A model generated the notes under the pieces. It saw only the letters and a program-made list of their open reading frames with translations. It did no database searches and had not been told where the DNA came from. Shown here piece after piece: positions 1 through 64,000 of a DNA stretch of 64,000 bases. Made by a program: the position numbers and the translations under genes. The stretch is from assembly GCF_000195085.1 (NCBI RefSeq), contig NC_015380.1, positions 668,001 through 732,000 of the forward strand. The letters are read 5' to 3'. Numbering within the stretch: position 1 is the first letter of the stretch; every line of letters begins with the position of its first letter. The DNA comes from Candidatus Pelagibacter sp. IMCC9063. GTDB lineage: Bacteria; Pseudomonadota; Alphaproteobacteria; Pelagibacterales; Pelagibacteraceae.

Positions 1-33
1 CAGTTTAGCCATAAACGATCTAGATTTACTTAA
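1..33 (+). CDS. C-terminal tail of an upstream gene (probably ftsI), partial
   Basis: The first 33 bases read as ten codons (QFSHKRSRFT) followed by TAA, five bases before the murE start codon. In alphaproteobacterial dcw clusters the gene directly before murE is ftsI, the septal peptidoglycan transpeptidase, so this is probably its last few residues. The piece is too short to confirm by motif; the identity rests on position only. Confidence 0.3.
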   Translation, partial: QFSHKRSRFT

Positions 34-38
34 CAATT

Positions 39-1433
39 ATGCAAGTCATACAAAAAATAATTAATTCCAATAATTGCTCCGCAGATACCAGGACTCTGAG
101 AAAAAGTGAAATTTTTTTTGATTTAGGAAGTAAAAGCAATAAAGACGGAGATTATTTTTTTAAAGCCTTAAAAAAAAAGCCATTATTTATTATAACTCAA
201 AATCAAAAACGAAACCTATCTGGTAAAAATTTTATTATTGTAAAAAATATTTACTCTTTTTACGTTAAAAGCATTAGTCTGAAATTTAAAAAAAAGCCTA
301 AGTATAAAATTGCAGTCACAGGTACTAATGGAAAAACGTCAGTAGCATTTTTTTATTATAAAATACTTAATCTACTTGGAATAAAAGTTGGTTCCATAGG
401 AACTTTAGGAGTATTTGAGAACACAAAAAAAAGTAAAGGAAATTTAACCACTCCAGATTTTTTTTCTAATCACAAAAATCTAAATCATTTCTACAAAAAG
501 AGAATTAACCATTCAATAATTGAAGCTTCCAGTCACGGCTTAAAACAAAATAGGTTAGAAAAGATTAATTTTGACTGTGGTATTTTCACAAATTTAACAC
601 ACGATCATTTGGACTACCATCGGACTATGAAAGATTATCTAAATTCTAAATTAATCCTTTTTAAAAAACTAATTAAAAAAAATGGATTTTTAGTAACAGG
701 GAGTGAAGTATTGGAATTTTCCCTATTGAATAAAATTTCAAAAAATAAAAAATTAAATTTATTATCTTACGGTAGAAAAGGAAATATTATAAAAATAATA
801 TCTAGTAAGCCTAATGGTCAATTTACAAAATTAAAAATAAATATTTTGGGAAAAGTCCATACCTTGAAATTAAAGTTGATTGGAAATTTTCAAATTGAAA
901 ATTTTTTAGCTGCCACACTTGCTTGCTATTCATCTGGTATTAGTTTTGAAAAAATATTTAGAATATGCTCTAGAATTGACAATCCTCCCGGCAGATTGCA
1001 GTTATTTAAAAAACAAAACAAAACTGTTATTATTGATTATGCACACACACCAGATGCCTTAGAAAAAACAATTATTGAAATTCAAAAATTTTTTAACAAA
1101 AAAATAAATATTGTCTTTGGTTGTGGTGGGGACAGGGATCATCAAAAAAGAAAAGCAATGGGAAAAATTGCATACAAATTATGTAACAAAATATATATAA
1201 CCGATGATAATCCGAGGTATGAAAATGCAAGAAAAATAAGAATGCAAATTAAAGCAGGGTGCCCCAACGCAATTGTAGTTCCATCTAGAAAGCAGGCAAT
1301 TAAAAGCTCTATCTCTATGCTAAATGAAGAAATCTTATTAATTGCTGGAAAAGGACACGAGGAGTTTCAGTTAATTAAGAACAAAAAAATAGCTTTTTCT
1401 GACCATCATTGCGTAACAAGATACTTAAAGTAA
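39..1433 (+). CDS. murE: UDP-MurNAc-L-Ala-D-Glu:meso-diaminopimelate ligase MurE
   Basis: Cytoplasmic Mur ligase that adds the third peptide-stem residue to UDP-MurNAc-dipeptide using ATP. The 464-residue protein has the normal family length. The ATP-binding motif TGTNGKTS lies near residues 95-102, followed by the Mur-ligase central-domain pattern (EASSHGLKQNR, THDHLDYH), and the DNPR motif near residue 390 that marks the diaminopimelate-adding enzymes rather than lysine-adding ones. It begins the visible part of the dcw operon and its TAA is followed immediately by the murF ATG. A run of nine A near 170-178 is in frame here, unlike the runs that break murF. Confidence 0.95.
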   Translation: MQVIQKIINSNNCSADTRTLRKSEIFFDLGSKSNKDGDYFFKALKKKPLFIITQNQKRNLSGKNFIIVKNIYSFYVKSISLKFKKKPKYKIAVTGTNGKTSVAFFYYKILNLLGIKVGSIGTLGVFENTKKSKGNLTTPDFFSNHKNLNHFYKKRINHSIIEASSHGLKQNRLEKINFDCGIFTNLTHDHLDYHRTMKDYLNSKLILFKKLIKKNGFLVTGSEVLEFSLLNKISKNKKLNLLSYGRKGNIIKIISSKPNGQFTKLKINILGKVHTLKLKLIGNFQIENFLAATLACYSSGISFEKIFRICSRIDNPPGRLQLFKKQNKTVIIDYAHTPDALEKTIIEIQKFFNKKINIVFGCGGDRDHQKRKAMGKIAYKLCNKIYITDDNPRYENARKIRMQIKAGCPNAIVVPSRKQAIKSSISMLNEEILLIAGKGHEEFQLIKNKKIAFSDHHCVTRYLK

Positions 1434-2808
1434 ATGAATATTAACAGTATAGATCTTCAAAAAATTTTTAATAAAGAAATTCTTAATAAAAAAATAAATA
1501 TAAATAATGTTACTATTAATAGCAAGGAGGTAACTGCCAAGTCTATTTTTTTTGCGATTAAGGGAAAAAATACTGATGGCCATTATTTTGTAAAAGAAGT
1601 AATAAAAAAAAGATCCAAAGTCATTGTTGTAAAAAATAATTTTAAAGTACCTAAAAATAATTTACATAAATTTATAAAGGTACGATCACCAATTAGATCT
1701 CTAGAAAATTTTGCAAAGTATCAAAGGCTAACATCACAAGGTAAGTTTGTGGGTATTACAGGAAGTTTTGGAAAAACAACTTTAAAATATATGCTGTCTT
1801 TTTTTCTAGAGCAATATGGGAAAACTTTCAGTTCTCCAAAATCTTTTAATAATCACTTTGGATTACCACTTTCTCTTTCCAATACTCCAAAAAATAGTCA
1901 ATTTAATATTTTTGAACTAGGTATGAGCAGTTCAAGAGAAATTGATAAATTATCTCAGATATTAAGACCAGACATTGGAGTTATTACCAACATCGGTCCA
2001 GCTCATTTAAAAAATTTTAAAAACTTGAAAGCAGTTTGCTTGGCAAAAGCAGAAATTATGAATCATATCCAAGAAAATGGATACATTGTTTTAAATAAAG
2101 ATGATTTTTATTTCAATACACTTTTTAAAATTGCTAATAATAAAAAATTGAAAATTATAACATTTTCTAAATCAAAAAAAGCTAATGTTCAATTATTAAA
2201 GATAATTAAAAAAAAAATAGTTATCAAATAACAGTAAAAGTTCTGAAAAAAAAATAACAATTCAAACCAACACTATTAACGATAGTTTCGTTGTAAATTT
2301 TTTAGCAACTTTATGTGTTTGCTCATATTTTAATTGTAGTTTGGAAAAAATTAAAAAAAGAGCTATTTTTTTTTTATTACCATCTGGTAGAGGAAATAAA
2401 ATTATTAAAATAATTAAAGGAAAAAAAGTTCACATTATTGACGAGAGTTATAATGCCAATCCAATTTCGATGAAGAATGCTATTGAAAATTTTTCTTTAT
2501 TCAATTCCCACAAAAAGAAAAAAATAGCAATAATTGGTGATATGCTTGAATTGGGTCAAAAATCTAAATTTTATCATCTTGAAGTGGCAAAGATTTTAAA
2601 TAAAGCTGAAATTGATGAGATTTATTTAGTAGGTAAGGAGGTGGTTCACATTTATAATCAGCTTAAAAAAACTAAAACATGTTTCATTTCTAAAGATATT
2701 GTGCATTTTAAAAGCCTATTCCTAAAAATAGCAAATGAAAAATCTATTTTTTTGATAAAAGGATCTAATGGAATTGGATTAAATAAATTAGTAAATCAGC
2801 AAATTTAA
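1434..2808 (+). CDS. murF: UDP-MurNAc-tripeptide:D-Ala-D-Ala ligase MurF, broken by two homopolymer frameshifts
   Basis: Final cytoplasmic Mur ligase, adding D-Ala-D-Ala to the peptide stem. The first part (1434-2231) carries the ATP-binding motif GSFGKTT near residue 112; the last part (2341-2808) carries DESYNANP and the C-terminal ligase domain. They lie in different frames, and between them a third frame reads NSYQITVKVLKKK. Adding one A to the A10 run at 2208-2217 and one A to the A9 run at 2246-2254 joins all three into one 458-residue protein with no stop, and makes the gene a whole number of codons. The gene is essential in most bacteria, so sequence error or slippage is more likely than a true pseudogene. 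Confidence 0.9.
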
Positions 2809-2812
2809 AACT

Positions 2813-3901
2813 ATGTTAAATTATTTTTTTTCTTATCTATCCGTTGACTATAGCTTCCTAAATGTTTTTAAATATATTACATTTAGAACTGGCGTTGCTA
2901 TATTTACCTCATTAAGTGTGGTTCTTATTTTGGGTGGACCATTTATTAATTATCTAAAATCTTCAAAGCATTTTGATCAGCCCATTAGAAATGATGGTCC
3001 AATCTCACACATTATAAAAAAAGCAGGCACACCCACATTTGGAGGTGTTTTAATTATTTTTGCTGCAATATTAAGTTCTGTTCTATGGGCTGATATAAAA
3101 AATATCTATGTTCTTATCTGTCTTTTTTCAATTTTAAGCTTTTCATTAATTGGTTTTTTTGATGATTATTTAAAAATCAAAAAAAAAAATTCACAAGGTA
3201 TTAAGGCAACATACAAATTCTTATTGCAAATCATTTTTGGCTTAATGATTGTTTATTTAATCAATATCTCAACCGCTGAGGATATAAGAGATATATTACA
3301 CCTTCCTTTTTACAAAAATTTGGTTTTTGATCTTGGAATTTTTTATATTTTCTTTGGTGTGGTGGTAATAGTAGGCTCTTCTAATGCAGTTAATTTGACG
3401 GATGGCCTTGATGGACTGGCAACAGTACCTGTGATTCTAGTTTCATTAACCTTTATTCTTATTACCTATCTTGTTGGAAATGTTATTTTTTCTGATTATC
3501 TAAAATTAACATATATAAAAAATATAGCAGAAGTTTGTGTAGTACTGGGATCAATTGTTGGGGCAAGTTTAGGCTTTTTGTGGTTCAATGCCCCGCCAGC
3601 AAAAATTTTCATGGGTGATACTGGTTCTCTTGCATTAGGTGCTTTTTTGGGAACAGTTAGTTTAGTTTCAAAGCATGAGATAGCATTACTAATAGCCGGA
3701 GGACTTTTTGTTTTAGAGGCATCGTCAGTGATAATACAAGTGATATCTTTCAAATTGTTTGGAAAGAGAGTTTTTAGAATGGCACCTTTGCATCATCACT
3801 TTGAAAAAAAAGGCTGGGAGGAATCTACTATAGTTATACGTTTTTGGATTATTTCTGTAATTTTAGTTTTGATAGCCCTATCTAGCTTAAAACTAAGATA
3901 A
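2813..3901 (+). CDS. mraY: Phospho-MurNAc-pentapeptide transferase MraY
   Basis: Integral membrane enzyme that transfers phospho-MurNAc-pentapeptide from UDP to undecaprenyl phosphate, making lipid I on the cytoplasmic face of the inner membrane. The 362 residues match the family. Visible signatures are FDDYLK near residue 115, NLTDGLDGLA near residue 195, the metal-binding loop FMGDTGSLALGA, and MAPLHHHFEKKGW near residue 322, set among about ten hydrophobic segments. It starts five bases after murF and its stop overlaps the murD start (TAATG), so translational coupling is likely. Confidence 0.96.
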   Translation: MLNYFFSYLSVDYSFLNVFKYITFRTGVAIFTSLSVVLILGGPFINYLKSSKHFDQPIRNDGPISHIIKKAGTPTFGGVLIIFAAILSSVLWADIKNIYVLICLFSILSFSLIGFFDDYLKIKKKNSQGIKATYKFLLQIIFGLMIVYLINISTAEDIRDILHLPFYKNLVFDLGIFYIFFGVVVIVGSSNAVNLTDGLDGLATVPVILVSLTFILITYLVGNVIFSDYLKLTYIKNIAEVCVVLGSIVGASLGFLWFNAPPAKIFMGDTGSLALGAFLGTVSLVSKHEIALLIAGGLFVLEASSVIIQVISFKLFGKRVFRMAPLHHHFEKKGWEESTIVIRFWIISVILVLIALSSLKLR

Positions 3902-5187
3902 TGGTTTCTATTAGTAGTTTAAAAAATAAAAAAATACTTGTGTTTGGAATTGGAATTTCTGGCCAAGCCACAATTAGAAAATTACAAAAGAAAGTTAAAG
4001 ATTTATCTGTGTGGGATGACAATGTAGTTCATCGCAATAGATTAAAAAAAATAACGAATATCAACCTAAATAGCAAATATTTTAAAGATTCTTTTGATTT
4101 TATAGTAATGAGTCCCGGAATTGATATTTACCAGCATTTACGTAGTTCATTTTTTATTAAAAATTTTAGTAAAATAATTACAGATGTCGACATTTTTATT
4201 AACTCAATTGATACTAATAAAAACAAAATTATTGCAATCACAGGAACAAATGGAAAATCAACTTTTTGTAAGCTCCTGTACCACGCCATCAAAGGAAAAG
4301 ATAAAAACACTTTCTTGCTAGGTAATTATGGAAAGCCTGCATTAAGCTACAATTCAAAATCAATTAAGAACATATATATTCTTGAATTGTCTTCCTATCA
4401 AATTGAGTATTCTAAATTTTTAAAATTTCATGCTTGCGCAGTACTAAATATTTCACCAGATCATCTTGAGAGGCACAAAACCTTTTCAAATTATATTAAT
4501 ATTAAATTGAAAATATTTGACCACTTGTTACCAGGCGGTAAAGGCTTTGTTAATGAAAATTTCTCTTATAATAATCGAATTCAACCAAAAAAAAATGTAA
4601 GAAAAGTTTCTAATATAAAAACTTCTAATATTCAAAATAAATTTTTATTAAAAGAAAATTTTTTACCTAGTGTAAGTATAGTTTTTGCAGTACTGAAATT
4701 TTTAAAAATTTCAAATAAATTAATAATTAAAAGCTTTAACTCTTTTGTCCCGCTACCTCATAGACAAGAACTAATAAAAAAAATTAAAAACATTTCTTTT
4801 ATTAATGATTCCAAGGCAACCAATTTTGATTCTGCAAATTTTTCTTTAAAGCATTACCAAAATATTTATTGGATTGCAGGTGGACTCGCTAAAAAAAATG
4901 ATAAAGCAAAAATTGATATTGCTACCAAAAAAAAAATTGTTGGAACATATCTTATTGGAAAGAACATATCTCTATTTAAACAGGGCCTAAATATGAAAGA
5001 AAATTATCTTGTTTGCAAAACACTACCAGTCGCTATTCACAGTGCATTCAAAGATGCAAAGAGAAATAATTTTAAAAATAGCACTATATTGTTAAGTCCA
5101 GCCGCAGCTTCTTTTGATCAATTCAGAAACTTTAAAGATCGTGGGAATTTATTTAAAAAAATAGTAAAAAAAATAAAAAATGTTTAA
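3901..5187 (+). CDS. murD: UDP-MurNAc-L-Ala:D-Glu ligase MurD
   Basis: Cytoplasmic Mur ligase adding D-glutamate to UDP-MurNAc-L-Ala. The 428-residue protein has the N-terminal UDP-binding domain (LVFGIGISGQA), the motif MSPGID, the ATP loop TGTNGKST near residue 115, ELSSYQ, the central NISPDHLERH pattern, and the C-terminal INDSKATN and LLSPAAASFDQF signatures typical of MurD. It overlaps mraY by one base and ftsW by eight bases, in the usual dcw order. Confidence 0.95.
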   Translation: MVSISSLKNKKILVFGIGISGQATIRKLQKKVKDLSVWDDNVVHRNRLKKITNINLNSKYFKDSFDFIVMSPGIDIYQHLRSSFFIKNFSKIITDVDIFINSIDTNKNKIIAITGTNGKSTFCKLLYHAIKGKDKNTFLLGNYGKPALSYNSKSIKNIYILELSSYQIEYSKFLKFHACAVLNISPDHLERHKTFSNYINIKLKIFDHLLPGGKGFVNENFSYNNRIQPKKNVRKVSNIKTSNIQNKFLLKENFLPSVSIVFAVLKFLKISNKLIIKSFNSFVPLPHRQELIKKIKNISFINDSKATNFDSANFSLKHYQNIYWIAGGLAKKNDKAKIDIATKKKIVGTYLIGKNISLFKQGLNMKENYLVCKTLPVAIHSAFKDAKRNNFKNSTILLSPAAASFDQFRNFKDRGNLFKKIVKKIKNV

Positions 5188-6291
5188 TCGACATGATAGT
5201 GGAATATTAGCTCAATGGTGGAGAAGTATAGACAAGACTTTGCTTTTTCTTGGATTGGCATTGCTCGTAGGAGGTAATCTTTTTAATTTTCTTTCCACTT
5301 CTACAATTGCTTCTGAAAAATTGTACGATAGTCGATATTTTTTATTTTATAAGCATATTTTTTTTTCATTTGTTGGACTTTCTATTTTAATTTTTTTTTC
5401 TTTTGTTAATAAAGATAAAATAAAATTATATGGAATAGCTGGATTTATTTTTTTTGTTATTTTATTAATTTTTGTTTATTTTTTTGGCGTTGAGGTCAAA
5501 GGCTCCAAAAGATGGTTGAATTTATTTTTTTTTCGAATTCAGCCTGTAGAGTTTGTGAAGCCATTTTTAATATTAGGTCTTTCATTAATTTTATCCTCCT
5601 CAAAATACTCATTAAATACAAGGTTTTTTTTAACGTTCCCTTTAGTTTTCTTTTTAGTAGCCCTTTTACTGATGCAGCCTGATTATAGTCAAAGTTTATT
5701 AATAATAACAATTTGGATGATTGTAGTTTTTACTTCTGGAATTAGTTTTTTATTTATTTCTTCGATTAGTACAATTGTAGCTGTAGTAATGATCTCAATT
5801 TTATTTTTTTTAAAGATAAATTTTTTTATATATTTGATAGGGTTGTAAGTTGGGTGGGTGAAGCAGAAGTGTCTTATCAATCAGAACAAGCCTTGAATGC
5901 GATAATCTCTGGTGGATTTTTTGGCAGAGGTATAGGAGAGGGGGTCTTAAAAGAAAGTGTGCCGGAAGCGCATACAGATTATGTTATGTCTGTTATAGCT
6001 GAAGAATATGGAATTATAATTGTTCTATTGATTATTTCTATAACTATGTTTCTGGTTATAAGAATATTTGCACTAGCTAATAATTCTTCTAATAATTTTT
6101 TCAAACTTTCACTAATTGGAATTTCTTCTTTGTTGGCGTTACAATCTTTTGTTAATCTAGGAGTTACTATTAACATTCTGCCATCAACAGGTATGCCTTT
6201 TCCATTTATAAGCTATGGAGGCTCGTCAGTTATGGGATCTTCTATTGCATTGGGACTTGCTCTTCTCCTCAGTAAGGATGAGCAAGAATGA
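5180..6291 (+). CDS. ftsW: Lipid II polymerase / division protein FtsW, broken by one homopolymer frameshift
   Basis: SEDS-family membrane glycosyltransferase that polymerises lipid II at the septum with FtsI. The N-terminal part (5180-5848) has the first membrane segments and VKGSKRWLN; the C-terminal part from about 5812 reads KDKFFYIFDRVVSWVGEAEV, then SGGFFGRGIGEG, HTDYVMSVIAEEYG and GMPFPFISYGGSS, all hallmarks of FtsW/RodA. The two halves join if the T8 run at 5804-5811 gains one T, giving a 370-residue protein. The apparent GTG start at 5854 is then internal and not a real start. It overlaps murD by eight bases and murG by four. Confidence 0.9.
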
Positions 6292-7361
6292 GCAAGAAAA
6301 TCGTCTTGTCTACCGGTGGAACAGGGGGACATATTTTTCCAATGATTGCTTTATATGATTATTTAATATCTAAAAATTATGATGTAAGTTTTGTAACCGA
6401 TCAGAGAGGAGAAAAATATTTTACTGATGATGTAAAACAGAAAATTAAAATTTTTAATATTAACAGTCCTTTTAGTCAAAAAGGTTTATTTAAAATTATT
6501 TCTATATTTCAACTATTTGCGTCTACTGTTCATTCATTTTTTTTTTTAATCAAAAGCAAACCCAAGGTAATTATTGGTTCAGGAGGGTATGCCTCATTTC
6601 CAATATTAATGGCAGGTTATATTTTAAATATCAATATACTTACCTACGAAACAAATACAATTTTAGGTAGGACTAATAAATTTTTTTACCCTCTTGCTAA
6701 AAAATTGCTTTTAGGTTTTGATATCCTGAATAAGCTTCAGAACAAATATCAATCAAAAGCATGTCATGTGGGGCAGCTTATAAGAACTTCTTTTAATAGA
6801 AATGCTATCAAAATAGAAAAAAATAATTTATTTACAATTTTAATACTTGGGGGAAGCCAGGCAGCAGAATTTTTTGGGGAGGATTTTGCAAAATTATTGT
6901 CAGAATTGGATAATAATTTTTTTAAAATAAAAATATTTCATCAGTGTAAAAAAGATCAAATTGATAAATTAAAACTTGCATATGGCAATTCTGTTAATTG
7001 CGAATTGTTTGATTTTAAAGCAAATATAGCTCAATTAATGATAGAAGCTGATATTGCAATTACAAGGTCTGGTTCGTCAGCCATCTGCGAGATGGTTTCA
7101 TTAAATCTTCCATTTATAGCTATACCACTGCCAACTTCTTTAGATAATCACCAGTATTACAACGCTAAATATTTTGAGGAAAAGGGTTTTTGCTGGCTGT
7201 TAGAGCAAAAGTTTTTTAACATTCAGAAATTTCAAAAAATGATTATTGATATTGTAGCTAACGATAGAGAGCAGTTAAAAATAAAACTTGAGAATATGAA
7301 GACTGCCAGCAAGGAAAATGTATTAATTAAGTTTGAAAATGAAATTAAAGAATATTTCTAA
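6288..7361 (+). CDS. murG: Lipid II-forming N-acetylglucosaminyltransferase MurG
   Basis: Peripheral inner-membrane GT28-family enzyme converting lipid I to lipid II with UDP-GlcNAc. The 357-residue protein begins with the glycine-rich loop GGTGGHIFP, has GSGGYASFP and YETNTILGRTNK in the N-terminal domain, LGGSQAA at the start of the C-terminal domain, and ITRSGSSAICE plus PLPTSLDNHQYYNA for UDP-GlcNAc binding. The start overlaps the ftsW end by four bases (ATGA). Confidence 0.95.
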   Translation: MSKKIVLSTGGTGGHIFPMIALYDYLISKNYDVSFVTDQRGEKYFTDDVKQKIKIFNINSPFSQKGLFKIISIFQLFASTVHSFFFLIKSKPKVIIGSGGYASFPILMAGYILNINILTYETNTILGRTNKFFYPLAKKLLLGFDILNKLQNKYQSKACHVGQLIRTSFNRNAIKIEKNNLFTILILGGSQAAEFFGEDFAKLLSELDNNFFKIKIFHQCKKDQIDKLKLAYGNSVNCELFDFKANIAQLMIEADIAITRSGSSAICEMVSLNLPFIAIPLPTSLDNHQYYNAKYFEEKGFCWLLEQKFFNIQKFQKMIIDIVANDREQLKIKLENMKTASKENVLIKFENEIKEYF

Positions 7362-7363
7362 TT

Positions 7364-8767
7364 ATGGAATTAAGTATTAATAAAAAAGATAAAATTCATT
7401 TAATAGGAATTGGTGGAATTGGTATGAGTGGTATCGCATTAATTTTAAAAAAAATGGGATATGATGTCCAAGGAAGCGATATATCCAAAAAAAGCAAAAG
7501 TTTAGATTTTTTAAAAAAAAATAAAATAAAAATATTTAATAATCACAAGTCACAAAATATAAAAAATGCAAAAATAGTTATCATTTCAACTGCTATAAAT
7601 AAAAAGAATATTGAATTTCAAGCAGCTATAAAAAAAAAGATACTGATTATTCGAAGAGCCGATATGCTTGCGCATATTATTTCTTTAAAAAAGAACATAG
7701 TAATTTCGGGATCACATGGAAAAACAACCATCACTTCTTTGGTGTCTACAATTTTAAAAGACGCAAATTTTAAGCCAACTATAGTAAATGGTGGTATTAT
7801 TAATTCCCTAAAGACCAATGCAAGATTGGGCGATGGGGATTGGTCCGTTATAGAAGCCGATGAATCAGATGGAAGTTTTTTAAAGTTTAGCAATACGATT
7901 GCAGTAGTAAGTAATATAGATCATGAACATATGGATTATTACAAAAGCTTTAGTAATTTGACTAATCAATTCGCTTTGTTTTTAGACAAGACCCCTCTTT
8001 TTGGGAAGAATGTTGTCTGCTTGGATGATCCATCAATTGCAAAATTAATAAAAAAATCAACTAAACAAAATTTTTTAACTTATGGTTTCAGCAGTAAGGC
8101 AGATTTTATTCCGTCAAACCTGGTCTATAAAAATATGAAAATTTATTTTGATTTAAAAGTAAACCTCAAAAAAAAATTTACTATTAAGAATGTTACTTTA
8201 AATTTAATGGGGCAGCATAATGTTTTAAATGCAACGGCTGCAATCATAGTTTCTATTACACTCGGTATTTCTGTTGAAAAAATTAAAAGAACTCTTGAAA
8301 ATTTTTTAGGTGTTCAAAGAAGACTTACAAAGTTATATGAAAAAAAAAATAGAATAATTTTTGATGATTACGCTCATCATCCAACTGAAATAGCAGCCGT
8401 TTTAAATGCCTGTAAAAAAAACTTCAAAAAACATAAGATTGTTTCCGTATTCCAACCACACAGATTTTCGAGAGTACAATCTCTTTATAGTGAATTTTCA
8501 AATTGTTTTTTAGATTCTGATTTGGTGGTTTTGTGCCCCGTTTATGCCGCTGGAGAAAAAAGTATTAATTTTGACCTTGAAAAGTTTGGAAAAAAAATTG
8601 TTAAAAATTCTAACACAGAAGTTGTTATTGCAAAGGATGAAAAAAATCTTGAGATTTTTTTACAAAAAAATCACTCTAGTAAAGAAGTCGTTATTGCGAT
8701 GGGTGCAGGAAACGTCAGTCAATGGATCAGATCTATCTCAAATAAAATAAAAAATGCAAAAAATTAA
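7364..8767 (+). CDS. murC: UDP-MurNAc:L-alanine ligase MurC
   Basis: First of the Mur ligases, adding L-alanine to UDP-MurNAc. The 467-residue protein shows the N-terminal HLIGIGGIGMSGIA Rossmann motif, the ATP loop GSHGKTT near residue 118, EADESDGSFL, NIDHEHMDYY, and the C-terminal FDDYAHHPTEI and FQPHRFSR motifs specific to MurC. It follows murG with a two-base gap and overlaps murB by 14 bases. Confidence 0.95.
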   Translation: MELSINKKDKIHLIGIGGIGMSGIALILKKMGYDVQGSDISKKSKSLDFLKKNKIKIFNNHKSQNIKNAKIVIISTAINKKNIEFQAAIKKKILIIRRADMLAHIISLKKNIVISGSHGKTTITSLVSTILKDANFKPTIVNGGIINSLKTNARLGDGDWSVIEADESDGSFLKFSNTIAVVSNIDHEHMDYYKSFSNLTNQFALFLDKTPLFGKNVVCLDDPSIAKLIKKSTKQNFLTYGFSSKADFIPSNLVYKNMKIYFDLKVNLKKKFTIKNVTLNLMGQHNVLNATAAIIVSITLGISVEKIKRTLENFLGVQRRLTKLYEKKNRIIFDDYAHHPTEIAAVLNACKKNFKKHKIVSVFQPHRFSRVQSLYSEFSNCFLDSDLVVLCPVYAAGEKSINFDLEKFGKKIVKNSNTEVVIAKDEKNLEIFLQKNHSSKEVVIAMGAGNVSQWIRSISNKIKNAKN

Positions 8768-9653
8768 TAATGACAAAACAACTGATAAATTAAAAGATCG
8801 TATTAAAAATAACTATTTATTAAATAAAAACTCATGGTTTGGAATTGGTGGTTGCGCAAATATATTTTTTCAACCTAACAATAAAGAAGAGTTAATTTTA
8901 TTTTTAAAAAATATTAATTTTAAAAATTTCATTATTATAGGCTCTGGGTCAAATATTTTATTCAAAGATTCTGATTTTGATGGTGTGGTGATTAAGCTCG
9001 GTAAAGAATTCTGCAAAATAGAAGAAGTTAATTCACAAATCGTCGCTGGAGCTGGCGCATTAAAGTCAAGAGTTTCGGAGTTTGCCAAGAATAATGAATA
9101 TGCAAATTTTGAATTTTTATCATCAATTCCAGGTACGGTTGGAGGGGGTGTGTCTATGAATGCCGGATGCTTTGGTAGCGATATGTCAGATATAGTTAGC
9201 CAAATATCCGTCATTGATTTGCGCGGAGAAGAGAAAATAATAACACTTAAGAATATTGGGTTTGATTATCGAAAAACTGAATTGCTTAGTAGCTATATAA
9301 TTATAGAAGTTTTATTTAAAAAAACTAAAAAGATTCAATCATCAGTAATTGAAAATAAAATTAACTTGTTAAAAAAAAAGAAAAATGAAAATCAGCCCTC
9401 TGGAATTAGAACTGGAGGCAGTACTTTTAAGAATCCAATTGGTAGTTCTAAAAAAGCTTGGGAGTTAATCAGGGAAGCTGGCTGTGATAAGTTGTCTTAT
9501 GGAAATGCTAAATTTTCATCTCATCATTGTAATTTTGTAGATAACAGCAATCTTGCTTCATCTTCTGATATTGAAAAATTAATTAGCGAAACACAGAAAA
9601 AAATAAAAAAAAATTATGGAATTGATTTAGAGCTAGAGATTAAAATTATATGA
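8754..9653 (+). CDS. murB: UDP-N-acetylenolpyruvoylglucosamine reductase MurB
   Basis: FAD-dependent, NADPH-using enzyme making UDP-MurNAc. The 299 residues contain the FAD-binding pattern IIGSGSNILFKD, SSIPGTVGGGVSMNAG, the substrate-binding FDYRKTE, and the conserved GGSTFKNP in which the serine donates the proton. This is the short (type II) MurB form common in Alphaproteobacteria. It overlaps murC upstream and ddl downstream. Confidence 0.94.
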   Translation: MQKINNDKTTDKLKDRIKNNYLLNKNSWFGIGGCANIFFQPNNKEELILFLKNINFKNFIIIGSGSNILFKDSDFDGVVIKLGKEFCKIEEVNSQIVAGAGALKSRVSEFAKNNEYANFEFLSSIPGTVGGGVSMNAGCFGSDMSDIVSQISVIDLRGEEKIITLKNIGFDYRKTELLSSYIIIEVLFKKTKKIQSSVIENKINLLKKKKNENQPSGIRTGGSTFKNPIGSSKKAWELIREAGCDKLSYGNAKFSSHHCNFVDNSNLASSSDIEKLISETQKKIKKNYGIDLELEIKII

Positions 9654-10558
9654 GTAAAAAAAAAATTCTTTTACTGGTAGGTGGGCCGTCCAAGGAAAGA
9701 AAGGTTAGCTTATCAACTGGAAGGGCAGTATATTTGGCCCTAAGGAAACTAGGGTATGAAGTTGTAAAGGTTGACCCAAAAATTGGATCTAAAAATTTTT
9801 CGCAGCATAACTGTGACCTAGCCTTTAATGCATTGCATGGACAGTTTGGAGAGGATGGAACTATTCAGTCTCTATTAGAAAGGCAAAAAATTCCTTACAC
9901 GCATTCAGGTGTAAAATCTTCCGCTATAGCAATGGATAAGCTAAAATCTAAAAAGAAATTTATAAAAGCTAAAATAAAAACACCAAAATTTAAAGTGATT
10001 AAAAAACTATCAGATCTTAATAATATTATTTCTAAAAAAAAGTTTGTTTTAAAACCTATTAACGAAGGCTCTAGCGTAGGGGTTGTTATTTGCAAAAATT
10101 TAAGCTCACTAAATAAAGTAAAAATTAAAATGTATTTAAAAAAATATGGCAAGCTACTTCAGGAGGAGTTTATAGAAGGTAAAGAGGTGCAGGCTGCGAT
10201 TATGGGTAGCAAAGCATTGGGAGCGATAGAAATAAAACCTTCCAGAAATTTTTACGATTACAATGCAAAATACAGTCATAATGCCAAAACTAAGCATATC
10301 ATGCCTGCAAATTTAGAAAAAAAAATTTACAACAAGGTTTTGCAAATAGCACTTAGGGCTCATAAATGTCTATCATGTAAGGGTGTCACAAGATCTGACT
10401 TTAGAGTGACCAGAGATAATGAAATTTACATATTAGAAACTAACACCCAGCCAGGAATGACCCCCTTGTCATTAGTCCCAGAAATTGCAGAATATTCTGG
10501 AATAGCCTTTGTAGAGTTAATTAAGTGGATGGTTTTAGATGTTTCAACAAATCGATAA
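9650..10558 (+). CDS. ddl: D-alanine--D-alanine ligase
   Basis: ATP-grasp enzyme making the D-Ala-D-Ala dipeptide used by MurF. The 302-residue protein has the N-terminal GGPSKERKVSLSTG, HGQFGEDG, the ATP-grasp KPINEGSSVGV, a lid region with EEFIEGKEVQAAI, and the metal-binding LETNTQPGMTPLSLVPE near the C terminus. The start overlaps murB by four bases (ATGA) and the end overlaps ftsQ by 20 bases, as expected inside the dcw operon. Confidence 0.95.
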   Translation: MSKKKILLLVGGPSKERKVSLSTGRAVYLALRKLGYEVVKVDPKIGSKNFSQHNCDLAFNALHGQFGEDGTIQSLLERQKIPYTHSGVKSSAIAMDKLKSKKKFIKAKIKTPKFKVIKKLSDLNNIISKKKFVLKPINEGSSVGVVICKNLSSLNKVKIKMYLKKYGKLLQEEFIEGKEVQAAIMGSKALGAIEIKPSRNFYDYNAKYSHNAKTKHIMPANLEKKIYNKVLQIALRAHKCLSCKGVTRSDFRVTRDNEIYILETNTQPGMTPLSLVPEIAEYSGIAFVELIKWMVLDVSTNR

Positions 10559-11219
10559 AAAATACAAATGGATAGGAATCTCATTCCTTTTTATAGTTTT
10601 AACTACATTTAATTTAGCAAGCTCAAATTTTATTAATATTTTCTTTCCTATAAAAGTTATTGAATACAGCAAAACATTTTTTTTAATGGAAAGCACAAAG
10701 TCCAAGGCAAATAATTTATTGAAAAATAAAAGTTTACTTTGGATAAATACAAAACATGCCAACAATCTATTTAATAAGAATGTTTGGGTTAAAACTGTAA
10801 TGTTTACTAAAAAGTTTCCCAATACCTTGCAAATATCTGTCTTGGAATATTCCGCAATTGCGTATTTCAAAAAAAATAAATTAATTTATTTAATTAATGA
10901 TAATTTTAAAAATTCGTTAATTGATGAAAATGCAAACCTTGAAAATTTGATTGAAGTTAAAAATATGAAAAATATGAAGGATTTTAAAACATTTTTTTTA
11001 AAAATTATAAATGAGGATGTTTTTTTTTCAAAAATTAAAGTAATTAATTATATTCATGATGGTAGATGGAATGTTGTTTTAAAAGACGGTCAATTAATTA
11101 AGCTGGGTAATTACAATTTGAAAAAACAAATAAAGTACCTTAATCTTATTCTAAATAACCAGACAGCAAAAATAATCGATCTTAGATATGATGGAAGAGT
11201 TATTTTAGCTAATGAATAG
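10539..11219 (+). CDS. ftsQ: Cell division protein FtsQ
   Basis: Bitopic inner-membrane divisome protein that bridges early and late division proteins. The 226 residues show a short cytoplasmic N terminus, one membrane segment (about residues 12-33), then a periplasmic POTRA/FtsQ-like domain including KKFPNTLQISVLEYSAIAYF and a C-terminal GRWNVVLKDGQLIKLG and DLRYDGRVIL, typical for FtsQ. The identity is further supported by its place between ddl and ftsA, overlapping both. Confidence 0.88.
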   Translation: MFQQIDKKYKWIGISFLFIVLTTFNLASSNFINIFFPIKVIEYSKTFFLMESTKSKANNLLKNKSLLWINTKHANNLFNKNVWVKTVMFTKKFPNTLQISVLEYSAIAYFKKNKLIYLINDNFKNSLIDENANLENLIEVKNMKNMKDFKTFFLKIINEDVFFSKIKVINYIHDGRWNVVLKDGQLIKLGNYNLKKQIKYLNLILNNQTAKIIDLRYDGRVILANE

Positions 11220-12429
11220 TAATTTTGAAATCATCGGCGTTCTAGATATTGGTTCCTACCAGTTAAAATTTATAATATTTAAAATACATAATTTTAAATT
11301 TGAGATTTTATCAAAATCTATTTCCTATACGAATGGAATAAAAAAAGGTTCGATTTCTGATTTAGGTCAGCTTTCAGAATCTATAAAAAACATTATAGGC
11401 AAAGCCGAAGAGGACATTAAAATAAAAATAAAAAATATTTATGTATGTCCGAGCCCCTCAAATAGTTCTTTTGTAAATTTTTGCCAATCAAAAAATATTG
11501 GTGGTTATGAAGTGGACCATGAAAAAGATATACAGTTTTTGATTAATAGTGGTGTAGCTCTTTTTAAAGATCAAAATAAGAATTGTAATATTTTGCATCT
11601 TTTTAATCTTAATTCAAAAATAGATAAAGATGTTGTATGCGAAAATCCCACAGGAATGATTGCAGATACCTTGGAAAATGAAATGAATATTATCTATTCA
11701 AAAACCAACACTATAAAAAATTTTGAAAAAGTCATTTCCAAAACTTACCTAAAATCTGAAAAAATTATCTACGCGCCGTATGCATTAGCCTTATTATCTT
11801 ATACAGATAATCCGCTTGCAGATATGAGCATGACTATAGATTTTGGGCATGAAAAAACATCTGTGAGTATTTTTAGGAATGATAGTTTTGTTTACTCCTC
11901 CTCTATTCCAGTAGGTTCTTGGCATATTACAAATGACATATCAAAAGCATTAAATCTAAGTTTTGAAATTTCTGAAAACTTAAAAAAAGATCATAGTTCT
12001 TGCTTGATTGTAAATAGTGATAAAATACAAGAATTTGTTGAAATGGAAGAATCTGGATTCAAGTCATATAAAAAAATCTCTAATAATATTTTAAATAGAG
12101 TTGTGAATGCGAGGGTTGAAGAGATTATTGATTTAATTAATAAAGATTTAATATTTTTAAGATCAAAAAATATAAATTTTAATAAAATTTTAATTACGGG
12201 TGAAGGATCCAAAATAGATGGATTTCAAACTGTTCTTAAGGAAAAATTATGTTGTAAAAGTCTTTCAATTGAAAAATTTCAACCTAAAATTAAGAAAGAT
12301 ATCTCAGACAATTTTGATGTATGTATATCTGTAATTAATTTGATTATTAACCCATATCCCAAGGAAATTCCTTTTTTTTCTAATAAAAAAAAAGGTTTTT
12401 TTGAAAAAATATATTCACTGTTAAATTAA
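11212..12429 (+). CDS. ftsA: Cell division protein FtsA
   Basis: Actin-like ATPase that tethers FtsZ polymers to the inner membrane. The 405-residue protein has the phosphate-1 motif GVLDIGSYQLKFIIFK at the N terminus, the phosphate-2 motif MTIDFGHEKTSVSIF near the middle, the adenosine motif ILITGEGSKIDGF, and a C-terminal amphipathic tail (KKGFFEKIYSLL) of the kind used as membrane anchor. It overlaps ftsQ by eight bases. The next gene is lpxC after 63 bases; ftsZ, which normally follows, is not there. Confidence 0.9.
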   Translation: MNSNFEIIGVLDIGSYQLKFIIFKIHNFKFEILSKSISYTNGIKKGSISDLGQLSESIKNIIGKAEEDIKIKIKNIYVCPSPSNSSFVNFCQSKNIGGYEVDHEKDIQFLINSGVALFKDQNKNCNILHLFNLNSKIDKDVVCENPTGMIADTLENEMNIIYSKTNTIKNFEKVISKTYLKSEKIIYAPYALALLSYTDNPLADMSMTIDFGHEKTSVSIFRNDSFVYSSSIPVGSWHITNDISKALNLSFEISENLKKDHSSCLIVNSDKIQEFVEMEESGFKSYKKISNNILNRVVNARVEEIIDLINKDLIFLRSKNINFNKILITGEGSKIDGFQTVLKEKLCCKSLSIEKFQPKIKKDISDNFDVCISVINLIINPYPKEIPFFSNKKKGFFEKIYSLLN

Positions 12430-12492
12430 TAATCAGTAGATTTGAACTGTAATATTTCTTGAATCGATCTTATATTTTTTTAAACATATTAG

Positions 12493-13422
12493 TTGTTTGT
12501 GGACCTACATCAAAAAACAATAAAAAAAAAATTAGTATTAGAGGGAATTGCCTTACATTCAGGTGCTTTAGTTAAAATTGCTCTTATTCCAAGTGAGGAA
12601 AATACCGGAATTATATTCTTAAGAACAGATCTTAAAAAAAATTCAGTCATCAAAGCGTGCTGGAAAAATATTGTTCCATCCAGTCTATGCACAAAAATTT
12701 CTAATCAATATGGAGTAAGTGTAAGCACTATTGAGCATTTAATGTTTTCATTTTATGCGCTTGGAATTACCAATTTGTTAATTGAAATAAATGGACCGGA
12801 AATTCCTATAATGGATGGAAGTTCAAAAATTTTTATTGATGAAATTTTAAATAAAGGTCTCTTGAATCAGAAGAGTAAAGTCTCTCATTTAATTATAAAA
12901 AAAACTTTTGAAGTAGGCGATAAAGATAGATTTATCAGGTATGAACCTTCTCAAACCAATTCTTTAGAAATAGATTATACACTCGAATACAAAGACCACT
13001 TTATTAAAAAGCAAAATTTTAGGTCTAAGGATGTTAGAAAAAATGTTCTAGATATTGCTCATACCAGAACTTTTTGCCATCAGGAAGATTTAGAAAAAAT
13101 TTTTGCTATGGGTTTGGCCAAGGGAGGTTCTTTGGATAATGCTATTATTATCTCTGGAAATAAAATTTTGAATCAGGGTGGGCTTAGATGCAAAAATGAA
13201 TTTGTAAAACACAAAACTTTAGACTGCCTTGGAGATCTGTATTTATCAAATCAGTTTATTAATGGTAAAATAACATGCAATCAAGGCGGTCATGAATTGA
13301 CAGGTATTTTGTTAAAAAAAATATTTAAAGATAAAAAAAATTATACAATTGAAAGTTCAGACTTATCAGTAAATTTTAAAGAAAAATCATTTAATTCGGA
13401 AGAAATTCAAGTAGTAGTCTAG
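12493..13422 (+). CDS. lpxC: UDP-3-O-acyl-N-acetylglucosamine deacetylase LpxC
   Basis: Zinc-dependent committed enzyme of lipid A synthesis, implying a lipopolysaccharide-bearing outer membrane. The 309 residues contain QKTIKKKLVLEGIALHSG at the N terminus, the zinc motif STIEHLMF, GPEIPIMDGSS, RTFCHQED, and KHKTLDCLGDLYL with HELTGILLKK at the end. No ATG lies at the family start; TTG at 12493 or GTG at 12499 are the candidates and no strong ribosome site separates them. In Alphaproteobacteria lpxC commonly follows ftsZ, so its place directly behind ftsA is notable. Confidence 0.93.
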   Translation: MFVDLHQKTIKKKLVLEGIALHSGALVKIALIPSEENTGIIFLRTDLKKNSVIKACWKNIVPSSLCTKISNQYGVSVSTIEHLMFSFYALGITNLLIEINGPEIPIMDGSSKIFIDEILNKGLLNQKSKVSHLIIKKTFEVGDKDRFIRYEPSQTNSLEIDYTLEYKDHFIKKQNFRSKDVRKNVLDIAHTRTFCHQEDLEKIFAMGLAKGGSLDNAIIISGNKILNQGGLRCKNEFVKHKTLDCLGDLYLSNQFINGKITCNQGGHELTGILLKKIFKDKKNYTIESSDLSVNFKEKSFNSEEIQVVV

Positions 13423-13465
13423 TATTAGAATTTAGTATAAATTATAGGCTATTCTTAAATCTATT

Positions 13466-14305
13466 ATGTTTCAAAATTTTTTTTACAAATACCTTTTAAT
13501 TTTCAGTTTAATTTTTGCATATGGCTGTTCATCAAAAAATAAAACTATCTTTGTAGAACCCAAAACTACTATCCCATTAGAGCGGTTATATACCGAAGCT
13601 CTTCTAAATTATAAAAATAATAAATACCAAGATGCCGTAGAGCTTTTCGAAGAAGTTGAGAAAAATTACTCCTTCAACACAGAATGGGCATCTAAATCAT
13701 TATTAATGAGAGGATATATTTATTATGAAGTCTCTAGATATGTTGAGTCTTTAGAAATATTAAAAAAATTTAAAATGCGTTATGCAGGAAATAAAAATAT
13801 GGATTATGTTGAGTATTTGATTGCCATGTGTCTTTTTGAGCAAATAAATATCATCGCTTTATCCCAAGAAAATACATTATTGACAGAGAGACAATTTAAA
13901 AAAATTATATTAAATTATCCAAATTCTAGGTATGCAGAAGATTCGAAATTTAAATTAGATTTAATACAGGATCAGCTAGCAGGTAAAGAAATGTATATAG
14001 CGAGATATTATACCGAAAGAGAAAAATGGGGTCCAGCATTAGTAAGATTAAATAAAGTTCTAAAATACCACGAAACAACAGTTTATATTGAAGAAGCTTT
14101 ACATAGGCTGGTTGAAATTCATTATAAACTTGGAAATATTCCGGCTGCTAGAAAATATGCTTCGATTTTAGGATATAATTATAATGATAGTGATTGGTAC
14201 AAAAAATCTTACAATATTGTTGAAAATAAAAACCTTCCCACCATAAGAGAAAAGCAAAAAAAAAGTTTAAAAGAAAAATTGAAAAAAATAATAAAACTGC
14301 AATAA
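13466..14305 (+). CDS. bamD: Outer membrane assembly lipoprotein BamD (ComL)
   Basis: TPR lipoprotein of the BAM complex that folds outer membrane beta-barrels. The N terminus is a lipoprotein signal peptide ending in a lipobox with cysteine at about residue 21 (FAYGCSSKN). The rest is helical TPR repeats: YTEALLNYKNNKYQDAVELF, a region with YVEYLIAMCLF, YPNSRYAEDSKFKL, and YTEREKWGPALVRLNKVL, all matching BamD. Length 279 is normal. It sits between lpxC and ligA, the usual alphaproteobacterial context. Confidence 0.92.
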   Translation: MFQNFFYKYLLIFSLIFAYGCSSKNKTIFVEPKTTIPLERLYTEALLNYKNNKYQDAVELFEEVEKNYSFNTEWASKSLLMRGYIYYEVSRYVESLEILKKFKMRYAGNKNMDYVEYLIAMCLFEQINIIALSQENTLLTERQFKKIILNYPNSRYAEDSKFKLDLIQDQLAGKEMYIARYYTEREKWGPALVRLNKVLKYHETTVYIEEALHRLVEIHYKLGNIPAARKYASILGYNYNDSDWYKKSYNIVENKNLPTIREKQKKSLKEKLKKIIKLQ

Positions 14306-18042
<3,737 letters not shown>

Positions 18043-18056
<14 letters not shown>

Positions 18057-20277
18057 TTTTTCTTAAGTACTTATCAATTACTTTTTTTTCTCCAGAGTCT
18101 TTAAAGTTTATTAATAATTTATTTCCATCTATGTGAATAATTTTCCCATTTCCAAATGTTTCATGATGAACGCTTTGTCCTATTTTAAAGTCTGTTAAAT
18201 TATTAGTGAAGTTAATAGTTTTGGTTTTTTCCTTAGTTTTTGTATACCGATCCCAGCCAGGACTTTTGGGTATTGTTGAAAAACCAGTATCTTGGCTAAA
18301 TTCAAAATCCTGATGCGGATCTTCTGCAATTTCATTTATTTTTAAATATTTTTTATCTAACTCATCAATAAATCTGGAGGGCATAGAAGGCATCCAGTCG
18401 TTATTATCATTTTTGTTACCAAAAAATTTCCTATTATTAGCAAAGGAAATGAACAATCTTTGTTTGGCCCTAGTTATTGCAACATAAGCCAACCTTCTTT
18501 CCTCTTGAACTGCCACATCTCCCTTTTCTTCAATGGACTTTTGATGTGGAAACATACCTTCCTCCCAGCCTGGCAAAAAAATACATTCAAATTCAAGACC
18601 TTTTGCAGCATGAATTGTCATAAGATTTATTTTTTCTCCATCCCACTCCTCATCGATAGCAGTTTGTAGTGAGATATTTTCTAAAAATTCTATGAGATTA
18701 GAATAGTTTTTCATAGAAGATCTTAATTCTTTTAAATTTTCTAATCTTGCTTCAGCCTCGGGGCTTTTTTCATCAATCAGCATTTTAGTATAACCAGATT
18801 CATCCAAAACTCTTTCTAGCAACTCTACATGATCCAATTTTTCAGAAAGTTTTGTCCATTGGTTTAAATTTTTTATTAGTAATTTTAAGCTTTCTTTAGT
18901 CTTCGGCTTTAGCTCATCCCCATCCAAAAGAGAAACTGAAGTGTCAAAAAGATTTTGATTAGAATTTCTAGAAAATTCATGAATTTTCTTTAATGTAGTA
19001 TCTCCAATAGATCTTTTCGGTGTGTTTACAATTCTTTCAAAAGCTAAATCGTCATTTTTTTGATGAATTAGTCTTAGATAGCAGAGTGCGTCTTTAATCT
19101 CTGCTCTTTCATAAAATTTTACTCCTCCAATAACACGATATGGAAGTCCTATTCTAATAAATCTTTCTTCAAATTCTCTAGTTTGAAAAGATGCTCTGAC
19201 TAAAATAGAAATATTATTCAATGAAAACTGTTTTGCAAGTTCTTTTTCAATTATATCAGAAGTGCCACTTGCTTCATCACGACCATCACTATAGGAATTA
19301 ATCCATACTTTTTCACCATCGCTAAAATCAGACCAAATTTTCTTTCCTAGTCTATCATCATTGTTGGATATTAAAGAGGAGGCAGTATTTAGAATATTTT
19401 TAGTTGATCTATAGTTCTGCTCAAGTTTAATTGTTTTAGTATTGGAAAAATTTTTTTCAAAATCTAATATATTTTTAACCTCCGCACCCCTCCAACTGTA
19501 AATGGATTGATCATCATCTCCCACTACACAAATATTTTTAGTATCTCCAGTTATATAATTAAGCCATAGGTTCTGTATAAAATTAGTATCTTGAAACTCA
19601 TCAACCAGAATGTATTTAAAGTTTCTTTTAAAGGACTCACGTATTTCTTTAAAATTTTTAAAAATAGTAACGCAGTGTAGAATAAGATCTCCAAAATCAA
19701 CACAGTTCATCATCTTAAGACGCTCTTGATAAATCCTATAAATTTTTAAAGCATTAATTTTAGAGTAGTCTGATGGACTGGTTTTTATTTCAGAAGGAGT
19801 AAGAGCCTTATTTTTCCAATGATCAATTAAGTGAGCAATAAGTTTAGGAGGGTTTTTTTTGATATCAATGTTTTCTGCAGCTAAAATATTTTTAATTAGT
19901 TTTAATTGGTCCAGAGTATCTAAAATAGTAAAACTTGGCTTTAACCCAACGGCTTCTGCATGTTTTCTAAGAATTTTGTTACTAATAGAGTGAAAAGTTC
20001 CGAGCCATGGTACTGAATTAGTATTACCTACCACCAAACCCTGAACTCTTTCTCTCATTTCGTTTGCTGCTTTATTGGTAAAGGTTACGCAGAGTATTTG
20101 ATTACTGAAACATTTTTTACTTTGAATTAAATGAGTTACTCTCGTAGTCAGTACTTTTGTTTTACCAGAGCCAGCACCTGCAAGAATAAGCAGAGGCCCA
20201 TCAGTATGTAAAACAGCCTCTTTTTGTTGATTATTTAAAGTATTTAAGTAATTTGGACCTGTGGCACTCATGTTCAT
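18043..20277 (-). CDS. uvrD: UvrD/PcrA-type superfamily 1 DNA helicase
   Basis: ATP-dependent 3'-5' helicase for nucleotide-excision and mismatch repair. The 744-residue protein carries the ordered SF1 motifs: LNNQQKEAVLH (Q motif), LAGAGSGKT (Walker A, about residue 36), CVTFTNKAANEMRERV (Ia), VDEFQDTN (Walker B), GDDDQSIYSWRGA (III), LEQNYRST (IV), MTIHAAKGLEFE (V) and AYVAITRAKQRL (VI). The C terminus has the PcrA-type Tudor-like region (VHHETFGNGKI). It is divergent from the AsmA-like gene with a 37-base gap and forms a minus-strand pair with pepP. Confidence 0.92.
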
Positions 20278-20314
20278 TAATTAAATTATTAAAAATTAAA
20301 TACAACAAGAAAAA

Positions 20315-21688
20315 ATGAAAAAATATTTTTCAGCTAGTAAATTTTTTTTAAAAGTAGCGACTCTAATTGTTATATTTTTAGTTGTAATTTTTGCTGCTCC
20401 GTTAGCCCTCAATATAAATGATTACAAAAGTGACCTTGAGAATAAATTATCTACAGCGCTTAATACAAATATTAGAATTGAAGGCGACATTGCGTATACA
20501 TTTACTCTAGGGCCCAAATTAAGACTTAAAAATATTAGTTTCGATGCAGGGGAAGGCAATACTTTAGATGGCAATATAGAAAATCTCTACTTAAATGTTA
20601 ATCCTTTTGAATTATTCAAAAAAAAATTTTCATTTAAAAAATTTTCTATAGCAAATGGATCCCTTTCTGTATCTGATGATTTTTTTAAATCTTACATTCA
20701 AAATAAATTACAATTTAAAAAAATCACTTTTAAAAATATGGATATTAAGATTGTTAATAACCTGTCAGAAATAAAATTCGATAGTAATGATGGGGTATTT
20801 TTATTTAATTCTCAAAATTTAGTTACTGCCAAACTGCATGGGACATTCTCCAATCTTCTATATGATTTGAAGTATAAAAATAATAAATTAGAGATTTCCA
20901 TCCCGGAAATAAAGCTATCTTTAGAGCATGTAAGACGAGACTTAACTAATAATAATGGTTTTGTTAAAATTAAGTTTTCTGAGAAATTGTTATTTCCCGG
21001 CTTTCGCAACACTTACATTAAGTCAGATATATTACTCGCTAATAGTAAGTTAGAATTGAATAATGCCAAAATATCATCTGCCATTTACAATGGTATAGGA
21101 AAAGTAAGTTTGCAGAAAAATAATGGCTTGGCATTTATTAACGCGGATTTAAAATTTGGAAGATCTAATTTTTCAAGGGCATCCGAATCGGATTGGGTTT
21201 CTTTTTTTAATAAAGAAATATTTCAGATAGCATCATTAATGAATGGTAATTTTAAAATTAATTTTCAAAATGTATTTTTGGATCGAAATTATTTTGACAA
21301 GGTAGATTTAGACATTTCTTTAAACGGAGGAGATATTGTTTTGAATCAAATTCAATTCAGCTCTGACAAAAATTCTTTAGTTTTGTCTGGTAGATTTGTT
21401 CAAGAAAACAAAGATCTTCTTTTATTTTTTGACAGTGCCTTTAAAACTAAACAGCTTAAAAAATTCTGTTTCCAAACATGCGAATCCAAACCGACTACTA
21501 ACAGTTATTCCATGAAAGCCAAGGGTGCCCTTAGTTTGAAAAATTCTAAATTTACTATAGAAAGTTTTTTTTCTGACAAGGAGTATAGCCAGCCTCAAAT
21601 TGTGGATCTAAATCAAAGATTAAAGACTATTTTTTTTGGTGATCTTGCAAAAACGTTTGTACTTAAGAATTACTTTAAATTATATTAA
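20315..21688 (+). CDS. AsmA-family protein
   Basis: Probable envelope protein of the AsmA group, bridge-like proteins linked to outer-membrane lipid homeostasis in other bacteria. An N-terminal membrane anchor (about residues 13-33) is followed by the AsmA opening pattern NINDYKSDLENKLSTALNTN, RIEGDIAYTFTLGPKLRLKN and NPFELFKKKFSFKKFSIANG. The remainder is beta-rich repetitive sequence. At 457 residues it is shorter than typical AsmA, so a compact relative is likely. Its stop codon abuts the fumC stop codon with no intervening base. Confidence 0.72.
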   Translation: MKKYFSASKFFLKVATLIVIFLVVIFAAPLALNINDYKSDLENKLSTALNTNIRIEGDIAYTFTLGPKLRLKNISFDAGEGNTLDGNIENLYLNVNPFELFKKKFSFKKFSIANGSLSVSDDFFKSYIQNKLQFKKITFKNMDIKIVNNLSEIKFDSNDGVFLFNSQNLVTAKLHGTFSNLLYDLKYKNNKLEISIPEIKLSLEHVRRDLTNNNGFVKIKFSEKLLFPGFRNTYIKSDILLANSKLELNNAKISSAIYNGIGKVSLQKNNGLAFINADLKFGRSNFSRASESDWVSFFNKEIFQIASLMNGNFKINFQNVFLDRNYFDKVDLDISLNGGDIVLNQIQFSSDKNSLVLSGRFVQENKDLLLFFDSAFKTKQLKKFCFQTCESKPTTNSYSMKAKGALSLKNSKFTIESFFSDKEYSQPQIVDLNQRLKTIFFGDLAKTFVLKNYFKLY

Positions 21689-23077
21689 TTATTTAGGGTG
21701 AGTCATCTTTTTAGGATTCATAATTTTCATATAATCTTTTTCATTTATCAATCCAGTTTTTAAGGTTTCTTCTTTTAAATTAGTTCCATTTTTATGAGCT
21801 GTTTTGGCAATCTTACTTGCGTTGTCGTATCCAATTTTAGGGGCCAGAGCCGTTACTAACATTAATGATTCATTCAACAATTGTTCAATCCTTTTTTTAT
21901 TTGGCTTAATTCCTTTGACGCAAAAACTAACAAAGCATTGAACAGAATCTGCGATGAGGTCAATAGACTGAAGAATGTTGTGTGCAATTAATGGTTTAAA
22001 AACATTTAATTCAAAATGACCATGTGATCCTGCCATAGTAATTCCATTGTGATTTCCAATCACCTTTACGCAAACCATGGTAACTGCCTCACATTGAGTA
22101 GGATTAATTTTACCTGGCATGATAGAAGAGCCCGGTTCGTTTTCAGGAAGAGACAATTCTCCATATCCTGCTCTTGGACCTGATCCCAAAAATCGTATGT
22201 CATTTGCAATCTTCATTAATGCAACGGCTGTTGTATTGAGAGTTCCTGAAAAATTTACAATTGAATCATGTGCTGCCAATGCTTCAAATTTGTTTTTGGC
22301 AGTATGGAAAGGAAGTTTAGTTATCTTTTTAATTTCTGCAGCTATTGTTTTGTCCCAACCTTTTCTTGAATTAATACCAGTTCCAACAGCAGTACCTCCT
22401 TGTGCTAAAGGATAAATTTCAAGTAATGCTCTTTTAATTCTAGTTAATGATTTTGAAACTTGCATATGATAGCCAGAAAATTCCTGGCCCAGTGTTAAAG
22501 GAGTAGCGTCTTGTAAATGGGTTCTTCCTATTTTGACTATATCTTTAAATTCTTTAGTTTTTTTAGCCAAAGCTTTTTCCAACAAGCTAATAGCTGGTAT
22601 AAGTTTTTTGTTAGCTTGAATCGCAATCGCGATGTGCATGGCAGTAGGAAAGGTATCATTGGTAGATTGAGCTTTATTAACATGATCATTAGGATGAACT
22701 GGTTTTTTACTTCCCATTTTTCCACCAAGCATTTCAATTGCTCGGTTAGCAATAACCTCATTAACATTCATATTAGTTTGTGTTCCGGAACCAGTTTGCC
22801 AGACCCTAAGTGGAAAATTATCATCTAATTTTCCAGAAATAACTTCTTCAGAGGCTTTAATAATAGCTTTGGAAACTTGCGGAGTAATATCTTTATATTT
22901 TGCGTTGACGATTGCTGCAGCTTTTTTAACTATGGCAATAGAGTGAATTAACTCAATGGGAACGTTGACTTTACCTATTTTAAAAAATTGTAATGATCTT
23001 TGAGTTCCAGCTCCCCAATACTTGTCACCAGGAACTTTAATTTTACCAAAACTATCTGATTCAATTCTTGATGCCAT
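21689..23077 (-). CDS. fumC: Class II fumarate hydratase FumC
   Basis: TCA-cycle enzyme interconverting fumarate and malate, iron-independent. The 462-residue protein has the superfamily motifs [53 protein letters not shown] with the catalytic His, and the SS loop [27 protein letters not shown] also fits FumC. It is convergent with the AsmA-like gene and divergent from the SDR gene. Confidence 0.95.
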
Positions 23078-23123
23078 AAGAGATATTTTATATCACTATA
23101 TTACTTACTTTTTAATAAATATT

Positions 23124-23873
23124 ATGAATGTTTTAATAATAGGAGCAACTTTTGGTATTGGCTACGAACTAGCTAAAAAATATCTTAATACCTGTGATAA
23201 TCTCATTTTACTAGGAAGAACGCAGAGCAAGTTAGAAGAAATTAAGCAGGAATTTTTTAGCGGCAAAGCCAAAGTATATACCGAAAATTTAGACGTAACT
23301 ATTCTGGATGATTGTAAGAACAAATTGTCCAATATTATAAAAAACAATTCAACAATAGATAAGGTTATTTACTGTTCGGGGTATTATGAGCCACATGACA
23401 CTTTTAAAATTGATGTGAGTCTTTTTCAAAAAACTATGGACGTAAACTTTATGGGCATGATTAACGTTTTTTCAATTTTACTTCCTCATTTAAAAAATCA
23501 AAATCATGGACAGCTTGGAATTGTTGCTTCTCTTGCGGGCTTTGGCGGATTGCCCAATTCTTCTTCTTATGGACCAAGTAAAGCAGCCATGATGAATTAT
23601 GCAGAATCTATCAAAATTGATTGCGATAAACACAATATCAAAGTTAGCATTATTAACCCTGGATTTGTTCAGTCTAGATTAACGGAGAAAAATACCTTTG
23701 ATATGCCGTTTCTAATGACGAGTGAGAAAGCTGCTAATATTATTTATGAAGGCTTGCAAAAAGAAAAGTATGAAATTACCTTTCCTTTGCCTATGATGAT
23801 TTTATTTAAAGCCTTAAGAATTTTACCACGTTCTATTTATTTTTGGGTAGTAAAAATTATAACCAAATCTTAA
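23124..23873 (+). CDS. Short-chain dehydrogenase/reductase, substrate unknown
   Basis: NAD(P)-dependent oxidoreductase of the SDR fold. The start is taken at the ATG at 23124, giving MNVLIIGATFGIGYELAKKY, a proper nucleotide-binding opening; the open frame runs further upstream but into fumC. Other motifs are VIYCSGYY, SLAGFGGLPNSSSYGPSKAA with the catalytic Tyr-x-x-x-Lys, and INPGFVQSRLT. The C terminus is hydrophobic and may contact the membrane. Length 249. The substrate cannot be read from sequence. Its stop overlaps the end of a convergent small gene. Confidence 0.75.
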   Translation: MNVLIIGATFGIGYELAKKYLNTCDNLILLGRTQSKLEEIKQEFFSGKAKVYTENLDVTILDDCKNKLSNIIKNNSTIDKVIYCSGYYEPHDTFKIDVSLFQKTMDVNFMGMINVFSILLPHLKNQNHGQLGIVASLAGFGGLPNSSSYGPSKAAMMNYAESIKIDCDKHNIKVSIINPGFVQSRLTEKNTFDMPFLMTSEKAANIIYEGLQKEKYEITFPLPMMILFKALRILPRSIYFWVVKIITKS

Positions 23874-24010
23874 TTATTGTAGATAGTAAAATAAATCATT
23901 CCTAAGACTAGCAAGTTAGCAGTCACTATAAATGAAACAGTTCTTGAAAAAAAAGATTTTTCTTTTTTAATTTCTACGGTGTTAATTTTTGCTGGTTGTA
24001 TTAGATTCAT
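23870..24010 (-). CDS. Small single-pass membrane protein (46 aa), unknown function
   Basis: A short open frame starting MNLIQPAKINTVEIKK and ending in TIYNN. It is preceded by a good ribosome site (AGAGGA, about six bases from the ATG at 24010). Residues 1-24 are polar with several lysines; about 25-43 form one hydrophobic segment (FIVTANLLVLGMIYFTI). It overlaps the end of the convergent SDR gene by four bases. I do not recognise the family. The ribosome site, clean membrane segment and fit between neighbours support a real gene; lack of a known homologue keeps confidence moderate. Confidence 0.5.
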   Translation of the reverse strand: MNLIQPAKINTVEIKKEKSFFSRTVSFIVTANLLVLGMIYFTIYNN

Positions 24011-24088
24011 ATTGTTCCTCTTGTTGTTTGATACTTAATTAATATTAAATTAAGGCAAACTCGGATTGAAAATGTGACTAATATAAGA

Positions 24089-25261
24089 CTACTTTAAAGA
24101 ATTAGCCAAATCTTCTTTAAGATCATTAATATCTTCCAGTCCAATAGATAACCTAATTAGGTTAGGGGTAATACCTAGGGATAATCTTGCCTCTTCTCCA
24201 AGAACTTTATGTGTTGTGGTAGTTGGATGAGTTACAAGAGATTTTGAGTCTCCTAAATTGTTAGAGATATCAAAAATATTTAATTTGTTGATAATTTTAA
24301 AAGCATCTTTCTTCCCGCCCTTAACTTTAAAGGCAATCATGGTTCCCCCGGCACTTTGTTGTTTTTTTGCCAGAGCGTATTGAGGAAAAGACTTAAGACC
24401 AGGATAGTACACTTGCTTAATTTTTTTATGTTTTTCTAAAAATCTCGCAATTTGTAATGCATTGTCGGATTGAGAAAGGACACGTATTTTTATTGTTTCT
24501 AAACTCTTAAGAAGAACCCATGCATTAAAAGGACTAATACAAGGACCGGTATGTCTCAAGAAAGGTTTTAGAATATTTTCTTTAAATTCATTTGTTGAAC
24601 AGACAGCCCCACCCATAGCTCTTCCCTGTCCATCAATATGCTTGGTGCCAGAATAAATAACAACATCTGCACCAAATTTGACTGGTTGTTGTAACACTGG
24701 TGATGCAAAAATATTATCTACAATAGTTGTTATTTTATTTTTTTTAGCAAGGTTACAAACTTGTTTAATATCAATAATTTCCAAGCATGGGTTAGAAGGA
24801 GATTCAAAGAAGAAAATCTTAGTATTTTTTTGAATACTTTTGTTCCATTCTTTAATATTTTTTCCATCAATAAAAGATACTTCAATCCCAAATTTAGGAA
24901 GTATGTCATTTAGTATATATCTACAGGAACCAAATAATGCTGAAGCAGAAACTACATGATCCCCAGCTTTTAATTGACACATCATCGAGCCGAATACAGC
25001 AGCCATTCCACTTGCTGTTGCAAAGCATGCCTCTGAACCATCTAATAAAGCCAACCTTTTTTCAAACATTTCTACTGTTGGATTGGCGTACCTAGAGTAT
25101 TGAAATCCTTTTTTCTTTCCTAGAAAAATAGCTTCTGCTTGCTCGGCTGAATCATAGACAAATCCCGAATTGAGAAAAATAGCTTCAGATGTTTCTTTAA
25201 AGTTAGATCTAGTTAGGCCACCCCTAACTAGATTGGTATCTAACTTAAATTTTTTTTTCAT
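24089..25261 (-). CDS. metZ: O-succinylhomoserine sulfhydrylase (MetZ-type)
   Basis: PLP enzyme of the Cys/Met metabolism family that makes homocysteine from an activated homoserine and sulfide. The 390-residue protein has YSRYANPTVEMFEKRLALLDG, SGMAAVFGSM, SPSNPCLEI, the PLP-lysine motif YSGTKHIDGQGR and GDSKSLVTHPTTTTH. The opening TNLVRGGLTRSNFKETSEAIFLNSGFVYDS resembles MetZ more than cystathionine gamma-synthase. It lies 37 bases after the MetE-like gene, so both are probably under the riboswitch leader upstream of that gene; sulfide would come from sulfur assimilation and the product would feed the MetE-like enzyme. Confidence 0.8.
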   Translation of the reverse strand: MKKKFKLDTNLVRGGLTRSNFKETSEAIFLNSGFVYDSAEQAEAIFLGKKKGFQYSRYANPTVEMFEKRLALLDGSEACFATASGMAAVFGSMMCQLKAGDHVVSASALFGSCRYILNDILPKFGIEVSFIDGKNIKEWNKSIQKNTKIFFFESPSNPCLEIIDIKQVCNLAKKNKITTIVDNIFASPVLQQPVKFGADVVIYSGTKHIDGQGRAMGGAVCSTNEFKENILKPFLRHTGPCISPFNAWVLLKSLETIKIRVLSQSDNALQIARFLEKHKKIKQVYYPGLKSFPQYALAKKQQSAGGTMIAFKVKGGKKDAFKIINKLNIFDISNNLGDSKSLVTHPTTTTHKVLGEEARLSLGITPNLIRLSIGLEDINDLKEDLANSLK

Positions 25262-25267
25262 TATGAT

Positions 25268-25289
25268 GTAGCCCCAGTAAAGGGGCTAC
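25268..25289 (-). promoter_or_regulatory. Intercistronic hairpin covering the metZ ribosome site
   Basis: A perfect 8-bp inverted repeat (GTAGCCCC, 6-base loop, GGGGCTAC) lies between the MetE-like stop and the metZ ATG. The only purine-rich site before metZ, GGGG at 25275-25272, is inside the distal arm, about ten bases from the ATG. No T run follows, so this is more likely a translation-coupling or RNA-processing hairpin than a terminator. Confidence 0.45.
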
Positions 25290-25298
25290 TATATTTAA

Positions 25299-26387
25299 TT
25301 ATAATCCTAATTGTTGAGCTGCCAACTTCGCGCCTTCAGTTCTTGTTTTGATTTTTTCAAATGCCCATTCTCGAGTAGTTGTTAAATCATTACAGAAAGG
25401 TGAATATCCACAACATTCAGAAACACCAGGAATAAATCCTAGGTGCTCTTTTGCAAGAACTATTCTTTCAGCTATTCTTTTTGGTGTTTCAACATCTTTG
25501 GCAAGATGAGAAACAAATCCTAAATAAACAAACTTTCCATTTAAGTTATCCTTAATACATTTAAGAACTTCCTCAAACTTACCCTCTCCTAAACTTGCAA
25601 AAGGTAAATGAAAGTTTTTTATTTTAGATTTCAAAAGAGCAGGATAGACATCCTGAAAGTTTGAATAGTTGTGGTTTGTGAAGTTGTCTGCACCAAAACA
25701 AGTGTGTAAAGTAACTTTATTAAGCTCTTCTTGGCTTAATTTTTCACAGACAGCATCAATTAGACCAACCATACTTTTTAAGACACCACCTGTTGGATCC
25801 ACTTTGATTGCATAAGTTGCTTCTGTCATATCCATACCAACTTCAGCAGCTCCAGACGCAATACACTTCTTAACATCTGTTACGCACTCATTAACAAGAT
25901 CATTGACGAATTGCTCCTTACTGTATCCATCAATTTCATCTTTATAAATTAATGATACAGCTGAAGGTGCAATTACAGTTGCCTTAAAAGGTTTATTTGA
26001 ATATTTTTTTAAAGTTGATATCCATTCATCACCATAATGAGCAAACTTAAAAGGAGTTTGTTCTTTTTGAAGAACAGCCATCTCTCTCGCATGATGACCT
26101 TCAAATTCGATAGTGAAACCTTTTCTACCTTCTTGATTTGGCTTTCCAAGTTTGATGAAACCTTTTTCTAAAAAATACGTAAGAAAATTAGGTTTTTCAA
26201 CTTCGCCAGTCGTTATAATCGGGTTACCATCAATTTTTTCATAATTAGTAACCACGTCTTTTATTTCAGAATCAATAATTTTATCTAATTCTACTTTTTT
26301 TAAATTACCTTCATCAAAAGCTGCATATGCAGATTGTAATTCAGGTGATCTTGGTAAGCTCCCAACGGGGGTTTGTTTTATTGTCAT
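25299..26387 (-). CDS. MetE catalytic-domain protein (cobalamin-independent methionine synthase family)
   Basis: A 362-residue protein corresponding to the C-terminal catalytic half of MetE, without the N-terminal half. Zinc-site residues are visible as HTCFGADN (His and Cys) and SECCGYSPF (Cys), with MDMTEATYAIKVDP between. Such core-MetE proteins methylate homocysteine using a simpler methyl donor or a partner protein; the donor here is unknown. The ATG at 26387 is chosen because it has GGAG six bases upstream; a TTG at 26420 in the same frame lies inside the leader hairpin. The tandem SAM riboswitch leader directly upstream strongly supports a role in methionine synthesis. Confidence 0.8.
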   Translation of the reverse strand: MTIKQTPVGSLPRSPELQSAYAAFDEGNLKKVELDKIIDSEIKDVVTNYEKIDGNPIITTGEVEKPNFLTYFLEKGFIKLGKPNQEGRKGFTIEFEGHHAREMAVLQKEQTPFKFAHYGDEWISTLKKYSNKPFKATVIAPSAVSLIYKDEIDGYSKEQFVNDLVNECVTDVKKCIASGAAEVGMDMTEATYAIKVDPTGGVLKSMVGLIDAVCEKLSQEELNKVTLHTCFGADNFTNHNYSNFQDVYPALLKSKIKNFHLPFASLGEGKFEEVLKCIKDNLNGKFVYLGFVSHLAKDVETPKRIAERIVLAKEHLGFIPGVSECCGYSPFCNDLTTTREWAFEKIKTRTEGAKLAAQQLGL

Positions 26388-26393
26388 TGTCTT

Positions 26394-26455
26394 CTCCTTT
26401 TTCGGAGGGGTATTGAACAAAATATTAAAGGGAAAAAAATTTGTTCAACATCTCC
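26394..26455 (-). promoter_or_regulatory. Possible ribosome-site relay between the SAM-V aptamer and the MetE-like start
   Basis: Two AAAAAGGAG sites occur in the leader. One (GGAG 26455-26452) closes the SAM-V aptamer; the other (26397-26394) is the true ribosome site. Between them CUCC (26407-26404) can pair with either. With the first, it extends an 11-bp hairpin whose core is TTGAACAAA (26448-26440) and TTTGTTCAA (26421-26413). With the second, it makes a small hairpin with loop GAAAAA that would hide the ribosome site. The pairings are seen directly; the switching logic is inference. Confidence 0.5.
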
Positions 26456-26507
26456 TTTTTAGTGCTTTGACTTATGTCGGGCGCACAATACGGTTCAAAT
26501 ACCCGGC
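26452..26507 (-). promoter_or_regulatory. SAM-V riboswitch
   Basis: On the minus strand the element has P1 CGGGT (26505-26501) with GCCCG (26482-26478), a loop reading ATTTGAACCGTATTGTGC, a linker ACATAAGTCAAA, and the 3' strand GCACTAAAAAGGAG. GTGC (26486-26483) pairs with GCAC (26465-26462) and the loop CC with the GG of AAAAAGG, giving the H-type pseudoknot of the SAM-II/SAM-V fold. SAM-V is a known S-adenosylmethionine aptamer of marine Alphaproteobacteria that masks a ribosome site. Placement before a methionine synthase gene fits. Confidence 0.75.
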
Positions 26508-26529
26508 TTTAAGAAGGAAAATATTGTCC

Positions 26530-26560
26530 AAAAAAAAACCACCAAAGAAAGCGGTGGTTT
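26530..26560 (-). terminator. Intrinsic terminator controlled by the SAM-II riboswitch
   Basis: AAACCACC (26560-26553), a nine-base loop, GGTGGTTT (26543-26536) and a run of nine T (26538-26530) form a clear rho-independent terminator inside the leader. The CGCTTT at 26553-26548 can instead pair with AAAGCG (26571-26566) at the 3' end of the SAM-II aptamer, which would act as antiterminator when SAM is absent. Confidence 0.85.
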
Positions 26561-26565
26561 AATAT

Positions 26566-26614
26566 CGCTTTAGCTGGATTTTTAAAGCGCCCGCAATTTG
26601 AAGAAATCGGCGCT
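26566..26614 (-). promoter_or_regulatory. SAM-II riboswitch
   Basis: P1 is AGCGCC (26614-26609) with GGCGCT (26591-26586). The loop starts GATTT and ends AATTGCG, the linker is A/T-rich, and the conserved 3' strand AGCTAAAGCG (26575-26566) returns to the loop as a pseudoknot. This matches the SAM-II layout (stem, GATTT loop, AGCTAAA tail). It starts about two bases after the predicted transcription start and is followed by an intrinsic terminator, so it most likely acts at transcription. Confidence 0.8.
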
Positions 26615-26622
26615 GTAACAAT

Positions 26623-26651
26623 CTTATATAACTTATATAATTTTATGTCAA
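26623..26651 (-). promoter_or_regulatory. Sigma-70-type promoter for the methionine leader
   Basis: On the minus strand TTGACA (26651-26646) and TATAAG (26628-26623) are separated by exactly 17 bases. The predicted start, near 26616, falls two bases before the first stem of the SAM-II element, which supports both calls. Confidence 0.75.
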
Positions 26652-26658
26652 TTGATTT

Positions 26659-26832
26659 TTAGTGCTTATGATTTTGAGATCCACCCAAACCGCACGGCAT
26701 CGCATTGATGGATCCAGAGGTTTCACCTTCTTTATGAAACAGAGGATTGTAAGCCACACCGCTATAATTGTGGTCATAGAGTATGACTACAAAAAAAATA
26801 GACAAAATGATGAGATATAAAATATTTTTCAT
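26659..26832 (-). CDS. Small membrane-anchored protein (57 aa) of the YeeE/YedE sulfur operon
   Basis: The ATG overlaps the stop codon of the YeeE/YedE gene (TAATG), so translation is likely coupled. Residues 1-18 are a hydrophobic signal or anchor (KNILYLIILSIFFVVILY). The mature part contains YNPLFHKEGETSGS and ends MPCGLGGSQNHKH, with a single Cys and four His in the soluble part including a His-Lys-His tail, which could bind metal or carry sulfur. I do not recognise a named family. The operon (peroxiredoxin, exported sulfurtransferase, sulfur transporter) suggests a periplasmic role in handling reduced sulfur. It ends just before the promoter of the methionine leader. Confidence 0.6.
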   Translation of the reverse strand: MKNILYLIILSIFFVVILYDHNYSGVAYNPLFHKEGETSGSINAMPCGLGGSQNHKH

Positions 26833-27994
26833 TAGTAAAAAAACTTTCTGACTTTAACTCCAAAGTAAGAACCCATAAACGCAAACAAGAACCATACCCA
26901 ACCGTGCATACTCCCTGAAGCTATACCGCTAAACAATGCTCCAATATTACAACCAAATGCAAGTCTTGCTCCATAGCCCATAAAAAATCCACCAATCATG
27001 GCAGCTAAAAATAACTTCTTATCAATTTTAATTTGATTAGAAAAATTACCCGATAAAGCGGAAGCTATTAAAGCTCCCAAAATAATTCCTAAGTTAGAAA
27101 CGGTTGTAGGATCTGCTAACAAACTATTTTCTAGAGCAACAGCAGGGTAGGATAGTTGCCAATAGTCCCAAGAAGAAACATCCACACCAATTAGGGTTAC
27201 TAATTTTGCACCCCACAACCCAAAAGAAAATGTGACAGACCACGGATGACCTGCAGCATGCAACATTAAAAAGTTAAACAATACCAAAAGTATAGAACCC
27301 AAAAATAAAGGCCACGGTCCCCTAAGAAGATTAGAAGAAGTAAATCTAAAAATATTATTATGATCTATTATTTTATTTTTTTTCTTGTCTAGAATAAAAA
27401 CAGTTAAATAAAGAGCAGCGATAAGACCTAATTGAAAAGTTAAAGTTTCAGCTAGAGTATAGTTGTCTAGTAAAGAAATCCCTCCCAAAGAAGGAAGGGA
27501 TGACCAAAAAGTAAAGTGATATGTTCCCACTACAGAGCCAATAATAAAAAAAATAAAGTAATAACCATTTTAGTATTACCGCTTCCAGCAGTAAATAAAG
27601 TTCCAGAGCCACAGCCCCCACCCAATTGCATGGCAAGACCAAATATAAAAGATCCAATAACCACAGATAAACTAACTGGAGCAATTGCCCCTACGATAGT
27701 GCCATCATACACAAAACTTTTAGAACCAATGACAAAAGAAAAAACTATAGCTGCCAAGGCCAACATTAAAAATTGAGCTCGAAGCGCACTACTATCTCTT
27801 TGTTCAATAAAATTTCTCCAACCACCCGTAAAACCAAATGCAGCTTTATATAAAGTGAAGCCCAAACCAATACCGATAGCAAAAACTAAAAAATGACGAA
27901 GACCAATCGTGGAGTAAGTAATGTAAGAAAATAATATAGTAAAAATAACCCCAAACAAAACAATGGGCATCTCAATTTTTTTAATTACAATCAT
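26832..27994 (-). CDS. YeeE/YedE-family (TsuA-like) sulfur transporter, broken by one homopolymer frameshift
   Basis: Integral membrane protein of the family that includes thiosulfate importers. The N-terminal half (27994-27530) has GFTGGWRNF and the cysteine motif LGGGCGSGTLF; the C-terminal half (27530-26832) has the second cysteine motif LAFGCNIGALFSG and GSMHGWVW. They appear as two frames joined by TAGTG, but adding one base to the A8 run at 27546-27553 (T8 on the coding strand) reads through as ITLFFFIIGSVVGTYHF, one membrane helix, giving a single 387-residue protein. The apparent GTG start at 27530 is then internal. Paired cysteine motifs fit sulfur-compound relay through the membrane. 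Confidence 0.82.
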
Positions 27995-28016
27995 GAGGGG
28001 GTTGTACTCTAATTAA

Positions 28017-28046
28017 ATATGCGGGTAAATCTTACTACCCGCATAT
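28017..28046 (-). promoter_or_regulatory. Hairpin between the sulfurtransferase and transporter genes
   Basis: A perfect 11-bp inverted repeat (ATATGCGGGTA at 28017-28027 and its complement at 28036-28046) with an 8-base loop lies between the two genes. Only a weak T-rich stretch follows on the minus strand. It may be a partial terminator or a processing and stability hairpin that sets the ratio of the upstream to the downstream products. Confidence 0.55.
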
Positions 28047-28060
28047 AGTAGTTTTTAAAA

Positions 28061-28966
28061 TTATCCGGAAATAACTTTGTTTTTAGGGTTGCTTTCCCAA
28101 TGAGCCCAAGATCCATCATACATTCTTACCTGTGGAATATTTGCCACTTCACTTAGCGCAAACCAAACAGTAGCAGCCCAGTGTCCAGTGTTACAATAAG
28201 TAATGTATCCTTTAAAATCCTTGATTTGAGCATCGTCATAGAGCTTTAAAATTTCAGCTTTAGACTTGATAAAACCATCATTTCCAACTGTTTTTTGTTG
28301 CTCTACATTAACCGCATTGGGTATTCTTCCAACTACTTTTAAAGCAGGGTGTTTTTTTACTCCTTTAAAAAAATCATTAGGTCTAGCATCAATTAAACAA
28401 ATACCATTTGTTTCTTTCTTGGCATTTCTTACTTCTTTATAAGAAGCGCTGTACTTTTTGTTGATTGAAGCCTTAAATACTTTTGGAGCTAACACACTCG
28501 CACCAGCCGCCACTTTATAGCCAGCATCTTTCCATGACTTAAAACCACCATTTAAAATAGAAACATTTTCATGTCCTAAAGTTTTAAAAGTCCAATAAAT
28601 TCTAGCAGCACTTCCAAAGTCAGTAGAATTCACTCCAGCATATATAACAACAACATGCTTTGAATTATCAATTCCAAGACTTCCTACTAATTGTTCCAGT
28701 GGTTTTTTTCCTGGAAATTGTCCAATTACACCATTAACTTTTGCTCTCCATCCATCTTTTAGATAGTCAGAGTGCACTGCTCCTGGAATATGAGCTTGTT
28801 TAAATGTTTCGTAAGATCCACCATCAATTTTGTTTCTAACATCTAATACAAATACATTTTGGTTGTTTAAATTTTTATTTAACCATTTCACATCCACTAA
28901 CGGTTCTGCTGAAAACACGGATGTTGAAATAAAAATAAAAAGTACTGCTGTTATTATTTTTTTCAT
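28061..28966 (-). CDS. Exported thiosulfate/3-mercaptopyruvate sulfurtransferase (two rhodanese domains)
   Basis: Transfers sulfane sulfur to a thiol or cyanide acceptor. A signal peptide (KKIITAVLFIFISTSVFSA) directs it to the periplasm. The first, inactive rhodanese domain holds VFVLDVRNKIDGGSYETFKQ and HIPGAVHSDYLKDG; the second, active domain has CLIDARPNDFFKG, GRIPNAVNV and the catalytic loop YCNTGHWAAT with the active Cys. The 301-residue length is typical for SseA-type enzymes with a leader. It lies between a peroxiredoxin and the YeeE/YedE transporter in one minus-strand operon, which suggests sulfur from thiosulfate or persulfides is processed before uptake. Confidence 0.85.
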   Translation of the reverse strand: MKKIITAVLFIFISTSVFSAEPLVDVKWLNKNLNNQNVFVLDVRNKIDGGSYETFKQAHIPGAVHSDYLKDGWRAKVNGVIGQFPGKKPLEQLVGSLGIDNSKHVVVIYAGVNSTDFGSAARIYWTFKTLGHENVSILNGGFKSWKDAGYKVAAGASVLAPKVFKASINKKYSASYKEVRNAKKETNGICLIDARPNDFFKGVKKHPALKVVGRIPNAVNVEQQKTVGNDGFIKSKAEILKLYDDAQIKDFKGYITYCNTGHWAATVWFALSEVANIPQVRMYDGSWAHWESNPKNKVISG

Positions 28967-28977
28967 TTTTTCCTTTT

Positions 28978-29646
28978 CTAATTTAATATTTTGGGTTGTT
29001 TAACAATTCTAAGGTAGGGCTTTACTGTATTCCAACCACTTGGAAACAACGTTTTAGCTTCTTCTTCTTTTACTGCAGGAACAATAATTACATCTTCACC
29101 TTGCTTCCAATTAGCAGGAGTTGCAACTTTGTGTTTTGCAGTTAACTGAAGTGAGTCAATGACTCTTAGAATTTCTGGAAAGTTTCTTCCGGTAGCCATT
29201 GGATACGATAAAATAAGCTTAATTTTTTTATCAGGACCAATCACAAATACATTTCGAACCGTTGCATTATCAGCCGCTGTTCTCTCGTCAGAAAATCCTT
29301 CAGTGCTAGCAGGAAGCATTCCATAGGCTTTTGCAATTGTTAGATCCTTATCTCCAATGAGTGGATACTCAGGTTTGAAACCAGTAACATCCTTGATGTC
29401 CTCACTCCATTTTCCATGATCTTCTACTGGATCAACACTTAATCCTAAAATTTTAACATTTCTTTTATCAAACTCACCCTTGTGGCTTTGAAGCGCCCCA
29501 AGTTCAGTTGTACAAACTGGAGTAAAATTTTTTGGATGGGAAAAAAGTACAATCCAGCTATCTTTAGCCCAATCATATAAATTAATTTTTCCTTGAGTTG
29601 TCTCTGCTTCAAAATCTGGAGCTGTATCATTTATTTTTAATGTCAT
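28978..29646 (-). CDS. 1-Cys peroxiredoxin (Prx6 type)
   Basis: Thiol peroxidase reducing peroxides and possibly persulfides. The 222-residue protein has the thioredoxin-fold opening LKINDTAPDFEAETTQG, the peroxidatic motif HPKNFTPVCTTELGAL with Cys near residue 45, GLSVDPVEDHGKW, and the long C-terminal extension (YPMATGRNFPEILRVIDSLQL, TPANWKQGEDVIIVPAV) that defines the Prx6 group. It is the first gene of the sulfur operon, divergent from the Lrp-type regulator. Confidence 0.92.
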   Translation of the reverse strand: MTLKINDTAPDFEAETTQGKINLYDWAKDSWIVLFSHPKNFTPVCTTELGALQSHKGEFDKRNVKILGLSVDPVEDHGKWSEDIKDVTGFKPEYPLIGDKDLTIAKAYGMLPASTEGFSDERTAADNATVRNVFVIGPDKKIKLILSYPMATGRNFPEILRVIDSLQLTAKHKVATPANWKQGEDVIIVPAVKEEEAKTLFPSGWNTVKPYLRIVKQPKILN

Positions 29647-29673
29647 TTGTTTCTTTCTGTTTTTTTGACTAAC

Positions 29674-29714
29674 CTAGTCCTTGGGTTATTAAAAGGGACA
29701 AACCTAAGGACTAG
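29674..29714. promoter_or_regulatory. 14-bp inverted repeat in the divergent control region
   Basis: CTAGTCCTTGGGTT (29674-29687) and AACCTAAGGACTAG (29701-29714) form an imperfect inverted repeat (13 of 14 matching) with a 13-base loop, in the 184-base gap between the peroxiredoxin and Lrp-type genes. It lies 28-68 bases upstream of the peroxiredoxin start. It could be an operator for a dimeric regulator or a leader hairpin in the peroxiredoxin message. No T run follows on either strand, so it is not an intrinsic terminator. Confidence 0.55.
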
Positions 29715-29830
29715 TTATTGGAAGTTTATCTAGACTTTTTTCTAATTTATTCAAGTTTAGTAGATAAATAAGTTAATAATTAGATAAAAAACTAGAATTA
29801 ATAGAAAAATATGCTACTTAATTTGAAATA

Positions 29831-30307
29831 ATGAAAAAAAATAATGCATTAAATGATATAGATAAGAAAATTCTATCTGTCCTTCAGGAAAATGCAGACC
29901 TTCCTATTTCGGAGCTTTCTAAAAAAGTGAATTTATCTCCAACTCCTTGTTGGGCTCGAATTAACAAACTTTATAAACAAGGATTTATCACTAAGAAAGT
30001 GGCAGTAGTAGACAGGCTAAAACTAAACTTAAATGTAGTCGCTTTTGTTCAGATAAAAACTAGTAATCACAATATGGAGTGGGCAAGAAAATTTGTTAAA
30101 GCTATTAGTGACATGCCAGAAGTAATAGAATTTTACAGACTGAGTGGTTCTATAGATTATTTATTAAAAGTATTGGTTCCTAGTATTGAAAAGTATGATG
30201 AGTTTTATAAAAAATTAACAGACAAAGTAGACCTAACGGATGTGAGTAGTAGTTTTTCTATGGAAGAAATTAAACAAACATCTTCTCTACCACTAGACTA
30301 CGCATAA
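29831..30307 (+). CDS. Lrp/AsnC-family transcriptional regulator
   Basis: Leucine-responsive-type regulator, DNA-binding in the cytoplasm. The N-terminal winged helix-turn-helix is clear (LNDIDKKILSVLQENADLPISELSKKVNLSPTPCWARINKL contains the expected pattern), followed by the RAM ligand-binding domain (VVAFVQIKT, MPEVIEFYRLSGSIDYLLKVL). Length 158 is normal. Its stop overlaps the start of a LysE-type exporter (TAATG), so it probably senses an amino acid and controls that exporter; the divergent sulfur operon may also be a target. Confidence 0.88.
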   Translation: MKKNNALNDIDKKILSVLQENADLPISELSKKVNLSPTPCWARINKLYKQGFITKKVAVVDRLKLNLNVVAFVQIKTSNHNMEWARKFVKAISDMPEVIEFYRLSGSIDYLLKVLVPSIEKYDEFYKKLTDKVDLTDVSSSFSMEEIKQTSSLPLDYA

Positions 30308-30915
30308 TGATTCCAGAAAACTATTTAATCTTTTTACAAATTATTCTTTTTATGTTTATCACTCCAGGTGCACCTAGAGTTTTGATTATGTCCCAATCTC
30401 TCAATTATGGATTTGGAAAAAGTTTGTGGACTGCATTTGGCGATATATCTGCCAATAGTCTACAAATGATTTTGGTGCTTTTTGGATTTGCTGCATTGAT
30501 AAAATTATTTCCTGATGTTGTTATTTACTTTAAATGGAGTGGAATACTTTATCTTCTTTATATTGCCTACGGTTACATAAAATCAAAATCTAATATAAAT
30601 ATTTCCAATAAAGTAAAACAAAAATCCATTAGTGCTTTATATATAGACGGGTTTCTTATTGCCTTTCTGAGTCCTAAGGCAACTGTTTTTTTTGCAACAG
30701 TGTTTCCGACTTTTTTAATTGCTGGACCTAATTACTATGAGCACTTTTTTATTTTATTACTTACTTATATTTCTTTGGATTTTTTAACACTCGCTATCTA
30801 TTCAGGCATAGCCAGGGCTATTGCAAGTAAGTTAAAAAATAATTTAAGTTTAGTTAATTATATTTCCGCAGGAGCTCTAGTTATTATTGCAATTGTTATT
30901 GCGATTAAAGTTTAA
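30307..30915 (+). CDS. LysE/RhtB-family amino acid exporter
   Basis: Inner-membrane exporter of about six hydrophobic segments, 202 residues. The family N-terminal pattern TPGAPRVLIMSQSLNYGFGKSLW replaces the usual P-G-P with P-G-A, and the second repeat region has GFLIAFLSPKATVFFATVFP. It is translationally coupled to the Lrp-type regulator, the common arrangement for amino acid efflux pairs. The substrate cannot be read from sequence. Its 3' end overlaps the convergent MarR gene by four bases. Confidence 0.82.
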   Translation: MIPENYLIFLQIILFMFITPGAPRVLIMSQSLNYGFGKSLWTAFGDISANSLQMILVLFGFAALIKLFPDVVIYFKWSGILYLLYIAYGYIKSKSNINISNKVKQKSISALYIDGFLIAFLSPKATVFFATVFPTFLIAGPNYYEHFFILLLTYISLDFLTLAIYSGIARAIASKLKNNLSLVNYISAGALVIIAIVIAIKV

Positions 30916-31397
30916 TTAAATATTAAATACTTTTGACTTGATATTAAAAGCTTATCTAATAGTTTCTGCATGTGGTTAATTTCTTCATTGCTAAAATCTT
31001 TTAATAATTTTTTATTTCGATCTGTTTGTTTTTTTAATAGTTCTTTATGAAGTTTTTTTCCTTCATCAGTTACTTGTAGCAAAGTGTATCTAAGATCATC
31101 TTCATTTGCTCTTTTGTAAATGAGACCGAGTTTAATGAGCTTTTGAACACCGCGGCTAATTTCTGCCTGGTCTGCCCAATGTACAGAGGAAATATATTTG
31201 ATAGTTATCTCTTTTTTATTTTCACCTACTACATTTAATGTAAACAATTCTGGAATACCTAAAGATGGGTAGTCTTGAATAATTTTGGAAGAATATCTTT
31301 TTAGCTCTTTAGAAAGCTTATTGATTTTAAAACCCAATGAGTTTTGAAAGTATTTAAAATCTCTTATATTGCTATTACTCCTCATAGTAGAATACAT
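30912..31397 (-). CDS. MarR-family transcriptional regulator
   Basis: Winged helix-turn-helix regulator, 161 residues. The fold is visible from LGIPELFTLNVVGENKKEITIKYIS, through recognition-helix sequence SVHWADQAEISRGVQKLIKLGLIYKRAN, to the wing DDLRYTLLQVTDEGKKLH. The last third is a helical dimerisation region. ATG at 31397 or the internal ATG five codons later are both possible. It is divergent from the branched-chain amino acid transporter operon and may regulate it; the 134-base gap between them is A/T-rich with no clear operator that I can define. Confidence 0.82.
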   Translation of the reverse strand: MYSTMRSNSNIRDFKYFQNSLGFKINKLSKELKRYSSKIIQDYPSLGIPELFTLNVVGENKKEITIKYISSVHWADQAEISRGVQKLIKLGLIYKRANEDDLRYTLLQVTDEGKKLHKELLKKQTDRNKKLLKDFSNEEINHMQKLLDKLLISSQKYLIFN

Positions 31398-31531
31398 GAT
31401 AAATCATATATATTATGAAGCAATATAATAATTGTATAAGTCTATTTTTTTAACAGATTTTTAAAGCTTGTTTGTTACTAGCCATCTGATTAAGTTCTTT
31501 ATGTTAATTAACTAATATAAGGGGAGACAAA

Positions 31532-32767
31532 ATGAAAAAACTATTAAATAGACTAGTTGCTATTTTCTCTATCTTTTCATTACTTTTAGGTTTCAGTTCT
31601 GCTCAAGCTAGAGTTGATGGCGATACCATCACTTTAGGTGCTGCAGTTTCTTTAACTGGAAAGTATTCTACTAACGGCGAACATACCAAAAATGGTTATA
31701 ATTTAGCTGTTAAGAGAATCAATGACATGGGTGGAGTTAAAGTAGGTGGTAAAAGCTACAAATTCGCTGTCAAATATTATGATGACGAATCTAACTCTAA
31801 GAGAGCTGCTCAATTAGCTGAACGATTAATCAAACAGGATGGCGTTAAGTATATGCTTGGCCCATACAGTTCTGGTTTAACTAAAGCAATGGCTCCAGTA
31901 ACTGAGGAAAACAAAATTCCTATGGTTGAAGCAAATGGTGCTTCTAGATCTTTGTTTACTAAAGGATACAAATATTTGTTTGCAGTATTATCTCCTGCTA
32001 ACCAATACCTTGAAGTAGCAATTGATTTGGCTGTTGAAAAAAATGGTGGCAAGCCAGTGAAAATCGCTATGGCATTTGAACAAGATGCTTTTTCACAGGA
32101 TGTTAGATTAGGAATTTTAGATGCAGCAAAAAGAACTAAATCTAAAATCATAATTGATGACAAACTTCCAAAAGAACTAAATGATATGGCAGCAACTTTA
32201 GCTAAAGTTAAAGCTGTGAAGCCAGACGTTCTTGTGGTGTCAGGGCACTCAAAAGGTGCACTAACTGCGATCAGACAAATTTCAGAAATGAAAGTGGATG
32301 TTCCAATGTTAGCAATGACACATTGTGATGCTTCTAAATTAGCAAAACAACATGGAAAAAAAGCTGAGTACGCATTATGTGCATCTCAGTGGCACAAATC
32401 TTTATCTTACAAAGATAATTATTTTGGTGGTGGTTTAAAGTATGACAAAGACTTTACAGCTGCTTACAAATATGCGCCTCCATATCAGGCAGCAGAATCT
32501 TCTGCAGCATTATTAGTTTACAAAGATGCATTTGAAAGAGCGAACTCTTTCGATACTAAGAAAGTAAGAGATGCATTGGCAAAAACTAATATGCAAACCT
32601 TTTATGGAAATGTAAAATTTGGTTCTGGTGGTCAAAATACTGCTAAGCCAATGGTGCTTTTCCAAGTTAGATGTACTGGTGATAAGTGTGAAAACAAAGT
32701 TGTGGCTCCTACAAAATGGGCTTCAGCTAAGTTAGTACACCCAATACCAAGTTGGTCTAAAAGATAA
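31532..32767 (+). CDS. Branched-chain amino acid-type ABC transporter substrate-binding protein
   Basis: Periplasmic binding protein of the LivJ/LivK type (type 1 fold). A signal peptide (about residues 1-26, ending SSAQA) precedes DGDTITLGAAVSLTGKYSTNGEHTKNGYNLAVKRIN, then a two-lobe protein with MLGPYSSGLTKAMAPVTEENKIPMVEANG. A strong ribosome site (AAGGGGAGA) precedes the ATG. The 411-residue protein heads a liv operon; a terminator hairpin follows it. The ligand may be an amino acid, amide or a related small molecule; the family is broad. Confidence 0.9.
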   Translation: MKKLLNRLVAIFSIFSLLLGFSSAQARVDGDTITLGAAVSLTGKYSTNGEHTKNGYNLAVKRINDMGGVKVGGKSYKFAVKYYDDESNSKRAAQLAERLIKQDGVKYMLGPYSSGLTKAMAPVTEENKIPMVEANGASRSLFTKGYKYLFAVLSPANQYLEVAIDLAVEKNGGKPVKIAMAFEQDAFSQDVRLGILDAAKRTKSKIIIDDKLPKELNDMAATLAKVKAVKPDVLVVSGHSKGALTAIRQISEMKVDVPMLAMTHCDASKLAKQHGKKAEYALCASQWHKSLSYKDNYFGGGLKYDKDFTAAYKYAPPYQAAESSAALLVYKDAFERANSFDTKKVRDALAKTNMQTFYGNVKFGSGGQNTAKPMVLFQVRCTGDKCENKVVAPTKWASAKLVHPIPSWSKR

Positions 32768-32780
32768 ATACAATTAACTA

Positions 32781-32809
32781 AATGCCCCCTTTTACGAGGG
32801 GGCATTTTT
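32781..32809 (+). terminator. Intrinsic terminator/attenuator after the Liv binding protein gene
   Basis: ATGCCCCC (32781-32788), an eight-base loop and GGGGGCAT (32797-32804) run straight into TTTTTT. The hairpin sits between the binding-protein gene and the permease gene of the same operon, so it probably acts as a partial terminator giving more binding protein than membrane components. Confidence 0.85.
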
Positions 32810-32823
32810 TATAAGAAAAAAAA

Positions 32824-33717
32824 ATGGATCTTCTAATATTCGAACACCCAATTTTAATCATTCAAGCTTTGATGGATGGAGTATTGCTTGGAATATTATT
32901 TGCATTGATCGCTTATGGAATGGCACTTCAGTGGGGAGTGATGAATATTATTAACATTGCACAAGGGGAACTTGTGATTATGGGAGGATATGTTGCATAC
33001 TTTTTATATATGTATGGAATACACCCTGCTTATGGAGTGATTGTTTCTCCAATCGTTATGTATTTTGTGGGTATCGGAATTTATAAGCTAGTTATTAATA
33101 AAGTCGTTGATAAAGATTTATTTACATCAATTTTAGCAACATTTGGAATAAGTATTTTAATGATGCAATTAATGAACTTCGTTTTTGGTGCGGATGTTGT
33201 TGTTGCTCAATCAAATTTTGGAACAACCATGTTATTTGATAATTCAGTAACACTTCCCAATTCTAAAATTTTTGCTTCAGCGGTCAGTGTACTTGCTGCA
33301 ATAGTTTTGGTCTTGTACATGAAAAAATCTAAATTAGGTCGAGCTATCAGAGCTACTGCCCAAAACGCTAGAGCAGCAAAGATATTAGGAGTGGATACAG
33401 AAAAAGTTTATGCATCTACATTTGGGATTAATGCAGCCCTTTGCGGTGTTGCGGGAGCACTTATTGCTATCACGTTTACTTTGCACCCCTATGTTGGCTT
33501 ACCTTACACAGTTAGATCTTTCATGATCGTTATTGTTGCAGGACTGGGAAATCTTCCAGGTGTCGCACTATCGGGTATGGGATTAGGAGTCTTTGAAGAA
33601 TTTGCTGATTATCTATTAGGAACTGAATTTAGAATTGCTGCAGTATTTTTATTGTTAGTTTTGATTTTAGTGTACAGACGCTTTAAATTAGCAAGAAGCA
33701 GGGAGTATTTGAAATAA
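32824..33717 (+). CDS. livH: Branched-chain amino acid ABC transporter permease LivH-type
   Basis: Inner-membrane permease with about eight hydrophobic segments, 297 residues. LivH signatures include ALMDGVLLGILFALIAYGMA, MNIINIAQGELVIMGGYVAYF, GRAIRATAQNARAAKILGVD with the EAA-like loop contacting the ATPases, and IVAGLGNLPGVALSGMGLGV. It starts 14 bases after the attenuator and overlaps livM by one base. Confidence 0.92.
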   Translation: MDLLIFEHPILIIQALMDGVLLGILFALIAYGMALQWGVMNIINIAQGELVIMGGYVAYFLYMYGIHPAYGVIVSPIVMYFVGIGIYKLVINKVVDKDLFTSILATFGISILMMQLMNFVFGADVVVAQSNFGTTMLFDNSVTLPNSKIFASAVSVLAAIVLVLYMKKSKLGRAIRATAQNARAAKILGVDTEKVYASTFGINAALCGVAGALIAITFTLHPYVGLPYTVRSFMIVIVAGLGNLPGVALSGMGLGVFEEFADYLLGTEFRIAAVFLLLVLILVYRRFKLARSREYLK

Positions 33718-34784
33718 TGTTAAGCAATATAAAGAAAAAAGATCTTTTTATTTATTTAGGAGTTTTAGCTTTTGCATTGATAGCTCCAAATGTTTTTTCA
33801 GACTATAGAATTCAGTTTACGTTTTGGTTGGTGCTTATCATTCTAGCGATTACTTGGAACATTCAAGGAGGTGAAATGGGATACAACACCTTTGGTAATA
33901 TTATGTTCTTTGGAGTCGGAATGTATGTTTGTTCCGGCATTCAAATAGGTCTATTTTTCGATTTGGCTGAATGGACTGTTAGTGGTGGAGAGAAAACTTT
34001 TATTCATACACCTGATCAATATTTTCAAGGTCTTTGGATAGGCTTACTTGCAGCTGCAATCATTCCTGCGATTATTGCGTTAATTATTGGTTATGGAGTT
34101 TTAGGATTGCGTGGACATTACTTTGCAATTTGTACACTAGGTATTGGAATAGCTTCAGGAGAAATTGCTGGTGGAATAGAGCTTATTGGAGCAGGTCAGG
34201 GAATGACCGCACCACCTTGGCCTAAAGATATTGGTGGAACAGAATATAGAAATGAATTTTTTTATTATTTAACACTTGCTCTTTTTGTTATGACATTTGT
34301 GTTTATCAAATGGTTATATTCAACAAGGTTTAGATTAGTTCTTAATGCCATCAGAGACAATGAGGATAAAGCAGAAGCGATGGGTATAGAGACTATGCGA
34401 TATAAAATTACAGGATGGGTTATCTCAGCATTTTTTGTTGGACTAGCTGGAGGTCTTGTAGGAAATATCGTTGGTTACATCGAGCCAGTGGAAGTCGCAT
34501 TTGATGGAAGAGAAATGGGAGTCTTTATGGTTCTTATGTGTATTTTAGGAGGCAAGGGGACTTTATGGGGACCGGTTATTGGGGCCTCAGTGTTTCATAT
34601 ATTTAAAGAAAGTTTTTGGTCTTTCTTTTTAGGATGGCAGTATGTTGCCTTAGGAGTTTTAATCATTGTTATTGTTGTTTATCTTCCGGAAGGAATTATG
34701 GGTTTTCTTCGTGAAAAAAAACCAGAATGGTTTGGTGAGATTATGGACGAAGAAGATAGAAAGGCACAGGTTACTTTAGACTAA
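33717..34784 (+). CDS. livM: Branched-chain amino acid ABC transporter permease LivM-type
   Basis: Second permease subunit, 355 residues with about nine hydrophobic segments. Visible patterns are LAITWNIQGGEMGYNTFGNIMFFGVGMY, LGLRGHYFAICTLGIGIASGEI, the cytoplasmic loop NAIRDNEDKAEAMGIETMRYK, and GGKGTLWGPVIGASVFHIFKE. The start overlaps livH and the end overlaps livG by one base each (TAATG), so the four transporter genes are translationally coupled. Confidence 0.92.
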   Translation: MLSNIKKKDLFIYLGVLAFALIAPNVFSDYRIQFTFWLVLIILAITWNIQGGEMGYNTFGNIMFFGVGMYVCSGIQIGLFFDLAEWTVSGGEKTFIHTPDQYFQGLWIGLLAAAIIPAIIALIIGYGVLGLRGHYFAICTLGIGIASGEIAGGIELIGAGQGMTAPPWPKDIGGTEYRNEFFYYLTLALFVMTFVFIKWLYSTRFRLVLNAIRDNEDKAEAMGIETMRYKITGWVISAFFVGLAGGLVGNIVGYIEPVEVAFDGREMGVFMVLMCILGGKGTLWGPVIGASVFHIFKESFWSFFLGWQYVALGVLIIVIVVYLPEGIMGFLREKKPEWFGEIMDEEDRKAQVTLD

Positions 34785-35524
34785 TGGCACTTTTAGAAGT
34801 TAGTAGCGTTTCGAAATCTTTTGGTGGAGTAAAGGCCAATGTAGATATTTCATTGCAAGTAGAGCAAGGGTCTATCGTTGGGTTGATTGGGCCAAACGGA
34901 TCTGGTAAAACAACTTTATTCAATTCTATTGTAGGTACTCATCCTATTGACAAAGGTTCCATTAAATTTGATGGAAAAGAAATTTCTTCACTTCCTATTC
35001 CAGAAGTTGCTAAGTTAGGATTGTTAAGAACATTTCAGCAAACAAGAATTTATGGAAAGTTAAACTGTGTGCAAAATATGCTTATTAGTCATAAGCCTAG
35101 AAATGAAACTTTGCTTACTGTTTTTGCAGGTATACCCAAAGAACTGACCTCAAAAGCAGAAGATATTTTAAAATTTGTGGGTCTGTATCAAAAAAGAAAC
35201 TTAAGAGCAGGTGATTTGTCTTTTGGTCAGCAAAAATTGTTAGAACTTGCGATGGCACTAATGAGTGAGCCTAAAATGCTTTTATTAGACGAGCCGACCG
35301 CTGGAATTAATCCTACATTAATTAATGGAATCATTACTCGTTTAATCCAGGTTAACAAAGAGTACGGTATTACATTGTTTGTAATTGAACATAATATGAA
35401 AGTAGTTATGCAACTTGCACAAAAAATATTTTGTGTAGCTCACGGACAGCTTCTTGCCGAAGGTGGACCCGATGAAATTAAAAATGATAAGCGCGTTGTT
35501 GATGCTTATTTAGGAGCACAATAA
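34784..35524 (+). CDS. livG: Branched-chain amino acid ABC transporter ATP-binding protein LivG-type
   Basis: ATPase subunit, 246 residues. It has Walker A GPNGSGKTT near residue 37, the Q-loop FQQTRIYG, the signature DLSFGQQKLLELA, Walker B MLLLDEPTAGINP and the switch His in VIEHNM. The LivG-type extended helical insertion between the Q-loop and the signature is shorter than usual. It pairs with the LivF-type ATPase directly downstream. Confidence 0.92.
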   Translation: MALLEVSSVSKSFGGVKANVDISLQVEQGSIVGLIGPNGSGKTTLFNSIVGTHPIDKGSIKFDGKEISSLPIPEVAKLGLLRTFQQTRIYGKLNCVQNMLISHKPRNETLLTVFAGIPKELTSKAEDILKFVGLYQKRNLRAGDLSFGQQKLLELAMALMSEPKMLLLDEPTAGINPTLINGIITRLIQVNKEYGITLFVIEHNMKVVMQLAQKIFCVAHGQLLAEGGPDEIKNDKRVVDAYLGAQ

Positions 35525-36309
35525 TGTCAGATCAATATTCAGTTTTAGGATCCGCACCCACAAGAGAAGATTTGCAAAAACTTTCTCCAGATAATGTTCA
35601 TGTACAAATTGAAGGACTAACCGCAGGATATGGTAAAATGGAAATTTTACATGATTTTGATTTAATGGTTAGTAAGGCCCAATCTCTTTGCTTAATCGGA
35701 CCTAATGGAGCAGGAAAATCTACAATTCTCCATTCTATTTATGGTTTTACAAATATTTTTTCTGGAAAAATTAGCATCGATGGAAAAGATATTACTAATC
35801 TAACACCAGCAGAAAAATTAACGTCTGTTGGAATTGCTTATATATTGCAAGACAACTCAGTCTTTCCAGATATGACTGTTGAAGAAAATTTATTAATGGG
35901 TGGTTATGCAAAAGATAAAGTGGAAGAATCTTATGAAGAAGCACAAAGAGTTTTAGATAAGTACGAAAGATTAAAAAATAGAAGAAATCAGCCTGCAAAA
36001 GTTTTGTCTGGTGGGGAGAGAAGATTGTTAGAAATTTCAAGAGCATTAGTTATGAAGCCCAGTGTTTTGCTAGTAGATGAACCATCGATTGGTTTAGAAC
36101 CTAGATATATTGATATGGTTTTTGAAATATTGAGAGACCTTCAGCAAAATGAAAAAAAAACTATTATCTTAGTTGAACAAAATGCAAAAAAAGGTTTGGA
36201 ATTTGCAGACAATGGTTACGTTTTGGTTTCAGGTCAAACAGCTATCGTTGGTAAGGGTGACGAGTTGTTAGAAAATCCTGATGTTGGTAGGTTATTCCTC
36301 GGAGGATAG
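35524..36309 (+). CDS. livF: Branched-chain amino acid ABC transporter ATP-binding protein LivF-type
   Basis: Second ATPase subunit, 261 residues. It has Walker A GPNGAGKST, a Q-loop region (YILQDNSVFPDMTVEENL), signature VLSGGERRLLEISRAL, Walker B VLLVDEPSIGLEP and switch region LVEQNAKKGLE. An N-terminal extension of about 28 residues precedes the family start and is unusual. The end of the gene carries GGAGG, which may serve as the ribosome site for the following azlC. Confidence 0.92.
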   Translation: MSDQYSVLGSAPTREDLQKLSPDNVHVQIEGLTAGYGKMEILHDFDLMVSKAQSLCLIGPNGAGKSTILHSIYGFTNIFSGKISIDGKDITNLTPAEKLTSVGIAYILQDNSVFPDMTVEENLLMGGYAKDKVEESYEEAQRVLDKYERLKNRRNQPAKVLSGGERRLLEISRALVMKPSVLLVDEPSIGLEPRYIDMVFEILRDLQQNEKKTIILVEQNAKKGLEFADNGYVLVSGQTAIVGKGDELLENPDVGRLFLGG

Positions 36310-36320
36310 TTTACTACAAT

Positions 36321-37025
36321 TTGTTTTCATTAATTTCTTTTAGACAAGGCGTTAGCCATGCTTTTGGCGTTCCAGCTTTAGGGTTGGGCTCAAGTATGTT
36401 TGCATTTGGAGCTTATTTAAAAAGCTCTGGATTTGATTTGTTTCAAAGCTTTGCCTCTTCCTTCTTTACCTTCGCACTCCCAGGTCAATTTGTGATGGCA
36501 GAAACTATGTTAGCGGGAGGAACATTTTTAAACATTTTTTTAGCTGTCTTTTTAACTAACGCAAGATTATTTCCGATGACCGTTAATTTAATTCCTATTA
36601 TTAGACACTCCTCTCATTCCAAGTGGAAATACTATTTTCTAGCACATTTTATTGCCGTTACATCTTGGTTTAATATGCTTGCAGTTCATAAACAGCTACA
36701 ACAACAAGACAAGTTTGATTACTTCTTGGGCCTTGGTGGTTTTTTATGGTTCAATGCTGTGATCTGTACGATGTTAGGATTTTCTATTTCCCATCTCGTT
36801 TCTCATGAATTTTTAATAGGATTAGTCTTTATTAATCCTATTTATTTTTTAATTATGACAGTGAGTAATTTGAATGAAAAAAAACTTACCACATCTGTTA
36901 TTTTCGGAGCACTTTTTAGTGTTGTTTTGTATCAATACATCCCTGAATGGTCCGTATTGATAGCGGGTATCGCATCTGGAACTTTAGGTTTTTTTATTTT
37001 TAAAAAGGAAAGTAATGACAGCTAA
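36321..37025 (+). CDS. azlC: AzlC-family branched-chain amino acid exporter subunit
   Basis: Large membrane subunit of an AzlCD exporter. The N terminus SFRQGVSHAFGVPALGLGSSMFAFGAYLKSSG and LPGQFVMAETMLAGG, LTNARLFPMTVNLIPIIR match AzlC/YgaZ. The 234 residues form about six to seven membrane segments. The TTG at 36321 is the best start available, 15 bases after GGAGG at the livF end; no ATG fits. It overlaps azlD by 11 bases. Pairing an importer (Liv) with an exporter in one operon suggests control of branched-chain amino acid levels. Confidence 0.82.
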   Translation: MFSLISFRQGVSHAFGVPALGLGSSMFAFGAYLKSSGFDLFQSFASSFFTFALPGQFVMAETMLAGGTFLNIFLAVFLTNARLFPMTVNLIPIIRHSSHSKWKYYFLAHFIAVTSWFNMLAVHKQLQQQDKFDYFLGLGGFLWFNAVICTMLGFSISHLVSHEFLIGLVFINPIYFLIMTVSNLNEKKLTTSVIFGALFSVVLYQYIPEWSVLIAGIASGTLGFFIFKKESNDS

Positions 37026-37341
37026 TACCATCTACATAGCCATCTTTCTTGCAACATGTGCAACCTACTTATGTAGAGCCATGGGTGTATTTAGTGCAAA
37101 AAACATAAATACAAATAGCCCAGTTTTTAATTGGATCAAATGTGTTTCTATTGGAATTATTTCTGCAGTAATATCAAAAATTATTTTATTTCCAGCTGGA
37201 ATCCTTTCCGAAACTGAATCTGAGAGCAGAATTGTTGCAACAATTGTAACATTGCTAGCGTATTTTCTGTTTAAAAAGAATGTTATCTTTGGTATTTTCG
37301 CAGGTGTTACAACTTTTTTACTAATGAACTTTTATTTTTAG
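37015..37341 (+). CDS. azlD: AzlD-family branched-chain amino acid exporter small subunit
   Basis: A 108-residue membrane protein with four hydrophobic segments: YIAIFLATCATYLCRAMGV, VSIGIISAVISKIILFP, VATIVTLLAYFLFKK and GIFAGVTTFLLMNF. The ATYLCRAMGV opening is the usual AzlD pattern with an arginine in a membrane segment. It overlaps azlC and precedes the CsiD-like gene by two bases. Confidence 0.78.
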   Translation: MTANTIYIAIFLATCATYLCRAMGVFSAKNINTNSPVFNWIKCVSIGIISAVISKIILFPAGILSETESESRIVATIVTLLAYFLFKKNVIFGIFAGVTTFLLMNFYF

Positions 37342-37343
37342 AT

Positions 37344-38252
37344 ATGCAAATACCAGGCCTCTTTATTGAAAACCATCCTACAAGCGATCGTTTATATGAT
37401 GTTAAAATTGAAAATAAATATCTAGATAAAATCAAAGATCAATTTGATGTATTTGATTTGTTGGACATTGAATACAAGCCATTTCTTCGTTTTCATATTA
37501 CGGATATTTTTAATAAAATTTTTGATAGCAAAATACAAAACTTTGTTAAAGAAACGATACAAGATCGTCAAAGAGGCGCTTTTATTATTGGTCCAGAAAC
37601 AATGGATTCAAAAAAATATGATGCAGATTTTTTAGTCAAAGTATCTACAGCCTTAACTCATTTAATCGGAACCCCTAATTTTGATTCTATGGCAGGAAAT
37701 TATTATGCACGTTTTGAAGTGAAACATACGGACAACAGCGATTCTTATCTAAGAAAAGCTTATAAAAAATTAGATCTGCATACAGATGGAACTTTTGTTA
37801 AAGAAAAAACAGACTGGTTGTTAATGATGAAAATGAAAGAAGAAAATGCCAATGGAGGAGAAAGTGTTCTGTTACATTTGGATGACTGGGAAGATTTGAA
37901 AGATTTTATAAAAGACCCTGTTGCAAAACAGAATTTTATTTGGGGCTCTCCCAAAAGTAAAAATATAGACTATAAATTAGAACATCCTGTTTTTTCAAAA
38001 GATATGAACGGCAAACCTACGATCTCGTATATTGATCAATTCCCAGAACCAAGCTCATTAGAGCAAGGTCTTTTTTTAAACCGTCTTTCTGAATCTTTGG
38101 AAAATAGCAAGAGACACATGGCTTTCAAACTACCTCCTGGGTATTCTATTTTTTCCAATAATCATTTTTTACTTCATGGAAGAAAAGCCTTCCAGCCAAG
38201 TCCTAATATGACACGAGAGCTCTTGAGGCAAAGAGGTATATTTTATTCTTAA
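37344..38252 (+). CDS. glaH: CsiD/GlaH-type 2-oxoglutarate-dependent dioxygenase (glutarate 2-hydroxylase family)
   Basis: Fe(II)/2-oxoglutarate dioxygenase that in E. coli hydroxylates glutarate to L-2-hydroxyglutarate in lysine breakdown. The 302-residue protein has the iron-binding LHTDGTF (His about 145, Asp about 147), the family stretch NGGESVLLHLDDWEDL, and the distal His in NNHFLLHGRKAF with TRELLRQRG supplying the 2-oxoglutarate arginine. The usual partner lhgO is not in the window. It ends the liv-azl operon two bases after azlD, which suggests the whole unit may deal with lysine-derived or other amino acid carbon. Confidence 0.8.
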   Translation: MQIPGLFIENHPTSDRLYDVKIENKYLDKIKDQFDVFDLLDIEYKPFLRFHITDIFNKIFDSKIQNFVKETIQDRQRGAFIIGPETMDSKKYDADFLVKVSTALTHLIGTPNFDSMAGNYYARFEVKHTDNSDSYLRKAYKKLDLHTDGTFVKEKTDWLLMMKMKEENANGGESVLLHLDDWEDLKDFIKDPVAKQNFIWGSPKSKNIDYKLEHPVFSKDMNGKPTISYIDQFPEPSSLEQGLFLNRLSESLENSKRHMAFKLPPGYSIFSNNHFLLHGRKAFQPSPNMTRELLRQRGIFYS

Positions 38253-38256
38253 AAAG

Positions 38257-39315
38257 TTATTTTTTTTTCTTAAAAAATTTTACAATAAAAGGTATTGCAA
38301 AAATAATAAAAAATACTCTTAGAAAATGATGATATGAGACAAACAATGGATCAATATTATATGCAGCACTTATTATAACCATTTCATGCAACCCTCCAGG
38401 CGCAAAACTTAACAAAGTTGCTATAAAATCAAAACCAAACCAAATATTTAAAAAATATGCAAATATTGCAGCTATACCTAGAAGTAAAATAGAAATAACT
38501 GCTCCATGAAAACTGTAAAAAATTATTTCTTTAATACCCAAACCGTTTAACCGACAACCTATTGCAGAGCCCAAAAACACAAATGCAATATTAATAAATA
38601 AAGGAGGAAATTTAGCTGTAGTAATTTCCAATGTATAAAAAAAACCTGCAGCTAACATTGCTGCCAGAATAGGAGCGGATGGAATTGTAAATCTTTCCAA
38701 TAAAATTGACAGTAAGTGCGAAATACCTAATAAAAAAACCAATTCAGAAAAATACCTTAAATTATAAGTAGCTTTATAGTCATTAGCACCGATCTCTTGA
38801 TAGCCTTCGCTAGCCAAAAATATGAAAGGTACAAATAAAACAATAAACAAAACTCTTGTAGCCTGTGGAATTATTACTCGAGCTCTATCTTTTTTGTTGT
38901 CAGCTAAATCTTCAAGAGCACCAGCTATAACCACAAAAGCTCCTGGTAGGCCTGCTAAAATAGCTACCACTTTCTTAAATTTGCAAATTTTATATAAATA
39001 AAATGCAGTCACTATACTTCCTATTATTGTACATATTATCATTGCTATTGATGAGAAAATCCAAAGATGAATTTTGTATAGCAGTGAAATATTAAAGCTT
39101 CCTGCAAGAATCACTCCTATCACTAACAACACTGGAAGAAAAATTTTCTTATCAAATTTAATTTCAAATTTAGTAAATGAAAAAACTAAATTTGCTATCA
39201 ACGCACCAAGAAGCCAAGGTAATGGTAGCAATGTATAACTAGCTGCATATCCACCAACACATCCAATTAGTATACTTTTGTAGCTAACCTTAAAAGCTGC
39301 TAGATATTCTTTCAT
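38257..39315 (-). CDS. AbrB-family membrane protein (duplicated AbrB regulator/transporter fold)
   Basis: A 352-residue membrane protein of the family often labelled putative ammonia monooxygenase; it is a transporter-like protein and not an oxygenase. Two homologous halves are visible, each with a tight Leu-Pro/Ile-Pro and Ala-rich motif: LPLPWLLGALIANLVFSF in the first and IPSAPILAAMLAAGFFYT in the second; SFAPGGLHEMVIIS is the typical family signature. It overlaps the upstream lyase gene by one base, so it may carry the substrate or product of that lyase. The substrate is unknown. Confidence 0.75.
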   Translation of the reverse strand: MKEYLAAFKVSYKSILIGCVGGYAASYTLLPLPWLLGALIANLVFSFTKFEIKFDKKIFLPVLLVIGVILAGSFNISLLYKIHLWIFSSIAMIICTIIGSIVTAFYLYKICKFKKVVAILAGLPGAFVVIAGALEDLADNKKDRARVIIPQATRVLFIVLFVPFIFLASEGYQEIGANDYKATYNLRYFSELVFLLGISHLLSILLERFTIPSAPILAAMLAAGFFYTLEITTAKFPPLFINIAFVFLGSAIGCRLNGLGIKEIIFYSFHGAVISILLLGIAAIFAYFLNIWFGFDFIATLLSFAPGGLHEMVIISAAYNIDPLFVSYHHFLRVFFIIFAIPFIVKFFKKKK

Positions 39316-40172
39316 TAATTTTTTTCTATTTTTAAAACTTTTTGAAAATCTAAAATATTCAATGTGTCGTTTGATAAGTTTTTTGATCTTGGAATTAATT
39401 CTTGCTTAATGGTTTTGAGTATAGTTTTAGTGGTATCTACATATCCGTTTAAAATACTTTGGGAATATATTGCAAATCTAATACCACACTTTTTTAAATC
39501 TTTAATAGAAAATTCTACATTTTGAGTAATATTTAGCATTAAGTTTAAATTTTTATATTTGCTAATTGCCTCCAAATCTTTTTTTGTATCAATTCCTGTA
39601 GCAAAAATTACATCCGCTCCAAGAGATTTAAATGCCTTAATTCTTTTAATGGTTTCTTTAATTCCTAAAACTGGATAAGCATCCGTTCTAGCAACAATGC
39701 CAATATCTTGCTTTTTATTTTCTTTTGCAGCTTTCACGGCGGCTTTTATTCTTTCACAAGATTCTTGAAAATTAAGTATCTTTACTTTTTCAGTTAAGGC
39801 ACATTTTTTTGGAAATTCTTGATCTTCAATAATTAATGCAGCAACTCCAACATCTGCTAAATCTCTAACGGTTCGGTGAATATTGATAGTACCACCAAAT
39901 CCTGTGTCCGCATCAACAATACATGGAAGGCTTGTTGATCGTTGAATTTTTCTCGTTGAATTGACTAGCTCACTCAAAGTAATGATACCAGCATCAGGAT
40001 ATCCATACTGTCCTGAGGATAAAGCAAACCCACCAATAAAAATAAAATTAAATTTCTCTTTTTCTATTAGCTTTGCACTCAATGGATCATGACAACCAGG
40101 AGTCAAAAAGAGCTTTTTGCTACTTAAAGCCTTTTTGTAATTTAGGTAATGATTCTTAGATATTTTGTCCAA
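39315..40172 (-). CDS. Isocitrate lyase/PEP mutase family C-C lyase
   Basis: TIM-barrel enzyme of the family containing 2-methylisocitrate lyase, oxaloacetate decarboxylase and dimethylmalate lyase. The 285-residue protein has LTPGCHDPLSAKLIE, IFIGGFALSSGQYGYPDAG, the metal-binding DADTGFGG, EDQEFPKKCALTEK and IVARTDAY. The catalytic Cys is kept, but the KKCGH motif of methylisocitrate lyases reads KKCALT, so the substrate may differ. It is coupled to the AbrB-type permease and follows the IclR regulator by 43 bases. Confidence 0.8.
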   Translation of the reverse strand: MDKISKNHYLNYKKALSSKKLFLTPGCHDPLSAKLIEKEKFNFIFIGGFALSSGQYGYPDAGIITLSELVNSTRKIQRSTSLPCIVDADTGFGGTINIHRTVRDLADVGVAALIIEDQEFPKKCALTEKVKILNFQESCERIKAAVKAAKENKKQDIGIVARTDAYPVLGIKETIKRIKAFKSLGADVIFATGIDTKKDLEAISKYKNLNLMLNITQNVEFSIKDLKKCGIRFAIYSQSILNGYVDTTKTILKTIKQELIPRSKNLSNDTLNILDFQKVLKIEKN

Positions 40173-40215
40173 GTGTGATTATTATTTTAAATTTTTATAA
40201 TTTTCTATCTTTATT

Positions 40216-40896
40216 TTATCGTAACAACAATTTTTTTATTGAATTCTGCTTGTTTTGTAAAATTTTAGCAAAGTGGGTCAATGTTTTAGAATTAAAAAAT
40301 TGTTTCCATCCAGAAACATTGATTGCTCCCTCAAATTCATTTTTTATATTAAATATAGGCACAGCCACACTGGCAATACTTCCCACTCTTTCTTCTGAAG
40401 TGAATGTGAATCCTTTTTTGATAATTTCATTCATTTCTTTTTCATTTTTATCTCCAAAGGCTAATAAAATTTTACCTGTAGCGCTCACTAAAGGAAAATT
40501 AGTTCCTTCTGTTAAATGGTGTGTTAGCTCAGACTCCGTATTATTAGACCTATACAAACAAACTTTTTTGTTTCCCGATCGTATCCAATAACCAGCTGAC
40601 TGACCGCTTTCTTTACAAATGTCTTTTAATATTTCTCTAATTTCATTCCCAATATCAAAATTAGCATTATAAATTTGACCCATTTTCCATGTACCTGGTC
40701 CTAACTGGTAATTGCCAGTAGATTCGTTTTTAATTAAAAAATTATGTTTTATCAGTGACCTACAAATCCTAATAATAGTCGACTTATTTTGTGAGGTAAC
40801 TTTTGCAATTTGTTTTAGAGACAGATTATTTTGAGCCTCACTAAAAGAATTTAGTATTTGAAACGCTTTATCGATAACTTTAATTTCTGTAGTCAT
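40216..40896 (-). CDS. IclR-family transcriptional regulator
   Basis: Regulator with an N-terminal winged helix (IKVIDKAFQILNSFSEAQNNLSLKQIAKVTSQNKSTIIRICRSL contains the pattern) and a C-terminal effector-binding GAF-like domain (GQSAGYWIRSGNKKVCLYR, FPLVSATGKILLAF, VGSIASVAVPIF). Length 226. It leads the minus-strand lyase/permease operon and is divergent from the MmgE/PrpD-dehydrogenase pair, so it is the obvious candidate to control both. IclR proteins commonly sense small organic acids. Confidence 0.88.
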   Translation of the reverse strand: MTTEIKVIDKAFQILNSFSEAQNNLSLKQIAKVTSQNKSTIIRICRSLIKHNFLIKNESTGNYQLGPGTWKMGQIYNANFDIGNEIREILKDICKESGQSAGYWIRSGNKKVCLYRSNNTESELTHHLTEGTNFPLVSATGKILLAFGDKNEKEMNEIIKKGFTFTSEERVGSIASVAVPIFNIKNEFEGAINVSGWKQFFNSKTLTHFAKILQNKQNSIKKLLLR

Positions 40897-40912
40897 AGTT
40901 TTACAATGTGAA

Positions 40913-40940
40913 ACACAATTTTATAATATAAAATTTGTTG
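40913..40940. promoter_or_regulatory. Palindromic site, candidate IclR operator
   Basis: In the 118-base divergent gap, ACAATTTTATA (40915-40925) and TATAAAATTTGT (40927-40938) form a near-perfect palindrome, 17 bases upstream of the IclR start. A TTGACA at 40938-40943 overlaps its right edge. Position and symmetry fit an autoregulatory site for the IclR protein; A/T richness means chance cannot be excluded. Confidence 0.4.
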
Positions 40941-41014
40941 ACAATCTACCTTTATTTTGATGAATCAGCATCTTCTAGATTAAACAAACTAATTAAAAAA
41001 AGGGAGTTCTACTT

Positions 41015-42439
41015 ATGGCAAAAGCATTCACACCAAATATAAAGTCCGACAAAGGTAAAGGATTAACTAAGTACGTAGCTGAATTTGTTTACAAAAACAA
41101 ATTTACTTCTATTCCTAAAAAAGTAGTAGAGCTTGGGAAAAAACATATTTTAGATGGTTTTGGTTTAGCTTTAGCAGGATCGGTTGCTAGAACTGGAGTG
41201 TATTTATTCAAACATATCAATCAAAACTCTGCCAAAGGAAGAGCTACTGTTATTGGCTCTAAAATGAAAGTTACATCAAGATTTGCTGCTTTGGCAAATG
41301 GAGTTGGAATTCATTCTGATGATTATGATGACACTCAACTAGCAGTATTAAAAGATAGAGTATACGGTTTGCTAACTCACCCAACAGCCCCTTGTTTGCC
41401 AAGTGCTTTTGCGGAAGGTGAACTAAACAAAATTAATGGTAAGGATTTTTTAAATGCTTACTTAATTGGAGTGGACGTTGAGTGCAAAGCTTCAGAAGCA
41501 ATGTCTCCAAGACATTATCAGCATGGTTTTCATTCTACGGCAACTTGTGGAACTTTAGCATCAGCTGCTGCTGCTGCAAAAATTAGAGGATATAAAGTAC
41601 CTCAAATTCAACAAAGTTTATCAATAGCTGCATCATTAAGCGCAGGTTTAAGAGAAAATTTTGGAACTATGACAAAACCATTGCATGCAGGACGTGCTGC
41701 TGAGAGTGGTGTCGTGGCTTGTGACTTAGTTGGTTTTGGCTGGTCTGCTGCAGATAAAATTTTAGAATCTCCTAGAGGATTTTTTCAAGCTCATGGTGGT
41801 GGATATGATTTAGGTTCTATCAAAGGAAAACTTGGTAAACCTTGGACCTTCGATAAGCCAGGTATCTCTATCAAGCCGCATCCTTGTGGATCTTTGACTC
41901 ACCCTGGAATGACAAAAATGTTAGAATTAATTTTAAAGCATGACATCAAACCTCAAGACGTAGTGAAGGTAGATGTTGGTACCAACCATAATATGCAAAA
42001 TGCTTTAATTCACCATAGACCCACCAATGAATTCCAAGCTAAATTTAGTATGGAATATTCAATGGCGATTCTATTGGTTCAAAGAAGAGCATACATTCCT
42101 GAATACCAAGACAAAAGAGTTAATAAACCTGACGTGCAAAACATGTTAAGAAAAATTAATTTTTACAAAAATGCTATCGCTGAAAAAGCAGGATATGATA
42201 AAATGACTACTATCATTGATATTTATTTGAAAAATGGAAAGAAAATATCTGGTAGAGGTGATTTTGGAAAAGGTAGCCCAATGATACCTATGAGCTATGA
42301 TGAAGTAGCTGATAAGTTTATGGGATGTGCTGAATTTGCAAAATGGCCATTAGCCAAATCTAAAGCAATCGTAGAAACAGTAAGGAATTTAGAAAAACAA
42401 AAAGACCTTTCTAAGTTAAGTAAACTGTTAACTAAGTAA
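41015..42439 (+). CDS. MmgE/PrpD-family protein
   Basis: Member of the family containing 2-methylcitrate dehydratase PrpD, cis-aconitate decarboxylase and related enzymes acting on polycarboxylates. The 474 residues carry HILDGFGLALAGS, GVGIHSDDYDDTQ, HPTAPCLPSAFAEGE, GFHSTATCGTLASAAAAA, KPLHAGRAAESGVVACDLVGFG and IKPHPCGSLTHPGM. It starts a plus-strand pair with the 2-hydroxyacid dehydrogenase and has a ribosome site GGGAG. The true reaction cannot be assigned; the neighbouring lyase suggests a short carboxylic-acid pathway. Confidence 0.8.
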   Translation: MAKAFTPNIKSDKGKGLTKYVAEFVYKNKFTSIPKKVVELGKKHILDGFGLALAGSVARTGVYLFKHINQNSAKGRATVIGSKMKVTSRFAALANGVGIHSDDYDDTQLAVLKDRVYGLLTHPTAPCLPSAFAEGELNKINGKDFLNAYLIGVDVECKASEAMSPRHYQHGFHSTATCGTLASAAAAAKIRGYKVPQIQQSLSIAASLSAGLRENFGTMTKPLHAGRAAESGVVACDLVGFGWSAADKILESPRGFFQAHGGGYDLGSIKGKLGKPWTFDKPGISIKPHPCGSLTHPGMTKMLELILKHDIKPQDVVKVDVGTNHNMQNALIHHRPTNEFQAKFSMEYSMAILLVQRRAYIPEYQDKRVNKPDVQNMLRKINFYKNAIAEKAGYDKMTTIIDIYLKNGKKISGRGDFGKGSPMIPMSYDEVADKFMGCAEFAKWPLAKSKAIVETVRNLEKQKDLSKLSKLLTK

Positions 42440-42447
42440 GCAAAAAT

Positions 42448-43395
42448 ATGAAAGTCGCAATACTGGATGACTATCAAGGTGTTGCGCAAGAATTTGCTGA
42501 TTGGAGTAAGCTAAATCAAAGTTGCGAAATTAAAGTATTTCGTGAACCATTTGATGACGAGACTCACGCAATTGAGAACTTAAAAGACTTCGAGGCTTTT
42601 TTAATCATGAGAGAGCGAACTCCAATCACAGCAAGTTTAATGGATGGCTGTCCCAATTTAAAATTTATTGCCACTAGTGGAATGAGAAATCTTTCCATTA
42701 ATTTTGACCACGCCAAAAGTAAAGGAATTATTGTTTCGGGCACAGAAGGAAATAAAAATCCTACTGCAGAACTAACGTGGGGAATTCTTTTAAACCTAGC
42801 TAGAAATTTAAGGCAAGAATCTGAAAACATGTATCAGGGATACTGGCAAACAACGGTAGGAGTGGAGCTAAAAGGAAAAACCTTAGGTATCATTGGACTT
42901 GGAAAATTAGGATGCCAAATTGCAAAAATAGCAAAAGCATTTGAAATGAATGTGATTGCTTGGAGTGAAAATTTAAAAATTGCTCATGCTACAGAAAACG
43001 GAGTTCTTGCAGTTACAAAAGAAGAACTATTAGAACAATCTGATTTTGTTTCTATTCATTATGTTCTTAGCGAAAGAAGTAAAGATCTTCTGAAATATGA
43101 AGATATCTGCAAAATGAAAACATCTGCCTTTTTAATCAATACTTCTAGAGGTCCTATTATCAATGAGGAAGACTTGGTTCGAGCGCTTCAAGAAGAAAAA
43201 ATTGCAGGTGCCGGTATAGATGTTTATGAGCATGAGCCTCTTCCTGAAAGTCATAAATTACGATTTTTACCCAATGCTTTTCTAACGCCACACATTGGTT
43301 ATGTGACCCAAGAAAACTATATTAAGTTTTACTCCCAAATGGCAGAAGATCTTCAGGCCTTCATAGATGGAGAGCCAATAAGAATTTTAAGCTAG
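42448..43395 (+). CDS. D-2-hydroxyacid dehydrogenase family protein
   Basis: NAD(P)-dependent dehydrogenase related to phosphoglycerate and glyoxylate reductases. The 315 residues have MRERTPITASLMDGCPNLKF, the Rossmann motif LGIIGLGKLGCQIAKIAKA, LINTSRGPIINEEDLVRAL, GIDVYEHEPLP and the catalytic His in LTPHIGYVTQEN. It follows the MmgE/PrpD gene by eight bases on the same strand, so it probably acts in the same pathway on a 2-hydroxy or 2-oxo acid. Confidence 0.85.
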   Translation: MKVAILDDYQGVAQEFADWSKLNQSCEIKVFREPFDDETHAIENLKDFEAFLIMRERTPITASLMDGCPNLKFIATSGMRNLSINFDHAKSKGIIVSGTEGNKNPTAELTWGILLNLARNLRQESENMYQGYWQTTVGVELKGKTLGIIGLGKLGCQIAKIAKAFEMNVIAWSENLKIAHATENGVLAVTKEELLEQSDFVSIHYVLSERSKDLLKYEDICKMKTSAFLINTSRGPIINEEDLVRALQEEKIAGAGIDVYEHEPLPESHKLRFLPNAFLTPHIGYVTQENYIKFYSQMAEDLQAFIDGEPIRILS

Positions 43396-43432
43396 ATCTA
43401 TACATTCTTGGTCCAGTACTCTGAAACAAACT

Positions 43433-44795
43433 TTAATTTAAAAAATTTTCTACACTATTTAAATTTTCTATTTTTTCTATTTTTTCTTTAAAATTGTCTA
43501 TTTCTTTTTGATCGTACGAAAATTTTGCCAAATTGTTAAATTTTGTTAAAATTTCATTTTTCGGCACAGGGTTTTCAGGGGATCCTTTTCTAAATTTTTC
43601 GGTATGTGTAAATTTTTTATTATCATTGGTGATCACTTCTATAGATGCCATATGTCTAAATTCATGACCAAGTTTTTCAATTTCTGGATCTACTTCTGCA
43701 CTTATTTTTTTCATATAATCTAAAATTTTAGGATTTGATATTTTATCTGGACTAAATTGATCCACAAACAATTCTCCTTCAAGAGCCATTAATGCCAACC
43801 CGTAATAAATGTTCATTTGGGCAGAAGTTACATTTTGATTATCGTAAGCCCAAGCACAATGGACATAGGTAGGATGGCTAATTTTTGCTTTAATTTTTTT
43901 AATATTATTTGGATAAATTTTATTATCTTTCATAATTGCTTTAAGACAATCTAAAGCTGCATGAATACTGGTAACAGACGAGTAGGGTTTAATTCCTGTG
44001 TTAGCACATTCCCAAACTTCTCCCAATTGATCTGTAGCTCTTGTAAAATTATTTTTCCCGGAAAAACTTGAAAGATAGCCTCCATAATCAGCTTCAATAA
44101 TATTAGAAATTCCTGTAAATTTTTTTGCAGCAAGTTCAGCTGCCAATACTCCAGCCTCAGCTGCTCTTCCTGAATGTAATCGTTTTACCATGGCCCCTTC
44201 TTGAGCTGCCATCAAACCAGCACCTAATGATCCTGCAATTCCCATTGCATGTAAAGTTTGTTCTTTATTCAAATTCATTAATTTTGCCGCCGTAACAGCC
44301 GAAGCTATTGTTCCATGAGTTCCTTGCGGATGAAATCCTCTTAGCAGAAGCTCAGTTCCAGCTGCCGAACCTACGCGAGTAGCAACTTCATATCCAGCAA
44401 CAACAGCTGTTAAAAAATGTTTGCCACTTATGTTTTTAATTTTCTCAGAAACATTAATAGACACAGGCACTATGATAGAGTTGGGATGTAAAATAGACTC
44501 CCTATGAATATCATCAGACTCAAAACCATGTCCTGCTGTTGAATTGATTAAAGTAGCATTTAATAGGGAGGTTTTGGTGTTAGTCCCTATGATTGTACAC
44601 TCTTGAATATCAGTATTATTTAGCACAACTTCCATTAATGTCTTAGTCCACGGCAATGTATTTCCATGGATGCAGCAACCTACTCCATCTAAAAAAAAGA
44701 AGCTTAATATGCTCTAAGACTTTTTTGGGTATGTCTTCAAAGGTTAAGTTTGCAGAAAATTTAGAAAGAATTTCAGTAGTATTACTTCCTTTCAT
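43433..44795 (-). CDS. Second MmgE/PrpD-family protein, broken by one homopolymer frameshift
   Basis: The main frame (44656-43433) has TAGHGFESDDIH, HPNSIIVPVSINVSEK, GFHPQGTHGTIASAVTAAKL, KRLHSGRAAEAGVLAAELA and IKPYSSVTSIHAALD, clearly the same family as the gene at 41015. Its N terminus is missing from that frame but is found just upstream from the ATG at 44795: KGSNTTEILSKFSANLTFED, then VLEHIKLL. Removing one base from the A8 run at 44691-44698 joins them through LLFLDGVGCCIHGNTLPW, giving a 453-residue protein of normal length. This is the one run that is too long rather than too short. Confidence 0.78.
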
Positions 44796-44799
44796 CTAA

Positions 44800-45186
44800 T
44801 TAAAGAATTTTCCAAATTCCCTCAGATGTTGCTAAAGTCTTTCCATTTGATTTTAACTCACCCTGCATAAAAATAAGAGATCTAGTTTTACGTTTAATTT
44901 TAGCATAACCAATAATCTCTTCACCCGCTTTAGATCCAGAAATAAATTTTATATCCAATGTAATTGTAACAGCAATTCCATCTATTACTTGATGAGCGGC
45001 AGTTCCCATTCCAGAATCTAATACAGACATTATGTAGCCACCATGTGTAACTCCTGCTGCATTCATGTGAAAATCTTTTAACGTAGTTTTGTATTCATAC
45101 TCATCATCTGAAATTTTTTTAAAATCCAGCCCACCATTATGGAGCATGAATCCTACTTTACTAATATTTTTAAATTCTTTTGTCAT
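44800..45186 (-). CDS. PaaI-type hotdog-fold thioesterase
   Basis: Probable acyl-CoA thioesterase, 128 residues. The hotdog signature MNAAGVTHGGYIMSVLDSGMGTAAH includes the conserved HGG and Asp. FMQGELKSNGKTLATSEGIWK closes the fold. It sits three bases after msrB and four bases before the MmgE/PrpD gene on the same strand, so a pathway with CoA esters is possible; the substrate is not evident. Confidence 0.82.
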   Translation of the reverse strand: MTKEFKNISKVGFMLHNGGLDFKKISDDEYEYKTTLKDFHMNAAGVTHGGYIMSVLDSGMGTAAHQVIDGIAVTITLDIKFISGSKAGEEIIGYAKIKRKTRSLIFMQGELKSNGKTLATSEGIWKIL

Positions 45187-45189
45187 ATC

Positions 45190-45573
45190 TTATGTTCCTT
45201 CTTTAAATGTTAGCGCTTTACCATTATTGCAAAATCTTTTTCCCGTCGGTTTTGGTCCATCATCAAAAATATGTCCATGATGGCCTCCACACTTGCTACA
45301 ATGATATTCTATTCTTGGGTAGCCTAACAAGTGATCTGTTTTAGTTTCAAAAACATTTTTAAAACTTTCAAAAAAAGAAGGCCATCCACTTCCGCTGTCA
45401 TACTTCATATCTGAGCTAAAAAGTTTTTGATCACAACCCACACAATGATAAAATCCTTTTCTTTTTTCATCATTTAGATTACTGCTTCCAGGCATTTCGG
45501 TGCCTTCTTCTCTCATAATTAAAAATTGCTCTGGTTCTAGTGTCTTAGCCCATTCACTATTTGTTTTTTTCAT
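45190..45573 (-). CDS. msrB: Peptide-methionine (R)-S-oxide reductase MsrB
   Basis: Repairs oxidised methionine in proteins. The 127 residues contain the two zinc-binding pairs CVGC and CSKC, the substrate pocket YDSGSGWPSFFE, and GHHGHIFDDGPKPTGKRFCNNG with the catalytic Cys. It is the first gene of a short minus-strand run with the thioesterase and an MmgE/PrpD gene. Confidence 0.93.
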   Translation of the reverse strand: MKKTNSEWAKTLEPEQFLIMREEGTEMPGSSNLNDEKRKGFYHCVGCDQKLFSSDMKYDSGSGWPSFFESFKNVFETKTDHLLGYPRIEYHCSKCGGHHGHIFDDGPKPTGKRFCNNGKALTFKEGT

Positions 45574-45613
45574 AGATTGATAATACAGTAATATTAATTA
45601 AAATTAATCAATT

Positions 45614-45850
45614 ATGTTTAAATATTTTTTACTATTTTTTTTATTCTGCACTTTTTCCAATGCCACGTCTCACAACGTTGAATTGATTAAAAAAAAAACA
45701 AAAGCCACTATAGAAAAAGTCAAAGAAACATCAAAAGAAGAGATCGAGCAAATTAAGGAATTTCAAAAACAAAAGAATCAAGAAGGTAAAGAGCAAAACA
45801 AAAGAAACCTTGAAAAACTAAAATCTTTTTTTAAAATTAAAAAAAACTAA
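45614..45850 (+). CDS. Small exported, highly charged helical protein (78 aa), unknown function
   Basis: The N terminus (residues 1-18, FKYFLLFFLFCTFSNATS) looks like a signal peptide. The remaining 60 residues are almost all Lys, Glu, Gln and Asn in a long amphipathic helix or coiled coil (EKVKETSKEEIEQIKEFQKQ). I do not recognise a family. It is transcribed divergently from msrB and stands alone before the TcuA-like gene. It could be a periplasmic stress or scaffold protein; low sequence complexity means a chance open frame is possible but the signal peptide argues against that. Confidence 0.5.
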   Translation: MFKYFLLFFLFCTFSNATSHNVELIKKKTKATIEKVKETSKEEIEQIKEFQKQKNQEGKEQNKRNLEKLKSFFKIKKN

Positions 45851-45873
45851 GCCTACCTAACTACAAAGCGTTT

Positions 45874-45910
45874 CATATTGTAAAATAGAATATTACATAT
45901 TGTAATATGT
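45874..45910. promoter_or_regulatory. Candidate operator upstream of the TcuA-like gene
   Basis: CATATTGTAA occurs at 45874-45883 and again at 45896-45905, 22 bases apart (about two helical turns). The second copy lies in a perfect palindrome ACATATT-GT-AATATGT (45895-45910). The site is 34-70 bases upstream of the flavoprotein start. Repeat spacing and symmetry fit a dimeric regulator; no regulator gene is adjacent on this side. Confidence 0.5.
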
Positions 45911-45943
45911 ATTACTGTAGCTATAAGATTTGAAATATATTTT

Positions 45944-47413
45944 ATGAAAAATTTTTACGATGTCATAGTAATTGGAACTGGAAATGCAGCTTTATCTGCT
46001 GCTTTGTCAGCTTCAGACAATGGAGCTAAGAAAATTTTAGTGATTGAGAAGGCTTCTAAAAAAGAAAGGGGTGGAAATAGCAGATATACGAATGGAGCTT
46101 TTCGTTTTGCTTACAAGGGCTACTCTGATTTAAAAAAAATTATACCTACCTTAAAAAATTCAAATAGTATTGATTATGGAAAATACACCACGGCAGATTT
46201 CATGAAAGATATGAAAAAAGTTACGAATGGAAAGACAGACAAATCTTTATCTAAAATTTTAACAGGTAATAGCTTTGAAACAATTCATTGGCTTAGCAAA
46301 AAAGGTTTAAAATTTACTCCAATTGAAGGAAGACAATCTTTTGTAGTAGATGGTAAAATGAAATATTGGGGAGGCTTGACATTAGAGGTTGCTGGACAAG
46401 GGGAAACATTGGTTGATTCATTGTTAAGAATTGTTGAAAAGCATAAAATTAAAATTCAATATGATACTGCTGCAGTCGATTTGGTTTATGAAAAAAACTC
46501 AGTGTCTGGAGTGGAGGTAATGAACAAAAACAAAGTTGAAAAAATTTATGCCAAGTCTGTTGTTTTGGCATGTGGAGGATTTGAATCTAATCCTGAGATG
46601 AGAACAAGATATTTGGGACCAGGGTGGGATATGGCAAAAGTTAGAGGAACCAAGCATAATACTGGAGATGGACTAAACATGGCATTCAAAGTTGGAGCTT
46701 CGGCTTTTGGAAACTGGTCTGGTTGTCACGCAGTTTTTCATGACTTGAACGGTCCAGAATTTAGTGATTTAAAAATCAGTAATAAATATCGTAAAATTAG
46801 TTACCCATGGGGAATTGTTCTTAATGCTGAAGGAGAAAGATTTGTTGATGAGGGGGAAGATTTTAGAAATTTCACATACGCAAAATTTGGAAAAGAGGTA
46901 ATCAAGCAACCTAATCAATTAGCTTGGCAAATTTTTGACAAAAAAGTTAGACCCATGCTGTACAGCGAGTATGATGTAAAATCTGCGACCATGGTTAAGG
47001 CAAACACTCTTGAAGAATTAGTAAAAAAACTAACAGGAGTTAATAGTCAGAAGGCCTTGGACACTATTAAAGAATACAACAACTCCATCAATGATGTAAA
47101 ATTCAACCCGACTATTAAAGATGGAAAAAGCACAACTGGCTTAAAAGTAAATAAAACTAATTGGGCAAACAAAATAGATACAGCTCCTTTTTACGCATAC
47201 GGGGTTACATGCGGTATCACATTCACTTTTGGTGGTTTAAGAATTAACAATAAAGGACAAGTTTTAAATAAAGTTATGAAGCCTATTAAGGGATTGTATG
47301 CCGCTGGTGAAATGGTTGGTGGGATATTCTATTTTAACTATCCGGGTGGAAGCGGACTAACGTCCGGAGCAGTATTTGGAAAACTTGCTGGAAAATTTGC
47401 AGCGAAACATTAA
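45944..47413 (+). CDS. tcuA: FAD-dependent tricarballylate dehydrogenase-like flavoprotein (TcuA family)
   Basis: Succinate dehydrogenase/fumarate reductase-type flavoprotein. The 489-residue protein has the FAD loop VIGTGNAALSAALSA at the N terminus, EKASKKERGGNSRYTNGAFRFAY, ACGGFESNPEMRTRYLGPGWD, NAEGERFVDEGEDF, and the C-terminal GLYAAGEMVGGIFYFNYPGGSGLTSG. This set best fits TcuA, which oxidises tricarballylate to cis-aconitate. The TcuB electron-transfer partner is not in the window. Nearby TctABC transport, PrpF and aconitase genes support a tricarboxylate role, but other 2-ene or succinate-like substrates are possible. Confidence 0.75.
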   Translation: MKNFYDVIVIGTGNAALSAALSASDNGAKKILVIEKASKKERGGNSRYTNGAFRFAYKGYSDLKKIIPTLKNSNSIDYGKYTTADFMKDMKKVTNGKTDKSLSKILTGNSFETIHWLSKKGLKFTPIEGRQSFVVDGKMKYWGGLTLEVAGQGETLVDSLLRIVEKHKIKIQYDTAAVDLVYEKNSVSGVEVMNKNKVEKIYAKSVVLACGGFESNPEMRTRYLGPGWDMAKVRGTKHNTGDGLNMAFKVGASAFGNWSGCHAVFHDLNGPEFSDLKISNKYRKISYPWGIVLNAEGERFVDEGEDFRNFTYAKFGKEVIKQPNQLAWQIFDKKVRPMLYSEYDVKSATMVKANTLEELVKKLTGVNSQKALDTIKEYNNSINDVKFNPTIKDGKSTTGLKVNKTNWANKIDTAPFYAYGVTCGITFTFGGLRINNKGQVLNKVMKPIKGLYAAGEMVGGIFYFNYPGGSGLTSGAVFGKLAGKFAAKH

Positions 47414-48474
47414 AAAGGAGACTTTACTCCCAAGGAATGTCCTAATTCATTAAGATCATTCACTATATCAGCAGAAAGTATAATTCCCCGCTTTTTAATT
47501 TCCTGTTCTTTTTTGTACTCTGGCTCTCCGGGATGTAAGATTTCTTTAAAACTTTTAGCCAATTTTAATTTTTTTACTTTATTAATTCCATATTCCATTT
47601 TTTTTAAAAATTGATTTTTATTTTGGAAAAGATCCGCTTTTAAACAGATCATAAAATGTCCAACATTAGCAGGGCCTGAAAAGTTATTACCAAATTGGTT
47701 TTTTACATTTCCACTATGATTAGCTCCTGTAAAAATACCTCCTATGATATCCATCATCCAGGATATACCTGCACCTTTCATTCCACCAAAAGGTAACATA
47801 ATTCCGTCAAAGGCTTTTGCGCCATCGTTAGTAGGCTTTCCAAATTTATCAAGCGCCAGTCCAAAAGGTATTTTCTTGCCACTTTTGGCAGCAAATTTTA
47901 ATTTTCCCCTAGCAACAGCTGAACATGCCATATCTAATATAAAAGGTTTATTTTTATTCGCAGTTGGACTTCCAAATGCAAATGGAGCCGTTCCAAAATG
48001 AGCAGCCATTGCACCGTGTGGAGGTAATGCAGGAGAGGATGCGGTAAATACCCAAGCTATACAATTATTTCTCGTTGCAATTTCTAAATAGTTTGCAGCC
48101 ATTCCAAAGTGGTTACTATTGTAAATACCTGCTATTCCTACACCATATTTTTTTGCAACTTTAACACATTCATTCATTGCAATATCTGAAGTTACAAAGC
48201 CCAACCCATTGTTTCCATCTACATGAAGAATATTTCTTTGAATTTTTTTAATTTTAATTTTTGGTTTAGGATTGGCAACTTTTTTTAAAATTCTTCGGCA
48301 GTAAATAGGAGCTCTCACTACTCCATGTGACCACACACCTCGTACATCTGCTCGAACCAGTCCTTTTGCTACAATAGAGGCGTGCTTTTTTGAAAATTTA
48401 CACTTTTCATAAATAGTAGAAATAAATTTTTCTAACTTTTCAGGTTTTATTTTATAATTTTTTTTTATGCTCAT
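47410..48474 (-). CDS. Ldh2-family (malate/L-sulfolactate/ureidoglycolate type) NAD(P)H dehydrogenase
   Basis: Oxidoreductase of the Ldh2/YbiC fold, unrelated to classical lactate dehydrogenase. The 354 residues have LVRADVRGVWSHGVVRAPIYCRRI, VDGNNGLGFVTSDIAMNECV, IAGIYNSNHFGMAANYLEIA, and LPFGGMKGAGISWMMDIIGGI with GPANVGHFMICLK. The exact substrate is not clear. It overlaps the cupin gene upstream by 23 bases and the convergent flavoprotein gene by four. Confidence 0.85.
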   Translation of the reverse strand: MSIKKNYKIKPEKLEKFISTIYEKCKFSKKHASIVAKGLVRADVRGVWSHGVVRAPIYCRRILKKVANPKPKIKIKKIQRNILHVDGNNGLGFVTSDIAMNECVKVAKKYGVGIAGIYNSNHFGMAANYLEIATRNNCIAWVFTASSPALPPHGAMAAHFGTAPFAFGSPTANKNKPFILDMACSAVARGKLKFAAKSGKKIPFGLALDKFGKPTNDGAKAFDGIMLPFGGMKGAGISWMMDIIGGIFTGANHSGNVKNQFGNNFSGPANVGHFMICLKADLFQNKNQFLKKMEYGINKVKKLKLAKSFKEILHPGEPEYKKEQEIKKRGIILSADIVNDLNELGHSLGVKSPF

Positions 48475-48862
48475 CGAGTATTTTGTATGTTTTCTTTGTT
48501 AATACATCTGTACGTGTTGCATTAACATTTGCATATGTCCAATATATTTTTAAATTACTTTTATTATTATTAATAAATCGATGAGGGACCTTAGCCGGGA
48601 TCCAACAAGCCTCACCTTCTTTAAGAGTGTATTTTTTTTTATTTATTTCAGCCAATGCAGTTCCCTTAAGAACTAATACAGCTTCTTCACAATTGTGGTA
48701 ATGTAAATTAATTGATTTGTCTTTAGGTATAAGTGTCGTTCCACTAATCATAGACTTAGATCCGGAGTTTTTATTTACAAAAATTTTAGTAACTACTGTT
48801 CCAAATCTTTTTATAGATTTTATTTTTTTTTCTTTAAATATAGCTGGTTTGTTATTTAGCAT
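48452..48862 (-). CDS. Small cupin-domain protein
   Basis: Single cupin barrel, 136 residues from the ATG at 48862 (MLNNKPAIFKEKKIKS). Motif 1 is LHYHNCEEAVLVLKG and motif 2 is CWIPAKVPHRFINNN, retaining the metal-binding His and Glu residues. The frame is open further upstream but that would run into the divergent dehydrogenase gene. It overlaps the Ldh2-type gene. Function could be an isomerase, lyase or sensor; it is not assignable. Confidence 0.72.
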   Translation of the reverse strand: MLNNKPAIFKEKKIKSIKRFGTVVTKIFVNKNSGSKSMISGTTLIPKDKSINLHYHNCEEAVLVLKGTALAEINKKKYTLKEGEACWIPAKVPHRFINNNKSNLKIYWTYANVNATRTDVLTKKTYKILDEHKKKL

Positions 48863-48905
48863 TTGCTTTAAATTAATTTTAATTGTTATATATAATATAT
48901 TTAAA

Positions 48906-49976
48906 ATGAAGAATCTTAAATTTTTAGTATTAGAAGGAGATGGCATAGGTCCAGAAATAACAAAGTCAGCGATTGATGTTTTGGAGGCAGCATTAGCTAT
49001 TTTTGATTTGAAGGTAGATTTAATTCACGAAGATATTGGCTTTACCTCTTTTAAAAAACATAAAACAACATTTAGAAATGAAATTTTACAAGTTGCAGAA
49101 AAGTGCGATGGCATTATACTTGGAACGTGCTCGCACAACGACTATCCTCCAACAAATGAGGGAGGATTAAATCCTTCTGGAGTTATTAGAAAGTATTTTG
49201 AGCTTTATGCCAATGTCAGACCAGCTAGAAATCGACTAGGAAAATCTACTAGATTTCCCATGGGAATAGATTGCATAGTGATGAGAGAAAATACAGAAGG
49301 TTTTTATTCAGATCGTAATATGTATCTCGGTGTAGGAGAGCTTATGCCAACCAAGGATGTTGCCATATCAATAAGAAACATTACTAGAAAAGGGTCCATG
49401 CGTATTGCAGAAACTGGATTTCAATATGCACAAGAAAGAAGAAAAAAACTAGTCGCAATTCATAAAGCGAATGTTTTGAGATATTCCGATGGTCTTTTTT
49501 TAGAATGTGCTCGAGAAGTGTCTAAGAAATACCCAGAAGTGGAATACAAAGAGCAAATTGTAGATTCCATGTCTGCATTAATAATAAGAGACCCTTCTGT
49601 ATTCGATGTTATTTTAACCACCAATCTTTTTGGAGACAATCTATCAGACGCAGCATCTGAAATTGCGGGTGGTCTCGGTCTTGCTGAATCAATTAATGCA
49701 GGAGATAATTTTTGTATTGCACAAGCTCAACATGGTTCAGCGCCAGATATTGCTGGAAAAAATATTGCAAATCCAGTTTCATTAATTGGCTCTACAGCAA
49801 TGCTATTAGATTGGTTAGGTAAAAAAAATAACAATAGTCAGCTCAAAGAAATAGCTGAATTGATAGAAAATGCGATTGATAAAATGATTATTAATCCTGA
49901 AACAAGAACACCTGATATTGGTGGTAAATTATCTACTACAGAATTTACTAAGAAACTAATTGAACAATTGAAATAA
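48906..49976 (+). CDS. Isocitrate/isopropylmalate dehydrogenase-family protein (tartrate dehydrogenase-like)
   Basis: NAD-dependent decarboxylating beta-hydroxyacid dehydrogenase. From the ATG at 48906 the 356-residue protein begins LKFLVLEGDGIGPEI and has VRPARNRLG, MRENTEGFYSDRN, the catalytic HKANVLRYSDGLFLE, TTNLFGDNLSDAASEIAGGLGLA and AQHGSAPDIAGKNIANP. The last motif is the NAD-binding form. It is not a typical housekeeping isocitrate or isopropylmalate dehydrogenase; a substituted malate or isocitrate analogue is likely. It shares a 43-base divergent control region with the cupin gene and heads a plus-strand run that continues into the dioxygenase and hydrolase. Confidence 0.82.
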   Translation: MKNLKFLVLEGDGIGPEITKSAIDVLEAALAIFDLKVDLIHEDIGFTSFKKHKTTFRNEILQVAEKCDGIILGTCSHNDYPPTNEGGLNPSGVIRKYFELYANVRPARNRLGKSTRFPMGIDCIVMRENTEGFYSDRNMYLGVGELMPTKDVAISIRNITRKGSMRIAETGFQYAQERRKKLVAIHKANVLRYSDGLFLECAREVSKKYPEVEYKEQIVDSMSALIIRDPSVFDVILTTNLFGDNLSDAASEIAGGLGLAESINAGDNFCIAQAQHGSAPDIAGKNIANPVSLIGSTAMLLDWLGKKNNNSQLKEIAELIENAIDKMIINPETRTPDIGGKLSTTEFTKKLIEQLK

Positions 49977-49989
49977 ATTACTTACTAAA

Positions 49990-51018
49990 ATGGAAATCTT
50001 AAAAAACCCCATCTTAGAGCCTTGTGTTTGGAAAGTTTCAGACTTTAAAAGCGAAAATGAATGGACATACACATTTTCTGAAAATCAAATTTTTGAATTG
50101 GAGGAGGCTGCAAAAAAAGTAATAAATAAAAAATTGGCACCAACTTCTTTTTCTAAGTGTGATTTTATTTTAGATTCTTTAACGAAAGTTTTAAACGAAC
50201 AGTTAGATATATTACAAAAAGGTCGTGGCTTTATAAGACTACGAGGACTAGATGTAAAAAAATATGACTCTTTAACTATTCAAACTATCTATTGGGGTAT
50301 TTGTAGTTATTTAGGGGTAGGTATTCCACAAAACTCTAAAGGAGAGTTGATGAGTGGAGTTAAAGACTATGGAGATAAAATTATCAGTGACAATCCGTAT
50401 CGTGATGGAATTAGACTGCACAGGACAACAGCAAAGATTGACGCCCATACAGATAGTTGTGATCATGTTGCTTTATTATGTTTGCAAAGAGCAAAGCAAG
50501 GAGGTGAAAGTGGAGTGATAAGTGCTCTTTCTATTTATAATGAGATATTAAAAAATAAACCAGAATATTTAGATACTTTATGCAAAGGTTTTTATATTGA
50601 TTTAATTGGTAAGGGAAAATCTGAAAAAGAGTTGAGCTCACATCCAATTCCAGTTTTTAGTTATTATGGTGGAAAAATGTGTTCAAGGTTTAACAAGAGT
50701 CAAATTGAGTTGGGAGCTGAAAAAAAATCAGGAGGTTTAGATTCTCCAAGCAAAGAAGCTGTGGAGTATGTTCAATTTTTAACGGTGCAGGAAGATTTTC
50801 ATTTAAAAATGATGTTAGAAGAAGGCGATATACAAGTATTAAATAATAGAGTGATCTACCATACAAGAACCAAAGTTCTCGATCATGAAGATCCATCTAA
50901 AAAAAGGTTGCTGTACAGGGTCTGGTTAAATGCTCCTCAACCCAGGCCAATGGCCCCCGAATTTGCCAACCAATTGAACACCGGTGAACGTGGCGGTGTT
51001 ACAAAAAGAATCTACTAG
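49990..51018 (+). CDS. TauD/TfdA-like 2-oxoglutarate-dependent dioxygenase
   Basis: Non-haem Fe(II) oxygenase, 342 residues. The iron-binding triad appears as His153 and Asp155 in DAHTDSCDH and His291 in VIYHTRT; an arginine in RLLYRVWLNAPQPRPMAPEF would hold 2-oxoglutarate. RGFIRLRGLDV near the N terminus is the usual fold entry. It lies 13 bases after the dehydrogenase gene and two bases before the hydrolase, so all three may act in one pathway. The substrate is unknown. Confidence 0.8.
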   Translation: MEILKNPILEPCVWKVSDFKSENEWTYTFSENQIFELEEAAKKVINKKLAPTSFSKCDFILDSLTKVLNEQLDILQKGRGFIRLRGLDVKKYDSLTIQTIYWGICSYLGVGIPQNSKGELMSGVKDYGDKIISDNPYRDGIRLHRTTAKIDAHTDSCDHVALLCLQRAKQGGESGVISALSIYNEILKNKPEYLDTLCKGFYIDLIGKGKSEKELSSHPIPVFSYYGGKMCSRFNKSQIELGAEKKSGGLDSPSKEAVEYVQFLTVQEDFHLKMMLEEGDIQVLNNRVIYHTRTKVLDHEDPSKKRLLYRVWLNAPQPRPMAPEFANQLNTGERGGVTKRIY

Positions 51019-51020
51019 TT

Positions 51021-52169
51021 TTGACTAATTTACATCCAACAGATTTAAAAGAACTCAATATTAAAAATCACAAATGTTTTTTTGTTGGAGGAGTGAAAAA
51101 AAAAATCGACACTAAGGAGGTCATTAAAGGCACTATGTATGTAGAGCAATTTACTCCAAAAGATTTAAAACCTAATCACAAAATTATTCTTATTCACGGA
51201 GGAGGCCAGACAGGAGTTGGTTTTCTAGGGACTCCAGATGGAAGAAGAGGTTGGGCTCATGATTTTTTATTAGCTGGATTTGAAGTCTTTGTAGTTGACC
51301 AGCCAGGTCGAGGACGGTCCGGATATTCAAGCAAACTTTATGGAGAATATATTGATCGCGAGTTAGACTTGGATGATTGCGAAAGAAGATTTACCGCAAT
51401 GAAAGATTTAGGAAATTGGCCTCAAGCCAAATTACACTCTCAGTGGCCAGAAAGTGGCAAAAGAGGGAATAAGATTTTTGATCAATATATGGCTTCCCAA
51501 GTTAATACCATGACCGATAGAATAGAAACTGAAACAATGTCTAGAATTGCTTTGGCAGAGTTGTTAGATCTTATTGGACCAGCTTTTGTTTTAGGACACA
51601 GTCAAGGTGGTCCATTTTGCTGGTTAGCTGGAGATGTTAGGCCAGAAAAAACTTTAGGTTTATTGGCAATTGAACCTAACGGACCTCCCTTTTTCAATGT
51701 TGCTTATGGTGGACACGTTCAATCACACATAAAAAACTCAAAAACTGATAAAAAAAGAGAAGGAGATAAAGATTGGTACATTACCGCGTCCAAACCAGAC
51801 AGACCAGGAGGAATTACCTATTCATCTTTAACTTTCGATCCTCCTTTAAAAGAAAATGAAGTTTTAGTCTCTGAATTAGATCGGGATTTAACAAATGATA
51901 ATTTAGTTCAATGTTATCTACAAAAGGAGCCAGCAAGAAAATTAACTAATCTTAAAAAAGTTCCTATTTTAATTTTATCTGCACAAGCCTCTTATCACTC
52001 ACCTTATGATCATGGCACTAGCAATTTTTTAAATCAAGCGGGAGTGATGCATGATTTCTTGAGGCTAGAAGATAGAAATATAAAAGGAAATGGTCACATG
52101 ATGATGTTAGAAAAAAATAATCATGAAATAGCAGACTGTTTGTTAAATTGGATGTATTCAAAAATTTAA
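51021..52169 (+). CDS. Alpha/beta hydrolase
   Basis: A 382-residue hydrolase with the oxyanion region LIHGGGQTGVGF, VVDQPGRGRSGYS, the nucleophile elbow LGHSQGGPF with the catalytic Ser, and a late His in IKGNGHMMMLEKNNHEI. It is longer than minimal family members because of a cap insertion between the first two motifs. The start is TTG at 51021, two bases after the dioxygenase stop; no ATG is available nearby. The substrate could be an ester or lactone. Confidence 0.8.
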   Translation: MTNLHPTDLKELNIKNHKCFFVGGVKKKIDTKEVIKGTMYVEQFTPKDLKPNHKIILIHGGGQTGVGFLGTPDGRRGWAHDFLLAGFEVFVVDQPGRGRSGYSSKLYGEYIDRELDLDDCERRFTAMKDLGNWPQAKLHSQWPESGKRGNKIFDQYMASQVNTMTDRIETETMSRIALAELLDLIGPAFVLGHSQGGPFCWLAGDVRPEKTLGLLAIEPNGPPFFNVAYGGHVQSHIKNSKTDKKREGDKDWYITASKPDRPGGITYSSLTFDPPLKENEVLVSELDRDLTNDNLVQCYLQKEPARKLTNLKKVPILILSAQASYHSPYDHGTSNFLNQAGVMHDFLRLEDRNIKGNGHMMMLEKNNHEIADCLLNWMYSKI

Positions 52170-52320
52170 AATTTGAAATAATTTTCAAAAAAAGTTTGAA
52201 TTTAAGATCTATAGCGTTCAAGAGTAAATATAACTGTTATTTAACCGTAATTTAAAATTATTTACTTTTGGTTTAATATTTGATTAGCTAACTATTCTTA
52301 AATTTAATAGGGGAAAATAA

Positions 52321-53385
52321 ATGTTAAAAAAAATGATAGCAGTTTTAACTGCTTTAGTATTTTCAGCATCTGCAGCATTTTCTGTAGATTACTCTGGAAA
52401 AACAATAACAATATGGGTACCATTTAAAGCGGGCGGAGGTACTGATGCAGTTGCAAGAGCTCTTACTGCTCCTTTGTCAGCAAACTTGCCTGGAAATCCA
52501 GCGGTTGTTGTGAAAAATATGACTGAAGGTGGTGGAATAGGATCAGTAAACACTTACGTAGCGAAACACGGTAAAGATAAAGATGGATTAGTTGTTTTAG
52601 CTACATCTGGATCAACTCAACTTCCGTTTCTTTTTAAAGACAAAAGAGTCAGATACGACTACAAAAATTTTGTTGCAGTTCACGGTGCTGGAACAGGTGG
52701 AGTAGTTTATGTGAGAAGTGATCTTGGCGTTAAAGATATCGTAAAGGATTTTGACAAATTAAAAGGTTCAAAACTATTTTACGGATCACAAGGAATTAGT
52801 TCATTAGATGCAGTTCCAGCTTTGGCTTTTGATATGCTAGGATTGCCTGTGAAACTTGTTTATGGAATGAAAGGTAGAAAAGGTGGTAGAGCTGCAATTA
52901 TGCGTGGGGAAACTACTATTGACTATCAAACTAGTTCTTCTTACAACAAACACATCAAACCTTTAGTTGCTAAAGGAGAGATGGTTGCATTAATGTCTTG
53001 GGGAGTTCAAAAGGGAAATAAAATTGTTAGAGACCCAAACTATCCAAACCTACCATCATTTACAGAAGTTTATGAGAAGGTAACTGGAAAAAAACCTGGC
53101 GGAAAAGAATTCCAAGCTTGGTCTGCAATGTTTTCAGCAGGATTTACTACACAAAAGTTTTTAGTATTACCTAAGGGAACTAAAAAAAGTGTAATTAAAA
53201 CTTGGCAAAAAGCAGCTGCAGGAATTGTTGCTAATCCAGCAACAATGAAAGTTCTTAATGGAAAACTGGGTAAGTACCCTCATTTCATTGGTGACAAAGA
53301 TTTAAAAGTAGCTCTTAAGAAAGCCTCTTCAATGAAGGGAAGCACTTATAGCTTTTTAAAAGACTGGTTAGCTAGTAAAAAATAG
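52321..53385 (+). CDS. tctC: Tripartite tricarboxylate transporter binding protein (TctC/Bug family)
   Basis: Periplasmic solute-binding protein of a TTT uptake system. A signal peptide (about residues 1-22, ending SAAFS) is followed by GKTITIWVPFKAGGGTDAVARAL, the family's ligand-loop pattern, NMTEGGGIGSVNTYVAKHG, and GSQGISSLDAVPALAFDMLG. The 354-residue protein starts after a good ribosome site (AGGGGA) and a 151-base gap that probably holds its promoter. A terminator hairpin and then the TctA-TctB gene follow, so it forms a complete transporter. Confidence 0.88.
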   Translation: MLKKMIAVLTALVFSASAAFSVDYSGKTITIWVPFKAGGGTDAVARALTAPLSANLPGNPAVVVKNMTEGGGIGSVNTYVAKHGKDKDGLVVLATSGSTQLPFLFKDKRVRYDYKNFVAVHGAGTGGVVYVRSDLGVKDIVKDFDKLKGSKLFYGSQGISSLDAVPALAFDMLGLPVKLVYGMKGRKGGRAAIMRGETTIDYQTSSSYNKHIKPLVAKGEMVALMSWGVQKGNKIVRDPNYPNLPSFTEVYEKVTGKKPGGKEFQAWSAMFSAGFTTQKFLVLPKGTKKSVIKTWQKAAAGIVANPATMKVLNGKLGKYPHFIGDKDLKVALKKASSMKGSTYSFLKDWLASKK

Positions 53386-53400
53386 AAATATTTTTTAGAA

Positions 53401-53428
53401 AAAATTGGGGAGTTATCTCCCCAATTTT
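53401..53428 (+). terminator. Hairpin terminator/attenuator after tctC
   Basis: AAAATTGGGGA (53401-53411), a six-base loop and TCCCCAATTTT (53418-53428) form a perfect 11-bp stem ending in a T run. It lies between the binding-protein gene and the membrane-component gene, the same arrangement as after the Liv binding protein, and may lower expression of the membrane part. Confidence 0.75.
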
Positions 53429-53464
53429 AACAATCGAATTCTCTTAAAGTTTTATAATAATTAA

Positions 53465-55468
53465 ATGATTGAATCCTTATTAAGTGCTTTTGTTACTATA
53501 GTTTCTGGATCTTCAATCTTCTATTTGATAGCAGGTGTTTTAATTGGTTTGGTAGTCGGTGTCATTCCTGGATTTGGAGGAACAGTAGGCTTATCTCTTT
53601 TATTACCGTTTGTATTTGGAATGGAGCCTATATCTGGAATTGCGATGATGATGGGCTTGCTGTCAGTTGTTGCAACTTCCGACACTTTTCCTGCAGTTTT
53701 AATAGGTGTTCCCGGGTCTGTTTCTGCTCAGGCTACGGTGATGGACGGTTTTCCACTTGCAAAAAAAGGACAGGCTGCCCGGGCTTTGTCAGCTGCTTTT
53801 TTTTCTTCACTATTTGGTGGTTTGTTTGGAGCTGTTTTACTTACAATGATCATACAAATTGCAAAGCCAATAATTTTAGCTTTTGGAACTGGAGAAATGT
53901 TTATGCTTGCAGTTTTTGGAATTACAATAGTTGGAACTTTAACTGGAGCTAGTATTTTTAAGGGATTAGTAGCTGCTTGTTTAGGTTTAATTATTGGTGC
54001 TATTGGAATTTCGCCAGGCTCATCTGAATATAGATTAGATTTAAGTAATTTTTTGGAGGTTCAAACTCCGATTGTGATGTATTTAGGCAATGGCCTTCCT
54101 TTGATGGTTATTGCAATTTCAATATTTGCATTACCAGAGATTGTAGAGTTGTTGAGATCAAATAAGGCAATTTCTGAAAAGGCAGAATTGGAAGCCTCTG
54201 GCTGGTTGAGGGGTTTTAAAGATTTCATGGCAAATAAATGGCTAGTGCTGAGATGTTCCTTTTTAGGAAGTTTTATTGGACTAATTCCGGGCATCGGTGG
54301 TTCTTGCATAGATTGGATTAGTTATAGTCATGCAAAGACTTCAGTTAAGAATAATGAGGAATTTGGAAAGGGAGATATAAGAGGAGTCATAGGACCCGAG
54401 TCTAGTTCAAACTCCAAAGAAGGAGGAGCTTTAATTCCGACATTACTTTTTGCAATACCAGGTTCTGGTGGAACTGCTGTTTTAATGGGTGGTTTAATAT
54501 TACTAGGCGTAGATCCTGGAATACAATTAATCACTAATCGATTAGATTTGGTTTATACGATTATATGGTCGCTTGCGATTGCAAATATATTCGGTGCATT
54601 GATTTGTGTTGCTTTAGCTAAGCCAATTTCATCACTTACAACTATTAATTTTACAATTCTTGCGCCTTTCTTAATTTCATTGATACTTTTTGCTATTTAC
54701 AACTCAACACGAGCTTGGGGTGATCTTGGTTTTGCAATGTTGATTGGAATCATAGCAATTTTTATGAAACGATTTGATTATTCTAGAGTCGCTTTGATGA
54801 TTGGTTTTGTTTTGAGTGACGGTATCGAAACTAATCTTTATCAAACTATACAATTTTATTCTTTACAGGAGCTATTTTTGCGCCCCATATTTTTAGTTTT
54901 GATAGCGGTATGTATTTTGTCAATTTTGTCTGGTTTAAAAATAATAGATAAAGCTAAACAGTTAAATCAAGAAAAAAAAATTACAAATTATACAAAAAAA
55001 CCACAGTTATACTTTTCAATTTTAATGCTTTTTATAGCATGCTATACAATCTGGGCCTGTAAAGACCTTGGCTTTCTTGGAAAAGTGTTCCCCCAAGGGG
55101 TTGGAATCGCAATGTTAATTTGCTCTTCAATATTAACTTATCAAATACTATTTAACCAAAAAGAGAGTATTGTTTTTCATGACTCTGAATCAAGTTTGGG
55201 AACTGATAAAGAATTAAAACCTTTCTGGTTACCAATTTTTTGGTTTATTTTACCTTTATTTATAGCAATGATCATAGGTTTTTACATTGCAATTGGTCTA
55301 TATGTTTTCTGGTTTTTATACAAAATTGCAGAAGTGAAATTGTCATTGTGTATTGTGTCTTCAATTTCCATTTGGATTGTGCTTGGTATCATATCTCATT
55401 TTATGGTAATGGATTTTGCACCCGGAATTTTACAATCATACTTTGAATTACCGTGGCCTATTAATTAA
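53465..55468 (+). CDS. TctA-TctB fusion, membrane component of a tripartite tricarboxylate transporter
   Basis: A 667-residue integral membrane protein. Residues about 1-495 are the large TctA permease with the characteristic repeats VGVIPGFGGTVGLSLLLPF, GVPGSVSAQATVMDGFPLAK, LIPGIGGSCIDWISYSHAK and ESSSNSKEGGALIPTLLFAIPGSGGTAVLMGGL. After about residue 510 a second block of four hydrophobic segments (YFSILMLFIACYTIWACKDL and following) has the size and pattern of the small TctB subunit, normally a separate gene. Together with tctC it makes a full carboxylate importer. Confidence 0.85.
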   Translation: MIESLLSAFVTIVSGSSIFYLIAGVLIGLVVGVIPGFGGTVGLSLLLPFVFGMEPISGIAMMMGLLSVVATSDTFPAVLIGVPGSVSAQATVMDGFPLAKKGQAARALSAAFFSSLFGGLFGAVLLTMIIQIAKPIILAFGTGEMFMLAVFGITIVGTLTGASIFKGLVAACLGLIIGAIGISPGSSEYRLDLSNFLEVQTPIVMYLGNGLPLMVIAISIFALPEIVELLRSNKAISEKAELEASGWLRGFKDFMANKWLVLRCSFLGSFIGLIPGIGGSCIDWISYSHAKTSVKNNEEFGKGDIRGVIGPESSSNSKEGGALIPTLLFAIPGSGGTAVLMGGLILLGVDPGIQLITNRLDLVYTIIWSLAIANIFGALICVALAKPISSLTTINFTILAPFLISLILFAIYNSTRAWGDLGFAMLIGIIAIFMKRFDYSRVALMIGFVLSDGIETNLYQTIQFYSLQELFLRPIFLVLIAVCILSILSGLKIIDKAKQLNQEKKITNYTKKPQLYFSILMLFIACYTIWACKDLGFLGKVFPQGVGIAMLICSSILTYQILFNQKESIVFHDSESSLGTDKELKPFWLPIFWFILPLFIAMIIGFYIAIGLYVFWFLYKIAEVKLSLCIVSSISIWIVLGIISHFMVMDFAPGILQSYFELPWPIN

Positions 55469-55486
55469 TTAAGAAAGGACAAAACT

Positions 55487-56572
55487 ATGAGTGATCAAAT
55501 AAAAATACCTTGCTTATTTATGAGAGGTGGAACTTCAAGAGGTCCTTATTTTTTAAAATCAGACCTACCTCAGGATGTGGAAAAAAGAGATAAAACTTTA
55601 TTGGCTGTTATGGGCTCTCCAGATATAAGACAAATTGATGGGTTGGGAGGGGCAGATCCAGTCAAAAGTAAAGTAGCTATTGTTTCGAAGTCTGAAGAAG
55701 AAAATATAGATGTTAATTACTATTTTGCACAAGTTAAAATTGACGAGCCAATTATTGATACAAAACCTTCTTGTGGAAACATGCTCGTAGGTGTTGGACC
55801 TTTTGCTATTGAGCGAGGCTTAGTTAAAGCTGAAGATGGACAAACAAAAGTTATCATCCGAGATAAAAATACTGGAATGAAAATTGAAGAAATTGTTCAG
55901 ACACCGGGAAAAGAAGTTTCTTACGATGGAGACTTTAAAATAGACGGGGTTCCAACACCTGGCACACCCGTTGAATTAAGATTTATGGATACAATTGGAG
56001 CAAAAACTAAAAAATTATTTCCTACAGGAAATTTAATAGATGAAGTTAACGGAATAAAATGTACGCTAGCAGATGCCGCTATGCCAGTTGTTTTTTGCAG
56101 AGCCAAAGATTTTGGACTTAGTGGAAATGAAGATTATTTAGAATTAAATAAAAATCAAAAATTAATTGATGATTTAAATAAAGTTAGAATTGAAATGGGA
56201 AAAAGAATTGGATTTGGAGATGTTAGTAAATCAGTTATTCCAAAAATAGCTATCATATCTAAGTCAGACAAAGGATCTATAAAATCAAGATATTTTATGC
56301 CCTGGAGTTGTCACAATGGTTATGCAATTACTGGCTCAATTTGTTTGGCCGCAGCATCTAAATCCAAGGGTACAATTTGTTCTGAATATTATGAGGATTA
56401 TTCCAATAACGGAAATTTTGAAATAGAGCATCCAACAGGTATTTCTAAAATCAAGGTAGAAGTTGATTATAATGAAAAAAATGAAATTAAGAATTTAATT
56501 TGTAGCACCACCAGACATGCAAGATTAATTATGTCGGGAGATGTTTATATAAAAAAAAGTTTAGTTGAGTAA
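55487..56572 (+). CDS. PrpF-family isomerase/tautomerase (first copy)
   Basis: Member of the family that includes 2-methylaconitate isomerase PrpF and 4-oxalomesaconate tautomerase. The 361 residues have CLFMRGGTSRGPYFLKSDLP, IDGLGGADPVKSKVAIV, the catalytic Cys in KPSCGNMLVGVGPFA (about residue 95), FPTGNLIDEVNG and GYAITGSICLAAA. A ribosome site AGAAAGGA precedes it. It follows the transporter fusion by 18 bases and overlaps the SDR gene by one base, so it likely works on the imported acid. Confidence 0.82.
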   Translation: MSDQIKIPCLFMRGGTSRGPYFLKSDLPQDVEKRDKTLLAVMGSPDIRQIDGLGGADPVKSKVAIVSKSEEENIDVNYYFAQVKIDEPIIDTKPSCGNMLVGVGPFAIERGLVKAEDGQTKVIIRDKNTGMKIEEIVQTPGKEVSYDGDFKIDGVPTPGTPVELRFMDTIGAKTKKLFPTGNLIDEVNGIKCTLADAAMPVVFCRAKDFGLSGNEDYLELNKNQKLIDDLNKVRIEMGKRIGFGDVSKSVIPKIAIISKSDKGSIKSRYFMPWSCHNGYAITGSICLAAASKSKGTICSEYYEDYSNNGNFEIEHPTGISKIKVEVDYNEKNEIKNLICSTTRHARLIMSGDVYIKKSLVE

Positions 56573-57330
56573 TGAATTTACTTTTAAAAAACAAAAAGTG
56601 CATTGTTACCGGAGCCAGCCAAGGTTTAGGAAGGGCTATTGCTTTAATACTTGCATCAGAGGGATGTGATCTCATTCTAGTTTCTAGAAGAAAAAAACCA
56701 CTACAAGAAGTGGAAAATAAAATTATAAAAAAATACAAAGCAAATGTTTCTATCCTTTCCATGGATGTAACATCCAAAGATGCGGATGCTAAAATTAAAG
56801 ACTTTGCTTTAAAAAAAATGGGTTCCATCGACATTTTGATTAATTCTGCAGGAGGCTCAAGACCAACAACTTGGGATGCTCCCGAAACTTTTTGGGAAGA
56901 GGGTATGGCATTAAATTTTACAGCTTTGAGAAAATTAACTACTAAAATCATTCCTATTATGAAAAAAAATAAATGGGGAAGAGTTATCAATATCACAGGC
57001 TCTGTTGAGCCTAGAGAGGTTAATATAGCAAACGCGGCCAAGTCTGCTGTTCATGCCTGGTCCAAAGGTTTATCAAGAGTTGTCGCCAAAGACGGCGTAA
57101 CAATTAATTGCATATCACCAGGAAGATTGAAAACTGAACAAATTTTAAAAAAAAGACATCCAAATTTAAAAGAAAGAAAAAAATTCATCAAAGAAAATAT
57201 TCCTGTGGGATATTTCGGAGAACCGGAAGATTTAGCATATATTGTTGTTTTTCTTTCATCTCCTTTAGCTAGATATGTGACAGGAGAGATTGTTCATGTT
57301 GACGGGGGAATGAAAAAATTTGCTCATTAA
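56572..57330 (+). CDS. SDR-family oxidoreductase
   Basis: NAD(P)-dependent classical SDR, 252 residues. It has the nucleotide loop VTGASQGLGRAIALILASEG, INSAGGSRPT, VINITGSVEPREVNIANAAKSAVHAW, where the usual Tyr-x-x-x-Lys active site reads Asn-Ala-Ala-Lys, and a C-terminal YVTGEIVHVDGG. The missing catalytic tyrosine, if real, means the enzyme either uses another residue or is not a standard ketone reductase. It is translationally coupled to the first PrpF gene (TAATG). Confidence 0.82.
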   Translation: MNLLLKNKKCIVTGASQGLGRAIALILASEGCDLILVSRRKKPLQEVENKIIKKYKANVSILSMDVTSKDADAKIKDFALKKMGSIDILINSAGGSRPTTWDAPETFWEEGMALNFTALRKLTTKIIPIMKKNKWGRVINITGSVEPREVNIANAAKSAVHAWSKGLSRVVAKDGVTINCISPGRLKTEQILKKRHPNLKERKKFIKENIPVGYFGEPEDLAYIVVFLSSPLARYVTGEIVHVDGGMKKFAH

Positions 57331-57432
57331 TTAAGAATTATTATCAATTAAATTAAGCTACTAGGTAAAAATTGTTAAAAAAATCTATTAAATCTTGCAA
57401 TCATTCTAATTAATCTTTATTCATCTTCTTCA

Positions 57433-60096
57433 ATGAAAAGTAAAAATTCTTTTAATTCTCTTTCAAAACTTACCACGGGTAATAAAGAGTATAATTATTA
57501 TAGTTTAGCAGAGGCTGAAAAAAATGGTCTTGAGGGAATTAGTAAACTTCCAAAATCTTTAAAAGTTTTATTAGAAAATCTTCTTCGATATGAGGATGAT
57601 GTCTCGGTTGGTAAAAACCAGATTCTAGCCATGAAAGAATGGCTAAATACCAAAACCTCTAATACCGAAATTGCATATAGACCAGCACGAGTTTTGCTAC
57701 AAGATTATACAGGGATTCCAGCTGTTGCAGATCTTGCAGCAATGAGGGATCTGTTTAAGAAAAAAAATAAAGATCCCAATAAAGTCAATCCTTTATCCGC
57801 AGTTGACTTGGTAATTGATCACTCTGTTCAAGTAGATACGAATGCAACTAAAGATTCATTAGAAAAAAACGTTAAAAGAGAATTTGAACGAAATGGAGAA
57901 AGATACGAATTTTTAAAATGGGGTGCACAAGCTTTTGATAATTTTAGACTTATTCCACCAGGAACGGGAATTTGTCATCAAGTAAATTTAGAATATTTAT
58001 CCAAAGTAGCATGGACCACAACACACGACGGAGAAGAGTATGTCTATCCTGATACATGTGTTGGAACAGACAGTCACACAACTATGGTTAATGGTCTTTC
58101 TGTTCTAGCTTGGGGTGTTGGTGGAATTGAAGCTGAGGCAGGTATGTTAGGTGAGCCGGTATCTATGCTGATACCAGAAGTTATCGGATTTGAAGTCACA
58201 AATAAAATGCCAGAAGGAACCACAGCAACAGACTTAGTTTTAACCGTAGTAAAGCAATTAAGAGACAAAGGAGTAGTTGGAAAGTTTGTAGAATTTTACG
58301 GAGAAGGACTAAAAAATTTAACATTAGCAGATAGAGCTACCATAGGTAACATGGCGCCTGAGTATGGAGCTACTTGTGGTTTTTTCCCTGTTGATGAGGA
58401 AACATTAAAATATTTAAGATTTTCTGGAAGAGATGAAGAGACAATTAAGTTGGTAGAAGACTATGCAAAAGCACAAGGACTTTGGGCAAGTGATGATATT
58501 GTATTTACAGATACCGTTTCATTGGACATGTCTACGATAGTACCAACTATTTCAGGACCTAAAAGACCTCAAGATAAAGTGTTATTAACAGAAGCTTCTA
58601 CAGATTTTAAAAAAGTTTCAAAAGAAATTAGCAAAAGAGAAGAGCCAAAAACTGTAGAGGTAAAAGGTGCTAACCATTCTTTGTCAGACGGTGATATTGT
58701 TATTGCAGCAATAACCTCATGTACAAACACTTCAAATCCAAAGGTTTTGATTGGAGCAGGACTTCTGGCAAAAAAAGCTGACGAACTCGGCCTTACTGTA
58801 AAACCTTGGGTTAAAACTTCATTGGCTCCAGGATCTCAAGTAGTTACAGATTATTTAAATAAAGCTGGACTAAGTCCTTACTTGGATAAACTAGGTTTTA
58901 ATTTAGTAGGTTATGGTTGCACCACTTGCATTGGAAACTCTGGTCCATTAGCAGACAATATTAATAATGCTATCTTAGATAATGATCTTTTGGTTACTTC
59001 AGTTTTATCAGGAAATAGAAATTTTGAAGGAAGAATTAGCCCTGTTGTAAAAGCAAATTATCTTGCCTCGCCGCCATTAGTGGTTGCTTATGCAATAGCA
59101 GGAAATATGAATTTTGATATGTACAAAGATTCTTTGGGTAAAAGCAAAGACGGAGATGAAGTTTATTTAAAAGATATTTGGCCAACAAACAAAGAAATAG
59201 AAGATACTCTTCTTACTTCATTGAATGCGGATATGTTTAAAAGCAGATATGAAAATGTTGCCCAAGGTCCTAAAGAATGGCAGGATATCAATATTGAACC
59301 TGGAAGTATTTATGAGTGGGACGATGGTTCATCTTATGTAAAAAGGCCTCCTTTTTTTGATAACATGACCGACGATCCGGAAGGATTTAAAGAGATCAAG
59401 GACGCAAGACCGCTAGTAATTTTAGGTGATAGCATAACAACAGATCATATTTCTCCAGCAGGATCAATTCCAAAAGACAGTCCTACAGGAGATTATTTTA
59501 TGAAATACCAAATTCAACCAAAAGACTTTAACTCTTATGGTGCCAGACGTGGAAATCATGAAGTAATGATGAGAGGTACTTTCGGTAACATAAGAGTAAA
59601 AAATGAGATGGCTCCTGGCACTGAAGGTGGATTTACAAAAATCTATCCTGAAGGAAAAGATGCAACAGTTTTTGATGCTGTTACGGAATATAAAAAAAGA
59701 GGAACGCCTCTTGTCGTATTTGGCGGCAAACTTTACGGATCTGGATCTTCTAGAGATTGGGCAGCAAAAGGTTCTCAACTGCTTGGAATTAAATTGGTAA
59801 TTGTAGAAAGTTTTGAGAGAATTCATCGATCAAATTTAGTTGGAATGGGAATATTACCACTGGAATTTACACAAGGAATGGATCGTCACAAATTGAACTT
59901 AAAGGGATCTGAATTGGTAACTGTTTTAGGAATTGAAGAAGGAGTAAATCCAAAACAAATAGTCAAAGTAGAAATTAAATATGCAGATGGAACAGCCAAA
60001 ACTATAGAAACTGTATGCAGAATAGATACCGCAAGTGAAATTGAGTACTATAAGAATGGTGGAATTTTACAATACGTTTTGAGAAATATGCTATAA
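57433..60096 (+). CDS. acnA: Aconitate hydratase AcnA
   Basis: [4Fe-4S] enzyme interconverting citrate, cis-aconitate and isocitrate. The 887-residue protein has the full AcnA pattern: DYTGIPAVADLAAMRD, VDLVIDHSVQVD, PPGTGICHQVNLEYL, DTCVGTDSHTTMVNGL, the cluster cysteines in TSCTNTSNP and GCTTCIGNSGPL, GDSITTDHISPAGSI, GARRGNHEVMMRGTF and the C-terminal YGSGSSRDWAAKG. This looks like the normal TCA-cycle enzyme. A 102-base gap precedes it, possibly with its own promoter. A second aconitase follows 20 bases later. Confidence 0.93.
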   Translation: MKSKNSFNSLSKLTTGNKEYNYYSLAEAEKNGLEGISKLPKSLKVLLENLLRYEDDVSVGKNQILAMKEWLNTKTSNTEIAYRPARVLLQDYTGIPAVADLAAMRDLFKKKNKDPNKVNPLSAVDLVIDHSVQVDTNATKDSLEKNVKREFERNGERYEFLKWGAQAFDNFRLIPPGTGICHQVNLEYLSKVAWTTTHDGEEYVYPDTCVGTDSHTTMVNGLSVLAWGVGGIEAEAGMLGEPVSMLIPEVIGFEVTNKMPEGTTATDLVLTVVKQLRDKGVVGKFVEFYGEGLKNLTLADRATIGNMAPEYGATCGFFPVDEETLKYLRFSGRDEETIKLVEDYAKAQGLWASDDIVFTDTVSLDMSTIVPTISGPKRPQDKVLLTEASTDFKKVSKEISKREEPKTVEVKGANHSLSDGDIVIAAITSCTNTSNPKVLIGAGLLAKKADELGLTVKPWVKTSLAPGSQVVTDYLNKAGLSPYLDKLGFNLVGYGCTTCIGNSGPLADNINNAILDNDLLVTSVLSGNRNFEGRISPVVKANYLASPPLVVAYAIAGNMNFDMYKDSLGKSKDGDEVYLKDIWPTNKEIEDTLLTSLNADMFKSRYENVAQGPKEWQDINIEPGSIYEWDDGSSYVKRPPFFDNMTDDPEGFKEIKDARPLVILGDSITTDHISPAGSIPKDSPTGDYFMKYQIQPKDFNSYGARRGNHEVMMRGTFGNIRVKNEMAPGTEGGFTKIYPEGKDATVFDAVTEYKKRGTPLVVFGGKLYGSGSSRDWAAKGSQLLGIKLVIVESFERIHRSNLVGMGILPLEFTQGMDRHKLNLKGSELVTVLGIEEGVNPKQIVKVEIKYADGTAKTIETVCRIDTASEIEYYKNGGILQYVLRNML

Positions 60097-60116
60097 GTCT
60101 TTTGAGTTAGAGACAA

Positions 60117-62738
60117 ATGGAAAATAAATATACAAAGCTTAATATAGAAGATCATGAATTTGATATAGCAGACATTTCAGCTATTAAAGGAATTGAACAA
60201 TTACCTTTTTCTTATAGAATTTTAATAGAAAATATCCTGAGGCAGCAGATAAATGGAAGTAATATAAATGCCCAAGAGCAGATTCAAAATATCTTAGACT
60301 TTAAAGTTGGCAAAGCCATTAACTTTATGCCAAATAGAATCCTAAGCCATGACATACTTGGAAAAGTTATGCTTGTAGATTTTCTAGCTTACAGAGAAGC
60401 TTTAGCAAAAAAAGGGATTGATCCCAAAGACATTCAACCAAAAGTCCCAATTGATTTAGTCATAGATCATTCGTCCCAAGTTGATTTTTTTGGAACAGAG
60501 CAATCTAGAATAGATAACTTAAAGAAAGAATATGAAAGAAATTCAGAAAGATTTTCCTTTTTAAGATGGTGTTCAAAAAATTTAAAAAATGTAAAAGTAG
60601 TTCCTCCTGGAGTTGGGATTTGCCATCAAGTCAATATTGAGTATTTAGCTAAAGTTGTTTGGTTAGACAAAAACACACTTCATCCAGACACATGTATAGG
60701 AACTGATAGTCATACACCCATGGTTAACGGAATTGGAGTGATGGGTTGGGGTGTTGGTGGAGTAGAAGCGGAAATTGCCATGTTTGGGAAATCTTTACCA
60801 ATTACAATTCCTGAGGTTATTGGTGTTAATTTAAAAAATGAATTGAACGAAGGCATAACTTCAACGGATTTAGTTTTAAATATTACTGAACTTTTGAGAA
60901 AGAATAAAATAGTTGGTTGTTTTGTAGAGTTTTATGGAGAAGGAGTAGAAAAGCTTACGGTAGGTGAAAGAGCAACTATTTCAAATATGGCCCCAGAATA
61001 TGGAGCAACTAATGTTTTATTTCCCGTCGACGAGTCAACTATTGATTATTTGGAAATGACAGGAAGAGAACCACAGCATATCAATATTATTCGGGAATAT
61101 TCAAAGCACCAAAAATTATGGAGAAACATCACTGATACTCCAAATTATTCTAGAAATTTAGAGTTAGATTTAAGTTCAATAAAACCTTGTGTTGCCGGAC
61201 CTAAGAATCCAGAGGACAAAGTTAATCTAGATATATTTTCTTCAAAAGCGAATAGTCACTCGCAAGAGCTTTATAAAAAAGATTTAAGAGAAGATAATTT
61301 CAAAGTTCCAAATTTAGGATTTGAAATAAAAGATGCAGATATTTTAATTGCCGCGATTACCAGTTGTACAAATACTGCAAATCCTAACAATGTAATTGCA
61401 GCAGCTCTTGTAGCTAAAAATCTTGTAAATTTAGGTCTGAAAAAAAATAAAAAAGTAAAAACTTCTTTTGCACCCGGTAGCCAAGTTACAGCAGAAATAT
61501 TAAAAAAAAGTGGCTTACAGTCATACTTAGACCAGCTAGGTTTTAATGTAGTTGGCATTGCATGCACAACTTGCAATGGTAGCTCAGGACCATTACATCC
61601 TGATATTGCGGAAACTATCGAAGATAACAAAATTTTTTCCGTTGCTCTTCTATCTGGTAACAGAAATTTTCAAGGTAGAATTCATCCAAACATAAGAGCT
61701 TCTTATTTGGCCTCTCCAGCCCTGATAGTTCTATTTTCAATTCTGGGTTCTATAAAAAAAGACTTATTTAAAGATTCGCTTGGCTTAGATAAAAATAATA
61801 AAGAAATTTTTTTTAAGGACGTTTGGCCCACCAATAAAGAAATTAACGAAGTTGTTAAAAGCTTTTATAATCCAAAAATATTTATTGAGAAATATTCTGA
61901 AATTGATGATGGTGGCGAGCTATGGGAAAAGCTAAACGTTAGCAAAAGCGAAAACTACGAATGGTCAGAAAAAAGTACCTTTATAAAAAAACCTCCGTAT
62001 CTTGAAATTGCCAATTATGCCAATATTGAACTAAAAAATATAAATTCTGCAAGACCAATTGCATTATTTGGAGACTCGGTAACAACAGATCATATATCAC
62101 CATCAAGTGTAATTACCAAAGGCACTGCAGCTTGGGATTATCTAGAAGGGCTTGGTTTGGATAGTAAAGATTTTAGTAATTTTTTAACCAGAAGAGCTAA
62201 TCATGAAATTGTAAGCAGGTCCTCATTTGCTAGTTTAAGATTAAGAAATTTAATGACTCCTAATTCAGAAGGTAGTTTTACTATTAAGTACCCAGAAGAA
62301 AAAGTGATGAGACTTTATGATGCTGCCATGAAATACAAGGAAGAAAATACAGAAATAATTGTGATAGCCGGAGAAAATTATGGATGTGGTTCGTCAAGAG
62401 ACGTGGCTGCAAAAGGACCTTTGTTAATTGGCATTAAAGCTATCATTGCAAAAAGTTTTGAAAGAATACACAGGTCTAATCTTGTTGGAATGGGTATTTT
62501 GCCTTTGGAATTTGAAAAGAATTACGGAATAGAAGAATTGGGAATAGCGAAAACTGACAGATTTAGCGTCCTTGGAATAAAAGATATAAATGATGATAAT
62601 AAAATTTTAGATTTGGTAATTGAAAAGCAAAATGGCGAAAAAATTAACACAAAGTTAAAAGCTAGATTGGATACTCCGGACGAAGTTATATTTTGGAAAA
62701 ATGGAGGAATACTTCCTACGGCATGGAAAGAAGCTTAA
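60117..62738 (+). CDS. Divergent second aconitase-family hydratase
   Basis: An 873-residue paralogue with the same domain order as AcnA: VDLVIDHSSQVDFFG, PPGVGICHQVNIEYL, DTCIGTDSHTPMVNG, cluster cysteines in TSCTNTANP and ACTTCNGSSGPLHPD, GDSVTTDHISPSSV and RRANHEIVSRSSF. Departures from AcnA are the GCTTCIGNSG motif becoming ACTTCNGSSG, and the C-terminal active-site loop reading NYGCGSSRDVAAKGPLLIG. Adjacency to a PrpF gene recalls the AcnD-PrpF pair that dehydrates 2-methylcitrate in other bacteria, so a methylated or homologous tricarboxylate is a reasonable substrate. All cluster cysteines are present, so it should be active. Confidence 0.82.
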   Translation: MENKYTKLNIEDHEFDIADISAIKGIEQLPFSYRILIENILRQQINGSNINAQEQIQNILDFKVGKAINFMPNRILSHDILGKVMLVDFLAYREALAKKGIDPKDIQPKVPIDLVIDHSSQVDFFGTEQSRIDNLKKEYERNSERFSFLRWCSKNLKNVKVVPPGVGICHQVNIEYLAKVVWLDKNTLHPDTCIGTDSHTPMVNGIGVMGWGVGGVEAEIAMFGKSLPITIPEVIGVNLKNELNEGITSTDLVLNITELLRKNKIVGCFVEFYGEGVEKLTVGERATISNMAPEYGATNVLFPVDESTIDYLEMTGREPQHINIIREYSKHQKLWRNITDTPNYSRNLELDLSSIKPCVAGPKNPEDKVNLDIFSSKANSHSQELYKKDLREDNFKVPNLGFEIKDADILIAAITSCTNTANPNNVIAAALVAKNLVNLGLKKNKKVKTSFAPGSQVTAEILKKSGLQSYLDQLGFNVVGIACTTCNGSSGPLHPDIAETIEDNKIFSVALLSGNRNFQGRIHPNIRASYLASPALIVLFSILGSIKKDLFKDSLGLDKNNKEIFFKDVWPTNKEINEVVKSFYNPKIFIEKYSEIDDGGELWEKLNVSKSENYEWSEKSTFIKKPPYLEIANYANIELKNINSARPIALFGDSVTTDHISPSSVITKGTAAWDYLEGLGLDSKDFSNFLTRRANHEIVSRSSFASLRLRNLMTPNSEGSFTIKYPEEKVMRLYDAAMKYKEENTEIIVIAGENYGCGSSRDVAAKGPLLIGIKAIIAKSFERIHRSNLVGMGILPLEFEKNYGIEELGIAKTDRFSVLGIKDINDDNKILDLVIEKQNGEKINTKLKARLDTPDEVIFWKNGGILPTAWKEA

Positions 62739-62756
62739 AATAAGAAATTTTATTTT

Positions 62757-63890
62757 ATGAAACAAAATTGGGTCACAGCAGCTTATTATCGTGGGGGAAC
62801 AAGCAAAGGAGTTTTTTTTCAAGCAAAAGACTTGCCAACAGCTAGTGAAGATGAGTTAAGTAAAATTTTTTTAAAAGTAATTGGAAGTCCAGATCCAAAT
62901 GGAAGACAGCTAAATGGAATGGGAGGTGGGGTTTCTTCCGTTTCTAAGTGTGTAATCATAAGCCCCTCTAAAAGAGAAGATGCTGATGTTGATTATAATT
63001 TTATTCAGTTAGCAGTAGAAGAACCAGTTGCAGAATGGAATAACAATTGTGGTAATCTATCTGGAGCAGTTGGGCCATATGCGGTTAATACTAGAATTAT
63101 AAAACCTCAAGAAGGTGAAAATAAAATTAGAATTTATCAAGTAAATACAGATAAGATAATTCACTCTACTTTTGATGTTAAGGATGGAATTGCCCTTACT
63201 GAAGGAGATTATTCTATTGCTGGTGTTTCAGGAACAGCTTCTAAAGTTAGGTTAGACTACCTTTCTCCAGGCGGTTCCGGAACTGGAAAATTATTACCAA
63301 CTGGAAATGTAATTGATGAAATAGATATTGAGGGTCACGGTAAAATTAAGGTAAGTATTATTGATGCGGCAACTCCACTTGTTTATATTTTAGCAAAAGA
63401 TTTAAATCTTACCTGCGCTGAATCACCAGATGAATTAGATTCAAAAATAAAACAAATGGAAATAGTTCAAAAAATCAGAAGAAAGTGCGCATTTATAATT
63501 GGCTTATGTAAATCGGAAAATGAAGCTTCAATGAATACTCCAAGAATTGGAATAGTTTCTAGTCCAAAGGATTACCAAAGTTTGGATAAATCTAATGTAA
63601 AAGCTGACACCTACGATATTTGTACAAGAATGTTTTCAATGGGAAAGACTCATAAAGCTATAATGGGAACTGCATGTGTAAATATTGGAGTAGCAGCAGC
63701 AATCAAAGGAACCATACCATTTCAAGTCAAAAGAGAAGGTGCGGATGATTTGGCATTAAGAGTAGGAAATCCTTCTGGTATTATTGTTGCAGGTTCTGTA
63801 ATTAATCAAGATAATAAGACTGCAGAAGCAGTATCGGCTGTGATGTACAGGACGTTCAGACCACTTATGATAGGTAAAGTTTTAGTTTAA
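62757..63890 (+). CDS. prpF: PrpF-family isomerase (second copy, methylaconitate/aconitate isomerase-like)
   Basis: The 377-residue protein has AAYYRGGTSKGVFFQAKDLP, NGMGGGVSSVSKCVII with the catalytic Lys-side region, and NNCGNLSGAVGPYAV with the catalytic Cys near residue 98; LLPTGNVIDEIDIEG and GTACVNIGVAAAIKGTIPF follow. This matches PrpF better than the first copy does. It is 18 bases after the divergent aconitase, forming the AcnD-PrpF-like pair. It would move the double bond of (methyl)aconitate so that the hydratase can act. Confidence 0.85.
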   Translation: MKQNWVTAAYYRGGTSKGVFFQAKDLPTASEDELSKIFLKVIGSPDPNGRQLNGMGGGVSSVSKCVIISPSKREDADVDYNFIQLAVEEPVAEWNNNCGNLSGAVGPYAVNTRIIKPQEGENKIRIYQVNTDKIIHSTFDVKDGIALTEGDYSIAGVSGTASKVRLDYLSPGGSGTGKLLPTGNVIDEIDIEGHGKIKVSIIDAATPLVYILAKDLNLTCAESPDELDSKIKQMEIVQKIRRKCAFIIGLCKSENEASMNTPRIGIVSSPKDYQSLDKSNVKADTYDICTRMFSMGKTHKAIMGTACVNIGVAAAIKGTIPFQVKREGADDLALRVGNPSGIIVAGSVINQDNKTAEAVSAVMYRTFRPLMIGKVLV

Positions 63891-63892
63891 TT

Positions 63893-64000
63893 TTAAACAG
63901 CTATTTTTGTATCGCCGGTAATTTGAGTTCTATGCATAACTCTTCTTGTATTTGGATCAAAAGCATCTCTTTTATGAAGTACATAAAGATTTTTCCACAT
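63893..64000 (-). CDS. C-terminal end of a TauD/TfdA-family dioxygenase, partial
   Basis: The minus strand from the window edge reads MWKNLYVLHKRDAFDPNTRR, then VMHRTQITGDTK and a TAA at 63893. The pattern W-x-N-x-x-x-x-H-x-R-x-A-F-D and R-R-V-M-H-R-T is the normal C terminus of TauD-like 2-oxoglutarate dioxygenases, including the distal iron-binding His and the 2-oxoglutarate-binding Arg. Most of the gene lies beyond the window. It is convergent with the PrpF gene two bases away. Confidence 0.75.
   Translation of the reverse strand: MWKNLYVLHKRDAFDPNTRRVMHRTQITGDTKIAV

Follow-up and report, generated by a model that had tools for sequence, protein, structure and literature searches.

SAM-V riboswitches have so far been presented as elements that directly hide a ribosome site. 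In the window analysed here, a stretch of 64,000 nucleotides from Candidatus Pelagibacter sp. IMCC9063, the GGAG at the end of a SAM-V aptamer (GGAG1) lies 64 nt from the ATG of a metE-like gene, and a second GGAG (GGAG2) lies 6 nt from the same ATG. How could the aptamer act on a ribosome site that is not its own? A sequence-only reading of the locus had proposed that GGAG1 is a decoy which relays the SAM signal to GGAG2 through a CUCC. Its positions are right base for base, the 64 nt having been given there as about 65.

A tandem leader in front of a metE-like gene

The leader and the genes behind it comprise the following features:

26549-26623, minus strand: SAM-II (SAM_alpha) aptamer, the first of the two sensors in this tandem leader (RF00521, 28.1 bits, E 2e-4)
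26530-26560, minus strand: intrinsic terminator between SAM-II and SAM-V (AACCACC...GGUGGUU and a U run), read from the sequence
26449-26513, minus strand: SAM-V aptamer (RF01826, 69.3 bits, E 3e-9)
26492-26493, minus strand: SAM-V C14-C15, predicted to pair in P2a with the two leading G of GGAG1 (26455-26454); bases numbered as by Huang and Lilley 2018 (PMC6061858)
26452-26455, minus strand: GGAG1, the putative decoy at the aptamer end and the base of hairpin H1, with CUCC as its partner there
26440-26450, minus strand: 5' arm of H1 (A arm), UGUUGAACAAA (A:B duplex -15.8 kcal/mol; covariation in relatives)
26411-26421, minus strand: 3' arm of H1 (B arm), UUUGUUCAAUA (same duplex and covariation evidence)
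26404-26407, minus strand: CUCC, the putative shared anti-Shine-Dalgarno (anti-SD) element of GGAG1 (ON) or GGAG2 (OFF), conserved as CUCC or with G-U-compatible changes in the related leaders described below
26398-26403, minus strand: GAAAAA loop between CUCC and GGAG2, read from the sequence
26394-26397, minus strand: GGAG2, the true Shine-Dalgarno (SD) sequence of the metE-like gene, by its 6 nt to the ATG and its pairing in hairpin H2
26387-26385, minus strand: ATG of the metE-like gene, read from the sequence
25299-26387, minus strand: metE-like gene, core-only form of the cobalamin-independent methionine synthase family (PF01717)
24089-25261, minus strand: next gene downstream, O-succinylhomoserine sulfhydrylase / metY-metZ family (PF01053; TIGR01325, 545.7 bits, over the cut-off)

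The SAM-V aptamer matches the full covariance model (1-66) with 69.3 bits against a gathering score of 41; the cmscan alignment contains the core nucleotides of this putative SAM sensor. SAM-II scores 28.1 bits, short of its gathering score of 36, but its conserved core and the terminator are present, and the same terminator element stands 3' of SAM-II in the leaders of relatives as well. This upstream part, the SAM-II aptamer with the stem and U run that adjoin SAM-V, is absent from the sequence-only reading; the order SAM-II, intrinsic terminator, SAM-V is shared with relatives. The 1.28-Mb SAR11-type genome of the window contains a single SAM-V.

Behind the aptamer, an 18-nt loop separates the A arm from the B arm, and a short C-rich stretch with the CUCC follows. 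The two arms (26450-26440 and 26421-26411) are complementary over 11 pairs, nine consecutive Watson-Crick pairs and then one G-U and one U-A, in agreement with the extended hairpin proposed before. In a direct platform the gene would use the aptamer's GGAG as its SD, about 10 nt or less from the start; this is not the case here, and, as had been proposed, it is the second GGAG (26397-26394) that serves the gene, 6 nt from the ATG.

The metE-like protein has only weak matches, below the cut-off, to NF003317 and NF004875, and its relatives begin with MIKQTPVGSLPRSP. It shares 87% identity with the protein of another SAR11 genus and has only distant matches in its genus mates, which suggests a transfer of the gene (25299-26387; L056, L067 and L135 elsewhere). 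A relative of this protein was not found on viral contigs. SAM-V is absent from the other members of the window's genus; in four of five genus mates (L129-L132; G001, G002, G004, G005), SAM-II and a terminator precede a gene called metF-like from its translation, not from a family search. Having no SAM-V and SAM-II only at that gene, the genus mates were dropped as a close comparison. Directly upstream of the leader (26832-29646) lies a sulphur gene cluster with two YeeE/YedE-type sulphur-transport half proteins, a rhodanese-like protein and a 1-Cys peroxiredoxin.

Recurrence and pairing of hairpins H1 and H2

In a sample of 397 genomes from the Pelagibacteraceae, 253 contain SAM-V. Loci from several searches and from fetched regions (Pelagibacteraceae/SAR11) were parsed into 147 distinct SAM-V leaders, a non-random sampling, so that the counts given here are not natural frequencies. 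In 77 of them (direct leaders) the gene uses the aptamer GGAG as its SD, usually at 4-10 nt from the ATG. Another 66 show what is here called relay anatomy, that is a GGAG followed by an arm, a complementary arm ending in CUCC and a real SD (SD2; GGAG2 in the window) 5-10 nt beyond; four are long or orphaned forms. The distance from GGAG1 to the start in the relay leaders is 41-73 nt; the value of 41 nt stems from a single leader in which the script assigned the wrong SD, and all others have about 50 nt or more.

Relay leaders precede metE-like, metY and bhmT genes in four genera: 45 leaders of metY in one genus, ten of a second bhmT-like family, seven of bhmT in the genus of HTCC1062, those of the metE-like genes in two genera (the window; L056 and L067) and one of bhmT in another genus (L040). 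Because these leaders are akin, and because arms are alike between the window and L040 and between the metY leaders and the metE-like leaders of the other genus, the 66 would correspond to about four independent arm designs. Every one of the 66 is a tandem SAM-II/SAM-V leader, and none of the 42 single SAM-V leaders has this anatomy. On these comparisons the platform is recurrent in tandem leaders and not peculiar to the gene in the window, and the recurrence is far stronger evidence than the sequence of the window alone.

Some leaders deserve separate mention. The long g3/g7 leaders of bhmT (L041, L042, L051) were kept outside the 66 as they lack a clean second SD; they have a long hairpin and an ORF of about 45 codons right behind the aptamer GGAG, overlapping the bhmT start. 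L025 (G235:C7) is a tandem leader with H1, without a second SD or an evident gene, and is apparently orphaned. In L135, a metE-like gene stands behind a direct-type SAM-V and adjoins a bhmT leader of the relay type.

In hairpin H1, GGAG1 and the A arm pair with the B arm and CUCC. The best A:B duplex has -15 kcal/mol or lower in relay leaders versus -7.4 kcal/mol or weaker in the others. Exchange of arms among ten families, which are not fully independent, costs 6.5 kcal/mol on average (mean A:B energy -19.0 for own and -12.5 for foreign arms; 0 of 100,000 permutations). When the A arm was replaced by 59 distinct start regions of direct leaders, none of them matched the pairing of the own arm with B in any of the 12 leaders (12/12). 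Pairs were counted in registers anchored on GGAG1 and CUCC, because a plain MAFFT alignment misaligns the arms and was rejected. In these fixed registers compensatory changes occur at A7-B7 (GC/AU), A9-B10 (UA/GC), A10-B11 (GC/AU), A11-B12 (AU/GC), A12-B13 (AU/CG/UA) and A13-B14 (CG/UA), and GGAG1:CUCC is conserved across relay leaders with G-U variants only. The arms thus conserve complementarity, not sequence, while CUCC (or its G-U form) and both GGAGs are kept. On the grounds of these energies, arm exchanges and covariation, H1 is real. The sequence-only reading had said in advance that a lack of conservation of CUCC or the arms in relatives would count against it; both CUCC and the complementarity of the arms are retained.

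The conservation of H1 also bears on the idea that a 30S subunit binds GGAG1 and is passed on to the ATG about 64 nt downstream, SAM masking GGAG1 directly. By analogy, capture at a distance has a serious precedent in Sinorhizobium meliloti metA, where reporter data were obtained for a related aptamer class at a closely similar distance (PMC9373788). However, the leaders considered here have a good SD at 4-8 nt from the true start, whereas the S. meliloti AUG2 has weak SD-like bases only and fails alone (PMC9373788). Furthermore, H1 would hide GGAG1 in just the state in which capture is needed, so that capture does not account for a hairpin conserved by covariation. This explanation is considered very improbable.

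In hairpin H2, CUCC pairs with the true SD. In each of the 65 leaders scored (65/65) the anti-SD pairs with all four bases of SD2, the whole AUG is paired in 55 of these, and the gap between CUCC and SD is 5-10 nt in the leaders printed. Thus CUCC can indeed pair with either GGAG, as had been proposed: H1 and H2 share it and are mutually exclusive, and H2 closes the SD, as judged from covariation and from the folding ensembles described below. Pairing of the B arm with the start region (B:C) is stronger for own than for swapped arms among families (-11.9 versus -9.8, p 0.007), and in metY leaders the partners of the B arm are the SD, the AUG and the first codons of the downstream ORF, so that the decoy arm would mimic the whole start region. 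B:C pairing beyond GGAG:CUCC was nevertheless rejected as a universal feature; it is specific only in the metY, metE-like (g5) and second bhmT families. The window's H2 consists of CUCC:GGAG and some distal pairs only, and its B arm pairs no better with its own start region than with those of other genes.

The conserved hairpins could also have no part in SAM control, H1 being a stabilising or spacing element of the mRNA and GGAG2 constitutively open or limited, with SAM-II as the only regulator. SD2 of the window, predicted to be mostly closed with or without free GGAG1, agrees with this. It is, however, hardly expected under this explanation that H1 includes GGAG1:CUCC across families, that CUCC stands 5-10 nt before SD2, and that the two states are close in energy in a switch-like manner. 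Hairpins without regulation are therefore given little credence.

A further explanation takes GGAG1 as a real ribosome site of a short ORF that begins just behind it. SAM-V would mask this site directly, and translation of the short ORF would open the hairpins and permit re-initiation at the main ATG. In 28 of the 45 metY leaders of one genus an AUG is found 3 nt past GGAG1, in a frame that reaches ATG2 with an AUGA; similar overlaps exist in metE-like and some bhmT leaders (L056, L106, L042), and the ORFs of about 45 codons in the long g3/g7 leaders overlap the bhmT start. However, the other 17 metY leaders have no coupled frame owing to indels, early stops or other changes and still keep H1 and H2, and no start is near GGAG1 in three bhmT leaders checked, HTCC1062 included. 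The AUG in the window has zero spacing to GGAG1, which makes a short ORF implausible there, and the resulting 8-codon ORF stops 37 nt before the main ATG. As a general conserved element the upstream ORF was rejected, since the frame behind GGAG1 is not kept; coupling through such an ORF is unlikely, if somewhat less so than the two explanations above.

A different ORF was observed in the metY relay leaders (L062, L065, L066 and 42 among L073-L119 and L163-L186, from one SAR11 genus). In all 45, SD2 opens an ORF of 14-15 codons (MNETIRETVRGKING), which has an 8-nt overlap with the start of metY. Translational coupling of this ORF with metY is likely on the basis of the overlap, which also fits SD2 as the true initiation site.

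A predicted exchange of CUCC between H1 and H2

The effect of losing GGAG1 was calculated on the segment from GGAG1 to 18 nt from the ATG, with only the four bases of GGAG1 forced to be single-stranded. In 40 leaders the median probability of an open SD2 falls from 0.27 to 2.5e-7, and in the window from 0.042 to 4e-5; in L042, of the long type, openness shifts merely 3-fold. When only the arms were shuffled, with GGAG1, CUCC and GGAG2 fixed, 0 of 200 sequences reproduced the openness of SD2 together with its response to GGAG1, and when the whole stretch between the two GGAGs was shuffled, 1% reproduced the response; shuffling of either type abolishes the effect in nearly all cases (at most 2% keep it). 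By secondary-structure energies, which ignore the aptamer pseudoknot, little separates the ON fold from the OFF fold, as would be expected for a switch.

Judged from these folds, the window's copy is among the weaker relay leaders. Its SD2 is mostly closed at equilibrium even with free GGAG1 (0.042 open in the local segment, 2.7e-4 in the full leader). Furthermore, its B arm is complementary to the 5' strand of the aptamer (26504-26492 with 26421-26408, GGGUAUUUGAAC : GUUCAAUACCC, -13.7 kcal/mol), an outlier that no other relay leader reaches in strength; as a general anti-aptamer state this pairing was rejected, being strong in the window only. Given both observations, kinetic folding would have to favour H1 in the window.

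The aptamer could take hold of GGAG1 through P2a. In the SAM-V crystal structure the beginning of the SD pairs with bases 14-15, and the resulting 2-bp helix has been proposed to form with SAM (PMC6061858). Bases 14-15 are CC, with five A before GGAG, in 66 of 66 relay leaders (CC:GG), versus CU with mostly six A in 42 of 42 single SAM-V leaders (CU:AG); CC is also found in 16 of 35 direct tandem leaders, so that lineage contributes to the contrast. In the pairing that we infer for relay leaders, P2a would claim just those two G on which H1 depends. The decoy had previously been placed in the pseudoknot; the comparison points to a hold by the 2-bp P2a, not by the main pseudoknot stem.

The leader would then be a two-stage SAM sensor, in which SAM-II and the terminator act on transcription and SAM-V acts on translation via an indirect platform. 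At low SAM, the free GGAG1 would pair with CUCC at the foot of the long H1, which would form first during transcription and be finished before GGAG2 is made, leaving the true SD open and the metE-like gene translated. At high SAM, P2a of the locked aptamer (C14-C15 with two G of GGAG1) would withdraw GGAG1 from H1, whose upper part could persist, and the freed CUCC would fold 6 nt forward onto GGAG2, closing the SD in H2. SAM would thus act in the OFF sense in the cell. We regard this two-stage sensor with a relay platform as the best explanation and as probably correct. The relay proposed before for one leader gains comparative support, as a conserved platform of tandem SAM-II/SAM-V leaders, from the 66 of 147 leaders, the covarying arms and the ensemble effect of blocking GGAG1.

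Comparison with known riboswitch platforms

Directly acting SAM-V (Ca. Pelagibacter ubique metY; RF01826; 6FZ0) shares with the window the aptamer, the SAM-binding core and the GGAG at the 3' end and, as proposed for the window, represses methionine genes of SAR11. In that platform the gene uses the aptamer's GGAG as its SD, about ten nt or less from the start (PMC2704228, PMC6061858), whereas the GGAG is 64 nt away in the window, where GGAG1 would act via CUCC on another SD and P2a would be CC:GG instead of CU:AG.

In the TPP riboswitches of Escherichia coli thiM and tbpA, as proposed for the window, a ligand-stabilised aptamer swaps pairing partners and the SD is sequestered. The thiM riboswitch follows the same logic of an anti-SD and an alternative stem. 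For tbpA, the alternative stem of the ligand-free RNA keeps the SD open (PMC11487190). Both differ in aptamer and ligand, and unlike in E. coli the relay would exchange a GGAG that imitates the true SD and, in one family, the entire start region. Of the possible new mechanism put forward by the sequence-only reading, the novelty as a SAM-V platform stands; a ligand that frees an anti-SD to close the SD is known from other riboswitch classes and is not a new principle.

The SAM-II leader of S. meliloti metA likewise has an SD-like sequence in a SAM aptamer and its real start 74 nt downstream. It differs in that the aptamer's own SD is required for initiation at the distant AUG, and neither a second good SD nor a covarying exchange hairpin is reported in the accessible part of the study (PMC9373788).

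The SAM-V sites of HTCC1062 (1127359-1127423, 1005818-1005886 and 732787-732850) fall in intergenic regions of bhmT, metY and mmuM listed by Meyer et al. 2009 (PMC2704228). The bhmT region ends at 1127293, which places GGAG1 about 69 nt from the annotated start. In the bhmT leader (GGAGAAAAGAGG...CCUUUUUUCUCC AAAACAA GAGG...AUG), GGAG1 pairs with CUCC, and CUC with the preceding bases can pair with the true SD GAGG instead. By its sequence, the experimentally studied bhmT tandem riboswitch has relay anatomy and, like the window, the order SAM-II, terminator, SAM-V. Unlike in the relay reading, it has been published as direct control, SAM-V governing access to the ribosome binding site (PMC9481103) or the SD being referred to as that of the SAM-V domain (PMC11508383); a relay is not described in the accessible parts of these two papers. 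If the relay is true, it would revise the published model of this riboswitch, a large part of the SAM-V leaders in a bacterial group that is among the most abundant in the ocean, this laboratory model included, would work differently from what has been assumed, and work on the aptamer alone would omit the actual expression platform. It would also reveal an evolutionary route from direct masking of the SD to an exchange platform, for which metY would be a clear case: its leaders in one SAR11 family occur in direct and relay forms, by genus labels even within the same genus, with P2a changing from CU to CC.
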